Positions 1 to 51,992 of a stretch of DNA of 51,992 nt are shown here, piece after piece. How positions within the stretch are numbered: position 1 is the first letter of the stretch; every line of letters begins with the position of its first letter. The position numbers were made by a program, and so were the translations under genes. The notes under the pieces were generated by a model. The model did not search any database and was not told the origin of the DNA. It was given only the letters and a program-made list of their open reading frames with translations. This DNA is from Chloroflexota bacterium (GTDB taxonomy: Bacteria; Chloroflexota; UBA11872; VXOZ01): NCBI GenBank assembly GCA_028874195.1, contig JAPPLM010000034.1, positions 1 to 51,992 on the forward strand. Reading direction: 5' to 3'.

Positions 1-216
1 CAGGTGTTGCACTTGAAATGTGAATCCACCTTCCCGCTTTCGCGGGAATGACGGACGACGCGCCCCTCGCGTTACCCACTCACCTTCGCTCATTTGTAGG
101 CTTCTTTCAACATACAAATGACGGACCAGAAGCTTCTCCGCTCTAAGGTCTACGTCTTACGCTACTACTCTCGTTGCCGAACTACCGCCTAAGTCCAATT
201 AGGCTGCTTGCCCTGC
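1..216. repeat. Gene-free edge with two inverted repeats
   Basis: No gene is supported here. At 31-54 there is a copy of the intergenic hairpin family TTCCCGC-TTTC-GCGGGAA followed by TGACGG. At 90-98 and 113-121 there is a perfect 9-bp inverted repeat (TCATTTGTA/TACAAATGA) with a 14-nt loop. Both lie downstream of the comEA-like gene, which is read toward this edge, and could act as transcript ends, but there is no U-tract. Confidence 0.5.
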
Positions 217-834
217 TCATTCGGCGACGACCAGACTACGGATTTGCTCGATTACGGATTCGCGCACGCCCGCGCGGCGCAGATCGTCCACGGTCGCAAA
301 GGCGCCGTCGGCTTCGCGGGAGGCGATGATGCGGCGGGCGGTCACCTCGCCGATGCCGGGCAGCGTTTCCAGCTCCTTCTGTGTCGCGGTGTTGATGTTG
401 ATGGGACGAAGCGCTGACGGAGCTGCACTAGACGTGCTCGCCTGTGCGGTATCTCCCTTAGACGGAACATGAATGTGCATCTCGTCGCGGGTGCGGCGGG
501 CCAGATTGATCGCCACGGGATCGGCCTCAGACGTAAGGCCGCCCGCTCGCGCCACCACGTCGCCAACCCGCTCGCCGGACGTGGCGGCGTACACGCCCGG
601 TTGCGCCACGGCGCCGGTGATGTACACCTTGATGTCGCGCAACTCCGTCTGCACCGGCGTGATGCTGATCGGCGCCGTGTTGCGCAGTTGCAGGGCGTAG
701 AGCCCCAGCGCGACAGCAGCCAACACCACCAAAATGAGCACGATGCTCAAGCGGTGACGTTCAAGCCACTGCAGAGAACCGGCAGCCTCGCCCGTCTCCG
801 TTCCCTTTAGCGGCTGTTGTTCTCCGTCTAACAC
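217..834 (-). CDS. comEA: ComEA-like helix-hairpin-helix DNA-binding protein
   Basis: This 205-residue protein has the classical ComEA layout. A short cytoplasmic N-terminus is followed by one membrane segment (about residues 30-50, hydrophobic run LSIVLILVVLAAVALG). An SLBB domain (about 65-120, YITGAVAQPGVYA) comes next, then a Ser/Ala-rich linker and a C-terminal tandem helix-hairpin-helix domain (about 143-205, ININTATQKELETLPGIGE). In competent bacteria ComEA is membrane-anchored and binds incoming double-stranded DNA for uptake through ComEC. The length is typical for the family. No comEC or type IV pilus gene is visible, so a role in transformation is inferred from the family only. It is divergent from the AI-2E-family gene at 1242. 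Confidence 0.88.
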   Translation of the reverse strand: MLDGEQQPLKGTETGEAAGSLQWLERHRLSIVLILVVLAAVALGLYALQLRNTAPISITPVQTELRDIKVYITGAVAQPGVYAATSGERVGDVVARAGGLTSEADPVAINLARRTRDEMHIHVPSKGDTAQASTSSAAPSALRPININTATQKELETLPGIGEVTARRIIASREADGAFATVDDLRRAGVRESVIEQIRSLVVAE

Positions 835-1241
835 CCCTTAAGCCTCCGGGACGTGGCGCTGTGCATATGCTGGGCCTGTCCGTCTCGTGCAAGAGTAGAA
901 CAGGTCAACTGCCGGACGCGCGCGTGGCTTTCGCCAACAGCCCGGCATGATAGTTGTCGTACCCATAATACTTCAGATGTAACACATATGTATTAGTTGA
1001 AAGACGATCATGCTGTCGCTTAGTGCAGAAACGCGCGGCGGTCCATCTGCGGGACTTAATGCGTGCCTTTTCCAAGCTAGGACTGATAGCTCCGACAAGA
1101 GGCGGAGCAGCGGGTGCGTGCTCGCTAGGGAACCGGCGCGCTGCGTTGCCTGTATTCTGATCCCTAGATGGCAAGGCAGCCGCAGGTGCAATGCATTGCC
1201 AAGGGAATCAACGGCGTGCTACCCTGAATCCCACTATTGCT
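835..1241. other. Gene-free spacer between divergent genes
   Basis: This 407-bp spacer lies between the comEA-like gene and the AI-2E-family gene, which diverge from it, so it must hold both promoters. The AT-rich patch at about 955-1010 is the likeliest promoter region. Short open frames exist on both strands but have no ribosome binding site, no recognisable domain and odd composition. I see no RNA gene. Confidence 0.5.
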
Positions 1242-2426
1242 ATGGACAATCTTCCTGAATCACGCGACATTCGCATCACGCCTATGAGCTTCCTGCTCGG
1301 CGCGGGCGTGGTATTGCTTGCGGTCTTCATTGCCATCATTGCCTCACGCATCGTCAGCGTGCTGGTGCTCCTCTTCCTCGGCATCCTGCTGGCGGAGTCG
1401 ATTCGACCCATCGCGAACAAGCTGCAAACCTGGAAGATACCCCGCGGCGCCGCCGTAATGATCGTCTATCTCCTGCTGGCACTGGTGCTCACGGGACTGG
1501 GCCTGATTCTCATCCCTCCTCTGGTCGTGCAGGTGCGCGCAGTTGATGACATTACCATGGAGATTACCGACTGGATCTCGGATACAGTCCCGCCACTCTA
1601 CCAGCTAACGGTAGACTATGGGTTTGACGACCAAGTACGGGAGCTGGGCACCACTCTTACGAGCACGATCACCCAGCTTTTCGGTACGCTGGCCGCCGTA
1701 CCGTTCCAGGTGCTGGGTGTCTTGTTTGGAATAGTCTCCGTGCTCGTCATCGGTTTCTTCTGGATGAGCGCGACCGAGAAGTTCGACCGTTCCGTCATAG
1801 CGCTCCTGCCGCCAAAACGCGCCGCCGAGGTGCGCAGCGTCGCGGCCGAACTCTCGCAACGCGCCGGCGGCTGGGTGCGCGGGCAAGTAATCCTGATGGT
1901 CTTCATCGGGATCGTAACGTTTGTCGGCCTCTTTGTGCTGGGCGTACCCTATCCGCTTGCCCTGGCGACATGGGCGAGCCTGATGGAAATCATCCCTATC
2001 ATAGGGCCGTTTCTTGGGGCCATACCGGCGATCCTCGTGGCGCTCGCTCTCAAATCCCCTTGGATCGCGTTGGCCACGGCAATCCTGTACGTGATCGTGC
2101 AACAGTTGGAGAACAACATACTTGTGCCTAAGGTGATGGAGCGCGCCGTCGGCCTGCACCCCATCCTGGTAATGGTGGGGGTGCTGGCGGGGGGCGTACT
2201 CTACGGGATTCTCGGCATTGTCATTGCCGTGCCGCTCGTGGCGGCGATGCAGGTGCTGGCGATGCGCCTGGTCGTGCCGTGGCTTGTCGCCCAAATGGGA
2301 GACGAGCCGGAGCCGCCTGCAAGGCAGGCTGAAGCGATAACAGAGCAAAGTGAAGAGTCTGCGGAAACGAAGTCTGTTCTTATCGAAGACTCCGCTCAGC
2401 GCGATCCCGGGGCGACCGGTTCCTGA
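1242..2426 (+). CDS. AI-2E family (PerM/YdiK-like) membrane transporter
   Basis: This is a 394-residue polytopic membrane protein with about eight hydrophobic segments, in the AI-2 exporter (PF01594, UPF0118) family. Recognisable family features are the N-terminal pair of helices, a middle soluble stretch around residues 95-150, and the C-terminal signature region EIIPIIGPFLGAIPA followed by VQQLENNILVPKVM. Members include E. coli TqsA (AI-2 export) and bacterial Na+/H+ antiporters, so the substrate is uncertain. I prefer the ATG at 1242 over an upstream in-frame ATG at 1191 because the family starts close to the first membrane helix. The last 35 residues are acidic and not membrane-bound. 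It converges with the oxidoreductase gene, with 5 bp between stop codons. Confidence 0.88.
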   Translation: MDNLPESRDIRITPMSFLLGAGVVLLAVFIAIIASRIVSVLVLLFLGILLAESIRPIANKLQTWKIPRGAAVMIVYLLLALVLTGLGLILIPPLVVQVRAVDDITMEITDWISDTVPPLYQLTVDYGFDDQVRELGTTLTSTITQLFGTLAAVPFQVLGVLFGIVSVLVIGFFWMSATEKFDRSVIALLPPKRAAEVRSVAAELSQRAGGWVRGQVILMVFIGIVTFVGLFVLGVPYPLALATWASLMEIIPIIGPFLGAIPAILVALALKSPWIALATAILYVIVQQLENNILVPKVMERAVGLHPILVMVGVLAGGVLYGILGIVIAVPLVAAMQVLAMRLVVPWLVAQMGDEPEPPARQAEAITEQSEESAETKSVLIEDSAQRDPGATGS

Positions 2427-2431
2427 CGGCC

Positions 2432-3490
2432 TTACGGAGACCCTTCGGCGTGAGGTAGCGCAACCCAATCATTGTCTGCCGCCGCCCGCTGTACCGCAGC
2501 GATCACGCGCTGTGCCGCCAACCCGTCGGCGAAGTCCGCCACGAAGTCCGTGCCGAGAATCGTGCCCACCAGCCGGCCGGCGTGATAGGCGGGAAACGCC
2601 TCATAGGCAACGGTGAATTCATCAGGAAGCGGCAACTGCGTGAAGCCAATCTCGCCGGGACTGGCAACCTGCACCGTCGGCTCCGCGCCGCGCTCCGTGG
2701 TAAAGATCAAACTGCCTGCTTCACCGTAGACCTCTACGCGCAGCGAGTTGGAACGTCCGGCGGCCGCCTGGCTGACGTGCAGCGTCACCGGCAGGCCGGA
2801 CACGAGCCGGGCGAGAAAGATAGCGGTATCGTCGTTGCTCACCGCGCCGCCATCCCGCTGCGCGTTGTGCGTAAAGGTGTGGCTTGCTATACTAGCAAAC
2901 TCGCCGCACCACCACCGCACCAGATCGATGGCATGGCTGCCCACGTCGCCCAGCGCCCCCGCGCCGGCCGTCTCAGCCTCCATGCGCCACACTTTGGGGC
3001 GGTCCGGCCCGTGCCGGATGTCCTGCAAGTACAGCAAAGAAACGTGCGTGATCCGGCCCACGCGCTCTTCATCCAAGAGGTGCTTGGCGTAGCGGGCGGC
3101 GCCAATGGAACGAAAGGTAAAGTTGACGGCGGTGCGAATAGCAGCACTTTCGGCGGCAGCCACCATCTGTTCGGCTGCGTGCAGCGTCGGCGCGAGGGGT
3201 TTTTCGCAGATGACGTCGCAGCCGCGTTGCGCCGCCGCGAGCGTCATGGGCACGTGGGAAGCATTTGGGGTGCCCACCAAGACGATGTCCGGCGTAGTGG
3301 CGTCGAGCATGCGCGCGTAGTCCGTATAGAGCGGTAACGCTGCGTACCGCGACCCCATCTCTGCGGCGCGCACTTGGCTGCGGGTAAAAGCGGCAACGAC
3401 GTCAACTTGCTCACAGGCCAGCAGACCGGGCAAGAGCACGCGTTGCGTAAAGGAGCCGAGGCCGGCTACCGCAAGGCGATAGGTCTTCAT
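2432..3490 (-). CDS. Gfo/Idh/MocA family oxidoreductase
   Basis: This 352-residue NAD(P)-dependent sugar or inositol dehydrogenase-like protein has the two-domain layout of the family. The N-terminal Rossmann fold (residues 1-125) carries a GLG-type dinucleotide loop (VAGLGSFTQR, where the third Gly is replaced) and the family EKP motif (CEKPLAPT, around residue 96). The C-terminal alpha/beta domain carries GDVGSHAIDLVRWW, which holds the usual catalytic His. Members oxidise hydroxyl groups of sugars, inositols or their derivatives. The substrate cannot be read from sequence. No sugar transporter or isomerase gene is adjacent, so it looks like a stand-alone gene. Start is the ATG at 3490. Confidence 0.9.
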   Translation of the reverse strand: MKTYRLAVAGLGSFTQRVLLPGLLACEQVDVVAAFTRSQVRAAEMGSRYAALPLYTDYARMLDATTPDIVLVGTPNASHVPMTLAAAQRGCDVICEKPLAPTLHAAEQMVAAAESAAIRTAVNFTFRSIGAARYAKHLLDEERVGRITHVSLLYLQDIRHGPDRPKVWRMEAETAGAGALGDVGSHAIDLVRWWCGEFASIASHTFTHNAQRDGGAVSNDDTAIFLARLVSGLPVTLHVSQAAAGRSNSLRVEVYGEAGSLIFTTERGAEPTVQVASPGEIGFTQLPLPDEFTVAYEAFPAYHAGRLVGTILGTDFVADFADGLAAQRVIAAVQRAAADNDWVALPHAEGSP

Positions 3491-4006
3491 GAGGGCACAC
3501 TCCGCAGATTGTGTAGGTCATTGTGCCATGTTGCGCTGCGCCCCGCCACCGGGCATTCACATTGGTACAGCGTTTGAGCGTGAACCCGCCTGGTCAGAAC
3601 AGGCTTTCTAAGTCCGCAAGTCTAGAGAGAACGGCGCGCCAAAGTGATACGCGAGTGCGACATTCCTTAAGCGTTCATCATCAAATGTGCAACCCTCTTA
3701 GCCGGAAACTAAGAGAATCAACCTGCAAAATGAGAACCAGCCAATACTATAAAGACTATAGCTAGTAGAATAGAAGCTTGTTTCTTAGAATATCCTTAAT
3801 AATTGGCGATTTTCCTAAGAAGTTCCTTAGAATCGCTTCACAGTCTTGATATCCGGTGGTATGCTGGCAGAAACAATCTCAATGCGAACCGGTGGGCCGT
3901 TAGAAGATAACAACGAAGTTAGATCGCGACCCACCCAGCCCACATCGAGGCACGGCATCGAAGCCGCCCATGTGGCGGCCGGAATGCAGTGAAGGAGGTA
4001 CGACCC
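3491..4006. promoter_or_regulatory. AT-rich upstream region with repeated TTCCTAAGAA-like boxes
   Basis: This gene-free spacer separates the oxidoreductase and the DksA-like gene, which diverge. Positions 3720-3840 are strikingly AT-rich against a G+C-rich genome. Three related 10-mers occur: TTTCTTAGAA (3781-3790), TTCCTAAGAA (3812-3821) and TTCCTTAGAA (3823-3832). The last two are spaced 11 bp start to start, one helical turn. This resembles a tandem operator, but the regulator is unknown. No RNA gene is recognised. Confidence 0.35.
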
Positions 4007-4393
4007 ATGGCCAGAGATCTGGAACAACGAGTCGACCGCGTGCAGCGGTTGCAAGAGGCGAGAGACGCCCTGGCAGCGCTCCTTGCAAATTCAATCGCAA
4101 CCGATTTGCGGGAACGTGAGCGTGGGGGTGAGGCTTCGGCTGACGACGACGACTTCGTGGATCTGGCGCAGGAAGTCGCCATCCAAGAAGATCGTGAAGC
4201 GGTGCTGGATGTATTGCGCCGCGACATGAGAGCCTTCGATCAAGCCTGGAAGAAGGCCGAGGCCGGTACGTACGGCGTCTGCGAGGATTGCGGAGAGGGC
4301 ATCTCGGCAGAGCGCTTGGAATTCATGCCGGAAGCCACGTTGTGCGTCCCGTGCCAGGCCCGCCGCGAGCGCGCTTGGTTCGGCGCTCGCTAG
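4007..4393 (+). CDS. DksA/TraR family zinc-finger regulator
   Basis: This 128-residue protein resembles DksA/TraR C4-type zinc-finger proteins, which bind the secondary channel of RNA polymerase and, in E. coli DksA, potentiate ppGpp control. An N-terminal helical coiled-coil-like region (residues 1-85) carries many acidic residues. The zinc finger near the C-terminus has CEDCGEG and CVPCQ, a C-x2-C pair, 17 residues and a second C-x2-C pair. The start at 4007 is set by an AGGAGG at 3993-3998, 8 nt upstream. Two bases of the family D(A)xxD tip motif cannot be assigned confidently, so DksA-like activity is not proven. A strong terminator follows, so it is probably a single-gene transcript. Confidence 0.85.
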   Translation: MARDLEQRVDRVQRLQEARDALAALLANSIATDLRERERGGEASADDDDFVDLAQEVAIQEDREAVLDVLRRDMRAFDQAWKKAEAGTYGVCEDCGEGISAERLEFMPEATLCVPCQARRERAWFGAR

Positions 4394-4444
4394 AGCGCAC
4401 ACTTAGCAGACTTCTACCTGCTGTCTCTTACCCTCTCACTCCAT

Positions 4445-4487
4445 AAGGAGGAGGGTGATCAGAAGATCACTCTCCTCCTTGTTTTTT
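4445..4487 (+). terminator. Rho-independent terminator of the DksA-like gene
   Basis: A 16-bp stem (4445-4460 with 4465-4480, one G-U pair), a 4-nt loop AGAA and a T-rich tail GTTTTTTC (4481-4488) give a textbook intrinsic terminator 52 bp downstream of the stop codon at 4393. Confidence 0.92.
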
Positions 4488-4602
4488 CTCTATCTCCCAA
4501 TCGGATTCTGTTCTGAACTTACCTCGCAGGGCATGCCGGTCGAGCACGGTCTGCTGCCAGGGGTTAGAGAGGCTCGCTTGCCGCGAGAGTCAGGGAGTGT
4601 AA

Positions 4603-5069
4603 ATGTCAGGTAATTCGCTGACGGATTTGGCAGAAAGAGCAGCGAACCTGGAGTCTCACATTCCGTTAGACATGTCATTCCGAACGGAGCGCAGCGCAGT
4701 GTCGCTAAGAGCGCGGAATCTCGTGTGGTGAAGCCACGAAACTACATGCGGCATGGCCCTAGATTCCTCGCTTTCGCTCGGAATGACATTTACCGTCAAC
4801 TCTGTCTAGGCTGTGTGGGCATTTTGCCGTCATTCCCGCGCAAGCGGGAATCCATCTTCATGCGGCCCAGACCGCGTTGCTACACCAGGTAGTAAGAAAC
4901 CAAATAAGCAAGTAGGCATCATTGTCAATCGATCTTACTGTCACTTTGCGGGGCAACGCGCGAGAGAATCCCGCACAAACGCTTGAGATTCCTCGCTTGC
5001 GCTCGGAATGATATTGAATGTCCACAGAACCTAGCGAGCAAGTGGTTCTGTCAAAGAATTACCTGACAT
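4603..5069. mobile_element. MITE-like element with 20-bp terminal inverted repeats
   Basis: The ends are inverted repeats matching at 18 of 20 positions: 4603-4622 (ATGTCAGGTAATTCGCTGAC) and 5050-5069 on the opposite strand (ATGTCAGGTAATTCTTTGAC when reversed). The 467-bp interior has no coding frame. It holds an approximately 50-bp segment at 4670-4722, which recurs inverted at 14371-14420, two copies of an ATTCCTCGCTT-GCTCGGAATGA hairpin (about 4763-4790 and 4986-5014), and a family-A hairpin at 4829-4859. A further terminal sequence occurs at 14268-14287 and partial ones at about 14469 and 51840. This suggests a non-autonomous, repeated element. I could not see target-site duplications. 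Confidence 0.5.
4829..4859. repeat. Intergenic hairpin family A
   Basis: CATTCCCGC-GCAA-GCGGGAATCC. Other copies of this family are at 31-54, 14111-14140 (degenerate) and 50653-50683. It lies within the MITE-like region. Confidence 0.7.
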
Positions 5070-5117
5070 CTACGGGAATGACAAGAACCGCTACATGTAA
5101 AGACTACAAGCCCAGGT

Positions 5118-6026
5118 CTACTGATCCCGCTCCTGCGTGCGGTTGACGAGGTAGATGCCGGCTGCCACCAGCACGGCGCCCGAGATTAGTTCGAGGCCGA
5201 GCGGCTCGTCTAACAGCAGGTTGCTTAGCACCACGCCAAAGAGCGGCGTCGCGAAGAAGAGCACCACCAGGCGACTGGCTTTATAGTGCCGCAGCACCGA
5301 GGTCCAGGCTACGAAGCAGAACCCCGCCACTACCAGCCCTTGGTAGAAAATGGCAGTGACGCTCGAGAACGACACCCGGTACTCCCAGCCTTGCTCGAAT
5401 ATGAGGCTCAAGATGAAGAACCACGGCAGGGTCAAGAGCATGGACCAGATCAGCAGCCGGTACGGGTGTATGCTCTGCACGAGCACCTTGGTTGTTACGA
5501 CCCGCAGCCCCAATAGCAAGCCGCTGATCAGCACCACAATGTCGCCAACAAGGTATTCGTTTGAACCGAGATTGAGGCTTTCCCTAAACGTGACCGTCAC
5601 GCCGACAAAAGCTAAGAGGATCCCCACTACTTTCGCGACTGTCAAACGATCACCTTGGACCATGAAGTGCGCCAAGAGGGTGGTGAAGAGCGGATACGTG
5701 CTGTTGAGCACGATGGAGCGGGATGAGGTGGTGTAGTGCGTGCCCACGTTCAGGGCAATGATCTGAAACAGGAAGATCACAGAAATGTAGATGAGTGGGA
5801 CGAATTCGCCAGGTTCCATCCTGATCCGCACGCGCTGCCATAGCGCCCACCCGGTAACCGCAATCAATCCAATGATGAACCTGAAACCGGCCAGCGCGAG
5901 CGGGGGAATATCCTGCAAACCGATCTTGATGGCAACGGAGTTGCCGCCCCACAGCAGCGCCAGGAGCAGGACAAGCGCTATGATGCTGGCATCGGGGTTG
6001 CGGTTCGACTCTTGGGGTGATCCCAT
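5118..6026 (-). CDS. EamA/DMT-family permease
   Basis: This 302-residue membrane protein has about ten hydrophobic helices in two EamA repeats (roughly residues 15-145 and 160-295), the drug/metabolite transporter layout. Family hallmarks are the WGGNSVAIK stretch after helix 1 and the repeat-end pattern LLAFVGVTVTF (repeat 1) and GAVLVAAGIYLVNR (repeat 2). Substrates in this family range from amino acids to nucleosides and cannot be predicted here. It is read away from the tRNA-Thr gene region, with no operon partner. Confidence 0.88.
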   Translation of the reverse strand: MGSPQESNRNPDASIIALVLLLALLWGGNSVAIKIGLQDIPPLALAGFRFIIGLIAVTGWALWQRVRIRMEPGEFVPLIYISVIFLFQIIALNVGTHYTTSSRSIVLNSTYPLFTTLLAHFMVQGDRLTVAKVVGILLAFVGVTVTFRESLNLGSNEYLVGDIVVLISGLLLGLRVVTTKVLVQSIHPYRLLIWSMLLTLPWFFILSLIFEQGWEYRVSFSSVTAIFYQGLVVAGFCFVAWTSVLRHYKASRLVVLFFATPLFGVVLSNLLLDEPLGLELISGAVLVAAGIYLVNRTQERDQ

Positions 6027-6246
6027 AGCGGCGCGCTAGCGTTGGGAACCACAGCGGGGACCACAAGGTTTGGGCAGTACCCGCGTACAGAACAAGACCA
6101 CGCTCACGCGCTCCACTACGGTGCTTTCTAGAGCGCCGCCGCCCAGCCGGACGGCAGCACTAATGCGATTGCCAACTAAAGAAGCAGCGCCTCGCGACGA
6201 GACCGGCGAATGCGCTGCTTTGCATAAATGCTGTTCGTATCTAGGG

Positions 6247-6318
6247 AGCCGACGGCCGGATTTGAACCGGCGGCCTATGGTTTACGAAACCATTGCTCTA
6301 CCACTGAGCTACGTCGGC
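6247..6318 (-). tRNA. tRNA-Thr(CGU)
   Basis: The minus strand folds as a full cloverleaf. The acceptor stem GCCGACG pairs with CGTCGGC over 7 bp. The D arm is GCTCAGTGGTAGAGC. The anticodon arm ATGGT-TTCGTAA-ACCAT gives anticodon CGU. The T arm is CCGGTTCAAATCCGG. The discriminator is U, and no CCA is encoded. Confidence 0.96.
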
Positions 6319-6473
6319 AAGGGGATTTCCACTCCCCAATTGTAGCACACAGTCACGCTACTTCCGTTTGCAGTTCAGGCCCTATCCAACCCCTATGTCC
6401 GGGCACGGCCACAGCATATCTTGTCTGCGACCTCGCTCACGAGAAGGAACAAGCGCGCAATTAACGAGACGGT

Positions 6474-6665
6474 CTAGGCAAGGATGCTGCCATCGCCGAT
6501 GCCCTGCAGGGCGCGAAAAGCAATGAGCGTTTCAATACTCGGCGCCAGACCGGAGAGTACTGATCCTGCCAGAAAGAAGCTCACCGCCGTCAGCAGCACA
6601 CACTTGGCGGGGAAAACCTCAATCAGTCGTCCAAAGAGCGGCGGGCTAATGCCGATGTACGTCAA
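6474..6665 (-). pseudogene. Fragment of an MFS drug-efflux transporter
   Basis: The 63 residues match the second to fourth helices of DHA2-type major facilitator transporters. They include GRLIEVFPAKCVLL (loop 2-3 region), a hydrophobic helix, and FRALQGIGDGSILA (RxxQGxG motif of helix 4). A real member would have about 450-500 residues. The frame is cut at both ends, with no start or downstream helices in any frame nearby. It is a gene remnant, lying 156 bp from tRNA-Thr. Confidence 0.72.
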
Positions 6666-6968
6666 CCGCTGCTCTTAGGTTATACGGCTCCTTCCTGGGC
6701 CTGGCGATTTGAGGTTGGGGGGACCTTTACAGCATACTGGTCTAGTGCGAGGTATTGCCCCTGCTAAGCAGAGCCTGTCCCATGGAGACTAGCATCTGGC
6801 CTTTTGCGTAGCAACGTGCTAACTCTGCGCTCACAATCCCACTGGCTATGCTTGCCTCAATTCGGATCAGCCACGTGTTGCGCTTTCCGATACTTAGTGA
6901 ATGACCTTCCCTTGCTACGATCAATCATAAAAAAGGCGTTCTTGTTTAAGCGGGACTGAGAATCGAGT
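6666..6968. other. Gene-free spacer before the HD gene
   Basis: This spacer has no supported gene. It must hold the promoter for the HD/YwgA pair. The AT-rich stretch at 6915-6950 is the probable promoter, but I cannot assign -35 and -10 boxes with confidence. Confidence 0.4.
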
Positions 6969-8318
6969 ATGGTGAAGAACACACACGAGATTCGTGACGC
7001 TATTCACACGTTTATTCAATTCGATTCTCACGAACGCAAAATAATAGATTCACGGCCTTTTCAACGCCTTCGTCACATCAATCAATTGGCTTTGACCAAC
7101 CTTGTCTATCCGGGTGCAACGCACAAGAGGTTCGAGCATTCGCTAGGCGTGATGCATTTGGCTGATCGAATCTTTGGGGTAGTTACCCTTCCAGAGCATG
7201 TAGGACCTGAAGTTAGAGAAGTCTTACCGGAACTGAGCCGTGAAGACGACCTGAGGTATTGGCGGAAAGTGTTGCGGGCAGCGGCTTTGTGCCACGACTT
7301 GGGACACCTACCGTTCTCTCATGCAGGTGAAAAAGAGGGGTTGCTCCCGAAAGGCTGGACCCATGAAAATCTCACTGTAGAGTTCATACGCAGTCAAGAG
7401 ATGCGCGAGATTTGGGAAGCACTTACTCCACCGTTGCGACCGGATGATATTGCCAAACTTGCAGTCGGTGCAAAGGAAGGCGCAAAGATAATCGATTCAG
7501 AGTTTACGGATTGGCAAGCCATCTTGGCAGACATCATAGTCGGAGATGCCTTTGGCGCTGACAGGATGGACTACCTACTGCGCGACTCACATCACATTGG
7601 TGTTGCCTATGGCAAATTCGACCACTACCGATTAATAGACACGCTTCGTATTCTCCGCCCGCCACCTACGAAGAGCGGCGGTCAATCTCACGAGCCGACT
7701 TTGGGCATTGAGGAAGGAGGATTGCACTCAATAGAAGCGCTGCTGCTTGCCAGATATGCGATGTTTTCGCAGGTCTACTTTCACAGGGTAAGGCGAATCT
7801 ATGACATCCATCTGAGAGATTTTCTCAAGGAATGGTTGTGTAACGGGCAGTTTTCCACCGCAATAGAAGACCTGTTCAAATTGACGGACGTGGAAGTGAC
7901 GCAAGCCCTTCGTCAGGCGTCTCTGGAGAATGGCAAACTAGGTGCATTGGCGGACCGGATTATTCGCCGCCAGCACTTCAAGGCGATTTATGAGCGGAAT
8001 CCCGATGACATAAAAGTGAATCCCGATGCAGCGCTAGCGATCTACACGGCAGCGTCGGAGGAATTCGGGGCCGAGAATGTCCGCAAAGATCAAGACAGGA
8101 AAGGTGGAGGCGATTCCGACTTTCCCGTATTGAGCAGAGACGGCAGCATTATCTCATCGTTGACACTTTCACAGATACTAGAAAACATCCCAGAAGCTGC
8201 TATTGACTACGTTTTTGTGGAGCCTCGATACCGAGACAACGCCACTAAGTGGCTTGAAAAGAATCGGAGGGATATTATAGAAAGTGCAAAGGAGGAGGTC
8301 AGTGAGTCAACTGAATAG
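6969..8318 (+). CDS. HD-superfamily phosphohydrolase (YwfO/COG1078, dNTPase-like)
   Basis: This 449-residue HD protein is related to bacterial COG1078 proteins and to SAMHD1-type dNTP triphosphohydrolases. Metal-binding residues can be read in order: His57 (in RFEHSLG), His109-Asp110 (in ALCHDLGHLPFSH) and the later Asp near residue 198-201 (GADRMDYLLRDSHHIGV). The RFEHSLGV and DYLLRDSHH motifs are diagnostic of this branch. It probably cleaves dNTPs or related nucleotides in the cytoplasm. It overlaps the next gene by 17 bp, so the two are translated together. Bacillus subtilis ywfO and ywgA form a comparable neighbouring pair. A 60-base sample is about 52% G+C, below neighbouring genes, hinting at transfer. 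Confidence 0.88.
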   Translation: MVKNTHEIRDAIHTFIQFDSHERKIIDSRPFQRLRHINQLALTNLVYPGATHKRFEHSLGVMHLADRIFGVVTLPEHVGPEVREVLPELSREDDLRYWRKVLRAAALCHDLGHLPFSHAGEKEGLLPKGWTHENLTVEFIRSQEMREIWEALTPPLRPDDIAKLAVGAKEGAKIIDSEFTDWQAILADIIVGDAFGADRMDYLLRDSHHIGVAYGKFDHYRLIDTLRILRPPPTKSGGQSHEPTLGIEEGGLHSIEALLLARYAMFSQVYFHRVRRIYDIHLRDFLKEWLCNGQFSTAIEDLFKLTDVEVTQALRQASLENGKLGALADRIIRRQHFKAIYERNPDDIKVNPDAALAIYTAASEEFGAENVRKDQDRKGGGDSDFPVLSRDGSIISSLTLSQILENIPEAAIDYVFVEPRYRDNATKWLEKNRRDIIESAKEEVSESTE

Positions 8319-8853
8319 ACTACAAAGAAACGCCATAGTGCTGTCGCTTGCAGGTGAATTGAGAGCTGCCGAAAGCTGGTGTGGCGAGACCCACTTGCAG
8401 AAAGCCGTGTATCTTCTTCAAGAGCTTACGGAGGTGCCGCTTGGATTCGACTTTATCCTTTACAAGCACGGGCCTTTTTCCTTTGACTTGCGCGATGCTC
8501 TGATAGCGATGCGGGCAGATTATCAACTCAGGCATCTTATACACCCCATTCCCTACGGCCCCAGTCTTGTTGCCACCGATACGGGCAAGAAGCTTCAAGA
8601 GCGTTTTTCATCTGTGATCGGAAAGTATCGGAAGCAAGTCACGTTTGTTGCAAAGCAACTTGGTTCAAAGTCCGTGACGGAATTAGAGCGAATCGGAACG
8701 GCCCTATACGTTCAGAGAGAAAACGAGCCTATGACTGTAGACCAAAACGCTCGGCGAGTTAATGAGCTTAAGCCGCACGTTTCACTGGATCTTGCAAAAG
8801 CTGCCGCGGAGCAAGTAGATGAGATGGTGGCGGCGCACGGCTCTTCGGACTGA
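8302..8853 (+). CDS. YwgA-like protein (COG3432), partner of the HD protein
   Basis: This 183-residue protein resembles YwgA. The key region reads HLQKAVYLLQEL, then a loop and YKHGPFSFDLRDAL, close to the K.vYL and YkyGPyS patterns of that family and also reminiscent of the Panacea/SocA-type antitoxin fold. The GTG at 8302 is preferred, with GGAGG at 8291-8295. An upstream in-frame ATG at 8284 lies before this site. The start lies inside the HD gene (17-bp overlap), so coupling is likely. The function is unknown; a regulatory or immunity role toward the HD enzyme is only inference. Confidence 0.75.
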   Translation: MSQLNRLQRNAIVLSLAGELRAAESWCGETHLQKAVYLLQELTEVPLGFDFILYKHGPFSFDLRDALIAMRADYQLRHLIHPIPYGPSLVATDTGKKLQERFSSVIGKYRKQVTFVAKQLGSKSVTELERIGTALYVQRENEPMTVDQNARRVNELKPHVSLDLAKAAAEQVDEMVAAHGSSD

Positions 8854-9187
8854 CAGGATAACGGCTTTTCGAGGTTTCGGGGTCGCACCTACCTCAATAC
8901 TGCGGCCCGGTCATGCATGGAGCGCATGATGACTGCGGCTTCCACAACACGGCGACAAATGTCTGGCAATCAATCGCTAATCTTGGTAGGTTAACGTTGT
9001 GCCAAGAGCCGCTATCACTGCTGGACTAATTCGGAACTGAGGTCTAGCGCTCCCTTCAACCACGACCGAAGAGAGAGTCATCACCACGACACCCACGCAG
9101 AAGCCATCGTCGCATCGACCGGGCATCGAGCGGCGCGATACCGTTGTAGAGGCCGCGCGCAAGACCCTCCGCTTTCACTTCTGCCGC
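8854..9187. other. Spacer whose second half probably encodes the CHAD N-terminus
   Basis: No separate gene is seen. From 9041 to 9187 the frame of the CHAD gene stays open and encodes sequence typical of the first CHAD helix (around 9146-9187: VEAARKTLRFHFCRMLRHE when continued into the gene). There is no ATG, GTG or TTG in that frame before 9188. Confidence 0.6.
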
Positions 9188-10087
9188 ATGCTGCGGCATG
9201 AAGCAGGCTCCATCGACGGCACGGACATCGAAGAGCTACATGATATGCGCGTCGCCGTGCGCCGGCTGCGGGCGGCGGTGCGGTTATTTCGCCCGTACCT
9301 CCCCAAGCAGCATGCCGCCTACTTGCGCAAGGACCTCCGGCACTTGGGACGCGCTCTCGGGCCTGCGCGGGACTACGATGTTATGCTCGTGAACCTAGCG
9401 AACTACCGCGCGGCATTACCGGCGCAGTCGCAAGAGTCGCTTGAACCCCTCGCGCGGCGCTGGCACAAGAAGAGAGGGCGCGCCCGCGGAGAAATGCTCG
9501 CATACTTGGAGAGCAAGCGCTACCGTGTTCTAAAGCAAAGGATGCAGGCGTTCCTGGATTCTGCAGGTGCGGCGGCTGCCGGCGTCGGAGGGAATGGCGC
9601 AGCGACCGCTAGCCCACCTGCCCTGCACGAGCCGCTCGTTTGCGCGGAAGTGCCGGGCCTTCTCACGAGTCGCTATGAGAAGGTGCTTGCCTATGGACCG
9701 TCGTTGCGTGGGACATCCATTGAGCGGCTACATGCGCTGCGCATCGACTGCAAGCGCCTGCGCTATGCGCTGGAGTTCCTGCGGGAAGCGCTCTGCGCGC
9801 AAGCGGAAGACGCAATTGACGACTTGAAGCAGGCCCAGGACCACCTCGGCGAGATGAACGATGCGTACGTCGCGAGTAAAGTCTTGCGCAATCTCTCGGA
9901 AAAGTGGCAACGCGCCGCAGACGAATCGCGTTTCCCTCCCGCAACGAGGACTGCGCTCGGCGCGTACTTGGCCTATTGCGAGGATCGCGCGCGGACGAAA
10001 GCCCAGTCGTTTCCGGTCATTTGGGAACACCTGACCGGGAATGAGTTTCGTCAGCGCTTGCAGGTGATCATGACAACGCCACCGTAA
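9188..10087 (+). CDS. CHAD domain protein (polyphosphate-associated)
   Basis: This 299-residue protein, counted from the first ATG, is almost entirely a CHAD (conserved histidine alpha-helical) domain. The two helical repeats show the conserved His/Arg clusters LHDMRVAVRRLRAAVRLF (near residue 20) and LHALRIDCKRLRYALEFL (near residue 183). These basic surfaces bind polyphosphate in studied CHAD proteins, often at polyphosphate granules. The downstream Ppx/GppA gene supports such a role. The true N-terminus is probably upstream: the reading frame is open back to 9041 and continues the first CHAD helix, but has no standard start codon. An ATC at 9080 behind GAGAGAG is one candidate. Coordinates here are the conservative version. 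Confidence 0.87.
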   Translation: MLRHEAGSIDGTDIEELHDMRVAVRRLRAAVRLFRPYLPKQHAAYLRKDLRHLGRALGPARDYDVMLVNLANYRAALPAQSQESLEPLARRWHKKRGRARGEMLAYLESKRYRVLKQRMQAFLDSAGAAAAGVGGNGAATASPPALHEPLVCAEVPGLLTSRYEKVLAYGPSLRGTSIERLHALRIDCKRLRYALEFLREALCAQAEDAIDDLKQAQDHLGEMNDAYVASKVLRNLSEKWQRAADESRFPPATRTALGAYLAYCEDRARTKAQSFPVIWEHLTGNEFRQRLQVIMTTPP

Positions 10088-10206
10088 TCCAGTCGCCTCA
10101 GTTCGTGCTTAAGCGTTCGGCTCTGGCCGGGGTTTCCGGCGAGAGCCGAAGTCTCCGCCACACGCCCAAGCCGCCAGCGGATGAATTTGATCGACGAGGA
10201 GTGTAC

Positions 10207-11859
10207 ATGACGGGGGAACGCGTCGCCGTAATTGACATTGGCTCCAATTCCGCGCGCCTGGCGCTCCTGGAAGTCTTCCCAGACCGCGCCTTCAAGCTCG
10301 TCGACGAACTGCGGGAAACGCTGCGGCTGGGCGAGCAGCTCGACGCGGACGGCAACCTCACCGGAGAAGCGATTGAGCGCACGTTGGAGATTTCGCGCGT
10401 GCTGGCGCGCTTTTGCACGGCACATCGCGTTACCCACGTAATTGGCGTCGCCACCAGCGCCTTGCGGCGCGCTCACAACGGCCCGGCAATCGTAGACCGC
10501 ATCAAAGCCGAGACCGGCCTGCGGGTCAGTATCATCTCCGGCGATGAGGAAGCCTACTACGATTACGTAGCGGCGGTGAATAGTTCCGCCGTGGAAGACT
10601 GTGTCGCCGTGGACATTGGCGGCGGCAGCGTGCAGATCGTGCGCGCGCAGCAGCGTGCCGCCACGCACAAGACGAGCCTCCCACTCGGCTCCATCACACT
10701 TACGACGGCATTCTTGAATCGCGATAAGCCGGCAAACAAACAACTCCGTGCCTTGGAGAAGCACATCGACAAAAGCCTCCGGTCGCTTGACTGGCTCAAC
10801 GGAAGCGGCGCGAGTGCCGCTCGCTCCCGCAACGGCAACCCTAAGAATCGCGATGCCCCGCAGGCCACGACGAGCTTCGCTCATTACCGCGCGCCGACGC
10901 TCATCGGCATCGGCGGCACCGTGCGCAATCTTGCCAAGATCTTCCGCCGGCAGACGGGGTATCCCCTGGACCTGCTCCACGGCATGATCCTGCCTATCGA
11001 CGCCGTGGAAGACATCTACGCCATGCTGCGCAAGCTGAGCTTGGAGCAGCGGCGCAAAGTTCCGGGGCTCTCCACCAAGCGGGCAGACATCATCGTGGCG
11101 GGAACGGCGGTGCTGTGCAGTCTGGCGCGGACGATTGGCGCCAAGTCTCTTGCCATCAGCGGCAGAGGGTTGCGCGAAGGCTTGTTCTTCAACCATGTCT
11201 TGGGTGGAGAACTCGTGGAACCGCGCGTTCCCGATCCGGCGCTCTTTTCCACCACCAATCTCATGCGCTTCTATAACGTTGACGAGCCCCACGCAAACCA
11301 CGTCGCGGACTTAGCGCTGTCGCTCTTCGATCAACTCACGTCGGTCCACGGACTGGATGCGGAGGCGCGCAGGCTGCTGCAGATAGCAGCGCTCCTCCAC
11401 GACGTAGGGGTCGCTGTCAACTACTACAACCACGACGAGCATGGCTTCTACCTGCTCACGCGCACGGGCATCGATGGCTTGACCCACCGCGAGTTGCTGA
11501 TCGTCGCCTGCCTCGTTGCCATGCACAACGGCAACGTCGGCCCTCTGAAACGCTGGCCAGAGTACCGCACGCTCTTGCGGAAAGGGGACATGGACGCCGT
11601 GACGAAACTGGGCGCAATCCTGCAACTGAGCGAGGCGCTCGACCGCAGCGAATCGGGCCTGGTAGAAAGCGCCAGTTGCACTATTTCACGCAATCGCCGC
11701 ACCGTTGCGTTGCATCTCACTGCCGATCCCGACGCGGTGTGCGAACTCCGGGAGACCCACGCAATGCTTACTGACATTGCAGGCGCTCTTGGTGTACACT
11801 TTAAACTCGACTATACACGCGGCGAATTGCAGCGTGTTGAGACCAAGGCACTATCGTAG
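10207..11859 (+). CDS. ppx: Exopolyphosphatase/pppGpp phosphohydrolase with HD domain
   Basis: This 550-residue Ppx/GppA-family protein hydrolyses terminal phosphate from polyphosphate, or pppGpp to ppGpp. The N-terminal ASKHA domains carry VIDIGSNSARLALLE, TSALRRAHN and VDIGGGSVQIV (phosphate-binding loops). A C-terminal HD-like helical domain has IAALLHDVGVAVNYYNHDEHG. I chose the ATG at 10207, preceded by GACGAGGAG at 10193-10201; an in-frame upstream ATG at 10105 lacks such a site and would add non-conserved residues. There are 119 bp after the CHAD gene, and the two kinase-like genes follow on the same strand, so co-expression is likely. A Ser/Asn-rich insertion at about residues 198-222 is unusual. 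Confidence 0.93.
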   Translation: MTGERVAVIDIGSNSARLALLEVFPDRAFKLVDELRETLRLGEQLDADGNLTGEAIERTLEISRVLARFCTAHRVTHVIGVATSALRRAHNGPAIVDRIKAETGLRVSIISGDEEAYYDYVAAVNSSAVEDCVAVDIGGGSVQIVRAQQRAATHKTSLPLGSITLTTAFLNRDKPANKQLRALEKHIDKSLRSLDWLNGSGASAARSRNGNPKNRDAPQATTSFAHYRAPTLIGIGGTVRNLAKIFRRQTGYPLDLLHGMILPIDAVEDIYAMLRKLSLEQRRKVPGLSTKRADIIVAGTAVLCSLARTIGAKSLAISGRGLREGLFFNHVLGGELVEPRVPDPALFSTTNLMRFYNVDEPHANHVADLALSLFDQLTSVHGLDAEARRLLQIAALLHDVGVAVNYYNHDEHGFYLLTRTGIDGLTHRELLIVACLVAMHNGNVGPLKRWPEYRTLLRKGDMDAVTKLGAILQLSEALDRSESGLVESASCTISRNRRTVALHLTADPDAVCELRETHAMLTDIAGALGVHFKLDYTRGELQRVETKALS

Positions 11860-11953
11860 AAATCGAAGTTCTTGCTGGCCGTGCGCCGGCAGTAGAGAAT
11901 CCCATTTGTCTACGTACACCGAGCAAGCAATCCAGTGAAGGGAGATACGCCAA

Positions 11954-12652
11954 GTGGCACAGAAGAAAATTCGCGGCCTAGGCCTCAATAAGCAGTATCC
12001 CGGTCGCTTGATTGTCGTGGAAGGCTGCGACGGATCCGGCAAGAGCACGCAACTCCACCTGCTGCGCGTCTGGCTGCAGTCACAGGGCTACCCGGTGGTC
12101 TTTACCGAGTGGAATTCGTCCGCCATCGTTAAGCAGGCGACGCGCCGCGCCAAGCGCAAGGAGTTGCTCACGCCCACGACGTTCAGCCTCATTCACGCGT
12201 GCGACTTTGCCGACCGCTACGAGAAAGTCATTCTGCCGCCGCTGCACGCCGGCTGCATCGTGCTGGCCGACCGCTACGTGTATACCGCCTACGCGCGGGA
12301 CGTGGCGCGCGGTTGCGACCTGCAGTGGGTGCGCAATACCTACCGCTTTGCCGTGCAGCCGACCATTGCCTTCTATTTCCATGCGCCGCTGGAAGTGTCG
12401 ATCTCCCGCATTCTTTTCGGTCGACCGTCGCTGAAGTATTACGAAGCGGGCATGGATACCGGCCTTTCGCTGGACCCGGTGGAGAGCTTCAAACTGTTCC
12501 AGGGCAGAATCAAAGACCAGTACGACCGGATGGCGCGCCAGGAGCAGTTCGAGGTCATTGACGCGACGCGCTCCATCCATGAGACCTGGGGTGAAGTGCA
12601 AAAAGTGGTGCAAGATAAACTTTCGGACTACGAGCCGCCCAAGCAGAACTAA
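11954..12652 (+). CDS. Thymidylate kinase-like P-loop kinase, paralogue 1
   Basis: This 232-residue protein is clearly related to dTMP kinase, with Walker A VEGCDGSGKSTQ (Lys30), the DRY motif LADRYVYTAYARD (Asp106-Tyr108), and a C-terminal core near DATRSIHETW. It differs from housekeeping Tmk in the lid region (PSLKYYEAGMD) and has a 17-residue N-terminal extension. The placement after CHAD and Ppx, together with an adjacent paralogue, suggests a role in nucleotide-polyphosphate chemistry rather than, or as well as, dTMP phosphorylation. Polyphosphate kinase 2 belongs to the same P-loop kinase fold, so that link is plausible but not shown. Start is GTG 11954 with GGGAG about 10 nt upstream. 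Confidence 0.85.
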   Translation: MAQKKIRGLGLNKQYPGRLIVVEGCDGSGKSTQLHLLRVWLQSQGYPVVFTEWNSSAIVKQATRRAKRKELLTPTTFSLIHACDFADRYEKVILPPLHAGCIVLADRYVYTAYARDVARGCDLQWVRNTYRFAVQPTIAFYFHAPLEVSISRILFGRPSLKYYEAGMDTGLSLDPVESFKLFQGRIKDQYDRMARQEQFEVIDATRSIHETWGEVQKVVQDKLSDYEPPKQN

Positions 12653-12791
12653 CGCGTTGGGAGGAGCCGTCGCTCCTCAGTGCCTCCAGGTGGGTGGTGG
12701 GTTTGCGTGTTGTCGCCGTTGAAACCGGCACCGCGCGGAACAACCTCTAGAGGCCGGACAAACGACAAGCCATAAACAAGGGGATGACCAA
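12653..12791. other. Short spacer with a small hairpin
   Basis: Positions 12662-12679 contain a perfect 7-bp hairpin (GAGGAGC-CGTC-GCTCCTC) without a U-tract. The remaining sequence has no gene. The frame of the next gene opens within the last part of this spacer. Confidence 0.35.
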
Positions 12792-12878
12792 ATTTCAACC
12801 ACACTTCCAAGCCGCGCACGCTTCTATGGCTGCGGCTTACCCTCTTTTGAAGATCTCGAACTCGGCGGCCCTCTCATT

Positions 12879-13580
12879 GTGATCGAGGGCTCAGACTGTT
12901 CCGGGCGCTCCACGCAAGCGGAGATGCTCAAAGAGTCGCTAGAATCGGCAGGTCATGCCGTGCTTGAGATGGGCATTCGGCGGTCCGATCTGCTAGGCAA
13001 AGCCATTTCCTCGGCAAAGCAGGGCAATCTGCTGGGCAAGACCACGCTGAGCCTACTCTATGCGACCGATCTGGCCGATCAGTTGGAAAACCGCATCGTG
13101 CCCGCCATGCAGGCCGGCTTCGTGGTGCTCGCCGACCGCTACATCTACACGCTGATGGCGCGGGACCTGGCGCGCGGCGCCGACCTGAAGTGGCTGAAGC
13201 GTCTCTTCGGCATCGCGCTGGAGCCGGACTTGATTATCTATCTCGATGCGGAGCCGGAAGTACTCTTCTACCGCACGCTGGACAAGTACGGCGAGCTCAA
13301 TTACTGGGAATCCGGGATGGACTTGCAAATGGGCAGCAGCATGTTCGAGAGCTTTCTCAAGTACCAGGCGTCGCTGCGCAAGCACTTTCACCGGCTCGCC
13401 AAGGAATACGGCTTTAGGATGGTAGACGCCACGCCCGGCCCGAAGAAGATTCACCGGGAGATCAGTGGGATTGTCTCCGAGTACTTGGAGAATCTGGTGC
13501 AGCAGTCACCGCGTCCCGAGCAGCCTGAAGCGCAACTCGGAAGCGCCGCTAACCGGCGAGTTCGCCTAGAAGAAGGCTAA
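12879..13580 (+). CDS. Thymidylate kinase-like paralogue 2 with Lys-to-Arg Walker A
   Basis: The paralogue of the preceding kinase shares ADRYIYTLMARDLARGADLKW with VLADRYVYTAYARDVARGCDLQW of paralogue 1 and NYWESGMDL with KYYEAGMD. Its Walker A reads EGSDCSGRSTQ: the invariant catalytic Lys of GxxxxGK[ST] is Arg. It may therefore be inactive, altered or a partner subunit. The first standard start, GTG 12879, leaves out the first beta strand that precedes the P-loop (GGPLIVIEG), so translation must start upstream. The frame is open through 12792, where ATT stands 8 nt after AAGGGG; no ATG, GTG or TTG is in frame in between. The acidic, Pro/Gln-rich tail (about 25 residues) overlaps the convergent ArsC-like gene by 32 bp. 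Confidence 0.8.
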   Translation: MIEGSDCSGRSTQAEMLKESLESAGHAVLEMGIRRSDLLGKAISSAKQGNLLGKTTLSLLYATDLADQLENRIVPAMQAGFVVLADRYIYTLMARDLARGADLKWLKRLFGIALEPDLIIYLDAEPEVLFYRTLDKYGELNYWESGMDLQMGSSMFESFLKYQASLRKHFHRLAKEYGFRMVDATPGPKKIHREISGIVSEYLENLVQQSPRPEQPEAQLGSAANRRVRLEEG

Positions 13581-13944
13581 CCCGCGCTTCGATTTGGTCG
13601 CGGATGTCCCGCACCAGGGCCAGCGGCTGACCGCTGGGGTCAGGCAGGCCCCAGTCCTCCACCTCTGCGATCACCACCGGACTCGACTCGTCGATGCTGC
13701 AGCCCATGGTGATGACCCTGTCGGCCCAGTCCACGAGTTCTTGTGTCAGCAGCTTGGGCGCATGCGCAGCGAGACTGATGCCCCGCTCGTCCATAACCTG
13801 CGCGGCAATAGGATTCACCCGTTCACCCGGCACCGTGCCCGCCGATTGCGCCTCGGCCCTGCCGTCGGCAAGGTGGCGTAAAAACGCCTCGGCCATCTGG
13901 CTGCGGCCGGCATTGTGCACGCAGACGAAGAGTATACGGTTCAT
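13549..13944 (-). CDS. arsC: Arsenate reductase/low-molecular-weight protein tyrosine phosphatase family
   Basis: This 131-residue protein of the LMW-PTP fold carries the catalytic loop VCVHNAGRSQMAEA (C-x5-R-S, Cys8 to Arg14), the GTVPGERVNPIA stretch, the Cys-containing MGCSIDESSPV and the aspartate loop DWGLPDPSGQ. This set matches thioredoxin-coupled arsenate reductases (ArsC, Staphylococcus type). The second and third redox cysteines are only partly represented (Cys in MGC), so the reaction could also be protein tyrosine dephosphorylation. No arsR or arsB gene is adjacent. The 3' end overlaps the convergent kinase-like gene by 32 bp. The start ATG lies at 13944. Confidence 0.85.
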   Translation of the reverse strand: MNRILFVCVHNAGRSQMAEAFLRHLADGRAEAQSAGTVPGERVNPIAAQVMDERGISLAAHAPKLLTQELVDWADRVITMGCSIDESSPVVIAEVEDWGLPDPSGQPLALVRDIRDQIEARVSLLLGELAG

Positions 13945-14542
13945 CGCGGTGAGTCCTCTTGTTGTGTGGGTGTTGCGAGGTTCGTTGACAGGATCTCCCG
14001 CCCACTAGGCAGCGTTGACCGTTGATTTCATTCCTGAAAGTATTGGCCGAATCCTTGACAGGTCTTTCTTCCACTCCGATCAGGGGAGATCGAGAGTACC
14101 CCTCTCTCCGTAATTCCCGCGAAAGCGGTAATCCATCTTCTCCGCGTGCCCTGGACTCCGGCTTTCGCCGGAGTGACGGCCCAAGAGCCGGGTACATGCC
14201 CAATACAAGGCTAGTGCAGTCACCTTGCGCACTAGCGCGACTTCTCTTCTTACTCTTGGTCCATTCTGTCAACGAATTACGTGACATCTACAATTCCGAG
14301 CGCAGCGTCGAACAATGTTCGCGAAATCAAAGGTCCACGTTCCTCGGAGTTGAATTAACTAAAGACTCTAGATTCCGCGCTCTTAGCGACACTCCGCTGC
14401 GCTCCGTTCGGAATGACACGTGTAACGGTCGCAGACGACGCTAGATCCACCGCTTTTTTTCCAAGACTGCCAACGAATTAGTCAACACTTTCAGGGGAAT
14501 GCCAACTACTGCAAAGGCCGCCTAAAGGATGCTACGCGCCTT
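13945..14542. repeat. Repeat-rich intergenic region
   Basis: There is no supported gene. Repeats include a degenerate family-A hairpin (14111-14140), a family-B hairpin (14151-14179, CTCCGGC-TTTC-GCCGGAG), an element-end copy (14268-14287, GTCAACGAATTACGTGACAT), an inverted approximately 50-bp match to 4670-4722 (about 14371-14420), and another partial element end (about 14469-14500). The cluster resembles degraded MITE copies. Confidence 0.6.
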
Positions 14543-15214
14543 TCAACTGACCTGCTTTGAGAGGTTCAGGTCCAGCATCTTGCCGGTGACCAGGTAGATC
14601 ACGCGCTCGGCGATATTCGTCGCGCGGTCCGCGGTGCGCTCCAGGTCGTGGGTTACCCAGAGCAAGTACGTGGCACGTTGGATGCTCCGCGGGTCCTTGA
14701 TCATGAACAAGAGCAGTTCGTTATAAATTTGCTCATGGAGCGCGTCTACCTCATCGTCGGCGTCGCAGACCCGCCGCGCAAGGTCCACGTCACGGGTCAC
14801 CAGCGCGTCGATGCTCTGGTGGAGCATGTTGATGGACATCTCCGCCATTCGCGGGATGTCGATGAGGGGTTTGAGCGGCGGCTCGTCGCCCATCATCAGG
14901 CTGATCTTGCCGATGCCTTCCGCGTAATCGCCCATGCGCTCTAATTCGACCGCAATGTGGAGCAGGGCAATGACCCAGCGCAAGTCGCGGGCCGCGGGCT
15001 GTTGGGTGGCGAGCAGGTCGACACAGCGCTCCTCGATGACAAAGCGCTTCTCGTCAATGACGTCGTCAAACGCCACGACAGCCTGGGATGCCTCTAAGTC
15101 ACGCTCGCGCAAGGCGTCGATAGCATGGGTGATGGCCTTTTCCACCATACTTGCCAGCGCCAGGATGTCATCCTGGATCTCGTCCAGTTGATTCTCGATA
15201 TTCGTGCGTACCAT
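14543..15214 (-). CDS. phoU: Phosphate-transport system regulator PhoU
   Basis: This 223-residue PhoU has two three-helix bundle repeats with the family metal-binding motif ELERMGDYAEGI (near residue 75) and the second DLERTADRATNIAE (near residue 185). PhoU binds the Pst transporter and PhoR to keep the Pho regulon off in high phosphate and often affects polyphosphate and persistence. The start is the ATG at 15214, with GGGAGC just upstream. An open frame extends much further but is not conserved. No pst genes are seen in this window. It is transcribed in the same direction as PhoR/PhoB upstream, so it may be part of that unit. Confidence 0.94.
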   Translation of the reverse strand: MVRTNIENQLDEIQDDILALASMVEKAITHAIDALRERDLEASQAVVAFDDVIDEKRFVIEERCVDLLATQQPAARDLRWVIALLHIAVELERMGDYAEGIGKISLMMGDEPPLKPLIDIPRMAEMSINMLHQSIDALVTRDVDLARRVCDADDEVDALHEQIYNELLLFMIKDPRSIQRATYLLWVTHDLERTADRATNIAERVIYLVTGKMLDLNLSKQVS

Positions 15215-15387
15215 GGCGGTGCTCCCTTCCACGGTTGCTCGCAAGCCCCTTAGAATCCGCGCCTCGCTCTTGTCTGGTGTCAGTCGACCGGTGAATCTCT
15301 CATGCACAGAGCCTCTCAAGCACATAATACAACCTTGACACGCCTTTGCCCACCCCTGTAGTGCCGCGAGCCGTGCGCTGTCGGCGT

Positions 15388-15672
15388 TTACACGTTGCTC
15401 GAGATGTACTCGATCGGCTCGACGTGGTCGAAGGTCTCCTGGCCCGCTACCGCATTGCAGAGCGGACAGCGCCAGTAGAGCGTCTCCCGCAGAATTACTG
15501 CGGGATGCTCGATGAAGTGGTCCATGACGCGGTCCTGGGTGAGATTCACTTCCGTTTCGCAATGCGGACACAGCCACGTCTGCCGTTCGTCCGGCAGAAT
15601 TGTGCGCAGGATTTCATCGTCAAACTGGACAAGCTCCGTGAGCGCTCCCTTTGCCATGGGGCGTATTTCCAT
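15388..15672 (-). CDS. Small protein with a CPHC/CPLC zinc-ribbon
   Basis: I do not recognise this roughly 94-residue protein. Two C-x2-C pairs (CPHCETEVN near residue 35 and CPLCNAVAGQ near residue 68), with a HFIEHP between, strongly suggest one bound zinc and a small ribbon or knuckle. It is acidic and has no membrane segment. An in-frame ATG at 15672, with GAGAGA just upstream, is my chosen start; ATG 15657 and GTG 15696 are alternatives. It lies between phoU and phoR on the same strand, which suggests a link with phosphate control. Function unknown. Confidence 0.6.
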   Translation of the reverse strand: MEIRPMAKGALTELVQFDDEILRTILPDERQTWLCPHCETEVNLTQDRVMDHFIEHPAVILRETLYWRCPLCNAVAGQETFDHVEPIEYISSNV

Positions 15673-15798
15673 TCTCTCTACTGCTCCGTGCGCCACACGC
15701 GCACATGTCGCTTCGTTTCATTGCTTCACTTTCGAGCATAGAGCCGCGGCATGTACAGAGCGTTAGCGCAGAGTGAACAGCATGTGAACGTGGGGAGA

Positions 15799-15882
15799 GT
15801 AGGGGCGATTCGCGAACCGCCCCTACACCCCCATAGGTCTTCTGGGCAATAAGTAAGGGCACGACATGTCTTGCCCCTACTT
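15799..15882. repeat. Two intergenic hairpins of family D
   Basis: GTAGGGGC-GATTCGCGAACC-GCCCCTAC (15799-15826) and GTAAGGGC-ACGACATGTCTT-GCCCCTAC (about 15854-15880). They lie just after the phoR stop at 15901 (minus strand) and could act as transcript 3' ends, though no U-tract follows. Confidence 0.7.
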
Positions 15883-15900
15883 ATGTAACGTGCGGCCCGC

Positions 15901-17679
15901 TCAATTGGCCGATTCTTCCATTACGGCGGGGAGGACCACCGTAAACGTCGTGCCTTGCCCTTCAGCGCTATCGGCGTGTATCTCGCCGCCGTGGGCCTGC
16001 ACGATGTGCTTGACGATGGCCAAGCCTAGGCCAAACCCCTTGCTGTGGCGCGAGCGGTCCACCTTGTAGAAGCGCTCGAAGATGTGGGGCAGGTGCTTGC
16101 GGGGAATGCCGACGCCCGTATCGGCCACGCGCAGGCAGACCGTGCCGTTTTCCTGCTGGGCGGAGAGTGAAATCCGGCCGTCTTTGGGTGTGAATTTGAC
16201 GGCGTTACTCAGCAGATTGTCGAATACCTGGCGCAGCTTCTCTTCGTCGCCGCGGACATACGGCAGGTCTGCCGGCAGCGCGATGTCGAACGCAATCTTG
16301 CGCTTCTCCGTACGCTCCTGGTGTTCTTCGTGCAGTTCGGCAATGAAAGGGTGCAGATCGAGCGGCGCAAGCTGGAGACTGGACTGCTCACTTTCAAGGC
16401 GGGAAAGCTCCATCAACTCGTTGACCATTAAGGTCATGCGGTCTATTTCGCCATTGATGCGGCGCAGAAAGTCCTTGGCCCGCTTCTTCTCCTTGAGGGC
16501 GCCGCTGGCAAGCGACTCCGCCAGGATCTTTACCGCCGCCAGTGGGCCGCGCAATTCGTGCGAGACGTTGCTCACGAACTCTTTCCTCGTTGTCTCCAAC
16601 TGGCGAATGTGTGTAAGGTCGTGCATCGTCAACAATACGCTCGAATCGCCGTGCTCGGCTAACGGAGTGGTGATGACGCTCAAATAGCGCCGCCACTGGG
16701 GAATTTCCACCTCTCCGTGCTGCACCTCTTGGCGCTCCGTGCAGCGGGCGACGAGCTGTTGCAAATTGTGGTCGCGGATTATCTCCGTGAAGCGCCGGTC
16801 CAAGACATCGTCGCCCTCGACGTTGAGGAATTGCTCAGCGGCGTAATTCACCAAAACAACCGCTCCGTTCCCATCGATCACGACAACGCCGTCCGCCATG
16901 GTATTGAGCACGGCCGTCAGCTTGCCGCGCTCCAGCGAGAGATCCCGCACGAGATCGCGCAGAGAGGCCGCCATGCGGTTGAAAGCCTGGGCCAGCTCTT
17001 GAGTTTCGTCGCTGGCCTGGGCATTGACCCGGTAGTCGAGTTCACCGGCGGCAAGCTGCCGGGCGCCTTCGGTAAGCGCCGCGATGGACCGCGTTGTGCG
17101 CGCGGCCCCAATATAGCCTATCAACACGGCGAGCACTGTTCCGGCGATGCCTATCAAGACGATTGCGGCAAGGCTGCGGTTGACATTCGCTTGGACTTGC
17201 GCAGCCGGCGCCGCGACCCGCGCTACCCCCTGCACCGTGTCGTCGGCGATCACGGGAACCGCCAAGTAGATCAACTCTTCACCCGCCGCTCCGCCCCGGC
17301 GCGAATTGATGCCGACGCCAGCGTCCAGCGCGCGCGCTACTTCCGGCTGCGCAATCTGATTCGCCATGCTCGCGGGGTCTTCCCGATTGTCGGCGAGCAC
17401 CGTGCCGTCGGGTCCAATGAGCGTTACGCGCGACTGGACATTCTCGCCCATGCGCTCGGTCAGCGCTTGAAGCGCGCCGCCGTTCCGTTGCGCGGAGAAA
17501 TACGGAGCGCTGGCTGCGGCAACCAGGCGCACTTCGTGCTCCAACCGCGTTTCGAGGTTTGTCTGAAAGGAACTGCGAATGAACGTGAACAGATAGAAGC
17601 TCACCACACCCAGCACGAGTATGATTAGCGCCGTGTAGGCGAGCGTGATACGCCATTGTAGCGAGCGTGGAAATCTCAT
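15901..17679 (-). CDS. phoR: Sensor histidine kinase, PhoR type
   Basis: This 592-residue kinase has a TM1 (about 11-33), an extracytoplasmic sensing domain of about 120 residues, TM2 (about 165-188), a HAMP linker, a PAS domain (about 255-350), a HisKA dimerisation domain with SHELRGPLAAVKILAESL (phospho-acceptor His in SHELRGP), and a C-terminal HATPase with NLLSNAVKFTP, RVADTGVGIP and FERFYKVD and GLGLAIV boxes. This layout, together with the PhoB-like regulator partner, matches phosphate-starvation PhoR. It overlaps the regulator by 4 bp (ATGA), so the two are translationally coupled. Confidence 0.92.
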   Translation of the reverse strand: MRFPRSLQWRITLAYTALIILVLGVVSFYLFTFIRSSFQTNLETRLEHEVRLVAAASAPYFSAQRNGGALQALTERMGENVQSRVTLIGPDGTVLADNREDPASMANQIAQPEVARALDAGVGINSRRGGAAGEELIYLAVPVIADDTVQGVARVAAPAAQVQANVNRSLAAIVLIGIAGTVLAVLIGYIGAARTTRSIAALTEGARQLAAGELDYRVNAQASDETQELAQAFNRMAASLRDLVRDLSLERGKLTAVLNTMADGVVVIDGNGAVVLVNYAAEQFLNVEGDDVLDRRFTEIIRDHNLQQLVARCTERQEVQHGEVEIPQWRRYLSVITTPLAEHGDSSVLLTMHDLTHIRQLETTRKEFVSNVSHELRGPLAAVKILAESLASGALKEKKRAKDFLRRINGEIDRMTLMVNELMELSRLESEQSSLQLAPLDLHPFIAELHEEHQERTEKRKIAFDIALPADLPYVRGDEEKLRQVFDNLLSNAVKFTPKDGRISLSAQQENGTVCLRVADTGVGIPRKHLPHIFERFYKVDRSRHSKGFGLGLAIVKHIVQAHGGEIHADSAEGQGTTFTVVLPAVMEESAN

Positions 17680-18398
17680 CCTTCAAACCGATAGCCAACG
17701 CCACGCACCGTAACGATTCGGGCGGGTTCGCTGGGATCTGACTCGATCTTCTCTCGCAGCCGCCGCACGTGGACGTCGACAGTGCGATTGTCGCCCACCC
17801 AATCGAAGCCCCAAATGCGTTCCAGGATCTGGTCGCGGGTAAAGACACGGTTACGGCCGGACATCAAGAGGGCTAACAAGCTGAATTCTTTGGGTTTGAG
17901 CGCAAGTGTTTGGTCGCCAAGATTTGCAGTGTGACGGGTAATGTTGACTACCAGGTCGCCGGCGCTGAGCACGGTCGCAGTATCGACGGCAGGAAGTCCG
18001 TCCCCACCCTTGCGCGAGCGGCGCCGCACAGCCTTGATGCGGGCCAGCAATTCACGCGTGCTGAAGGGCTTGACAACGTAGTCGTCCGCACCTAATTCCA
18101 GGCCCACGACACGGTCTACTTCTTCGCCCTTGGCTGTGAGGATGATGATCGGCGCGGCGGTTTCCTGGCGAATGATGCGGCAGACTTCAAGCCCGTCGAG
18201 GACCGGCAGCATGATATCGAGAATGATTAGATCTGGCTCTACTTCCCGCGCTAGGTCAATCCCTTCCTCGCCATCCATAGCGCTGTGCACCACATAGCCG
18301 TCCTGCTCCAGGCGGTAGCGCAAGGCCTCCTGCAGATTGTCGTCATCTTCGATGATAAGCACTTTTTCGCGTGGCAATAGCCGCTCCTCAATAATCAC
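17676..18398 (-). CDS. phoB: OmpR/PhoB-family response regulator
   Basis: This 240-residue regulator has an N-terminal receiver domain (VLIIEDDDNL acidic pocket, phospho-acceptor Asp in LIILDIMLPVLDGLE, conserved Lys in DDYVVKPFS) and a C-terminal winged-helix DNA-binding domain (VGDNRTVDVHVRRLREKIE). The layout is that of PhoB. I give the long version, starting at GTG 18398. A TTG at 18377 behind GAGGAG is a good alternative and removes the first seven residues. It is the first gene of a unit with phoR. No clear PhoB box is seen upstream. Confidence 0.92.
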   Translation of the reverse strand: MIIEERLLPREKVLIIEDDDNLQEALRYRLEQDGYVVHSAMDGEEGIDLAREVEPDLIILDIMLPVLDGLEVCRIIRQETAAPIIILTAKGEEVDRVVGLELGADDYVVKPFSTRELLARIKAVRRRSRKGGDGLPAVDTATVLSAGDLVVNITRHTANLGDQTLALKPKEFSLLALLMSGRNRVFTRDQILERIWGFDWVGDNRTVDVHVRRLREKIESDPSEPARIVTVRGVGYRFEG

Positions 18399-18839
18399 GA
18401 CTTCCTACGTGCGCTGGTGGCTCGCACAGCCACCCTTGCATTTCCGTGCCCCCTCCGCCTCTATTATGTCACACGCTCACATCACGGAGCAGGCGCTATC
18501 TGCACTCTACTAGACCGCAGCACCGGTACCGTTTTGGGGTGGGAAGCACCTCGTGCCGGCGGACGCCAAGAACCTCCAAGCAGGCTTGAAAAGGACTCCG
18601 ACAGGCTGAAAGCGTTGTGCCGTCTGCAGTGCGTAGCGCGCGTCCGGGGAGACGCGCGCTACGTGTCAGCGAGAGGGGGAATATCGTCATAGGGTGATTG
18701 TGATAAACCACCCTATGACGAGGGGCAACGCCATACAACGGCGGACCTTGGGTGGCGAGTTAGATGGTACGCAAGCCATGTTGGGAGCACGTTATGCCTG
18801 CGTGAACGCAAGATTTAACCTGCATTTCCGACCGAACGG
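18399..18839. repeat. Gene-free spacer with two long perfect hairpins
   Basis: No gene. Positions 18632-18663 form a 13-bp perfect stem (CGTAGCGCGCGTC) with a 6-nt loop. Positions 18685-18720 form a 12-bp perfect stem (CGTCATAGGGTG) with a 12-nt loop. Promoters for the phoB unit on the minus strand should lie at the left end. The hairpins are at the 3' side of the ABC-importer operon (stop 18840 is on the other side), so they are between units. Confidence 0.6.
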
Positions 18840-19727
18840 TTAGTCGCGTGCGAGGGAAGGAATGGCGTGGTCGCCGGTCGCGGGCGCTTCTCCATCCGTT
18901 GGGGCCTGCGCTCCTTCGAGGGCCTTGATCACGGTCACTCTGGGAACCCCAAGTGCCGGATCCGGGTCTACTGTCGCTTCCACATTGAATACGTCGGCCA
19001 GATTCTGCGGTGTGAGCACGTCGTCCACGCACCCCCGCGCACGCACCGCGCCCCGGTCGAGCAGCACCAGCCGATCGCAATAGCGGGCGGCAAGGTTGAG
19101 GTCGTGTACGACGGCTATAGCGGTAAGCCCCTGGCCTACGAGGTCGCGAATGAGCGAAAACACCTGGAGTTGGTGTTGGACGTCCAGCCCCGCTGTCGGT
19201 TCATCGAGCAGGAGCAGCCGCGGTTGTTGGGTGAGCGCCCGCGCCAAGAGCACGCGCTGGCGCTCGCCGGCGGAAACTTCAGTGATGAGACGCGTGACAA
19301 ACTCCGCGCTGCCCGTATCCGTCATGCTCTGCTGGGCAATGGCATGGTCTCGCGCGCCCTCCGCTTGAAAACGACCCAGATGGGGATTGCGCCCCATGAG
19401 AACGACTTCCAGGCACGTAAAGGCAAAGTTCAGCGTGGTGCTCTGCGGTAGGAGCGCAATGTGGCGGGCGATTTCCTGCGGCGGCTGGCCGCGTAGGTCT
19501 TCCCCATCCAGGCTCACCCGTCCGGTGGAGGGCGCGAGAAGCTGGCTGATGCACTTGAGCAGGGTCGATTTACCCGCGCCGTTGGGTCCGATGAGCCCGA
19601 GCAGCGTCCCGGGCCGCACTTCCAAAGAGACGGCTTCAAGCAACTGCGCCAGGCCCACCGCAAAGGAGACATCTTCAGCGCTAAGCGCGGCCCCGTCAAC
19701 TCGGTCGGACTCTCGCGGGGTGCTCAC
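18840..19727 (-). CDS. ATP-binding subunit of FecCD/BtuCD-type metal-chelate ABC importer
   Basis: This 295-residue ABC ATPase carries Walker A GLIGPNGAGKSTLL, Q-loop LLPQSTTL, signature VSAGERQRV (in place of LSGGQ), Walker B LLLLDEPTAGLD and H-loop AVVHDLNLA. It energises the partner permease in iron-siderophore, heme or vitamin B12 uptake. GTG 19727 overlaps the permease stop (GTGA), so coupling is likely. The C-terminal 40 residues (after VTVIKALEG) are acidic and not part of the fold. The specific substrate is not given by sequence. Confidence 0.92.
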   Translation of the reverse strand: MSTPRESDRVDGAALSAEDVSFAVGLAQLLEAVSLEVRPGTLLGLIGPNGAGKSTLLKCISQLLAPSTGRVSLDGEDLRGQPPQEIARHIALLPQSTTLNFAFTCLEVVLMGRNPHLGRFQAEGARDHAIAQQSMTDTGSAEFVTRLITEVSAGERQRVLLARALTQQPRLLLLDEPTAGLDVQHQLQVFSLIRDLVGQGLTAIAVVHDLNLAARYCDRLVLLDRGAVRARGCVDDVLTPQNLADVFNVEATVDPDPALGVPRVTVIKALEGAQAPTDGEAPATGDHAIPSLARD

Positions 19728-20788
19728 AGAACGTTGCCTTGCCGTTTGTGGCGGTAGAGAAGATAGAGGAAGAACGGCGCCCCAAAGAAGGCGGTGATGA
19801 GTCCTACCCGCAACTCCTGCGGCCGCAATAACAGCCGCGACCCGAAGTCCGCCCACGTCAAGAGAATCGCTCCTGTGAGGAGGCTGGTAGGCAGCACAAT
19901 GCGGTGGTCCGGGCCCACCACCAGGCGCACCATATGCGGCACCACCAGACCGATGAAGCCGATAATGCCGCTCACCGCCACCGCCACCGCCGTGACCAAA
20001 GCCGCCAGCGCCAGCATGATCAGCCGCACCCGCTTGACGTCGACGCCCATGCTCCGGGCGGAGTCTTCGCCCAATGCCATCAGGTTGAGGTCCCGCGCAA
20101 AGAAGAGCAACAGAAGGCTGCCGACCACGATGAAGGGCAAGATCAGTTGCACGTGGGTCCAACTCCGGGCGCCGAGACTGCCGGTGAGCCAGAACACGAT
20201 CTCGCGCATGGAATTCAAATTAGCCGTAAGTGTGAGCACTGCCGAGATGATGGAGCCGATGAAGGCTTGCACCGCGACACCCGCGAGAATCATCGTCGTG
20301 AGCGGGTCCACGCCCCGTGTCGCGGCGAGCGCGTAGACCAGCATAACCGCGGCCAGCGCGCCTAGAAAGGCAAAAGCCGGGGTTACCAGATAGTGCAGGC
20401 TGCGAAAGCCAAAGTGGATGGCCACCACCGCGCCCAGCGCGCCGCCGGCCGAGACCCCGATGATGCCGGGATCGGCAAGGGGGTTGCGGAAGATGCCCTG
20501 CATGGTGGCGCCCGCCAGCGCCAGCGCGGCGCCCACCAGGGCCGCCGTCAACACGCGCGGCAGGCGCACGTGGCTGATGATGCTCCACTGCACGTCGGTG
20601 GCCGTCGCACCCAGGGGAATACCCATCTGCTGCAAGACAATCGAGGCAGTAACGCCCACCGGCACGTCCACCGCGCCAATCGCCATCGTTACCACAAAGG
20701 AGAGGAAGAGCAGCAGCGCCAGCATGCCCAACGCCAGCGCCAGCCGCAGGGCAAGCGGCGCCTTAACGTCCAGTGTTCTTTGCAGCAT
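19724..20788 (-). CDS. FecCD-family permease
   Basis: This permease has about ten hydrophobic helices and FecCD signatures, including LPRVLTAALVGAALALAGA, NPLADPGIIGVSAGGALGA and GIIGFIGLVVPHMVR near the C-terminus. Members import iron-siderophores, heme or cobalamin. The start is taken at ATG 20788. The frame extends upstream to a TTG at 20833 inside a family-D hairpin, which makes that a poor start. It is the middle gene of a substrate-binding, permease, ATPase operon. Confidence 0.92.
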   Translation of the reverse strand: MLQRTLDVKAPLALRLALALGMLALLLFLSFVVTMAIGAVDVPVGVTASIVLQQMGIPLGATATDVQWSIISHVRLPRVLTAALVGAALALAGATMQGIFRNPLADPGIIGVSAGGALGAVVAIHFGFRSLHYLVTPAFAFLGALAAVMLVYALAATRGVDPLTTMILAGVAVQAFIGSIISAVLTLTANLNSMREIVFWLTGSLGARSWTHVQLILPFIVVGSLLLLFFARDLNLMALGEDSARSMGVDVKRVRLIMLALAALVTAVAVAVSGIIGFIGLVVPHMVRLVVGPDHRIVLPTSLLTGAILLTWADFGSRLLLRPQELRVGLITAFFGAPFFLYLLYRHKRQGNVL

Positions 20789-20822
20789 CTTTGACAAGGT
20801 CACCGTCTTTGACGAAATTCGG

Positions 20823-20853
20823 CGTAGGGGCAATCCTTGTGAGTGCCCCTACG
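20823..20853. repeat. Family-D hairpin between binding protein and permease genes
   Basis: GTAGGGGC-AATCCTTGTGAGT-GCCCCTAC lies in the spacer between the substrate-binding protein and permease genes. It may lower expression of the downstream genes relative to the abundant binding protein or stabilise its mRNA; this is inference. Confidence 0.7.
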
Positions 20854-20912
20854 CTGTCTTGCCGAAACCACGCTGGTCAATTGACTACGCTTCTCGCACC
20901 GGCGACGCTCTC

Positions 20913-21917
20913 TTACTTCACGAGATCCGGGTGGAGAATCCTTGCCATATCATATACGCCTTCCACGATATAGTGCGAAACCGTGGACAAATGGCGCGCG
21001 GGCACGGTGTAAATCCGCCCATTCTTCTTCGCGCTGACATTCGCCAGAGCGGGATGGTTGCTGAAATTCTTGCTCCACTCCGCGTTGTCTTCCGGCGCGT
21101 ACTCGTCGGTGATGATCACGTCGGGATCGAGTTCCACGATCTTTTCCAAAGAGATTTCACCGAATGTGCTGTCCAGCGCTTCATCTCCCAGATTGATACC
21201 GCCGGCGCGGCGCACAATGTCACTAAAGGTCGAGCCCTTGCCCGCCGAGCTGCCAAAAGAGCTATAGAACAACACACGAGGCTTGGTCTCCGCATTGGCT
21301 ACTTGCGCTTCTATGGACGCAAGCCGCTCTGCCATGGCGGTGATCAGTTCCTCGCCCCGCTCCTCATCACCTGTGAGCCGCGCGACGAAGCGGATATTCT
21401 CGGCAATCTGATCAATTGTGTCGAAGAGCGTCACGACGACGACCGGTATACCGGCGTCGCGGAGCAACTGGATGTGATCGGGATTGTTGTAGATTGCGGC
21501 CAAGACGAGGTCGGGCTGCAAGGCGATGATTTGCTCAGGATCGGATTCGACCGTGTGTTCGACTTGCTTTGCGGTGTCGCCCACGTTCGTCCACAGCGAG
21601 TCTACCGCCAGATGGGTCACCGCGAGCACGCGCTTGGGATCAACGAGTGAAAGCAGGATTTCGTCCGTGCCCAAGGTGAGCGAAACGATGCGCTCCGGCT
21701 TTTGCGGTATCGTCACCTCTTTGCCGGCGCCATCCGTGATGGTGCGCGGAAAGGCGGCTGCTTCCGCCGGCGCTGCCGCGGCGGCTGGCGCCTTCGTGTC
21801 GGTTTCCGGTGGGGCTGCCGGCTGCACGGCGCAACCGGCCAAGAGCATTGCCAAGGCAATGAGCAGGCTGAAAAATGAGCGTCGGGTACGACCTCGCGTG
21901 CGTGTATGTGGATCCAT
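20913..21917 (-). CDS. ABC-importer substrate-binding lipoprotein (FepB/BtuF type)
   Basis: This 334-residue binding protein starts at ATG 21917, with AGGAAGGGAG upstream, and has a lipoprotein signal: a basic stretch, then SLLIALAMLLAGCAVQ with the lipobox LAGC (Cys about residue 26). The mature protein has the class-III binding-protein layout with RIVSLTLGTDEILLSL at the first domain, DLVLAAIYN and the second-domain DPDVIITDEY. Likely ligands are ferric siderophores, heme or cobalamin. It begins the importer operon; the permease gene follows with a family-D hairpin between. The Asp/Glu-rich N-terminal linker of about 20 residues is normal for lipoproteins. Confidence 0.9.
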   Translation of the reverse strand: MDPHTRTRGRTRRSFFSLLIALAMLLAGCAVQPAAPPETDTKAPAAAAAPAEAAAFPRTITDGAGKEVTIPQKPERIVSLTLGTDEILLSLVDPKRVLAVTHLAVDSLWTNVGDTAKQVEHTVESDPEQIIALQPDLVLAAIYNNPDHIQLLRDAGIPVVVVTLFDTIDQIAENIRFVARLTGDEERGEELITAMAERLASIEAQVANAETKPRVLFYSSFGSSAGKGSTFSDIVRRAGGINLGDEALDSTFGEISLEKIVELDPDVIITDEYAPEDNAEWSKNFSNHPALANVSAKKNGRIYTVPARHLSTVSHYIVEGVYDMARILHPDLVK

Positions 21918-22066
21918 GGACTCCCTTCCTCCTCGGGGGGATTGCGGTGAAGCGGACCTGCCATCGCGCAGGAGAGAGCGAACGGCCGCGCGCGGCAAAC
22001 GGAAAGAAGACCGTGAGGTCATTCTGAACGAAAGGGGCAATCGCGCCGGAGCGAGTCCGGCTCAAG

Positions 22067-22143
22067 TGGCCTCCCTGGGGCGACTCGAACGCCCGACACG
22101 CAGTTTAGGAAACTGCTGCTCTATCCAACTGAGCTACAGGGAG
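22067..22143 (-). tRNA. tRNA-Arg(CCU)
   Basis: Full cloverleaf on the minus strand. The acceptor stem CTCCCTG pairs with CAGGGAG over 7 bp. The anticodon arm GCAGT-TTCCTAA-ACTGC gives anticodon CCU. The T arm has GGGCGTTCGAGTCGCCC. The discriminator is G, followed by an encoded CCA. Confidence 0.96.
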
Positions 22144-22742
22144 TTATGTTTATGCATACTGGTGTATCTATGTCCATTATGCCGTAGCCATCCAATCCCT
22201 GCATGACAGTAACCGCATACTATATATTGTGTAGAGGAGAGTCTAAAACACAAGATATTGCTCTGTCAAGGGGATTTGGCGCATTCTAGGCCCTTTTCGG
22301 AAAAGTTCCGGAGCGGAAATCCAGCTTGGTTGGCCGTCGCTTTATGACTAGCCCTTGAAGGTTCATGACTCTTGCCTTAGGCGTGGGATAACGGCCTGCC
22401 AACCGTAGCGCGGGGGCTTGTCCCCCGCTCCAGATGGTGCAGCCGAAGTGAAGGGCTGCTTTCTGTCACTCCGGCGAAAGCCGGAGTCCAGGGCGTTTGC
22501 AGATTGCCGACAAGAAATCGTTGCGAGGGATAACGGATAGGATGGGTTTCCGCCCCGTACTCGATATGAGGGGCAACGGTAGATTGGCTGTTTACATGGG
22601 AGTGACGCGGCAGGGTTGCGGCCGTTAATCAGGTAGGGGCACGATATATCGTGCCCTACAGTATCGTGACGCTGGCAGCAATTCGGTAGGATGACCGGCT
22701 CCGATAGCGGATTCTTCTTATGCACTCGTTGATTAAGTGTGA
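22144..22742. repeat. Repeat-rich intergenic region
   Basis: No gene is supported. Hairpins are: family C at 22408-22430 (GCGGGGG-CTTG-TCCCCCGC), family B at 22465-22494 (CACTCCGGC-GAAA-GCCGGAGTCCAGG) and family D at 22632-22660 (GTAGGGGCACGATATATCGTGCCCTAC, largely self-complementary). The AT-rich part at 22200-22260 lies next to tRNA-Arg. Confidence 0.6.
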
Positions 22743-24020
22743 TCACCAATACCGCATGGCGTCTTCGAACATACGCGCCAGATCGTCCGCCGTCGCTTGC
22801 CGTGGCGAGAGCTTGGTGACGCGGTGCTGGGGCAGCGTGCCTTCCACCAGAGCCGGGATGTCCTTAGACGTGTAGCCCACAGCGCTGAGTCCGTTGGGCA
22901 CCTGAAGTACTTGCATGATTTCGATCAACCGATCGGCGAGGACTTTCCCGGCGTCTTTTGGCATCACGCCACTCACGTCTGCGCCGAGCAGTTCCGCAGC
23001 CCGCGTATGCCGCGTCGGCCCCGCCGCCGCCGTAAAGCGAAAGACCGCGGGTGCATTGAGCACGACCGCAAAGCCGTGCGGCACGATGGGCTGGTCGCCG
23101 GCGTAGCCGTCCGGATGGTAGTCGCGCACCATGCCGGCGACGGGATAGGACATGCCGTGGGGCAGGTGCACGCCTGCGTTGCCAAACCCGATACCGGCAA
23201 AGGACGCCGCCAGCAGCATTCTTTCACGAGCTTCCCGGTCTTCCGGGTCCGCCATCGCCCGTGGCAGATACTCCGCCACCATCTCGAGCGTCTGGCCCGA
23301 CCACAGATCGCTCACGGGGTTCGACCCCTGGTACGCCGGTCGCAAGATGGGACGTTCCGGGTACGGCCGCAGGGTATAGGCAATCGCCGTGTACGACTCC
23401 AAAGCGTGGCTCAGCACGTCGCAGCCGGTTGACGCCACCGCCGTTGGCGAGAGTGTGGCCGTGTTTTCCGGGTCGATGATGCCGAGCATGGGCTTCAAGT
23501 TGCGGTGGGCGATGCCCGTCTTTGCGTGCATGGATACGAGATCGAAGATGACAGTGCCGGTGGTCTCGCTGCCGGTCCCGGCGGTGGTGGGAATCGCTAT
23601 GAGGGGCTTCAGCGGCCCGGGCACCGGCAGACCCTTGCCGATGGGCGCGTTCACGTAGTCGAGGAAGTCAGCCGGGTACGTGGCGTAGAGATTGGCCGCT
23701 TTCGCCGTATCGATTGTCGAGCCGCCTCCTACCGCGACGAAGGCGTCCACCTCTTCGTCAACGGCAAACGCAATTGCTGCCTGAAACGAGGCATCCGTCG
23801 GCTCGATCTGCACTTGGTCGAAGAGCACGTACGGCACCCCGGCGTCTTCGAGTGCCGTGAGCACCGTTGCCACCGGCGGCAGCTCCCGCAAAACCGGGTC
23901 CGTGACCACCATCACGCGCTTCGCGCCGAGTTCCGCCAGGTCCAGGCCCACCTCCCGTGTGACGCCCCACCCGAAACGAATACTCGAAGCCGCCATTTCA
24001 AAGGCGATGTCTTGTTCCAT
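22743..24020 (-). CDS. Iron-containing alcohol dehydrogenase, hydroxyacid-oxoacid transhydrogenase (ADHFE1)-like
   Basis: This 425-residue iron-ADH most closely recalls animal hydroxyacid-oxoacid transhydrogenase (ADHFE1), which couples 4-hydroxybutyrate oxidation to 2-oxoglutarate reduction. I see FVAVGGGSTIDTAKAANLYA (NAD site), PTTAGTGSETT, the metal-site region with HALESYTAIAY, the family-specific PAYQGSNPVSDLW, FAGIGFGNAGVHLPHGMSYP and EGTLPQHRVTKLSPRQ. The GSNPVSDLW and GTLPQHRVTK motifs are diagnostic of that branch. A single ORF of the usual size; no partner genes. The exact substrate is inference from the family. Confidence 0.88.
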   Translation of the reverse strand: MEQDIAFEMAASSIRFGWGVTREVGLDLAELGAKRVMVVTDPVLRELPPVATVLTALEDAGVPYVLFDQVQIEPTDASFQAAIAFAVDEEVDAFVAVGGGSTIDTAKAANLYATYPADFLDYVNAPIGKGLPVPGPLKPLIAIPTTAGTGSETTGTVIFDLVSMHAKTGIAHRNLKPMLGIIDPENTATLSPTAVASTGCDVLSHALESYTAIAYTLRPYPERPILRPAYQGSNPVSDLWSGQTLEMVAEYLPRAMADPEDREARERMLLAASFAGIGFGNAGVHLPHGMSYPVAGMVRDYHPDGYAGDQPIVPHGFAVVLNAPAVFRFTAAAGPTRHTRAAELLGADVSGVMPKDAGKVLADRLIEIMQVLQVPNGLSAVGYTSKDIPALVEGTLPQHRVTKLSPRQATADDLARMFEDAMRYW

Positions 24021-24640
24021 TCCTTAGCTCCTTGGTATTCGATGATGAGCTGTTGCGCAGAACAATCCGTCCAGGCGCACACAGGCTCACTGCGAGCCAA
24101 ACGTGGCGCTTAAGCGCCACGTTGCCGGCCCGACGTTGCATCGGCCATTTGTTGGTTCGATTTTGTCGGCAAACCTTTAGCGTCAGAATACTATGTTCGC
24201 GCAGGCGATGCTCACGACAATCCAAAAAGCCCAGTCTCAATGCAGTTTCACACTGTCGGTAGGGATTAAGCACAGGAAGCTTTGAATTTGGTGATGTTCG
24301 TCTATGGGAATCCGGGACTAACGTACTTGACTTGAATCCTTATGGAAAGCCAAACCCGCGCCGTTGTGGTGGGTGGCAGCATGGGACTTTTGGGAAGTAG
24401 GAGATGGGAAACGGCGACATTAGTTTAAGGATGGCTCAGCCTGTCAATCCTTTAATCCGGATCGTGCGAAGTACGCCAAAAGTGCACTCAAACCGTGCCA
24501 AAGCTTACACAAATGCTGCGCAATCCCCACACTAACCCCACACTTTGCGACTCACGGAAACTCCTTGCGCCGCTTAGAAGCTATGGTATGCTAGTGTTAG
24601 CGGAAGTGACGTAAAGGAGCAAACGCGAAAGGAAAGGATC
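24021..24640. promoter_or_regulatory. Gene-free spacer with promoter of the retropepsin pair
   Basis: This 620-bp spacer lies between genes reading away from it. No RNA gene is recognised. A reasonable sigma-70-type promoter for the pair at 24641 is TTGCGC (24565-24570), a 16-bp spacer and TATGCT (24587-24592). Short frames in the left part have no ribosome binding site and no recognised domain. Confidence 0.45.
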
Positions 24641-24913
24641 GTGGCTGCCGCTGCACATCCTGCTGCTTCTTTAGAGGAGAACATCGCTGCGTACAATGAA
24701 ATGCGCCAGGAGCTAGAGAACAATCACTTCGGAGAATGGGTAGTGTTCTATGACCGTCGACTGGTTGGTTTCTTCCCCACTTACTCCGATGCCGCCGACA
24801 GGGCGATGGAAGCCTTTGACGATGACCCCTATTTGATTCGGCAGGTTAGAAACTACCCGGAGCACCTTCCGGTTTCCGCCTTGATTGGAGGAGGCAAAGT
24901 TGCTCACCGCTGA
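24641..24913 (+). CDS. Small partner protein of a retropepsin-like protease
   Basis: This is a 90-residue soluble protein starting at GTG 24641 with GGAAAGGA just upstream. It contains an alpha-helical N-terminus (LEENIAAYNEMRQELENN), a beta pair with GEWVVFYDRRLVGFFPTYSDAADRAME, and a C-terminal PYLIRQVRNYP. This pattern, a GEWV.F/D-G.LVG segment with A..A helix, is what I know as a partner of small bacterial retropepsin-like proteins. It overlaps the protease gene by 14 bp, so the two are co-translated. The role is unknown; it could be a substrate, inhibitor or adaptor of the protease. Confidence 0.72.
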   Translation: MAAAAHPAASLEENIAAYNEMRQELENNHFGEWVVFYDRRLVGFFPTYSDAADRAMEAFDDDPYLIRQVRNYPEHLPVSALIGGGKVAHR

Positions 24914-25328
24914 CATTGGGCCTATGGACAAAGACCTCCTAGTCCAAGACGGCCCACAGATCGAAGTAATGATTGGTTTTGACACCAAACTCAAAAACAC
25001 TTGTCCAATGCCAGCACTTCTGGACACCGGCGCAACATACAGTTGCATTGACCTAGAACTTGCAAAGCGATTATGCCTCAAACAAACCGACTCTCGGGAG
25101 CTTGTTGGGGCGCATGAGAAGAGAGTTACGCCTTTCTATAGGGCAGACATTTACATACCACAGTTGAAGTGTGCTTGGCGCGATGAGTTCGGCGGATTGC
25201 CCCTCGAAGAAAACGGGTTCAGTTGCAAGGTTCTCATAGGCAGAAACCTGCTAAGCAACTTGCACCTGCGTTACGAGGGGTACACTGGAAAAGTGCTAAT
25301 AGAATTCCCCATGCAGATTCTTAGCTAA
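24900..25328 (+). CDS. Retropepsin-like aspartyl protease
   Basis: This 142-residue protein has the retroviral-protease-like catalytic motif ALLDTGATYSCIDLELAKRL (DTGA, catalytic Asp) and later a hydrophobic strand-GR pattern (SCKVLIGRNLLSNLHLRYEG, where IGRN resembles the flap-to-helix region). Retropepsins act as dimers. The TTG at 24900 is chosen because GGAGGAGG stands 5 nt before it; an upstream in-frame TTG at 24885 is possible. It is coupled to the small partner gene. No membrane segment is present, so it would be cytoplasmic. A strong terminator follows. Confidence 0.8.
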   Translation: MLTADIGPMDKDLLVQDGPQIEVMIGFDTKLKNTCPMPALLDTGATYSCIDLELAKRLCLKQTDSRELVGAHEKRVTPFYRADIYIPQLKCAWRDEFGGLPLEENGFSCKVLIGRNLLSNLHLRYEGYTGKVLIEFPMQILS

Positions 25329-25358
25329 GCCCCCCTCCCGTCAAGCCATGGATAGCAA

Positions 25359-25390
25359 GTCCCCCGCCTTCCGGCGGGGGACTGCCTTTT
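25359..25390 (+). terminator. Rho-independent terminator of the retropepsin operon
   Basis: A perfect 10-bp stem (25359-25368 with 25373-25382, GTCCCCCGCC), a TTCC loop and the tail TGCCTTTT. It is 30 bp after the protease stop. Confidence 0.85.
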
Positions 25391-25522
25391 GCCGTCCCAA
25401 GAATCAAGTCAAGTACGTTAGTCCCGGAACCCGGCAAATGAGACACGCGCGAGGCGACGGCAACTGCACTATTCAAGAAGAGTTTTGCGGTATCGCAGAT
25501 TGGCCCCAGGGGGCTGCAACGG

Positions 25523-25551
25523 TTGGAGAATGCCGGTACAGCGGCTATAAT
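25523..25551 (+). promoter_or_regulatory. Sigma-70-type promoter of the first Rid gene
   Basis: TTGGAG (25523-25528), a 17-bp spacer and a consensus TATAAT (25546-25551). The promoter of the second Rid gene has the same spacing and the shared spacer text AATGCCGG-ACAG, so both were probably copied together. Confidence 0.75.
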
Positions 25552-25604
25552 GCCCGTTGTATAAGCGGCGATGATCTACTCAAGTGATAAGAGGAGCACC
25601 CACC

Positions 25605-25997
25605 ATGAAAAAAGAACCCCTACTCGGCGCGGGCATGTCGCAGCCTTCCGCGCCTTACTCCATGGCCCTGCGCGTACAAGCCAACGAGATGCTCTACATT
25701 GCCGGACAGGGCCCGACGGCCGGCGACGGCAGCATCGTCGGCGCGGGCGACATCGAGGCGCAGGTGCGCCAGGTCTTTGCCAACATCCAGTCGCTCCTGG
25801 AAGCCGCCGGCGCGGACTTCAACAACGTCGTTTTCATGAATATGTACGTCACCGATATTCGCTTCCGCGAGACCATTACCCTGGTGCGCAACGAGATCCT
25901 CGAGCCGCCCTTCCCCGCCGCCACCATGGTGCAAATCGGCTCCTTGGCGTCCACCGACTGGCTGGTGGAGATTGACGCCATCGCGGCGCTGGACTAG
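25605..25997 (+). CDS. Rid (YjgF/YER057c/UK114) family protein, copy 1
   Basis: This 130-residue Rid-family protein starts at ATG 25605 with GAGGAG upstream. It has the family fold with YIAGQGPTAGDGSIVGAGD near the N-terminus, a middle helix QVFANIQSLLEAAGADFNNV and a C-terminal IGSLASTDWLVEIDAIAALD. The catalytic Arg of enamine/imine deaminase RidA (in the PARSCVEV region of E. coli) is replaced: this copy reads PAATMVQIG. So it likely does not hydrolyse 2-aminoacrylate as RidA does. The second copy at 26633 is about 65% identical. Confidence 0.88.
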   Translation: MKKEPLLGAGMSQPSAPYSMALRVQANEMLYIAGQGPTAGDGSIVGAGDIEAQVRQVFANIQSLLEAAGADFNNVVFMNMYVTDIRFRETITLVRNEILEPPFPAATMVQIGSLASTDWLVEIDAIAALD

Positions 25998-26632
25998 GCA
26001 GTTCACGCTTCTTCAAGATACAGTCTGCTAGCAGCGTTGGCGACGCCACACGTCTTTCCGCGACATGTAACTCGTGTTCCTACTCAGGCCCCGTGGGCAT
26101 ATGGGCAAAGATACTCAAACGATAGTGAGTGCCCTGTAAAGGGGACCCTCACTTAGTCCTTTCTTGCTCTTGCCCAGACCCTCGCACACCTGCGGTTGCG
26201 GGCGAGGAATATACCCTCTTATCTCCAACGAGACCTTTGCATAACCTGTCATTCCGGTGAAAACGCGCCCGCGCGCGGGGGCGAGGGAATCCAGAGGTGC
26301 TTGGTATTACCCGCAATCGCTAAACGCAAGTCCTTTTCACCCCCATCCCGGCCTTCCCCCATCGAGGGGGAAGGAGTTGCATAAGGTCTCCTTTGGAGAG
26401 GTGCCGGAGCCTGCCCCGAACTTGATACGGGAGTGCAGGACCGACCGCACGCAAGTCGTCGCGCGCCAGAGCGCAAGGTGCTGTAGCAGCGGCGTCGTGA
26501 ATGAGGTGTTGCAACAATCTCGCACCTATCCCAAGGCGGCTGCCGCACTTTGGTCAATGCCGGCACAGGCACTATACTGCCCCTGGAGTAAACGGCCTTC
26601 GCACCACCATTCTTGGGAGAGGAGCACCCACC
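25998..26632. repeat. Spacer between duplicated Rid genes with hairpin repeats
   Basis: No gene. Repeats include an imperfect GTGAG-type inverted repeat (about 26124-26156), a GCGCCCGCGCGCGGGGGCG GC-rich palindrome (about 26264-26282) next to a CATTCCGG-GGAATCCAGAGG pair, and CCTTCCCCC-ATCGA-GGGGGAAGG at about 26353-26374. The right end holds the second Rid promoter. Confidence 0.5.
26550..26578 (+). promoter_or_regulatory. Sigma-70-type promoter of the second Rid gene
   Basis: TTGGTC (26550-26555), a 17-bp spacer and TATACT (26573-26578), corresponding base for base to the promoter of the first copy at 25523-25551. Confidence 0.72.
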
Positions 26633-27025
26633 ATGAAGAAAGAACTCGTCGTCGGCGCGGGCATGACGCAGCCGGACGTGCCGTACTCGGTCGCCATACG
26701 CGTGCAAGCCAGAGAGACGCTCTACATCGCCGGCCAGGTGCCAACGGACGCGGACGGCAACGTGATTGGCGCGGGCGACATCGAAGCGCAGACACGCCAT
26801 GTCTTCGGCCTTATCGAAGCTGTCTTGGCGGCCGCCGGCGCGACGTTTAAAAACGTCGTTGCCCTGAACATATACGTCACCGACATCCGCTTCCGCGAGA
26901 CCATCACCAAGGTACGCCGCGAAATCCTGGAGGCGCCCTACCCGGCCACCACCCTGGTGGAAGTCTCCTCGCTGGCCTCAGAAGACTGGCTGGTGGAAAT
27001 CGACGGCGTAGCGGGGCTGGACTAG
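26633..27025 (+). CDS. Rid family protein, copy 2
   Basis: This 130-residue paralogue of the Rid gene at 25605 has MKKELVVGAGMTQPDVPYS, YIAGQVPTDADGNVIGAGD, and VSSLASEDWLVEIDGVAGLD. The catalytic Arg position reads PATTLVEV, so it too is not an Arg-bearing RidA. The leader GAGGAGCACCCACCATGAA is identical in both copies, so the duplication included the ribosome binding site. The AT-rich inverted repeat at 27031-27059 follows the stop. Confidence 0.88.
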   Translation: MKKELVVGAGMTQPDVPYSVAIRVQARETLYIAGQVPTDADGNVIGAGDIEAQTRHVFGLIEAVLAAAGATFKNVVALNIYVTDIRFRETITKVRREILEAPYPATTLVEVSSLASEDWLVEIDGVAGLD

Positions 27026-27390
27026 CGGCCTTATTGTTTCATAGACATAGAAACAGTAAGTGTCGCTGCTCTAGACCTAACCATCGCCGGGGCCGACAAC
27101 ACTACTCGTCTGCGTTCGAGGATCATGCTCGCTGCCTGACGCATCTCCGGTTTGTCTCGCGAGGGAGCATATGTGGGAACTCTCTCATTGAAGGCAGAAC
27201 CGATTGCTGGCAAACCGAGCCTGAGTCCCCAGAACTGCGGCCATTGTCAGGCACTCGCAAATGTGTGTTGTAAGCCATCGGGCACGGATAGAGCCGCGCC
27301 ATTCTTGAGTTATATTCCCTCTCCTTGACACTGAGGCTCATTCTGCCTAGTCTGATAACTAGTCAGTATGACTATTCTTGGGAGCAAGAC
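27026..27390. promoter_or_regulatory. Spacer with promoter and operator of the toxin-antitoxin operon
   Basis: TTGACA (27325-27330), 17 bp and TAGTCT (27348-27353) form a plausible promoter. An inverted repeat TAGTCA-GTA-TGACTA (27360-27374) lies just downstream, where an autoregulating antitoxin would be expected to bind. No gene is found in the rest. Confidence 0.55.
27031..27059. repeat. AT-rich inverted repeat after the second Rid gene
   Basis: TTATTGTTTC and GAAACAGTAA form a 10-bp inverted repeat with one mismatch, loop of 9 nt. It is 5 bp after the stop and could end transcription, though a T-tract is lacking. Confidence 0.35.
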
Positions 27391-27651
27391 ATGAGCAAGA
27401 AATGGCCGGTGCAAGATGCCAAATCTAGGTTCAGCGAGTTCCTCGACACCGCACTCGCCGAAGGGCCGCAAATCGTAACCCGTCGAGGGGTGGAAACCGC
27501 CGTGCTCCTGCCCATTGAGCAGTGGCGCAGGTTGGAGACGCTGACGAGGCCGGACTTGAAGGAACTCCTGCTCGCGAGTGAGGCGCGGACCGAGGACCTC
27601 ACGCCGCCGCGGCGCCAGCACCGCCGCCGGTCACCTTTGGTCATGGAGTAG
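27391..27651 (+). CDS. Phd/YefM-type antitoxin
   Basis: This 86-residue protein starts at ATG 27391 behind TTGGGAG. It has the Phd/YefM fold: MSKKWPVQDAKSRFSEFLDTAL, ALAEGPQIVTRRGVETAVLLPIEQWRRLE. The N-terminal part binds the operator and the C-terminal tail neutralises the toxin. The last 25 residues are Arg/Pro-rich. It ends 3 bp before the PIN toxin gene. It would repress its own promoter, consistent with the inverted repeat just upstream. The family is certain, the identity of the pair inferred from context. Confidence 0.85.
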   Translation: MSKKWPVQDAKSRFSEFLDTALAEGPQIVTRRGVETAVLLPIEQWRRLETLTRPDLKELLLASEARTEDLTPPRRQHRRRSPLVME

Positions 27652-27654
27652 GCC

Positions 27655-28059
27655 ATGTACCTCCTCGATACCAATGTGGTTTCAGAGCTGCGGCGTCCGC
27701 GCCCCCACGGCGCGGTTTTGGACTGGATCGCTGCTGTGCCGGCGGAACAGCTCTTTCTATCTGCCGTGACCGTAGGGGAAATCCAGGCGGGGATCGAAAT
27801 CACCCGCGAGCAGGATGAAGCCAAGGCCGAGGAGTTGGAAGTCTGGCTGGACAAGGTCCTCGCCTCTTATGCGGTGCTGCCGCTGGACGCCCACGCCTTC
27901 CGGGAGTGGGCCCGGATTATGCACCGCAGGTCGGATACGTTGGCTGAAGACGCCATGATCGCGGCAGTCGCCAGGGTACACCGGCTGACAGTGGTCACCC
28001 GGAATGTGGGCGATTTCGACCGGCTTGGGGTTGAATTGCAGAATCCCTTCGTCAAGTAG
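27655..28059 (+). CDS. PIN-domain toxin (VapC-like)
   Basis: This 134-residue PIN-domain protein has the acidic residues of the active site: Asp5 (LLDTNVVSEL), Glu near residue 43 (TVGEIQAGIE), Asp near 99-101 (LAEDAMIAAVA) and Asp near 119 (TRNVGDFDRLG). VapC toxins cut tRNA or rRNA, arresting growth unless the antitoxin is present. It follows the antitoxin by 3 bp, so they are one operon. Confidence 0.9.
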   Translation: MYLLDTNVVSELRRPRPHGAVLDWIAAVPAEQLFLSAVTVGEIQAGIEITREQDEAKAEELEVWLDKVLASYAVLPLDAHAFREWARIMHRRSDTLAEDAMIAAVARVHRLTVVTRNVGDFDRLGVELQNPFVK

Positions 28060-28384
28060 AAGGCTCCTCCTCACTCGAGCAGATTGCACCTATTCGGCTC
28101 TTGGCGTCACTGCTTGTAGCGCAACTTGAAGCCTAATCGGTAACGGGGCCGTGAATAATCCGGCGAGGCGACCCTGCCCGGGTCCGGCACTTTTCCGATC
28201 GCAAGCCACGCGTTTGCAGAAAAGATCGTCGACCACCGCCCTGCTGCAGCCACGCTCTCCCCGCGTGTATAGTTAGATTCTGAGAATTCTCACGGACGCC
28301 ACTGTGTCACTCTCGCGTCCGTTGCCACACTTAGATGTCGTAGAGCAAGTTCACTTGAGCCAGGCCACTACAAGTCTCTCTCCC
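28060..28384. promoter_or_regulatory. Spacer with a perfect palindrome before the MFS gene
   Basis: TGAGAATTCTCA, a perfect 12-bp palindrome, is at 28281-28292, directly before the MFS gene and following an AT-rich TGTATAGTTAGAT. It may be an operator or a coincidental dyad. No other feature or gene is seen. Confidence 0.35.
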
Positions 28385-29590
28385 ATGCGCCTGACCGTAA
28401 TCGCGGTGATCGCGGCGGCGTGCTTGATCTCGCTCATCGGGTTCGGCATCCGGTCGAGCTTTGGGCTGTATCTGGAGCCGATAACGACCGAGCGCGGCTG
28501 GTCGCGGGAGACTTTTGCGCTGGCTTTGGCGATCCAGAATCTGTTGTGGGGCATGGGCGTGCCGGTGGCCGGCGCGATCGCGGACCGGTTTGGCACGGCC
28601 AAGGTCGTCGCGCTGGGGGCAGTGGTGTATGCGGCCGGCGTGGCCGGCATGGCGCTGGCCGAAACCGGCCCCACGCTCTACCTGGTCGGCGGGATTCTGG
28701 TCGGCGTGGGCGTCGCCTTCTGCTCGTTTTCCCTGGTGCTGGCGGCCATTGCCCGCATTATCGGGCCGGAACGGCGCTCCCTGGCGTTGGGACTGGGCAC
28801 CGCCGCGGGCTCCATAGGCCAGGTGCTTTTTTCGCCCATAAACCAGACTTTGATTGCCACCTACGGCTGGTTCGATTCTTTGTTGGTGATGTCCGTTGTG
28901 GCGTTGGTGTTGGTGCCGCTGGCGTTCAGCCTGCCCCGCGGCACGGCGGCCAAAGGCGAACCGGCGACGAACCAGGGGCTGACCGAGGCTTTGGGCGAGG
29001 CACTGCACCAGCGGAGTTACTTGCTGCTGACGGCGGGTTTCTTCGTATGCGGGTTCCACGTGGCGTTTATCACCGCTCATTTTCCCACGTACGTCACCGA
29101 TCTCGGCCTCTCGGCGCGCGCCGGCGCCTACGCGCTGTCTCTTGTCGGCCTTTTCAACATCATAGGTTCGTTGCTGTCGGGAGCGTTCGGACAACGGTAC
29201 CCCAAGAAGCTCGGTCTTTCTGCCATCTACTCCGGCCGAGCGTTGATCATCCTCGGTCTGCTGCTCGCCCCGGCCAACGAGTTGACCGTCTACCTCTTCG
29301 CGGCGGCCATGGGGCTGCTCTGGCTCTCCACCGTGCCCTTGACCACCGGCATCGTGGCGCAGATTTTTGGGATTCGGTTCATGGCCACCTTGTTCGGCAT
29401 CGTCTTCCTGAGCCATCAGGTCGGCAGCTTTCTCGGCGTGTGGTTGGGCGGGCTGCTCTACGACCAAACCGGCTCCTACGACGCCATGTGGTGGGCCGGC
29501 GTCGGCGTCGGCATTTTCGCGGCTCTCGTCCACCTGCCGATCAATGACGCCCCGCTGGCCCGGCTCCGCGTGGCCCAGGCCGAGGGGTAG
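28385..29590 (+). CDS. MFS transporter, monocarboxylate/oxalate-like
   Basis: This roughly 401-residue permease has 12 hydrophobic helices. The recognisable features are the helix 1 end FGIRSSFGLYLEPITTERGWSRE, the loop 2-3 motif GAIADRFGTAKV and the helix 4-5 FCSFSLVLAAIARII. The FG.ypl-F and GWSR pattern matches the oxalate:formate/monocarboxylate branch. The substrate is unknown. Start is the ATG at 28385, just ahead of the first helix. An upstream in-frame GTG at 28304 would add 27 residues. Neither has a good ribosome binding site. No regulator is nearby other than the palindrome. Confidence 0.85.
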   Translation: MRLTVIAVIAAACLISLIGFGIRSSFGLYLEPITTERGWSRETFALALAIQNLLWGMGVPVAGAIADRFGTAKVVALGAVVYAAGVAGMALAETGPTLYLVGGILVGVGVAFCSFSLVLAAIARIIGPERRSLALGLGTAAGSIGQVLFSPINQTLIATYGWFDSLLVMSVVALVLVPLAFSLPRGTAAKGEPATNQGLTEALGEALHQRSYLLLTAGFFVCGFHVAFITAHFPTYVTDLGLSARAGAYALSLVGLFNIIGSLLSGAFGQRYPKKLGLSAIYSGRALIILGLLLAPANELTVYLFAAAMGLLWLSTVPLTTGIVAQIFGIRFMATLFGIVFLSHQVGSFLGVWLGGLLYDQTGSYDAMWWAGVGVGIFAALVHLPINDAPLARLRVAQAEG

Positions 29591-29613
29591 CCGGCACAAG
29601 CGAGGTACTGGAA

Positions 29614-30885
29614 TTGCTGAAGCAAACAACGAAGAAATCAAACCACCCTTCGCGAGCTTTGGCCGCTTTTCTGCGGATTCTCGGTATTTTGACGGCTGGC
29701 GTTCTGCTGGTCGTTATACATGTCGCCTGTGCCGGTGTGGTCGACGATGCCGCCAGAGAACAGCGTGTGCAAACACTGGAAGCTTCTATCCAGTCGCTCG
29801 CGGACGAGAACAGCGCACTGAGGGGCGAACTGGCAACCCTCCGCGACGAGAATGCAACCCTGCGCGAGCGCCTAGACGATCAGGACGCGCGGCTCCAAGA
29901 AATTGAAGAGGTCACCGCAAGTATGGAGATTTTCCTTCCTCTCTTGGAGCAGTGGACCAAGGGCAAGGATGACAAAGAGGGCAAGGAGCCGCAGCCGGAG
30001 GGCACCGTGCTGGAGCGGACGGTAGGGCTGGCGGAGGAAGCCGGCGGTGAGGTTTACCGCCTGGAACACCCCACGCGCAAAGACCCGGCGGTTTTGGTGT
30101 TACCGCTGGAGCACATCGACGGCACCACCCCGCTTATCGTGTCACTGCACGGCTTCGGCGGTAATGCCGCCGATCACAGCCGGTACTTCCCTCTGCACGA
30201 GCGCGTGAACTCCCACGGGTTCGCGCTGTTGCTGCCCAATGGAATCCCCAACAATGAAGGCAGCCGATTTTGGAATCCCACGGACGAGTGCTGCGACGGC
30301 GGCAAGTCCGGCGAGGATGATGTCGCCTATCTCACTGAGTTGGTGGCACGAGCAAGGGAAATCAAAGAATTCGGTCCGGTCTATGTCTTCGGTTACTCCA
30401 ACGGCGGGTTCATGGCCCACCATCTGGGGTGCAAGGGTCTGCCCGGCCTGCGCGCGGTGGCGAGCCTGGCAGGCACGAGCTACGTCGCGGACTCAAGCTG
30501 TGCGGGCGCGCCACCCGTGTCGGCGTTGCACATCCATGGCACAGCGGACAGCGTGATCCTATATGCGGGTGACGCAAGTGAGGCGGAAGGGAACGGCAAA
30601 GGGGCGTTTTACCTCGGGGCGCAGGACATTGTGGCGCGCTACAGTCGGATCGCGGACTGCCCGTGGCCCACTGACCCCCAGCCCTACGCCACCCTGGATT
30701 TTGACCGGTCCGTGCCCGGGGCCGAGACACAGGCCTTCCGCCTACAGGAGGGCTGCGCTGAGGGCATCACTATAGAGCTATGGAGCGGCGAAGGCAGCGG
30801 CCACGCTCCCGCTTATGGCGACGACCCCGCCAACGGCGACGCTTTCGTGGACGCCCTGCTCGCCTGGCTGCTGGCGCAGGAGTGA
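29614..30885 (+). CDS. PHB-depolymerase-like alpha/beta hydrolase with coiled-coil N-terminus
   Basis: This 423-residue enzyme of the LpqC/polyhydroxybutyrate depolymerase family has a putative signal/anchor (FLRILGILTAGVLLVVIHVACAG, about 18-40), a short coiled coil (LEASIQSLADENSALRGELA to LQEIEEV, about 50-108), and then a hydrolase domain. The domain has HGFGGNAADHSRYF, the nucleophile motif GYSNGGFMAHH, Asp in HIHGTADSVILY, and His in SGEGSGHAPAYG. So Ser, Asp and His are all present. The family hydrolyses short-chain polyesters and feruloyl/acetyl esters. The start is the TTG 29614. A 3' copy remains at 37166-37324. Confidence 0.85.
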   Translation: MLKQTTKKSNHPSRALAAFLRILGILTAGVLLVVIHVACAGVVDDAAREQRVQTLEASIQSLADENSALRGELATLRDENATLRERLDDQDARLQEIEEVTASMEIFLPLLEQWTKGKDDKEGKEPQPEGTVLERTVGLAEEAGGEVYRLEHPTRKDPAVLVLPLEHIDGTTPLIVSLHGFGGNAADHSRYFPLHERVNSHGFALLLPNGIPNNEGSRFWNPTDECCDGGKSGEDDVAYLTELVARAREIKEFGPVYVFGYSNGGFMAHHLGCKGLPGLRAVASLAGTSYVADSSCAGAPPVSALHIHGTADSVILYAGDASEAEGNGKGAFYLGAQDIVARYSRIADCPWPTDPQPYATLDFDRSVPGAETQAFRLQEGCAEGITIELWSGEGSGHAPAYGDDPANGDAFVDALLAWLLAQE

Positions 30886-31182
30886 TCACCCCTCCTGCTG
30901 CTCGAACTTAGCGGTGCGAATGCACTTGCCGTCGAGCACATAGCTCGTGGCGGACGCGACCTTGTGCAGCGTGCCGTCAGCCGCAATGCGGTCTATGGCG
31001 AACATGCCCAATTGAATGTGCTTATCCATCTCGTCATCGAGGGGTCTTCCATAGGCGGCTTCCGCCTCCGCGACGTCGTACGACAGGACCTGCTCCACGG
31101 TATGGTCCGCCACCGTGACGGTAGCCAAGCGCACGATGACGCCGCGGATTTCCTTGAAACCTTCCGTTACTTCTGCCGGCAC
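30886..31182 (-). CDS. Conserved hypothetical protein (98 residues)
   Basis: I do not recognise this protein. It starts at GTG 31182 with AGGAGGT at a 5-nt spacing. The predicted strands (GVIVRLATVTVADHTVEQVL) and a helix with a C-terminal beta pair (TSYVLDGKCIRTAKFEQQ) suggest a compact alpha/beta protein. It is soluble, acidic, with no signal. It converges with the esterase gene (stop codons abut at 30885/30886). Function unknown. Confidence 0.6.
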   Translation of the reverse strand: MPAEVTEGFKEIRGVIVRLATVTVADHTVEQVLSYDVAEAEAAYGRPLDDEMDKHIQLGMFAIDRIAADGTLHKVASATSYVLDGKCIRTAKFEQQEG

Positions 31183-31394
31183 AACGACCTCCTAGCTTGG
31201 TAGGCCCATTAGGACATATCGGCGGACGTTTCCGTGGGAACTCCCAATAGAAAGGAGGTGCCCTTCCGGACCCGTTCCCAGAGAACCACCCCTCGTCCGT
31301 ACCGGATTTCGGGCAGCGGACCAAAGACAGCCCCATGCGGGGATGGGATAATGTTAGAAGTAGAATAGCTTCTTCGGCAATAGGAGGGATTCCG

Positions 31395-31637
31395 ATGGCA
31401 AGTCCCGAAAGCACCAGCAGGCCATGGCTGTGGATCGGTGGGGCGATCCTCGCCGCGGGACTGCTCGTGTTGGGCGGGTACTGGGTGTACGCAATCGTGC
31501 GGGCAGAGGATATACCGTTCCTGTTAAGGGTGGCCCTCCTCGCCATACCGGCTGGTCTGGTCGTCTTCCTGGCCGCCGCCTTGCGCGACAGAATCATCCA
31601 AAAGAAGCAAGAGAATTACCTGGAGGTCGACAATTGA
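31395..31637 (+). CDS. Small two-TM membrane protein
   Basis: This 80-residue protein starts at ATG 31395 behind AGGAGG (31382-31387). It has two hydrophobic segments (about 12-33 and 42-62) and a basic C-terminal tail (LRDRIIQKKQENYLEVDN). It overlaps the YbjQ gene by 4 bp (TTGA), so the pair is translated together. The function is unknown; it may anchor or tether the YbjQ-like protein at the membrane. Confidence 0.72.
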   Translation: MASPESTSRPWLWIGGAILAAGLLVLGGYWVYAIVRAEDIPFLLRVALLAIPAGLVVFLAAALRDRIIQKKQENYLEVDN

Positions 31638-31948
31638 TCGTAGCCACAACTGACACAATTCCCGGAGCCGAAATCGTCGAGACGTTAGGCTTGGTGCGCG
31701 GCAGCACCGTGCGCTCCCGGCACATTGGGAAGGACATTATGGCGGCATTCCGCAACGTCGTCGGCGGCGAGGTGGTGGAGTACACGAAACTGCTGGCAGA
31801 GGCGCGCGAAGTGTCGCTGCAGCGCATGGTCGAGAGCGCGGAGGAAATGGGTGCCACCGCCATCGTGGGTACGCGATTCATCACTGCGGGTGTCGCGCAG
31901 GGATCGGCCGAAATCGTCGCCTACGGCACGGCGGTCAAGCTCGCCTAA
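31634..31948 (+). CDS. YbjQ/UPF0145 heavy-metal-binding domain protein
   Basis: This 104-residue protein is a YbjQ (PF01906) member. It has the family pattern TTDTIPGAEIVETLGLVRGSTVRSRH at the N-terminus, VGGEVVEYTKLLAEAREVSLQRM in the middle and MGATAIVGTRFITA at the C-terminus. Family members form pentamers. The TTG at 31634 is the start: GGAGG at 31622-31626 is 7 nt upstream, and it overlaps the stop of the upstream small membrane protein. Despite the Pfam name, metal binding is unproven. Confidence 0.9.
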   Translation: MIVATTDTIPGAEIVETLGLVRGSTVRSRHIGKDIMAAFRNVVGGEVVEYTKLLAEAREVSLQRMVESAEEMGATAIVGTRFITAGVAQGSAEIVAYGTAVKLA

Positions 31949-32409
31949 ACTTCGCGTTTCAAACGCGTCCCAATTGTCGCAATCTGACTGCAAGAGGTAT
32001 CCGCTGTAGAGAACATAGCGTGGAACGGCCGGCCACAGGTGAGCGCTTCAACTTCACACGATTTACGTGTAGCACTATGGTCTCTCGGCTCGCCTTTTGC
32101 CTCCGGCGCGCCGGTTTCACTGACAGTCGCTACCCGCAGTGCGCGGCAAACGCAGCCACCGTGCGCCAATTGCAGCAGGTGAAAGGAAGACAGTCGCTGG
32201 CAGGCCGGAAACCTTCGGCGAAACCTTTTGATTTCCAATATTCTCGCCGAACCCTACTCAGGGAAAGTTTAGCGAATTGTTGCACGACCGCCGCACTCCG
32301 ACGTTGATAAGCTAGCCACGAGTTGATTCAGCCGGCGGCTTTGGTGAGTTGTTCACCTTACCGAATAGATATCTAGGTCACGAGAAAACTACCCATTTGG
32401 AGAAGCCCA
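31949..32409. other. Gene-free spacer before the YciI-like gene
   Basis: No gene or repeat is recognised. The AT-rich end (32345-32400) probably holds the promoter for the YciI gene. I do not see a reliable promoter motif. Confidence 0.4.
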
Positions 32410-32832
32410 ATGCGCGTCATCGTCCTCGTCAAAGCTACCGTCGCGAGTGAAGCGGGCATCATGCCCTCCCCCAAACTCTTCGAGGCCATGGGGAAATTCA
32501 ACCAAGAGCTGGCCGAGGCCGGCATCATGCGCGACGGCGAGGGTCTCAAGCCCACATCGGCAGGCAAGCGCGTGGCCTTCGACGGCGATGACCGCACCGT
32601 GATAGACGGACCCTTCCCGGCCGTCAGCGAACTCGTGGCGGGCTACTGGCTCTGGGAGGTCAAGGACATGGACGAGGCGGTGGCGTGGGTGAAGCGCTGT
32701 CCCAACCCCATGCCGGGCCCCAGCGAAATCGAGATCCGACCCCTGTACGAGGCCGCCGACCTTGCCGAGGCCATGACGCCGGAGCAAACGGCGCAGGAAG
32801 AGCGCCTGCGGGAAGAGTTGGGGGGACAATAG
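32410..32832 (+). CDS. YciI/DGPF-family protein
   Basis: This 140-residue YCII-domain (PF03795) protein has MRVIVLVKATVASEAG at the N-terminus, the DGPF-like motif VIDGPFPAVSELVAGYWLWEV and DMDEAVAWVKRCPNPMPG in the helix after it. DGPF proteins accompany ECF sigma factors in many genomes, but none is visible here. The next gene is the VOC/PhnB-like protein. Start ATG 32410, with GGAG at 32399-32402. Function unknown. Confidence 0.88.
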   Translation: MRVIVLVKATVASEAGIMPSPKLFEAMGKFNQELAEAGIMRDGEGLKPTSAGKRVAFDGDDRTVIDGPFPAVSELVAGYWLWEVKDMDEAVAWVKRCPNPMPGPSEIEIRPLYEAADLAEAMTPEQTAQEERLREELGGQ

Positions 32833-33037
32833 ACTGGCAGTGCCGCCTCCACGAAGAGTTAGGAGGACGGCACAATGGCTGCCCGCCTGCCTCTAGCTAC
32901 CCCTTGCAACCGGATGCGAACCGGCGGCACGTCGCGATAGATCAAAAATGCCTAAAGTCACCGTTCAAGCCGCTACCGATTAGAAGATTAAGTCCATAAT
33001 GTCATACGCAATTGAGTAACCGAACGGAGGCTAGGCC

Positions 33038-33514
33038 ATGCAGAAGATCGTTACTAATCTATGGTTCGACGGGCGCGTTGAGGAAGCGCTTGAACTCTAC
33101 ACCTCGTGCTTTGCCGACGCGCGCGTTACCCGCATCACCCGCTACGCAGAAGCCGGCATGGGCGCGGTCGGCGACATCATGACCGCCGACTTTGCGTTGG
33201 CGGGGCAGGAGTTCCGCATCATCAACGGCGGGCCTCACTTCACCCATAGTCCGGCGATGTCGCTGGCGGTGAACTGCGTCGACCTGGACGAGGTGGACCG
33301 GCTCTGGGAGCGCTTGACGTCAGATGGCGGCGCGGAAAGCCAGTGCGGGTGGCTCACCGACCGCTTCGGCGTCTCGTGGCAGATTGTGCCGGTGCGGCTG
33401 GGCGAATTGCTGGCGAGCGACGACGCGGCGGCAGTTGAACGCGTGACCGCGGCGCTTCTGCAGATGAACAAACTGGATATCGCCGCGTTGGAGCAGGCGT
33501 ATCGCAATGATTGA
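33038..33514 (+). CDS. VOC-family (PhnB/3-demethylubiquinone methyltransferase-like) protein
   Basis: This 158-residue protein matches the 3-dmu-9_3-mt family (PF06983): MQKIVTNLWFDGRVEEALELY, ADFALAGQEFRIINGGP and LTDRFGVSWQIVPVRLGELL. Family members have the VOC fold, and no enzymatic activity is assured. An AGGAGG-like GGAGG lies just upstream. Debris of two further copies lies at 33516-33542 and 35029-35188. The C-terminus (ASDDAAAVERVTAALLQMNKLDIAALEQAYRND) is the part matched by the remnants. Confidence 0.88.
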   Translation: MQKIVTNLWFDGRVEEALELYTSCFADARVTRITRYAEAGMGAVGDIMTADFALAGQEFRIINGGPHFTHSPAMSLAVNCVDLDEVDRLWERLTSDGGAESQCGWLTDRFGVSWQIVPVRLGELLASDDAAAVERVTAALLQMNKLDIAALEQAYRND

Positions 33515-33515
33515 C

Positions 33516-33542
33516 TTTCAGAAGGCGTTCCGCAATGAGTAG
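33516..33542 (+). pseudogene. Tiny C-terminal VOC remnant after the VOC gene
   Basis: Nine codons reading FQKAFRNE and stop, immediately after the intact stop. This closely resembles the ends of both the VOC gene (EQAYRND) and the remnant at 35188 (EKAFRGN), suggesting unequal exchange between copies. Confidence 0.55.
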
Positions 33543-33618
33543 GCATAAGCCGCATCGTCACACGCCGCCAAGCGAACGCGTTGTGCCGAATCGAAATAGC
33601 CTAGCCATCTTTTTGATC

Positions 33619-34968
33619 TCACACTTCCGCCGTCCGCCAGGCTCCCTGCCGGTAGCGCCACCAGGATATGGCGGTACGCGCCGCGAAGAAGGCTACCCCT
33701 GCGACGTAGATGCCGGGGAGACCCCAACCGACTGGGCCGGCGAGCAGCCACGACAGCGGCACCATGACCAGGTAGCTGGAAGCCGTGGACGCGTAGAGGA
33801 CCCACTTGGAGTCACCGGCGGCGCGCAGAACCGCAGCCAGCACCATGCTCGCAGCCATGAAGGGCACCTGCAGCGCCAAGAAGGGAAGGGTGCGGCTTGC
33901 CTCCGAAACGACACTACCATCGGGGGTTAAAAGGTGCAGCACTAAAGTCGGTGCGACAAGCATCGGCGCCAGGAAGATTGCCGGAAGGGCGACCATCAGC
34001 AGCAACCCGGCCCGCTGGGTCAGCGCCGCTGCGCGCTCGTCGCGGCTGCCAAGGCTCTGTCCAACGAGGATCGACACGCCGGAGGAAAGCGCCCAGATCA
34101 CCGTCCAGAGGATATTTTGTACATTCGTAATGATCTGCATCCCGGCGATGACAGAGGTCCCAAGCGCAGCGACAATCCATACTACGAGCACGTTGTTGGC
34201 GTAGCCCAGGAAGAGCATGGCCGTCTCGGGCCAACCGATAGACCAGAGCCGCGGAAGCACCTCCCGGTAGCGGCGCAGGCGCCGGAAACCGAACAATGCG
34301 TAGGTGTCCCTGAGCCGTCTCCACCCAAATTGGACCATGTACGCGCAGCCGATGGCTACGGCGATTACTGTCCCCACGCCGGCGCCGAGGAGGCCCCAGC
34401 CAGCCACGAAGATCAGCACATAGTTCAGCGGGATGTTAATCACGTTAACGATTAACGTCATACGCATCGCCACGCTGGTTTCCCCTACGCCCGCGTAAAC
34501 GGCGCGGAACATCGCCGTGGCGGCAGCGAACGGCGCGGCGAACGCGAGAATACGGAGATACGGCACGCCCTCGGCCCGCACTGCCTCGCTCAATCCGAAC
34601 GCGGCGAGGAGAGGGCCAGCGCCAATGCTCAAGATGAGGAGCACCACGATGCCGGCGCCGGTGCCAACGAGCAAAGCAATGTCCAGCAACTGCCCTACGG
34701 CCGCCGGACGTCCCTCGCCGAACCGGCGGGCCGAAATCACCTGTGCCGCAGTCGCCCATCCGCCGAACAGCATGCCCGCGGCGATGTTGACGGACGAGGC
34801 GACGGCTGCCGCTGCGAGCGCCTCTGTGGAGACGCGGCTGATCATCGCGGTGTCGACGAGCCCAAGCACGATCTGCGAGAGATTCGCGACGATGAGCGGG
34901 TAGCTCAAGGCGAGGACCCGCTTCAGCGCGCCAACCTGGGTTGTTGTCTCCGTGTCCATAGCTTTCAT
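33619..34968 (-). CDS. MATE-family efflux transporter
   Basis: This 449-residue protein has 12 hydrophobic helices in two bundles. The N-terminal AMISRVSTEALAAAAVASSVN, the helix 7 GMQIITNVQNILWTVIWALSSG with the typical SILVGQSLGSRD loop, and the C-terminal GDSKWVLYASTASSYL fit MATE/NorM-DinF proteins. MATE carriers use a Na+ or H+ gradient to expel cationic drugs or metabolites. The ATG at 34968 is my start; an alternative ATG is at 34959. The gene runs opposite to the adjacent VOC gene, with VOC debris on both sides. Confidence 0.9.
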   Translation of the reverse strand: MKAMDTETTTQVGALKRVLALSYPLIVANLSQIVLGLVDTAMISRVSTEALAAAAVASSVNIAAGMLFGGWATAAQVISARRFGEGRPAAVGQLLDIALLVGTGAGIVVLLILSIGAGPLLAAFGLSEAVRAEGVPYLRILAFAAPFAAATAMFRAVYAGVGETSVAMRMTLIVNVINIPLNYVLIFVAGWGLLGAGVGTVIAVAIGCAYMVQFGWRRLRDTYALFGFRRLRRYREVLPRLWSIGWPETAMLFLGYANNVLVVWIVAALGTSVIAGMQIITNVQNILWTVIWALSSGVSILVGQSLGSRDERAAALTQRAGLLLMVALPAIFLAPMLVAPTLVLHLLTPDGSVVSEASRTLPFLALQVPFMAASMVLAAVLRAAGDSKWVLYASTASSYLVMVPLSWLLAGPVGWGLPGIYVAGVAFFAARTAISWWRYRQGAWRTAEV

Positions 34969-35028
34969 GAGGGTGGTGCGAGCGCCGCCGGGATCAAGGA
35001 AGCATCGTCCCACCTGCTGCAACCGGCC

Positions 35029-35188
35029 CTCAGTCCGCTGCGGCGCCTCCCGGCAGCTTGTGCCGGTAGCGCTGGAAAATATGCTGGCGAGCGATGACGC
35101 GGCGGCGGTGGAACGCTCCACTATAGCACACTTGAGAGTGGATAAGCTGGATATCGCCCCATTTGAGAAGGCCTTTCGCGGAAATTAA
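35029..35188 (+). pseudogene. C-terminal VOC/PhnB-like gene remnant
   Basis: The translation aligns with the C-terminal third of the VOC gene at 33038: LVPVALENMLASDDAAAVERSTIAHLRVDKLDIAPFEKAFRGN here, against IVPVRLGELLASDDAAAVERVTAALLQMNKLDIAALEQAYRND. No upstream VOC sequence is seen; it merges into the start of the MATE gene. It is a 3' remnant of a second copy. Confidence 0.8.
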
Positions 35189-35386
35189 GCCCAAGTTGTA
35201 CCGTCACGCGCCGCAAGAGTTGGATTTTGCCCCATGCTCTAGGCATGTTCTAGCAGGCTGATGTGGACGGATGGCGGTGGGATCCTCAAGATGTGGATGG
35301 GGCAGTCCGAGCGTCCTGAACGGGCCTTCCTCCACCATTTTATGGAGGTCGCCTTACGAGGCTAGTGTCTGGTTTCCCCTTTAAAA

Positions 35387-35415
35387 TTGCCGTATTTCTG
35401 CATTTACGCTATCCT
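35387..35415 (+). promoter_or_regulatory. Promoter of the second toxin-antitoxin operon
   Basis: TTGCCG (35387-35392), a 17-bp spacer and TATCCT (35410-35415), about 35 bp before the antitoxin start. Confidence 0.6.
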
Positions 35416-35449
35416 GAATGGTGGCTGCCGTATTAAGGAATAGGACATT

Positions 35450-35728
35450 ATGCAAGTAAAGAAGAAGAGACTAACACTGGATATCGACCCTCCGGTGCAG
35501 CGGCGTCTTAAGGCGGTGGCCGCTCTCAAGGGAATCAGCATGAGAAGGTATTGCCTAGCCGCCATCGACCGGGAGCTCGCGCGAGACGAGGCCAACGGCG
35601 CGTTTGCCGGCAGCTTCAATATTGAACGGCTCGTAGCGCTGCAAGAGGAGGCATTTGGAGACGAGGTATTACCGGGGGACGGTGCTGACTTCATCCGGGA
35701 GGCGCGCGAGTCCAGGAGCGGTTCTTGA
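35450..35728 (+). CDS. Ribbon-helix-helix type antitoxin
   Basis: This 92-residue protein has a basic ribbon-helix-helix-like N-terminus (KKRLTLDIDPPVQRRLKAVAALKGISMRRYC) followed by an acidic tail (GDEVLPGDGADFIREARE) likely to cover the toxin. It overlaps the PIN toxin gene by 4 bp (TTGA). A short, clear promoter lies before it. The family assignment is firm on layout, less on exact subfamily. Confidence 0.72.
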   Translation: MQVKKKRLTLDIDPPVQRRLKAVAALKGISMRRYCLAAIDRELARDEANGAFAGSFNIERLVALQEEAFGDEVLPGDGADFIREARESRSGS

Positions 35729-36168
35729 ACGATCACGTTGTCGTTGACGCGAGCCTCGCGTTCAAGTGGCTGGTAAGGGAGATTCACACCGTCGAAGCCA
35801 ACGCACTTGGACGCTTGTGGAATATCCAGGGAACCCAAATCGCGGCGCCATACTTGATGCCTGTGGAAGTGACCAATGCCCTCCACCAAAAGGTGCGGCG
35901 GGGCGAGTTGACAGTGGAGGCCGCCAAACAGCGCCTGGAGAGCTTGCTTTCATCGGGACTGGAACTGCATCAGCCGCCGGGACTTTACGGCAAGGCCCTG
36001 GAGTTGGCAAGCAGGCTTGGACAAAGCGCTGCCTATGATGTTCACTACCTTGCTCTTGCAGAGGCGCTAGGCTGTCAACTGTGGACCGCCGACGAGAGGT
36101 TCTATCGGGCAGTAAGTCCTCTTGTCAGGAGAGTCCGTTGGGTTGGAGAGAGTACCGCCCGGGGTTAG
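35725..36168 (+). CDS. PIN-domain toxin (VapC-like), second copy type
   Basis: This 147-residue PIN protein has the acidic residues Asp8 (VVVDASLAFKWL), Glu near 48 (MPVEVTNALHQK), Asp near 102 (SAAYDVHYLALAEAL) and the conserved LWTADERFYRAV. It starts at TTG 35725 with CAGGAG upstream. The antitoxin and toxin genes are coupled. It is not close to the toxin at 27655, so this is a different VapC subfamily. Confidence 0.86.
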   Translation: MNDHVVVDASLAFKWLVREIHTVEANALGRLWNIQGTQIAAPYLMPVEVTNALHQKVRRGELTVEAAKQRLESLLSSGLELHQPPGLYGKALELASRLGQSAAYDVHYLALAEALGCQLWTADERFYRAVSPLVRRVRWVGESTARG

Positions 36169-36390
36169 CCGGACGCCCGTCCCGCTGGCCGTTGTATTTC
36201 AACCACTGTAACTTGCCGATGAACCGGCTCGCCGTGTGCCTGCTGCGCGCCGTCCGAGTTCACTGCCGAAGATTGCCGGAGCGCCGGGGTTTTCCTATTG
36301 CCATACCACAACTCAGGCGTAAAAGTGTATGCTAGTGGGGATTGAACCCAGTGGATCCTTCTCATGTCATCACATAAAGGAGATTCAGAC

Positions 36391-37071
36391 ATGGGCACAA
36401 TATCCGTGAATCGGTTGGCGGGTCTCTCCCTCATATTCGGCCCGGTAGTCGCCTTCGTCTTCTTTCTCATAGAGCCGGGTGGACTGCTGATAGACAGCGC
36501 AACTGTGTCAGATGCCGTTGGCTCCATTACGGCCAAGAGTTCCAATGCCGCGCTGACCAACGTAACCAACATCGCCATTACCCTTGGCCTGGCGTTAATC
36601 CTCTCGGGCCTCTACGCGCTTATGCGCAACGTGACCTTGCAGGGCAACGGCAAGGCGCTGGTTCAGATGGGCTACTTCATGATCTTCGTGGGACTGACCG
36701 GCTGGATTCTACTGGGCGGCATTGACTTCATTCTGGCCGATGCCCAAACCAATGACGAGATCATGGCGAGCGTTCCCATCTACTACACCGGCACCGCTCT
36801 CTTCTACGCCGGTGGCATCACGCTTGGGTTTGGCGGCTTCATCTTTGCGTTGGGCCTCTCCACGAGAGACGACTTCAACCGGACTATTTCCCTGTTGGCT
36901 GCCCTCGCCAGCCTGGCCGTAATGGTCTTTTTCATGCTCGCCGTGCTCAGCAACGACGGCCGCGACACGTTTATCTCCATCGCCCGGGGCTGCTACGTGC
37001 TGCTGGTTATCTGGTATGCATACCTGGGCTTCGGACTGATGAAACGACCCGATCCCGACCTGTGGCAATAG
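36391..37071 (+). CDS. Six-TM membrane protein of unknown function
   Basis: This 226-residue protein starts at ATG 36391 with AAGGAG at 36377-36382. It has about six hydrophobic segments (for example SLIFGPVVAFVFFLI, AITLGLALILSGLYALM, GYFMIFVGLTGWILLGGI and CYVLLVIWYAYLGFGLM). I do not recognise the family; overall layout recalls DUF4386-like proteins. No conserved catalytic motif is seen. Confidence 0.72.
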   Translation: MGTISVNRLAGLSLIFGPVVAFVFFLIEPGGLLIDSATVSDAVGSITAKSSNAALTNVTNIAITLGLALILSGLYALMRNVTLQGNGKALVQMGYFMIFVGLTGWILLGGIDFILADAQTNDEIMASVPIYYTGTALFYAGGITLGFGGFIFALGLSTRDDFNRTISLLAALASLAVMVFFMLAVLSNDGRDTFISIARGCYVLLVIWYAYLGFGLMKRPDPDLWQ

Positions 37072-37165
37072 ACAGGGCTAGGACCTGCCGACAAGAAGCT
37101 GACACTCAGGGACGGAGTTCGGTAGCACCTACCGTAGTGCACTATGCCATGGGAAGGTCATGTAA

Positions 37166-37324
37166 GGGGCCGATGGTGAGGAAACCCAAGCCTTCATCCT
37201 ACAAGCAGGCTGCGTCGAGGGAGTCACAATCGAAATGTGGGTGGGCGTAGGCAGCAGTTTTGTCCCTAACGAAGGTGACGCCTTCGTGAATACCCTGTTC
37301 GCCTGGCTGCTGTCACAAGATTGA
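37166..37324 (+). pseudogene. 3' remnant of a PHB-depolymerase-like esterase
   Basis: The frame reading EETQAFILQAGCVEGVTIEM, then GDAFVNTLFAWLLSQD and stop matches the C-terminus of the esterase at 29614 (ETQAFRLQEGCAEGITIELW, then GDAFVDALLAWLLAQE). The catalytic His segment (SGHAP in the intact protein) has decayed to SSFVP. Upstream is a stop codon at 37163. It is the left neighbour of the five-gene island. Confidence 0.85.
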
Positions 37325-37451
37325 CATGTCCTGGCAACGTGGATTCTCTTGCAGGATGTAGACTGTCCCAGACCTCCAAAGTAGAATACAGTGTGGGTCT
37401 AGAGTAGCAGATTCATCACTTGACACCCTTTCGAAATGGGACAGGAGACTT

Positions 37452-39623
37452 GTGGCAGGCACTCAAGTAAAGTCGCAGTTCCACTCTCAGGCGACCCGGG
37501 AGATGACGGTTGCCTCAGTTACATGGAAAGGCCACATAAAGAGGGTCCGACTTAAACCAGGAACGAGTTGGCTAGATGTGCCTAGATCAGCTTGCCTCAC
37601 TACCGGAGACCGAGTGCTGCAAGTGGACAACAAGGCTTGGGTGCCTTGCGACAATGGGATGTGCCAGGTGTTCCCAAGCTTTGCTTCCCCAGTTAGCCTT
37701 ACTTTAGGTGGGTTGCGGCTGGATGTTCTCATTAAGGAGATCACGGACCCAGACGAGCACTCCGCCTATGAGCATTTGGCTGATCTCCACTATAGGGGCA
37801 AAGCAGTTCACGGGCGCACTGCTAGACTGATTGCCCGGACTCTTGACCCCGCTTACCCGATGGTGATCGGCTTTATCGAACTGGCGACACCATTCTTCAT
37901 GAACAAGCCAAGAGCCAGAATACTTGATGCACCTTTTGAACTGGATAGGGTTAGCTGGAATACTTGGGACATCCATACACTCAGAGAGAACATCCATAGG
38001 TTGGTCAGAATTTCCAGAACTGTTGTCGCCTCCGAATTCAGAGGATTCGGCATTGGCAAACTCTTAGTGGAGCAAGCTGCCGTCTTTGCACGTCACCGAT
38101 GGCAAGTGGCGGGTAAGATGCCGTACTTTCTCGAAATCTCGGCCGATATGTTGAAGTTTGTACCATTCGTACGAAAAGCAGGCATGCGATATGTGGGAGA
38201 AACAGATGGAAACCTGAGCCGTGTCGCAAGGGACATGCGCTACCTCATTCAGCGCTTTGGAGACGGAGAAGAGGACACAACTCAATTTGAGGAGACTTCG
38301 GGCATTCTAGACCAGCAAGTAGCTCGGATGAGAAAATCCTTGATCTTGATGCAGGAACAAAGCATCAAGGCAAGTGAACTTACTGACAGACTTAATCGTC
38401 TGTCAGTTCAATCCGTCCTTAAGGACTTCGACCTCTTTCGCGGAATCGTCTCGCTGCCAAAACCTACTTACATGATGGGCTTGAATGCCTACTCAAAACG
38501 GTTCCTGGAGAGGCGCCTAGCAACTCTGGCACCAGAAGAACCAGTCTACGCTCCAGAGACTCAGGCCACATCCATTGAGGGCCCCATACACATATCGGGA
38601 CTTAGCATTACTTACCTGAGCCGTGTCCGGAGGACTGTGGCTACCCATGCTATACAGCAAGCATTCGACATTTCGCCCAGTGACATTCGCACCACTGCCT
38701 TGCAAGACTTGAATTGCGACATTCCCCCAGGTGAGGTGGTCTTGGTTGAAGGGCCATCGGGCTCTGGCAAGACGACATTGCTAGAATCCTTGGTGGGACA
38801 GGTGGACTCCGCCAAGGCTTTGGTCGACGGTCGTATAGTCTTTCCGGGCAAATTTCGACCATCCACCTTTAAGCCAATACGATCCCGAAAGTCACTTATA
38901 GAGCTGTTTGCCGCTAATGGAGTTCGAGAGGGACTACACTTTCTCGGTCTCGCCGGCCTTTCAGAGCCATTCCTCTACCTAAAGAGGTTTGAGGAACTAA
39001 GTAAGGGTCAACAGTACAGGGTACTGCTTGCACAAATGTTGGCATCGGGAAGCAATGTCTGGATTGTTGACGAGTTTTGTTCCAACCTGGACGAGATAAC
39101 TGCCAACCTTGTCGCCTACAATATCCAGCGCATGGCCAGAAAGTACGGACTCACGGTTGTCGCAGCCGCCTCTAATCCCCGACCATTCATACACTCCCTA
39201 CGGCCCGACTTGGTTATTAGGCTAAGCAGTTCATCACATAATTCAGTATTGACAGGAGCTGAGTACACTTGTCGATTGGGAGTTCCGAACCGTCGAGCGT
39301 CCAGATTGCAAGCCTCAGGTAGCTCTCTGCTTTCCACCCACGATGGCGCAAGACATACCGCGATATTCAAAGGTCGAAAGCGATTCAAGCAGGGCCTGAT
39401 GCTCCTTTCAAACGGGGATGACCCAGAACTCGTACGAGTTACCCGAATTACCCAGAAGTATCTTCGCAACGTAAATGGCTGTGATGCAGTGCTAGACGGC
39501 TTCTCGGACGTAATTGATCTAAGAACGTACTTGAAGAGGACTGACCCTACTCTAAAGGATGACAGTTACGTTACCGTTGTTGACTTCGTGCGCCTTGATG
39601 GAGAATTAGCTAATGACATCTAG
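37452..39623 (+). CDS. Acetyltransferase-ABC ATPase fusion (COG2401-like)
   Basis: This 723-residue protein has three parts. There is an N-terminal beta-rich domain (about 20-90). A GNAT-type acetyltransferase domain (about 95-265) has the acyl-CoA loop VASEFRGFGIGKLLVEQA and a PYFLEISADMLKFVPFVRK core. A C-terminal ABC ATPase domain (about 410-600) carries Walker A GPSGSGKTTLL (about 433-443), signature ELSKGQQYRVLLAQ (about 513-526) and Walker B VWIVDEFCSNLD (about 536-547). The H-loop position reads AAASNPRP, so the switch His is missing. It is like COG2401, an ABC ATPase fused to an acetyltransferase. The GTG at 37452 follows AGGAG. It overlaps the next gene by 11 bp, starting the island operon. 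Its G+C is lower than its neighbours. Confidence 0.85.
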   Translation: MAGTQVKSQFHSQATREMTVASVTWKGHIKRVRLKPGTSWLDVPRSACLTTGDRVLQVDNKAWVPCDNGMCQVFPSFASPVSLTLGGLRLDVLIKEITDPDEHSAYEHLADLHYRGKAVHGRTARLIARTLDPAYPMVIGFIELATPFFMNKPRARILDAPFELDRVSWNTWDIHTLRENIHRLVRISRTVVASEFRGFGIGKLLVEQAAVFARHRWQVAGKMPYFLEISADMLKFVPFVRKAGMRYVGETDGNLSRVARDMRYLIQRFGDGEEDTTQFEETSGILDQQVARMRKSLILMQEQSIKASELTDRLNRLSVQSVLKDFDLFRGIVSLPKPTYMMGLNAYSKRFLERRLATLAPEEPVYAPETQATSIEGPIHISGLSITYLSRVRRTVATHAIQQAFDISPSDIRTTALQDLNCDIPPGEVVLVEGPSGSGKTTLLESLVGQVDSAKALVDGRIVFPGKFRPSTFKPIRSRKSLIELFAANGVREGLHFLGLAGLSEPFLYLKRFEELSKGQQYRVLLAQMLASGSNVWIVDEFCSNLDEITANLVAYNIQRMARKYGLTVVAAASNPRPFIHSLRPDLVIRLSSSSHNSVLTGAEYTCRLGVPNRRASRLQASGSSLLSTHDGARHTAIFKGRKRFKQGLMLLSNGDDPELVRVTRITQKYLRNVNGCDAVLDGFSDVIDLRTYLKRTDPTLKDDSYVTVVDFVRLDGELANDI

Positions 39624-41073
39624 CCTGCCATCTCTCGGACACATAGCAAACGTCCGTAAGGTCGAAGTGTCTGAGCCTATCGAACGAGCAGCATTCGTCT
39701 CTAGCGGGCGACACCTTCTTATGGGCCAACGGCGTAATCGTGGTGATACTAGCGCCCTGATATTACTTGGAAAATGTATTGAGCAAGCCCGAGTCTCGAA
39801 TAAATTTGATTCCAACGTCTGGCTGGATATCCATACGCCACACGTTGTCTTTGTGTGCGGCCGTCGCGGTACTGGTAAGAGTTACGATCTCGGTATTTTG
39901 GCAGAGGGCTTAACTCTGGGACATGACTCGAACATTGCTACCAAGGACACAGCAATAACGACGGTGTTCTTCGATACGCAAAACCAGTTTTGGGCACTCT
40001 TGAACGCCCCGGATGAAAGGCTTGAGGAAGATAGGGAACAGCTTAACCAGCTTGAGAAGTGGGGCATACCTGCCAACCAGATACCATCCGCAAAGCTGTT
40101 TGCTCCCAGCGGTGATCCTTCAATTCATCCCAATGTCGTCGAGTTTGCTATTGACCCCACGGAACTGGAACTTGAGGATTGGTGTGGCCTTTTCGGTTTA
40201 GAGGTCTATTCTCCGCAAGGTCAACTCATTAGGAATCTCTTGAACAAGGTCGCCAGAGATGGCTATAGCGTGTCAGAGGGAGTTGGCAGGCAGGGACATC
40301 GCATAGTCGCTGCCCAAGCCTTATATGATTTTCCCGATCTGATTGCATGTTTGAAACAAGACATAGAGCTTAGCGAACAGTCTCAAAGGCAAACGCGTGA
40401 CGCCATACTTTGGAAACTCGAAGCGCTACGTGACAGCAAGGTATTCCAGAAGCGTGGGTGGGATGTCCTTGAGGTGCTCAAACCAGGCCAATTGAGTATT
40501 TTTCTCCTTCGCAATTTAGACGATTCTACTAAGTCATTGGTCGTAAGCATCATTGCCAAGAAGATCTTTCGCATAATGGGAAAGTACCACACTGAACGGA
40601 AGGTCGCTGAACGCGCAGGAAAACCGCTACCACAGGATTACGCTTCGTTGCCTCGTGGTGTATGGACGCTTATTGATGAAGCACACATTATCTGTCCATC
40701 CGATAGCCACACGGCAGCAAAGCCCATTTTGATAGAGTACGTCAAGCGTGGGCGTGACGCTGGGCTTTCGCTAGTCCTTGCTACACAGCAACCTTCGGCC
40801 GTAGACTCGCGCGTTGTTAGCCAAGTCGACCTGCTGATTGCTCATCGTTTGGTGGTAGATGCGGATATTTCGGCTGCCCTTGCACGAGTGCCTGCGGATT
40901 TCCCGAATGACGTCTCCTTTGGCGCAACGAGGATTTCTGATAGATTTGCGCTCGTCAGAGCGTTAGAAACTGGAGAAGCGTGGGTCGCTGATGCTGAGAC
41001 GAATCGAGCCATTTTGTTGGTGATGAGACCGAGGGTTTCGGCTCATGGCGGCGATGAGCCAAAGGTAGTATAG
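39613..41073 (+). CDS. HerA-like DUF87 ATPase
   Basis: This 486-residue protein looks like the HerA/FtsK superfamily. Walker A is VFVCGRRGTGKSYDL (Lys89), Walker B is GVWTLIDEAHIIC (about 345-357), and sensor I is LVLATQQPSAVDSRVV. The N-terminal strand-rich part (LGHIANVRKVEV) resembles the HAS-barrel of HerA. HerA hexamers pump DNA and pair with nucleases. It is the second gene of the island; 11-bp overlap upstream and 3 bp before the next gene. The C-terminal ALVRALETGEAWV segment fits HerA. Confidence 0.88.
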   Translation: MTSSLPSLGHIANVRKVEVSEPIERAAFVSSGRHLLMGQRRNRGDTSALILLGKCIEQARVSNKFDSNVWLDIHTPHVVFVCGRRGTGKSYDLGILAEGLTLGHDSNIATKDTAITTVFFDTQNQFWALLNAPDERLEEDREQLNQLEKWGIPANQIPSAKLFAPSGDPSIHPNVVEFAIDPTELELEDWCGLFGLEVYSPQGQLIRNLLNKVARDGYSVSEGVGRQGHRIVAAQALYDFPDLIACLKQDIELSEQSQRQTRDAILWKLEALRDSKVFQKRGWDVLEVLKPGQLSIFLLRNLDDSTKSLVVSIIAKKIFRIMGKYHTERKVAERAGKPLPQDYASLPRGVWTLIDEAHIICPSDSHTAAKPILIEYVKRGRDAGLSLVLATQQPSAVDSRVVSQVDLLIAHRLVVDADISAALARVPADFPNDVSFGATRISDRFALVRALETGEAWVADAETNRAILLVMRPRVSAHGGDEPKVV

Positions 41074-41076
41074 GCC

Positions 41077-42258
41077 ATGTCTATGCTTGGCTTGATTCGG
41101 CAACGTGCTCGAATAAGGGGTGAGCTTTCCCGCAGGATTGGATACACCAACGGCTTGCACGACATTTTTCGCTTCGCCAGGGTGGTGACCTACCTTCATG
41201 ATATTGGACCTGCGTCCGTTACGATTCTTCGCTCTGCAATACTTGAGCAAGAAGAAGCCGTTCGAGGAACAAGATATGCCGACGGAGTCATTGATGTCGG
41301 TAGAGCTCTTGGCTTGCTTGACAAGGCAGGAACCAAGCTCACCCTATCGGACAAAGGGTACGCACTCCACGCCGTTCAGCAGATGAACGGCCCGAATGAA
41401 TCTGTATCGGCAATGTTGTTACATTCGGTGCTCGAGTCGGATAGCGATGCAACCCTCAACCTCCTTGACATTCTTTCCACCGATACCAGTACCTCGACTG
41501 CACTCGGGCAACTGCTAGTAGACCGTTTGCTCCATGTTCTTAGGCTCCGTGAAACTTGGGCAGATCAGCATATTAAGTCAAAATTCGTTAGGGACATGGT
41601 CTTCCAGGAACTGACTGATTCGAAGCGCCGACTGGCCACCGCTGTGGACTTGGATCATAAGGAAGCCCAATCCTGGTCAACCTACAGAGAGGAACAAGGC
41701 CTTTCCCCAAAGAAGAAGGTAGAAAGATTCTACGCGCATACAGTAAATCCTCGGAGAGGCTGGCTCAAAGATCTGGGCTTCATCCAGCAGCAGGATCGGG
41801 AACAGTACTGCATTACGGAGAAAGGGTACCGTCTACTGTCCTTCCTTAAGCAGGCCCCTTGCTACTCGGAATCTGTTTTTGTCATGCCCTTTTCAGTTGA
41901 AGTGACCCAGCTACTTGGACTTCCCGCTTCGTCCAACTCAAGGGATTTATTCTGGCGGGCAACCGCTTCCTGTTCTGCGAATCCACCATCGCCAGCGCAT
42001 GTATCGCCTGACGAGCATCTTCAATTCATCAAGGGCATTTATCCTCATGTGAAGTTCCATATCTTCAATGAAGCCGCCATCGAAGCCATTTATAATGCAA
42101 TGGCCGCCCAACTGGCGATTGGTGGTGAATATATCGAGCGGGACTCATATGACGCTCTCCTAGAGTCCACATTCGTGGCGTTTCCCGATAAGATATACCA
42201 GTTGCGTCAACGACACGGAGGCAGCGGCTATATTTCAATGAGACGCAATGCCAATTAG
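41077..42258 (+). CDS. Winged-helix protein of unknown function in the island
   Basis: I do not recognise this 393-residue protein. Two winged-helix-like units are visible: one near 35-100 (VGRALGLLDKAGTKLTLSDKGYAL) and one near 220-255 (LKDLGFIQQQDREQYCITEKGYRLL). These imply DNA binding or a scaffold. The centre is helical and charged (MVFQELTDSKRRLATAVDLD), and the C-terminus is alpha/beta. There is no P-loop and no clear nuclease motif. It is 3 bp after the HerA gene and 8 bp before the PLD gene, so they are one operon. Confidence 0.7.
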   Translation: MSMLGLIRQRARIRGELSRRIGYTNGLHDIFRFARVVTYLHDIGPASVTILRSAILEQEEAVRGTRYADGVIDVGRALGLLDKAGTKLTLSDKGYALHAVQQMNGPNESVSAMLLHSVLESDSDATLNLLDILSTDTSTSTALGQLLVDRLLHVLRLRETWADQHIKSKFVRDMVFQELTDSKRRLATAVDLDHKEAQSWSTYREEQGLSPKKKVERFYAHTVNPRRGWLKDLGFIQQQDREQYCITEKGYRLLSFLKQAPCYSESVFVMPFSVEVTQLLGLPASSNSRDLFWRATASCSANPPSPAHVSPDEHLQFIKGIYPHVKFHIFNEAAIEAIYNAMAAQLAIGGEYIERDSYDALLESTFVAFPDKIYQLRQRHGGSGYISMRRNAN

Positions 42259-42266
42259 GGAACACC

Positions 42267-42857
42267 ATGCAGACCAACGACGACTCTCCAGCCGTCACTC
42301 CGGCCCTAGGAGACGACGTAGCCAAAGAGGTTCTTCAGTGGATTGGGGCGTTTAGACTCTTGAGCAAGGCCACTATCATCTCCTTCAACATGCAAGACTA
42401 CGATTTCTGGGGACAAGGACGATTGTCTCATTTGCTTCTGAGACAAATCGCCTACGGGGCACAGATAACTGTCATGACAACACCTCCTCCAGGTAACGAT
42501 GGGAAGAAGCAGGCCTTTAGAGATAAACTGCAATTGCTGGAGGTCTTGGTTGCGAAGGGAGCCGAAGTCTACCTCAATCCTGATCTTCATGCCAAAGCCT
42601 ATTTGTTCCAAGATAGCCAGAAGTCTGAGATGGTGATCGTCGGATCGCCTAATCTCACTAGCAGAGGTTTTGGTACCAAAGGATCGACCACACCGGACCT
42701 TATTGAGTTGGCTCTGTTGACAGGGGATGAACTCGTGTACTCGTCTACAGCAAAACTCATAGAGACTGGCTTAATCGCCAACCCCCGGACCTTGACCTTT
42801 GCCAAATGGGCTTCAAACAATCGACCCACGATCGCGGCTGCGAGAGGAGCACCATAG
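42267..42857 (+). CDS. PLD-superfamily nuclease-like protein
   Basis: This 196-residue protein has one PLD catalytic motif, LHAKAYLF with His108 and Lys110, followed by IVGSPNLTSRGF (Gly-Ser-x-Asn around residues 126-129). The pattern HxK...GSxN fits PLD nucleases (Nuc, BfiI and DISARM DrmC-like), which need a dimer to make the two-motif site. The Asp of HxKxxxxD is shifted: Gln115-Asp116. Nothing else in the protein resembles a phospholipase. It is the likely effector nuclease of the island. The stop is directly followed by the start of the AAA+ gene. Confidence 0.82.
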   Translation: MQTNDDSPAVTPALGDDVAKEVLQWIGAFRLLSKATIISFNMQDYDFWGQGRLSHLLLRQIAYGAQITVMTTPPPGNDGKKQAFRDKLQLLEVLVAKGAEVYLNPDLHAKAYLFQDSQKSEMVIVGSPNLTSRGFGTKGSTTPDLIELALLTGDELVYSSTAKLIETGLIANPRTLTFAKWASNNRPTIAAARGAP

Positions 42858-44033
42858 ATGAATGAGACGCTGGAAATAGCGAGGTTGAGGCGCAACCCGT
42901 TCACTCTGGTTCCTGGTGAAAGAGTCACCATTTGGGCAGGGTACAGCCAACTCAGATCGGAACTCATGGAAGTGGTGCAATCCTGTAGATCAGACCAAGT
43001 AGGTCTGTCGGAATTCGCGATACTGCACGGTGAATTGGGAACCGGCAAGTCCCATGCGCTCAGGTATCTAAGGCACATAATCACATCTGAGAACAAGGAT
43101 GAGTTTGATTCCCCGTGTGTCTACCTAGAGACCCTAAAAGTTGCTGCGAGCATGAACTTTGTCGCGCTATACAGTAAGGTCATGGATTTGCTGGTGCCAC
43201 ACATAAAGGAAACCGCTGAGTGGCTACATCTTGAGGTTGAAGACACTGCTAAGCGAAAGAATCCGGACGGTAGTCTGAGCGAGCAAAGAGAGTCGATTGA
43301 CGCCATTTACAGTGATCCTCGACTGACCCCAGGTTATCCTCCACTTGGCCACCTTCTTAGAGGTCTAAATGACAACTCTAGCGAAGCACTAACGCTCTTG
43401 CTAGGAGAAAAACTCTCCGGGGCGGGCGCAACGAGCAAGTACGCCAAGTACAATATGACGAGCGCAATAGACTCAGAGTACGATGCAACCAGATGTCTAG
43501 GCGCATACGTCAATTTATGTACAAGGGGTTCAGACGTACTTAGTGAAGGAGACGTTGTCGGACGCAACAAGGCATTCTACTTCTTCTTTGATGAGCTCGA
43601 GATTGCAACTGACTTTAGGCCGCAGGAAGTTCTGAGCTTGAACCAAGGCATCCGTGATCTCATCAATGCCTGCCCAGAGAATTGTTGTTTCCTATTTGGA
43701 ATGACCGGAGACGTAAGGAGCATCTATGGTCTTCTAACCCAAGCCGTCATTAGGCGGATGTCTCGCGAACCAATGGAGATCGAACCTCTGACCTCCGAAG
43801 AGGCAGTGGACTTTTTAAAGCAGGTGCTAAAGGGTCACCGTTCCGATCCGAGTGACCCAGACGAGTATCCGTTTGAAGAGAATGCCTTGCTTGCCATCGC
43901 AGAGGCCACTCAGATCAAGACCTCATCAGACTTGTTTAGAGGATGCCGGCGTGTCCTGGAAAAGTCGGTGCTTTCGGGCGCGCTACAACCAGGCGGGACT
44001 ATTGATGTCAACATGGTCCAAATGGCGATGTAG
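42858..44033 (+). CDS. AAA+ (ORC/Cdc6-like) ATPase
   Basis: This 391-residue ATPase has the N-terminal RRNPFTLVPGERVTIWAGY, Walker A ILHGELGTGKSHALRYL (Lys64), Walker B AFYFFFDELEIATDF (about 237-251), sensor FLFGMTGDVRS and an Arg-rich stretch RRMSREPMEI. This order recalls the ORC/Cdc6-like AAA+ ATPases and BREX BrxC-type proteins in broad outline. It is the last gene in the island and its ATG abuts the previous stop. It is only 28 bp from the LamG remnant. Confidence 0.82.
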   Translation: MNETLEIARLRRNPFTLVPGERVTIWAGYSQLRSELMEVVQSCRSDQVGLSEFAILHGELGTGKSHALRYLRHIITSENKDEFDSPCVYLETLKVAASMNFVALYSKVMDLLVPHIKETAEWLHLEVEDTAKRKNPDGSLSEQRESIDAIYSDPRLTPGYPPLGHLLRGLNDNSSEALTLLLGEKLSGAGATSKYAKYNMTSAIDSEYDATRCLGAYVNLCTRGSDVLSEGDVVGRNKAFYFFFDELEIATDFRPQEVLSLNQGIRDLINACPENCCFLFGMTGDVRSIYGLLTQAVIRRMSREPMEIEPLTSEEAVDFLKQVLKGHRSDPSDPDEYPFEENALLAIAEATQIKTSSDLFRGCRRVLEKSVLSGALQPGGTIDVNMVQMAM

Positions 44034-44061
44034 GTTGTGCTGCGAAGATGCGAACGTTCAC

Positions 44062-44208
44062 TTACAGACGCTGTCTTTCGAAGATTTCTGCTACTTGCGT
44101 ATCGCTCAACCCCCGGTTGTAGAGGCGCACTTCGGGCAGGCTGCCGCTGAAGGGGCCGGTTTGACCGTTGCCGATCTGTAGCGGTTCTTCCAGTTCCACC
44201 CTCAACTG
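44062..44208 (-). pseudogene. 3' remnant of a LamG-domain gene
   Basis: On the minus strand this reads ELEEPLQIGNGQTGPFSGSL, then VRLYNRGLSDTQVAEIFERQ and a stop, matching the C-terminus of the intact gene at 46289 (IDEPIQIGNGQIGPFSGSLS, VRLYNRALSDTHVAAIFEKQ). No N-terminal counterpart exists nearby. It is the right-hand neighbour of the five-gene island. Confidence 0.85.
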
Positions 44209-44305
44209 ATTCGAAGTCTTCACCCAATCCTGCAAATCCATTGGGATGTGATTCCCCCCCACAATGTCTGGGAATGTGGTCCCTGCCAGCCTGGAGAATC
44301 TTCCC

Positions 44306-44335
44306 TTGACATGCAACCTCATGGTTGCGTATAAT
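44306..44335 (+). promoter_or_regulatory. arsR promoter with embedded operator, probable leaderless start
   Basis: Full-consensus TTGACA (44306-44311), an 18-bp spacer and full-consensus TATAAT (44330-44335). The spacer holds a perfect inverted repeat GCAACC-TCAT-GGTTGC (44313-44328). Only 8 nt separate the -10 box from the ATG at 44344, so transcription should start at or next to the A of the start codon. Confidence 0.8.
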
Positions 44336-44343
44336 TGGCGTGC

Positions 44344-44616
44344 ATGCAAAAAGACTTAGTCTACAAGGCGCTCGCGGATCCAACGCGGAGGTTGATGCTC
44401 GACGAGCTCTGTGAGCGCAAGGAGCAGACGCTTTACGAGCTCACGGCGCGCTTGATCATGCGGCATGAAGTCGCCATCTCCCGACAGGCCATGGCCAAGC
44501 ACATCGATGTGTTGGAGAAGGCAGGGCTGGTAAGCTCTGAGAAGCGTGGCAAGTTTCGGGTGCTTGTCTTCAACGATGAACCGATCAGGGGTGTCATGAA
44601 TCGATGGCTCAAGTAA
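44344..44616 (+). CDS. ArsR-family winged-helix regulator
   Basis: This 90-residue regulator has MQKDLVYKALADPTRRLMLDELCE with helix-turn-helix region AISRQAMAKHIDVLEKAGLV and a wing SEKRGKFRVLVFND. It lacks the cysteine metal-binding motif (CxC of ArsR/SmtB), so it probably senses something other than metals, as in the SdpR/aminotransferase-associated group. It lies 27 bp before the VOC gene. The palindrome inside its promoter is the natural binding site. Confidence 0.87.
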   Translation: MQKDLVYKALADPTRRLMLDELCERKEQTLYELTARLIMRHEVAISRQAMAKHIDVLEKAGLVSSEKRGKFRVLVFNDEPIRGVMNRWLK

Positions 44617-44643
44617 CACTGTGCAAAGAAAGGGTAACCGGCC

Positions 44644-45027
44644 ATGCGCATTGTACTCACCGGCATTTTTGTAAGTGACCAGGACGAAGCCCTGAAGTTT
44701 TATACAGAAACCCTCGGCTTTGTGAAAAAGCACGACGTGCCTGCAGGGGAACATAAGTGGCTAACCGTCGTCTCGCCTGAAGACCCGGACGGGACCGAGC
44801 TTCTGCTTGAACCCAATGTAAACCCGGTAGCGCAGGCCTATCAGAAAGGGCTGTTCGACCAAGGCATCCCAGCGAACTCCTTTGGCGTTACGGACATCCA
44901 AGCGGAGTATGAGAAACTGAAGTCACTGGGCGTGACTTTTACGATGGAGCCAACGGATATGGGCACCGTCACCATTGCGGTCTTTGACGACACCTGCGGC
45001 AACCTGATCCAGATAATGCAGACGTAA
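44644..45027 (+). CDS. VOC-family (glyoxalase-like) protein
   Basis: This 127-residue protein has the two beta-alpha-beta-beta-beta repeats of the VOC fold: MRIVLTGIFVSDQDEALKFY with TETLGFVKK, and GVTDIQAEYEKLKSLGVTF, with a C-terminal FDDTCGNLIQIMQ. Metal ligands (Glu in GTELLLEP, Glu/Gln in GNLIQI) are plausible. Role may be antibiotic or aldehyde resistance. It is the second gene of the ArsR-VOC operon, 27 bp after. Confidence 0.9.
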   Translation: MRIVLTGIFVSDQDEALKFYTETLGFVKKHDVPAGEHKWLTVVSPEDPDGTELLLEPNVNPVAQAYQKGLFDQGIPANSFGVTDIQAEYEKLKSLGVTFTMEPTDMGTVTIAVFDDTCGNLIQIMQT

Positions 45028-45212
45028 CGACGACCGACCAAACTTCCCAGATCACGACGCGGGCGCAGCCTGGCGCGACTAGGCGCACTAGATGGGCCGT
45101 GTAAGACCGAATTGCAAACTTTCCGATGGGAAGTTCCTATCTGAGGAGTCGATCAGGCGACAAGACGATCCTATGCCGCGTCTGGGGTCGGCTTCGGGGA
45201 GACTCTGGGCGT

Positions 45213-46046
45213 TCATTCAGTCATTGCCTCCTTGATGGCGGCGACTTGGTCGTCGGTAATGCCGGTGTCTCGCAGGTAGCCCACGACGCCTCCGTACATC
45301 CTGTCGAGGTAGTCGAGGGTGATTTGCATGCTGTGAGGATGGCAGACGTCGTTCTGATATTCCCGCCAAGTGTATACGTCAGGATTCACGTCAGGATTGT
45401 TCTCGTAGTAGGCCCGCACCAGATACTGCGCGGTGAGGCCGTAGTCCTCGATGATGGTCTCGCGAGGAACGCCACATATATCCAGCACGAATGCGGCAGA
45501 GATTCCGGCCCTGTCCTTGCCCGCGTTACAGTGGACGAGAACGGGGAGACCGCCCGGGCTGGCAAGAACCGAGAATATCTGGTGGAGGATGTGCTTTCTC
45601 TGTTCGAGTATGTAGCAGTACGCCCTGCCCCGCCGCTCGGCAGAGTCCTCGACTCCGTCGATCACTTCCCTACCCTCGAGGTCCACGTCGCCTGCCATGT
45701 TCTGATGGTAGTAGGTGACGGCCTCATTGCCAATGAAGGGGCTCGGCTTGAATTGCAGGTCGCTGCTGCGGCGCAGGTCGATGATGTTTTGGATGCCGTA
45801 TTCGAGGAGAGTGTTTACGCCCGCGGGGCTGAGATTCGCCAATGTGTCCGACCGTAGGTACTTACCCCAGCGGGTCATCCTGCCGTCTCGGGTCTCGTAT
45901 CCTCCGAGGTCGCGGACGTTGTATGCGCCCTCGACGTCGAGGGCGCGCACGTGTTCAGTGAGCTTGTTCATGGATGGGTCACTCCCCGTGATCAGCGCGG
46001 TCTTTCCCGGCATACCTTCGACCTTGCGTTTGTTTGAGGTGGTCAC
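45213..46046 (-). CDS. Tyrosine-protein phosphatase (PTP/DSP, Y_phosphatase3 type)
   Basis: This 277-residue phosphatase carries the HCNAGKDRAGISAAF signature (Cys-x5-Arg), and DLRRSSDLQ and NVRDLGGYETRDG motifs seen in the IphP/Y_phosphatase3 family. Substrates are phosphotyrosine/serine in proteins or small molecules such as phosphoinositides. It is cytoplasmic: no signal seen. The start is GTG 46046, with GGGGAGG just upstream. An open frame extends further but has no ribosome binding site. Confidence 0.88.
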   Translation of the reverse strand: MTTSNKRKVEGMPGKTALITGSDPSMNKLTEHVRALDVEGAYNVRDLGGYETRDGRMTRWGKYLRSDTLANLSPAGVNTLLEYGIQNIIDLRRSSDLQFKPSPFIGNEAVTYYHQNMAGDVDLEGREVIDGVEDSAERRGRAYCYILEQRKHILHQIFSVLASPGGLPVLVHCNAGKDRAGISAAFVLDICGVPRETIIEDYGLTAQYLVRAYYENNPDVNPDVYTWREYQNDVCHPHSMQITLDYLDRMYGGVVGYLRDTGITDDQVAAIKEAMTE

Positions 46047-46288
46047 TATTGGGCCTCCCCGGTTGGTGGTGCTCAATGATAGAGCACATTGTGCGCCAGC
46101 GTCCAATCAGAACACGCCACAACTAGTGCAATAGGCGCCAACAGGGGGAGGCAACGTCTGAGGGACCGCTAACGTACCAGCCTCTCCTAAGAGGGCGGAG
46201 CTCAGTCGCACACCATTGCTGAGGAAGTTCGAGCCTCGGCAGGTCGTAGCTATCAACATGTGGGCCTGTATAGTCTCGAACCCTCGCT

Positions 46289-47905
46289 TTACATGCGCTG
46301 TTTTTCAAAGATAGCTGCGACGTGCGTGTCGCTCAACGCCCGGTTGTAGAGCCGCACGTCGGACAGGCTGCCGCTGAAGGGGCCGATTTGGCCGTTGCCA
46401 ATCTGGATTGGTTCATCTATCGAGAGGTCGTAGTCGGCGGCGTTGAATGGCGCGGACTCACCCACAATTGCGCCGTCCACATAGAGGCGCAGTGTACCGC
46501 CAGCGCGGACTGCGGCGACGTGGCGCCAGCCGCCGGGCAGCGCGTGGTCGTGGGTCACGTTCCTGCCGGCCTCCAGCGAGAGCACGTTCCCCGACGGCAG
46601 CGTGCCGCAGAAGAGACGGCCCTGGTAAACCGCCATCGTCCACGCGCGGCGGTAGCGCACGTCCGGCGTGGTATCGAGTTGCCCCGTATGCGCCCACTCG
46701 CCCTCATCGTCGTAGCGGTAGACGGAACCCGCGGGTAGGGTGCCGGCATAAAGCTTGCCGTTGTAGACCATCATGCCCATGACTTCCAGTTCTTCGCCCA
46801 GGCGTCCGCAATCAAGCCACGGCAGGCCGTCATCCTGGCGGTAGACGGAGCCGCTGGGCCACACGCCGGTATGCAGCCGGCCCTGGTACGACGTAAACGA
46901 ATAGAGTTGCGTGGAATCCGCCGCATTCCCGCAGAAGGACCAACGCCGCTCGCCCTCGTAGCGAAAGACGCCGCCCATGTCGTAGCCGGTGGCATAGAGA
47001 CCGCCTTGGAAGACGCCCAAAACCGCAACGCGCGTGCCGGGATCGCCGCACGGCAGCCAGGTCTTGCCGCCCGCGTACCGGAACATCCCCCGGGAGTACA
47101 TGGCCGAGCCGTAGAGTTCGCCGTTGTAGACCGCCAGGCCGAACACATCCTCGGCGTCACCAAGCTGGCCGCAGTCCACCCATTCCGTGCCGCCGGCGTA
47201 GCGGTAGACGTTGCCGCCCGGCACGCGGTTCGGCGAATTCGGCAGACTGGAACCCTGTGCGCGATAGCAACTCACCGCCGCGTAGAGATCGCCACTGTAT
47301 TCGGCCAGCGCGCTCACGGCGTTGCAACCGGCAGGCGCGCCGCAGTCTTCCCACGCCGTGCCGCCGGCATAGCGGTAGACGTGCCCGGTCTCGCCTGACT
47401 CACCCTCATACGTGCCGGCGTAGAGCGCGCTGTCGTGCACCGCCAGGGCCATAATGTGCTGCGCGTTGCCGGGCCGGCCGTGGTTGGTCCACTCCGCTTC
47501 CAGCTTGCCGTCGTCGATGCCGAAGAAGACGTTGCGCCAGTTGCTCTGGCACGAGCCCACGCCCGGAGCCGACTGGATACCGAAATTGAACCCGCGCCGC
47601 GTAGCGGGGCAGTACCGGCTCAGGATGTCACCGGGGACGTCTTTGGTTATGCGGTTGGCATTCACCCACGCCGCCAGAGAGAAATCCCCGGTGCCAAGCG
47701 ACAGGGAATCGTCATGCGGAATCGTGATACGCGCACCGCGGCCGTCAAACAACGCGGCCCCGGGCCCGCCGCCCATACGCAGCGGCGCAGAAAACTCGAG
47801 TGCCCCCTGAACCCTGCCGTGATTGCCGTTGCCGGAGTGATCGTCGCAATCCCCGTCTAACGGCCAGTGTCCTCGTAAGCCGGCATCGACATTCACGTTC
47901 TGCAA
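46289..47905 (-). CDS. LamG-fold protein with an internal beta-propeller
   Basis: This 538-residue protein begins with the first half of a LamG/concanavalin-like domain (GHWPLDGDCDDHSGNGNHG, FDGRGARITIPHDDSLSLG; residues 10-140). It then contains about six to seven repeats of 40-50 residues with a Y-x-G-x-LYAG and VYRYAGGTxWxDCG core (150-450), then the second half of LamG (GGWRHVAAVRAGGTLRLYVDG to VRLYNRALSD; 460-538). So a propeller is inserted inside a LamG fold. No signal peptide is visible. Binding to sugars or proteins is likely. A 3' remnant of a relative lies at 44062-44208. Confidence 0.83.
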   Translation of the reverse strand: MQNVNVDAGLRGHWPLDGDCDDHSGNGNHGRVQGALEFSAPLRMGGGPGAALFDGRGARITIPHDDSLSLGTGDFSLAAWVNANRITKDVPGDILSRYCPATRRGFNFGIQSAPGVGSCQSNWRNVFFGIDDGKLEAEWTNHGRPGNAQHIMALAVHDSALYAGTYEGESGETGHVYRYAGGTAWEDCGAPAGCNAVSALAEYSGDLYAAVSCYRAQGSSLPNSPNRVPGGNVYRYAGGTEWVDCGQLGDAEDVFGLAVYNGELYGSAMYSRGMFRYAGGKTWLPCGDPGTRVAVLGVFQGGLYATGYDMGGVFRYEGERRWSFCGNAADSTQLYSFTSYQGRLHTGVWPSGSVYRQDDGLPWLDCGRLGEELEVMGMMVYNGKLYAGTLPAGSVYRYDDEGEWAHTGQLDTTPDVRYRRAWTMAVYQGRLFCGTLPSGNVLSLEAGRNVTHDHALPGGWRHVAAVRAGGTLRLYVDGAIVGESAPFNAADYDLSIDEPIQIGNGQIGPFSGSLSDVRLYNRALSDTHVAAIFEKQRM

Positions 47906-47970
47906 CCTCCCGCGGGCGCTAGCCCATGTTTGCGTCTATTCTCTACCGCGTTCCCTGCCATGCCTGTGCC

Positions 47971-48000
47971 TTGAAACGACGGCGCACTCTGCACTATACT
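47971..48000 (+). promoter_or_regulatory. Promoter of the queuosine precursor transporter gene
   Basis: TTGAAA (47971-47976), an 18-bp spacer and TATACT (47995-48000). The transcript would begin about 45 bp before the start codon. I see no preQ1 riboswitch in this short leader. Confidence 0.6.
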
Positions 48001-48054
48001 GCCTGCGACACGTCAGGCAAACCTTTGCGCCAACACCAAGGAGGGCTAGGGTCA

Positions 48055-48807
48055 ATGCGGTTTTCCGGCAAGCTCGTCATCATCGCCGCTCTGGCAGTCA
48101 CTGTGCTGCTTATCAGCAACGTGATCGCCGCCAAGCCCATTTCGCTCTTCGACCTGCCTTTCGAGTTCCTGGGCAGCACAGGATTCGTCGTATCCGTTGC
48201 CGTCATTTGCTTCCCGTTGAGCTACATCATCAGCGACGTTCTGACTGAAGTGTACGGGTTTCGGGTGGCGCGGGGTGTGATTTGGCTGGGCTTTGCCTGC
48301 AACCTGCTCATGGTCATCTTCTTCTACCTCGGCGGCCTCATCCCCGGCGCCGTCTTCTGGGAAGACCAGAGCGCTTACGGGATCATCCTCGGCACCACCG
48401 GCTGGGTGTTGGCAGGCTCCTTTGTGGCGTACTTGATAGGTGAATTCTCCAATGCCATGGTGATGGTCGTCCTCAAGAATCGCACGGCGGGCCGCCATCT
48501 GTGGCTCCGCACCATATCGTCCACGGTGGTCGGTCAAGGCGTCGACTCGGTGATGTTCTACGGCATTGCCTTTGGCGTCTCCGGCATCTGGCCCATGATG
48601 GACGTGCTGCGGGCGATGGTTCTGGCGTGGGTCGCCAAGACGGTCTACGAGATCATTGCCACGCCGCTGACGTACCTGGTCGTAGGCTGGCTCAAGCGCA
48701 CCGAGCGCATGGACGTCTACGACGCCCCCCACTCCCTGAATCCGTTCGGCATCTTCGGCGGCGATCCGGATACGATGGTGAATGCTGCGGAAACTACCGA
48801 GGCCTGA
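48055..48807 (+). CDS. yhhQ: Queuosine precursor transporter (VUT/YhhQ family)
   Basis: This 250-residue membrane protein with about six helices has family motifs VTVLLISNVIAAKPISLF (N-terminal helix), FPLSYIISDVLTEVYGF, GEFSNAMVMVVLKNRTAGRHLWLRT (shortened view) and a C-terminal GVDSVMFYGIAFG. E. coli YhhQ imports preQ0 and preQ1, the precursors of queuosine in tRNA. The ATG at 48055 follows GGAGGG and is preferred over an in-frame upstream ATG at 47926. The convergent queF gene, 312 bp on, is in the same pathway. Confidence 0.92.
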   Translation: MRFSGKLVIIAALAVTVLLISNVIAAKPISLFDLPFEFLGSTGFVVSVAVICFPLSYIISDVLTEVYGFRVARGVIWLGFACNLLMVIFFYLGGLIPGAVFWEDQSAYGIILGTTGWVLAGSFVAYLIGEFSNAMVMVVLKNRTAGRHLWLRTISSTVVGQGVDSVMFYGIAFGVSGIWPMMDVLRAMVLAWVAKTVYEIIATPLTYLVVGWLKRTERMDVYDAPHSLNPFGIFGGDPDTMVNAAETTEA

Positions 48808-49119
48808 TCCCTAAATTCACCGCTGTTGGACTACAAAGCGCTTGGACTCGGTGAGTGTCCTCTTGCCGTGTGCGCATCGATCCTCGTTAACACGCTGTAG
48901 TAGAGTGGGGGCTTGTCCCCCGCCAGGGTAAAGAGCGAAGAGCGTATTAGCCGACGATTTCGCGTGAGGAGAGCGTGCGAATAGACTGACCCTGCTGTGC
49001 CGCAGAGCCTGCCCCGTACGCCGATACAAAGTATCGGATGATACGGGGTTGCAAAACCTGTCCTGAGTACTTCGACAAGCTCAGTACAGGCTCTGTCGAA
49101 GGGCCTGCGCTACCGGGAA
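48808..49119. repeat. Repeat-rich spacer between yhhQ and queF
   Basis: This convergent spacer has no gene. It includes a family-C hairpin at 48906-48923 (GGGGGC-TTGT-CCCCCGC), a CCCCGTA/TACGGGG pair at about 49012-49048, and a CCTGTCCTGAGTACTTCGAC-type inverted repeat at 49058-49105. This last one is a repeat I have seen in many environmental Chloroflexota-like sequences. Confidence 0.65.
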
Positions 49120-49635
49120 TCAAGACGAGGGCCGTCCATCCGGCGGATACCGTACCGTCACCACCGTGTGCAGCCCGCCGCGCGGCGTGTAGTCCAAGCA
49201 TACGGTCATTGTGCGGGGGGCGCACACCTGCACGAGATCTTCAAGAATGCGGCTGGCGGCGTGTTCCTGCACGATGCCCACCTGCCGGTATGAGAGCAGG
49301 TAGTACTTGAGCGACTTTAGTTCAATGCACTGCGCGCGCGGCACATAGGTAATTTGCAGTTCGCCGGTATCCGGCAGACCGGTCCACGGGCAGACCGCCG
49401 TAAACTCGTGCGTATCAATGACCACCTCGGCCGGATTGTCGGGGTAGTCATAGGGAAAGGTGAGCAGGAAATCGGGGTCTATAGCCTCCTCACCGGCGAT
49501 GTCCAGTTTGATGTCTAAGGCTTCATAGCGTTCCTTGATGTCATCGAGCGATTCGGCCACTGGCAACTCCTTACTTGTGCATTCATGGGACGCAAATGGA
49601 AACGGCCTATTCTCTATTGTAATGCTACTGCTCAT
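49120..49635 (-). CDS. queF: NADPH-dependent 7-cyano-7-deazaguanine reductase
   Basis: This 171-residue QueF reduces preQ0 to preQ1 in queuosine synthesis. It is of the short (YkvM) type. The core HEFTAVCPWTGLPDTGEL holds the nucleophilic Cys and the nearby Asp, followed by CIELKSLKYYLLSYRQ, where the Glu recognises the substrate. A C-terminal helix pair follows. The ATG at 49635 is chosen over the GTG at 49653. Converges with yhhQ. No other que genes are present, so salvage via YhhQ may feed it. Confidence 0.95.
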   Translation of the reverse strand: MSSSITIENRPFPFASHECTSKELPVAESLDDIKERYEALDIKLDIAGEEAIDPDFLLTFPYDYPDNPAEVVIDTHEFTAVCPWTGLPDTGELQITYVPRAQCIELKSLKYYLLSYRQVGIVQEHAASRILEDLVQVCAPRTMTVCLDYTPRGGLHTVVTVRYPPDGRPSS

Positions 49636-49721
49636 CTTGGCCCCAAAGGCCACCAGTACCCATTACCATGGACTGGGAACATAGAGCAGATATACCCAAT
49701 TCTGCGTGTTCAAGAGTTCTC

Positions 49722-50483
49722 ATGATTATAGACGTGCATGTGCATTACAGCGGTGACGCGCAACTCGCGCAGGCGCTGCGTCAGGCCGAGCGGCTTGAGA
49801 TGGTGCTGTGCCTGAACTCCATCAACCTGGAGGGAACAGTTTCGCCGCATTCCCCGTCAAAGGAGTTTGTCGCTGCCTGCAACGACCGCACGGAGGCGGC
49901 AGCGCGGGAGCATCCCCAGCGTATCATTCCCTTCTGGTACCTCAATCCGGCGCACGGCGCAGCGGCCTGTGCGGAGCTGAGTCGCAGGGTGGCGCAGCAC
50001 CAAGGCCCCCAAGGCGTAAAGCTCTGGATGGCGGTCAAGGGAAACGATCCACGCGTCGATCCCGTGCTCAAGCTCTGCGCAGAGTACCGTCTACCGGTAC
50101 TGCAGCACACGAATATCGAGGCCGGCGGCACGCTGCCCACCGAAACGACGCCGCAGGAGATGCGGGAGATGGCGCTGCGGCATCCTGACGTTTCGTTTCT
50201 GTGGGGCCATGCCGGCAGTGACTACGAATACGGTGTGAAGTGCGCCCTCGGCCTGGACAACGTGCTCATGGACATTGGCGGCAATGAGGCCACCAACGGG
50301 TACACGGAATTGCTTGTCCGTCATTTGGGCGCGGAGCGCGTGGTGTACGGCAGCGATGCGACCGGCAGGTCGTTTACCTCACAACTGGCCAAGGTGTACG
50401 GCGCGGACATCACCGAAAGCGAGCGCGAGAAGATCCTCTGCAGGAATGCTGCTGCGCTATTTTCCCGGCAACGCTATGATTAG
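49722..50483 (+). CDS. Metal-dependent amidohydrolase (Amidohydro_2), copy 1
   Basis: This 253-residue TIM-barrel hydrolase starts at ATG 49722. Metal and catalytic motifs can be read: DVHVHYSG (HxH), VLQHTNIEAGG (His), LWGHAGSDYEYG (His), and VYGSDATGRS (Asp). It resembles the amidohydrolase-2 family with gamma-resorcylate decarboxylase and aminocarboxymuconate-semialdehyde decarboxylase relatives, though shorter. The substrate is unknown. A paralogue follows at 50874; the two are about 65% identical. Confidence 0.9.
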   Translation: MIIDVHVHYSGDAQLAQALRQAERLEMVLCLNSINLEGTVSPHSPSKEFVAACNDRTEAAAREHPQRIIPFWYLNPAHGAAACAELSRRVAQHQGPQGVKLWMAVKGNDPRVDPVLKLCAEYRLPVLQHTNIEAGGTLPTETTPQEMREMALRHPDVSFLWGHAGSDYEYGVKCALGLDNVLMDIGGNEATNGYTELLVRHLGAERVVYGSDATGRSFTSQLAKVYGADITESEREKILCRNAAALFSRQRYD

Positions 50484-50873
50484 AGTGCACTCGGTGTATG
50501 TGAGGTAAGCGCAGCGTCCGCGCGTGGCACGTTACCCAAAAGGGTGTTGGACGTTGGCACGAAGAGGCGGGGGACAAGCCCCCGCGCTACGGCAAAACTG
50601 AATGAGGCCGAGAATTGGATCGAGTTCGGTTATGAAACCATGCCCATTAACCCGTCATTCCCGCGAAAGCGGGAATCCATCCTCTCTGCGGAGTGCGTCA
50701 GACCGACCCAGCGGGGGACTAGCCCCCGCGCTACGACGAGAACCGGCGAGTCGAGGGACAAGAGGCCGCGCCACGGCCCGATAAATTGTGACGGCATCCG
50801 TAAGGGCGGTTCGCGAACCGCCCTTACGGTGCGGGGCCGCTGCTAGGCGAAGTTCACGCGAGAGTGAATTGCG
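50484..50873. repeat. Repeat cluster between the two amidohydrolase genes
   Basis: No gene. Four hairpins in 260 bp: family C at 50567-50590 (GCGGGGGACAAGCCCCCGC), family A at 50653-50683, family C at 50710-50734 (GCGGGGGACTAGCCCCCGC) and family D at 50800-50828 (GTAAGGGCGGTTCGCGAACCGCCCTTAC, a palindrome around TTCGCGAA). Three separate families occur together. Confidence 0.7.
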
Positions 50874-51650
50874 ATGATCTACGACGTGCACGTGCATTTC
50901 CGCAGCGAGCACATGATGCAGCGCTTGCTGGCGCAAGCCGAGCGTCTCGACATGGTCATGTGCACGAACAGCCTCAACCTGGAAGGCAGCAGTTCGCCCA
51001 ACTTTCCCTCCCGCGAATTCGTGACCGCCTGCAACGACCGCACCTTAGGGCTGGCGCAGCAGCATCCGGAGCGTGTGATCCCCTTCTGGTATCTTAATCC
51101 GGTTCACGGTCAATACGCTTGCGACGAATTGGAACGCCGTGTAGAAGGCTATCGCGGACGCCAAGGGGTCAAGCTCTGGGAAGCGGTCCGGGGTAATAGT
51201 CCCCAATTGGATGGCGTCATGCAGATCTGCGCCGAATACCGTCTGCCGGTCCTGCAGCACACGTTCGCGGAGGTCACGGGCAACCTGCCAACCGAGACCA
51301 GCGGCCCTGACATGCGCGAGATGGCGCTGCGGCACCCGGACGTCACCTTCTTCTTCGGCCACGCCGCCGGCGATATCGAGGTGGGTGCCAAGTGCGCGCT
51401 CGGTATTCCCAACGTCCTGATGGACGTGGGCGGCAACGAGGCGACCAATGGCTATACGGAGATTCTCGTCAAGCACGTTGGCGCCGAGCACGTCGTTTAC
51501 GGCAGCGATGCCTCCGGACGGTCATTCGCGTCGCAGCTTGCCAAGGTGTTTGGCGCCGACCTCACTCCAGCGGAAAAGGAGCAGATTCTCTTTGGCAACG
51601 TACAGCGCCTCTTCGACCGGCAGCAAGAGCGAGATGGTGCAGCGAGGTAG
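50874..51650 (+). CDS. Metal-dependent amidohydrolase (Amidohydro_2), copy 2
   Basis: This 258-residue paralogue of the gene at 49722 has DVHVHFRSEH (HxH), VLQHTFAEVTG, FFGHAAGDIEVG and VYGSDASGRSFA. Residues around all four metal/catalytic positions are conserved, so both copies should be active. It begins at ATG 50874. The two copies are separated by a repeat cluster, so both were probably retained after tandem duplication. Confidence 0.9.
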   Translation: MIYDVHVHFRSEHMMQRLLAQAERLDMVMCTNSLNLEGSSSPNFPSREFVTACNDRTLGLAQQHPERVIPFWYLNPVHGQYACDELERRVEGYRGRQGVKLWEAVRGNSPQLDGVMQICAEYRLPVLQHTFAEVTGNLPTETSGPDMREMALRHPDVTFFFGHAAGDIEVGAKCALGIPNVLMDVGGNEATNGYTEILVKHVGAEHVVYGSDASGRSFASQLAKVFGADLTPAEKEQILFGNVQRLFDRQQERDGAAR

Positions 51651-51992
51651 CTTTGAAGGCAGGCTGAGTTGGATCGTCCCTTATCAACTGATTTTCGTCA
51701 CTCCGGCGGAGGCCGGAGTCCAGGAGCGCAGTAATGATTAGTTTCTTCCCTAGACCAGATTCGATGCAGGGATTTCGTTTTTTACGACGGTCGTTGGTAT
51801 TCCACTGTTTTTCCCAGTAGTATCTCAATTGCAGAAACTGTCAACGAATTGACCCAGTCGAACAATGCTGAGGAGCTACTCGACAAGCTTTGTGCAACCT
51901 CGCCTTGGCGAAACTTAGAATACCAGTCAACGGTCGAAAAGACTGGATTCCCTAGACTCACAAACGAAGTGCAACACTTTGCTAAGGTGTTG
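51651..51992. repeat. Gene-free end with family-B hairpin and element end
   Basis: A family-B hairpin is at 51697-51725 (CACTCCGGC-GGAG-GCCGGAGTCCAGG). CTGTCAACGAATT at about 51839-51851 matches the terminal sequence of the MITE-like element at 4603-5069. No gene is supported. Confidence 0.6.

Follow-up and report, generated by a model that had tools for sequence, protein, structure and literature searches.

A GNAT-ABC ATPase fusion protein as a candidate enzyme for DNA self-marking in a HerA-type defence cassette

The question raised by this locus is what an acetyltransferase (GNAT) domain does when it is joined to an ABC ATPase that has lost the histidine of its H-loop. The gene lies in a stretch of 51,992 nucleotides from a Chloroflexota bacterium (contig JAPPLM010000034.1 of assembly GCA_028874195.1), referred to here as the window. 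A first-pass annotation had taken the product for a soluble, SMC/Rad50-like or MutS-like switching ATPase that controls the transfer of an acyl or other group. Our answer is that the GNAT-ABC protein is probably an acyl-CoA-dependent DNA self-marking enzyme, which would serve a five-gene, restriction-like defence cassette of the HerA type.

The GNAT-ABC protein and its family

The gene, domains and motifs of the GNAT-ABC protein are as follows.

37452..39623, + strand: GNAT-ABC gene, 723 aa, GTG start shortly 3' of AGGAGA
about aa 16-85: N-terminal beta-rich domain
about aa 88-270: GNAT domain
38040..38057, + strand: GNAT motif A, RGFGIG (R197-G202), the acyl-CoA pyrophosphate loop, by motif reading; R197 and G200 do not vary among 24 GNATs of the family
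aa 277-330: helical linker
about aa 380-600: ABC ATPase domain
38751..38774, + strand: Walker A, GPSGSGKT (aa 434-441); Lys in 97/98 family members
38997..39011, + strand: ABC signature, LSKGQ (aa 516-520); S, G and Q each in 97/97 family members
39057..39092, + strand: Walker B, VWIVDE (aa 536-541), and D-loop, SNLD (aa 544-547); D and E in 98/98 family members
39174..39176, + strand: codon of Asn575 at the H-loop (switch) position, AAASN575PRPF, by motif reading and family alignment
about aa 634-714 (window 39351-39593): C-terminal alpha+beta domain

Every motif that had been claimed for the protein, namely a GNAT-like domain and a complete P-loop, signature and Walker B, is present. The ABC domain was identified by Pfam ABC_tran (E 2.3e-14, 54.6 bits against a cut-off of 25). 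The GNAT domain alone scored below the Acetyltransf_1 cut-off (18.5 vs 20.7). It was assigned as a GNAT because the T. roseum homolog passes the Pfam cut-off and the predicted structure matches GNATs. An AlphaFold2 model of the whole protein had a mean pLDDT of 75.9, and its GNAT part matched solved GNATs with a best Foldseek E of 8e-6. Twelve GNAT positions (H113, Y114, G140, R154, R189, R197, G200, E228, M233, F239, A243 and G244) are invariant over 24 divergent members. A missing active site would have spoken against the first-pass annotation; motif A is intact and the model agrees with solved GNATs. A canonical Q-loop Gln was not recognisable by eye between Walker A and the signature. The C-terminal alpha+beta domain is common to the window protein and its homologs in L006, L014 and L016 and is missing from T. 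roseum.

The protein has no membrane segment (maximum 19-residue hydropathy 1.21), in keeping with the earlier description of a soluble, non-transporter ABC ATPase joined to a GNAT. An ABC transporter was rejected for the cassette as a whole, as no hydrophobic segment was found in any of its five proteins (maximum KD19 1.39).

The missing histidine, read earlier as SNPRP, is real: the switch position in AAASNPRPF is occupied by Asn575. Its significance was examined in an alignment of 98 different family ABC domains with a letter at this position, which takes in the window protein, L006, the G076 protein described below, the T. roseum type, SSU5-like phages and IMG/VR viruses. Histidine is found in 94/98 domains, 86 in the column itself and 8 one residue earlier ('THRPE', T. 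roseum type). The four exceptions are the window protein (N), L006 (N), the virus L123 (N) and L016 (D). The Walker A Lys, the signature, the Walker B Asp/Glu and the D-loop Asp are near-invariant across the same 98 domains. The L006 protein, which is syntenic with the window protein, has Asn at the same position (SNPQPF), and the two form one clade (98/93) in an ABC tree whose rows do not include the G076 protein. A conserved histidine elsewhere might have served as the H-loop. H581, six residues past Asn575, is present in L006; L014 and L016 do not have it, so H581 is an unlikely substitute. As judged from the alignment, Asn575 is a derived change that the two HerA-linked proteins share with few other members, and is not diagnostic of a class.

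The proposed SMC/Rad50-like or MutS-like class did not hold up. Sequence searches and fold searches against the PDB returned the nucleotide-binding domains (NBDs) of transporters and ABC-F proteins. The Pfam SMC_N match is weak (17.0 bits vs a cut-off of 40), and a long coiled coil is not present in the AlphaFold2 model. Placement with SMC/Rad50/RecF or MutS was therefore rejected. Asn575 is no mark of an SMC/MutS-like class either, since most family members retain the histidine.

The protein belongs to a known family of the COG2401 type, in which a GNAT and an ABC ATPase are paired. Membership of the ABC subfamily, which is characterised by a DEF Walker B and a compact helical subdomain, was indicated by matches to phrog_293 (E 3.5e-28) and phrog_11143 (E 2e-23), with which a family HMM and the tree agree. 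A matching phage protein carries the annotation 'MK0520 protein, ABC-type ATPase fused to a predicted ...'. Through this record the comparison with COG2401 suggested in the first-pass annotation proved apt, MK0520 being the COG2401 prototype.

Three arrangements of the two domains were found. In the window, L006, L014 and L016, and also in the T. roseum type, the fusion has the order GNAT-ABC. The reverse, ABC-GNAT, was found in viruses: a query with the GNAT domain only identified 79 further IMG/VR loci, and an ABC ATPase is present in 78/79 of them, nearly always in one ORF. These viral fusions (L054-L132) form a large set of about 470-570 aa. Finally, the domains are encoded by separate close genes in nine SSU5-like loci (L011, L012 and L017-L023), with the GNAT gene after the ABC gene; the seven loci L017-L023 are not independent, having been found with a search pattern that was partly derived from the GNAT. 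In the phage loci L017 and L018 a thioredoxin-like gene lies between the two. Fusion in both orders together with neighbourhood is strong evidence that GNAT and ABC work together.

The pair is present in hundreds of phage and phage-plasmid records. In phages as unrelated as Pasteurella Pmp13 and Gordonia/Rhodococcus Jace it sits between ParB-like genes and the terminase. T. roseum-type homologs (L010, L035-L040) occur in several Chloroflexota as stand-alone genes without defence or restriction-modification (RM) neighbours. An ASCH-like gene lies beside the gene in T. roseum and in one other. In the ABC tree, which does not include the G076 protein, the defence- and phage-linked members branch apart from the T. 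roseum type.

The cassette, its insertion site and a DISARM-linked relative

The GNAT-ABC gene leads a cassette of five genes, whose spacing ranges from an 11-bp overlap, between the first gene and herA, to 8-bp gaps. The island and the four partner genes are listed below.

37094..44262: island that holds the defence cassette, with conserved flanks, bounded where homology to G004 and G003 breaks
39613..41073, + strand: HerA/FtsK-type DNA translocase, 486 aa (Pfam DUF87, E 3.9e-11)
41077..42258, + strand: 393-aa protein with a winged-helix-like segment at aa 230-258, a possible DNA reader (Pfam HTH_45, E 2.6e-4, below cut-off)
42267..42857, + strand: PLD/HKD nuclease, 196 aa, with HAKAYLFQD and GSPN, DpdK/NgoFVII-like (Pfam PLDc_2, 28.0 bits, cut-off 27)
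42858..44033, + strand: ORC/Cdc6-like AAA+ ATPase, 391 aa, with Walker A GELGTGKS and Walker B YFFFDE (Pfam ORC-CDC6-like, E 5.8e-4, below cut-off)

The nuclease matched DpdK in PADLOC with an E of 7.1e-6.

Homology to the sister species G004 and G003 is lost from about 37090-37093 and returns at 44263-44265. The GC content of the island is 50.9%, and that of the remainder of the window 59.5%. In G004 (L149) the same flanks enclose about 9.7 kb encoding a DrmMII-like cytosine methyltransferase, a nicking-endonuclease-like gene and a SNF2-type helicase, and in G003 (L150) about 4.8 kb encoding a type IIG enzyme. Three species of one genus thus carry three different restriction/defence cassettes at one and the same place between shared flanking genes, and the site is a defence hotspot. 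The GNAT-ABC gene is absent from the five other genomes of the genus. Gene remnants lie at both ends of the island. The left one (37180-37325) resembles the C-terminus of an esterase-like gene ending at 30885, both by eye and in a homology search; the right one (44062-44200) resembles, by eye, the C-terminus of a LamG-like gene at 46289-47905. Judged by the hotspot and the gene content, the cassette has the hallmarks of a virus-defence system, and within it the GNAT-ABC protein is the only plausible candidate modifier.

The same five genes were found in the same order in a Rhodobacter MAG (L006), with identities of 62, 74, 52, 66 and 71% in gene order. This copy adjoins a SIR2-like gene, an LmuB-like gene and an integrase. 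The SIR2-like and LmuB-like (SMC/Rad50-type) genes form a trio with a gene for a 193-aa protein beside the HerA cassette (L006 1470-6222). Further copies were sought widely. Scanning IMG/VR with alignments of the ORC, 393-aa and HerA proteins gave none, and neither did the ORC alignment among 251 genomes of the same phylum or the HerA alignment among 200 genomes of the Rhodobacter phylum. GNAT-ABC searches of 398 and 249 genomes from two other phyla returned known copies only. The cassette is rare, since these genome and IMG/VR searches gave no further copies.

A GNAT-ABC homolog with 46% identity was found in another member of the phylum, G076, where it opens an operon of GNAT-ABC, DrmE, DrmA, DrmB and DrmC (L014/L015, C1 about 594.8-605.5 kb). 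DrmE matches above the cut-off were obtained in 5/251 genomes of the phylum. In G094 a DrmMII cytosine methylase (E 8e-124) lies upstream of DrmE-DrmA-DrmB genes of the same PADLOC subfamilies as in G076. G030 has a DrmMII-like methylase in its DISARM locus, G071 a cytosine-methylase-like frame (by eye), and none was recognised in G180. Because G094 has DrmMII upstream of the same-subfamily Drm genes, the G076 GNAT-ABC gene takes the place of the methylase. In a Clostridia contig the succession GNAT-ABC, DrmE, DrmA survives in the form of remnants. Just downstream of the G076 operon, on the other strand and convergent with its 3' end, is a complete type IIG RM enzyme.

A proposed self-marking mechanism and its alternatives

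The proposal starts from the domains with their intact motifs, the conserved operon, the hotspot, the linkage of GNAT to ABC and the DISARM position. From these we infer that DNA is the substrate, that an acyl group is transferred, that the mark labels the cell's own DNA, and what each of the four partners does. The GNAT domain would move an acyl group from acyl-CoA onto a base of host DNA. The ABC domain, with ATP as a timer or clamp, would couple DNA binding or base flipping to the transfer, and gating could occur through ATP-dependent dimerisation on DNA. Loss of the H-loop histidine slows hydrolysis in ABC ATPases, and Asn575 suggests a member that would bind ATP, dimerise and hydrolyse slowly; slow hydrolysis would make ATP more a switch than a fuel. 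DNA lacking the mark would be loaded by the ORC/Cdc6-like ATPase, pumped by HerA, read by the 393-aa winged-helix-like protein and cut by the HKD nuclease, and marked host DNA would be spared. A role in group transfer, as first suggested, is likely, with DNA as the probable recipient on the evidence of gene neighbourhoods.

Some observations sit less easily with DNA self-marking. T. roseum-type homologs lie outside defence operons, as might be expected if the substrate were RNA, a protein or a metabolite. Among the domains assigned to the GNAT-ABC protein, none is an established DNA-binding element. The type IIG enzyme beside the G076 operon could supply the mark that its DISARM reads. The sample is also small: two full copies of the HerA-type cassette were found, and one intact and one degraded copy of the DISARM type.

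Several other explanations were weighed. The GNAT might be an effector or toxin that acetylates a host target, such as an aminoacyl-tRNA or a protein, once the ABC sensor or HerA/ORC detect invading DNA, leading to abortive infection. The GNAT toxins AtaT and KacT were among the GNAT fold matches, and pairs of ABC sensor and effector, e.g. OLD-TOPRIM, are common in defence (PMC12839542). We nevertheless consider this unlikely: the cassette already has a nuclease, the DISARM homolog occupies a methylase position, and a host toxin would account less well than a DNA-protecting enzyme for the hundreds of phage and phage-plasmid records with the pair. Slightly less likely still is a family of RNA, protein or metabolite acyltransferases, recruited into defence to modify a cassette protein or a tRNA rather than DNA. 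The GNAT fold is generic, and the stand-alone T. roseum-type homologs, one beside an ASCH-domain gene, have no RM neighbours. However, the defence- and phage-linked members are another branch of the ABC tree and sit with ParB-like, terminase, DrmA and HerA genes.

The two remaining explanations turn on Asn575. Slow hydrolysis, which the Asn suggests, would also suit a protein that acts only as an SMC/MutS-like switch for DNA scanning or assembly and whose GNAT binds but does not catalyse. The twelve invariant GNAT positions are as expected of an active enzyme, though, and neither sequence nor fold searches gave any similarity to SMC, Rad50 or MutS, which makes a non-catalytic GNAT very unlikely. 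Decay is the most improbable reading. If loss of the His meant a copy that no longer functions, Asn575 and the rare, patchy distribution would be explained, but all five ORFs are intact, none of the remaining motifs is missing, and the L006 operon, from another phylum, has this Asn fixed as well.

Neither the GNAT+ABC family nor the prediction that it acylates DNA is new. A passage in a review of jumbo phages cites an earlier prediction, from a 2013 paper by Iyer and colleagues, that the pair acylates DNA bases (PMC7824862). Neither the five-gene HerA cassette nor a GNAT-ABC gene at the DISARM methylase position was found described in the open-licence literature, and a literature search for COG2401 found no paper. 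A 2026 review gives the modifications used in prokaryotic defence as methylation, phosphorothioation and 7-deazaguanine derivatives (PMC12904381). A GNAT-ABC takes the methylase position in DISARM and is the only plausible modifier of the HerA cassette; both observations point to acylation of DNA as an additional self-mark. The general form of this idea is more tentative, and we rate it as somewhat short of probable: that cellular restriction systems, HerA-type and DISARM-type, mark their own DNA with an acyl group through an ATP-gated GNAT-ABC that is borrowed from or shared with phages. If true, hosts would have a way of marking their DNA in addition to methylation, phosphorothioation and 7-deazaguanine. 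The phage prediction also becomes directly testable, since the pair is common in SSU5-like phage-plasmids, which are tractable and occur in E. coli and Klebsiella.

Comparison with known systems

A Mom-like DNA modification was one role first considered. Mom of phage Mu is a GNAT-fold DNA-modifying enzyme, a function that is known for Mom and predicted here, but it has no ABC partner. Homology was rejected: the alignment of Mu Mom with the GNAT gave an hhalign probability of 0.5% (E 0.11), and the solved Mom structure 8bv8 did not appear in the top 50 fold matches to the GNAT model. What survives is the analogy of a GNAT that modifies DNA, our best functional guess, which comes from gene neighbourhoods rather than kinship to Mom.

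MADS, an eight-gene system (mad1-mad8), shares with the cassette an ABC part resembling mad3 and a HerA resembling mad8, both at the domain level. Membership was rejected on these two matches and the lack of the MADS methylase, kinase and specificity genes.

HerA/FtsK capture systems, including BREX-Related Capture (BRC), have been described (PMC10853773, PMC12839542). The window cassette may share with them the combination of HerA, an ORC/Cdc6-like ATPase, a winged-helix-like protein, a nuclease and a GNAT; its HerA match is firm, and those to ORC/Cdc6 and the winged helix are below the Pfam cut-offs. The described nuclease is an REase, whereas here it is of the HKD type, and here an ABC ATPase forms one protein with the GNAT. 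The HerA of the cassette is homologous (hhalign E 6e-40) to that of a system on a Haloplanus plasmid, which includes BrxC-like, TGT and GNAT genes and is close in gene content to BRC and the HerA/FtsK capture systems. No relation could be detected between the 393-aa protein and the 380-aa protein of the Haloplanus system, so a BRC link through it was set aside. Membership of BRC was also rejected, as the five proteins gave no Pfam match to PglZ, DUF6079 (BrxC-like), STAND NTPase or DUF4007 and there is no TGT gene.

DISARM class 2 (DrmMII, DrmE, DrmA, DrmB, DrmC) likewise has an HKD nuclease, and the nearest defence-linked relative of the GNAT-ABC protein in the phylum (46%) leads the DrmE-DrmA-DrmB-DrmC operon of G076. 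The window cassette differs in having HerA and an ORC-like ATPase instead of DrmA, DrmB, DrmE and the methylase. It was not classed as DISARM: the only PADLOC Drm match was a weak one of the HKD nuclease to DrmC (E 0.025).

The GNAT+ABC pairs of phages and archaea are likewise close. They share with the window protein the two domains, the ABC subfamily, linkage by fusion or neighbourhood and the GNAT signatures H-Y, R-x-x-G and E...M...PF..AG. Those pairs are mostly viral and lie near ParB-like and terminase genes, whereas the window protein has the GNAT-ABC order, extra N- and C-terminal domains, an H-loop Asn and a place in a five-gene cassette.
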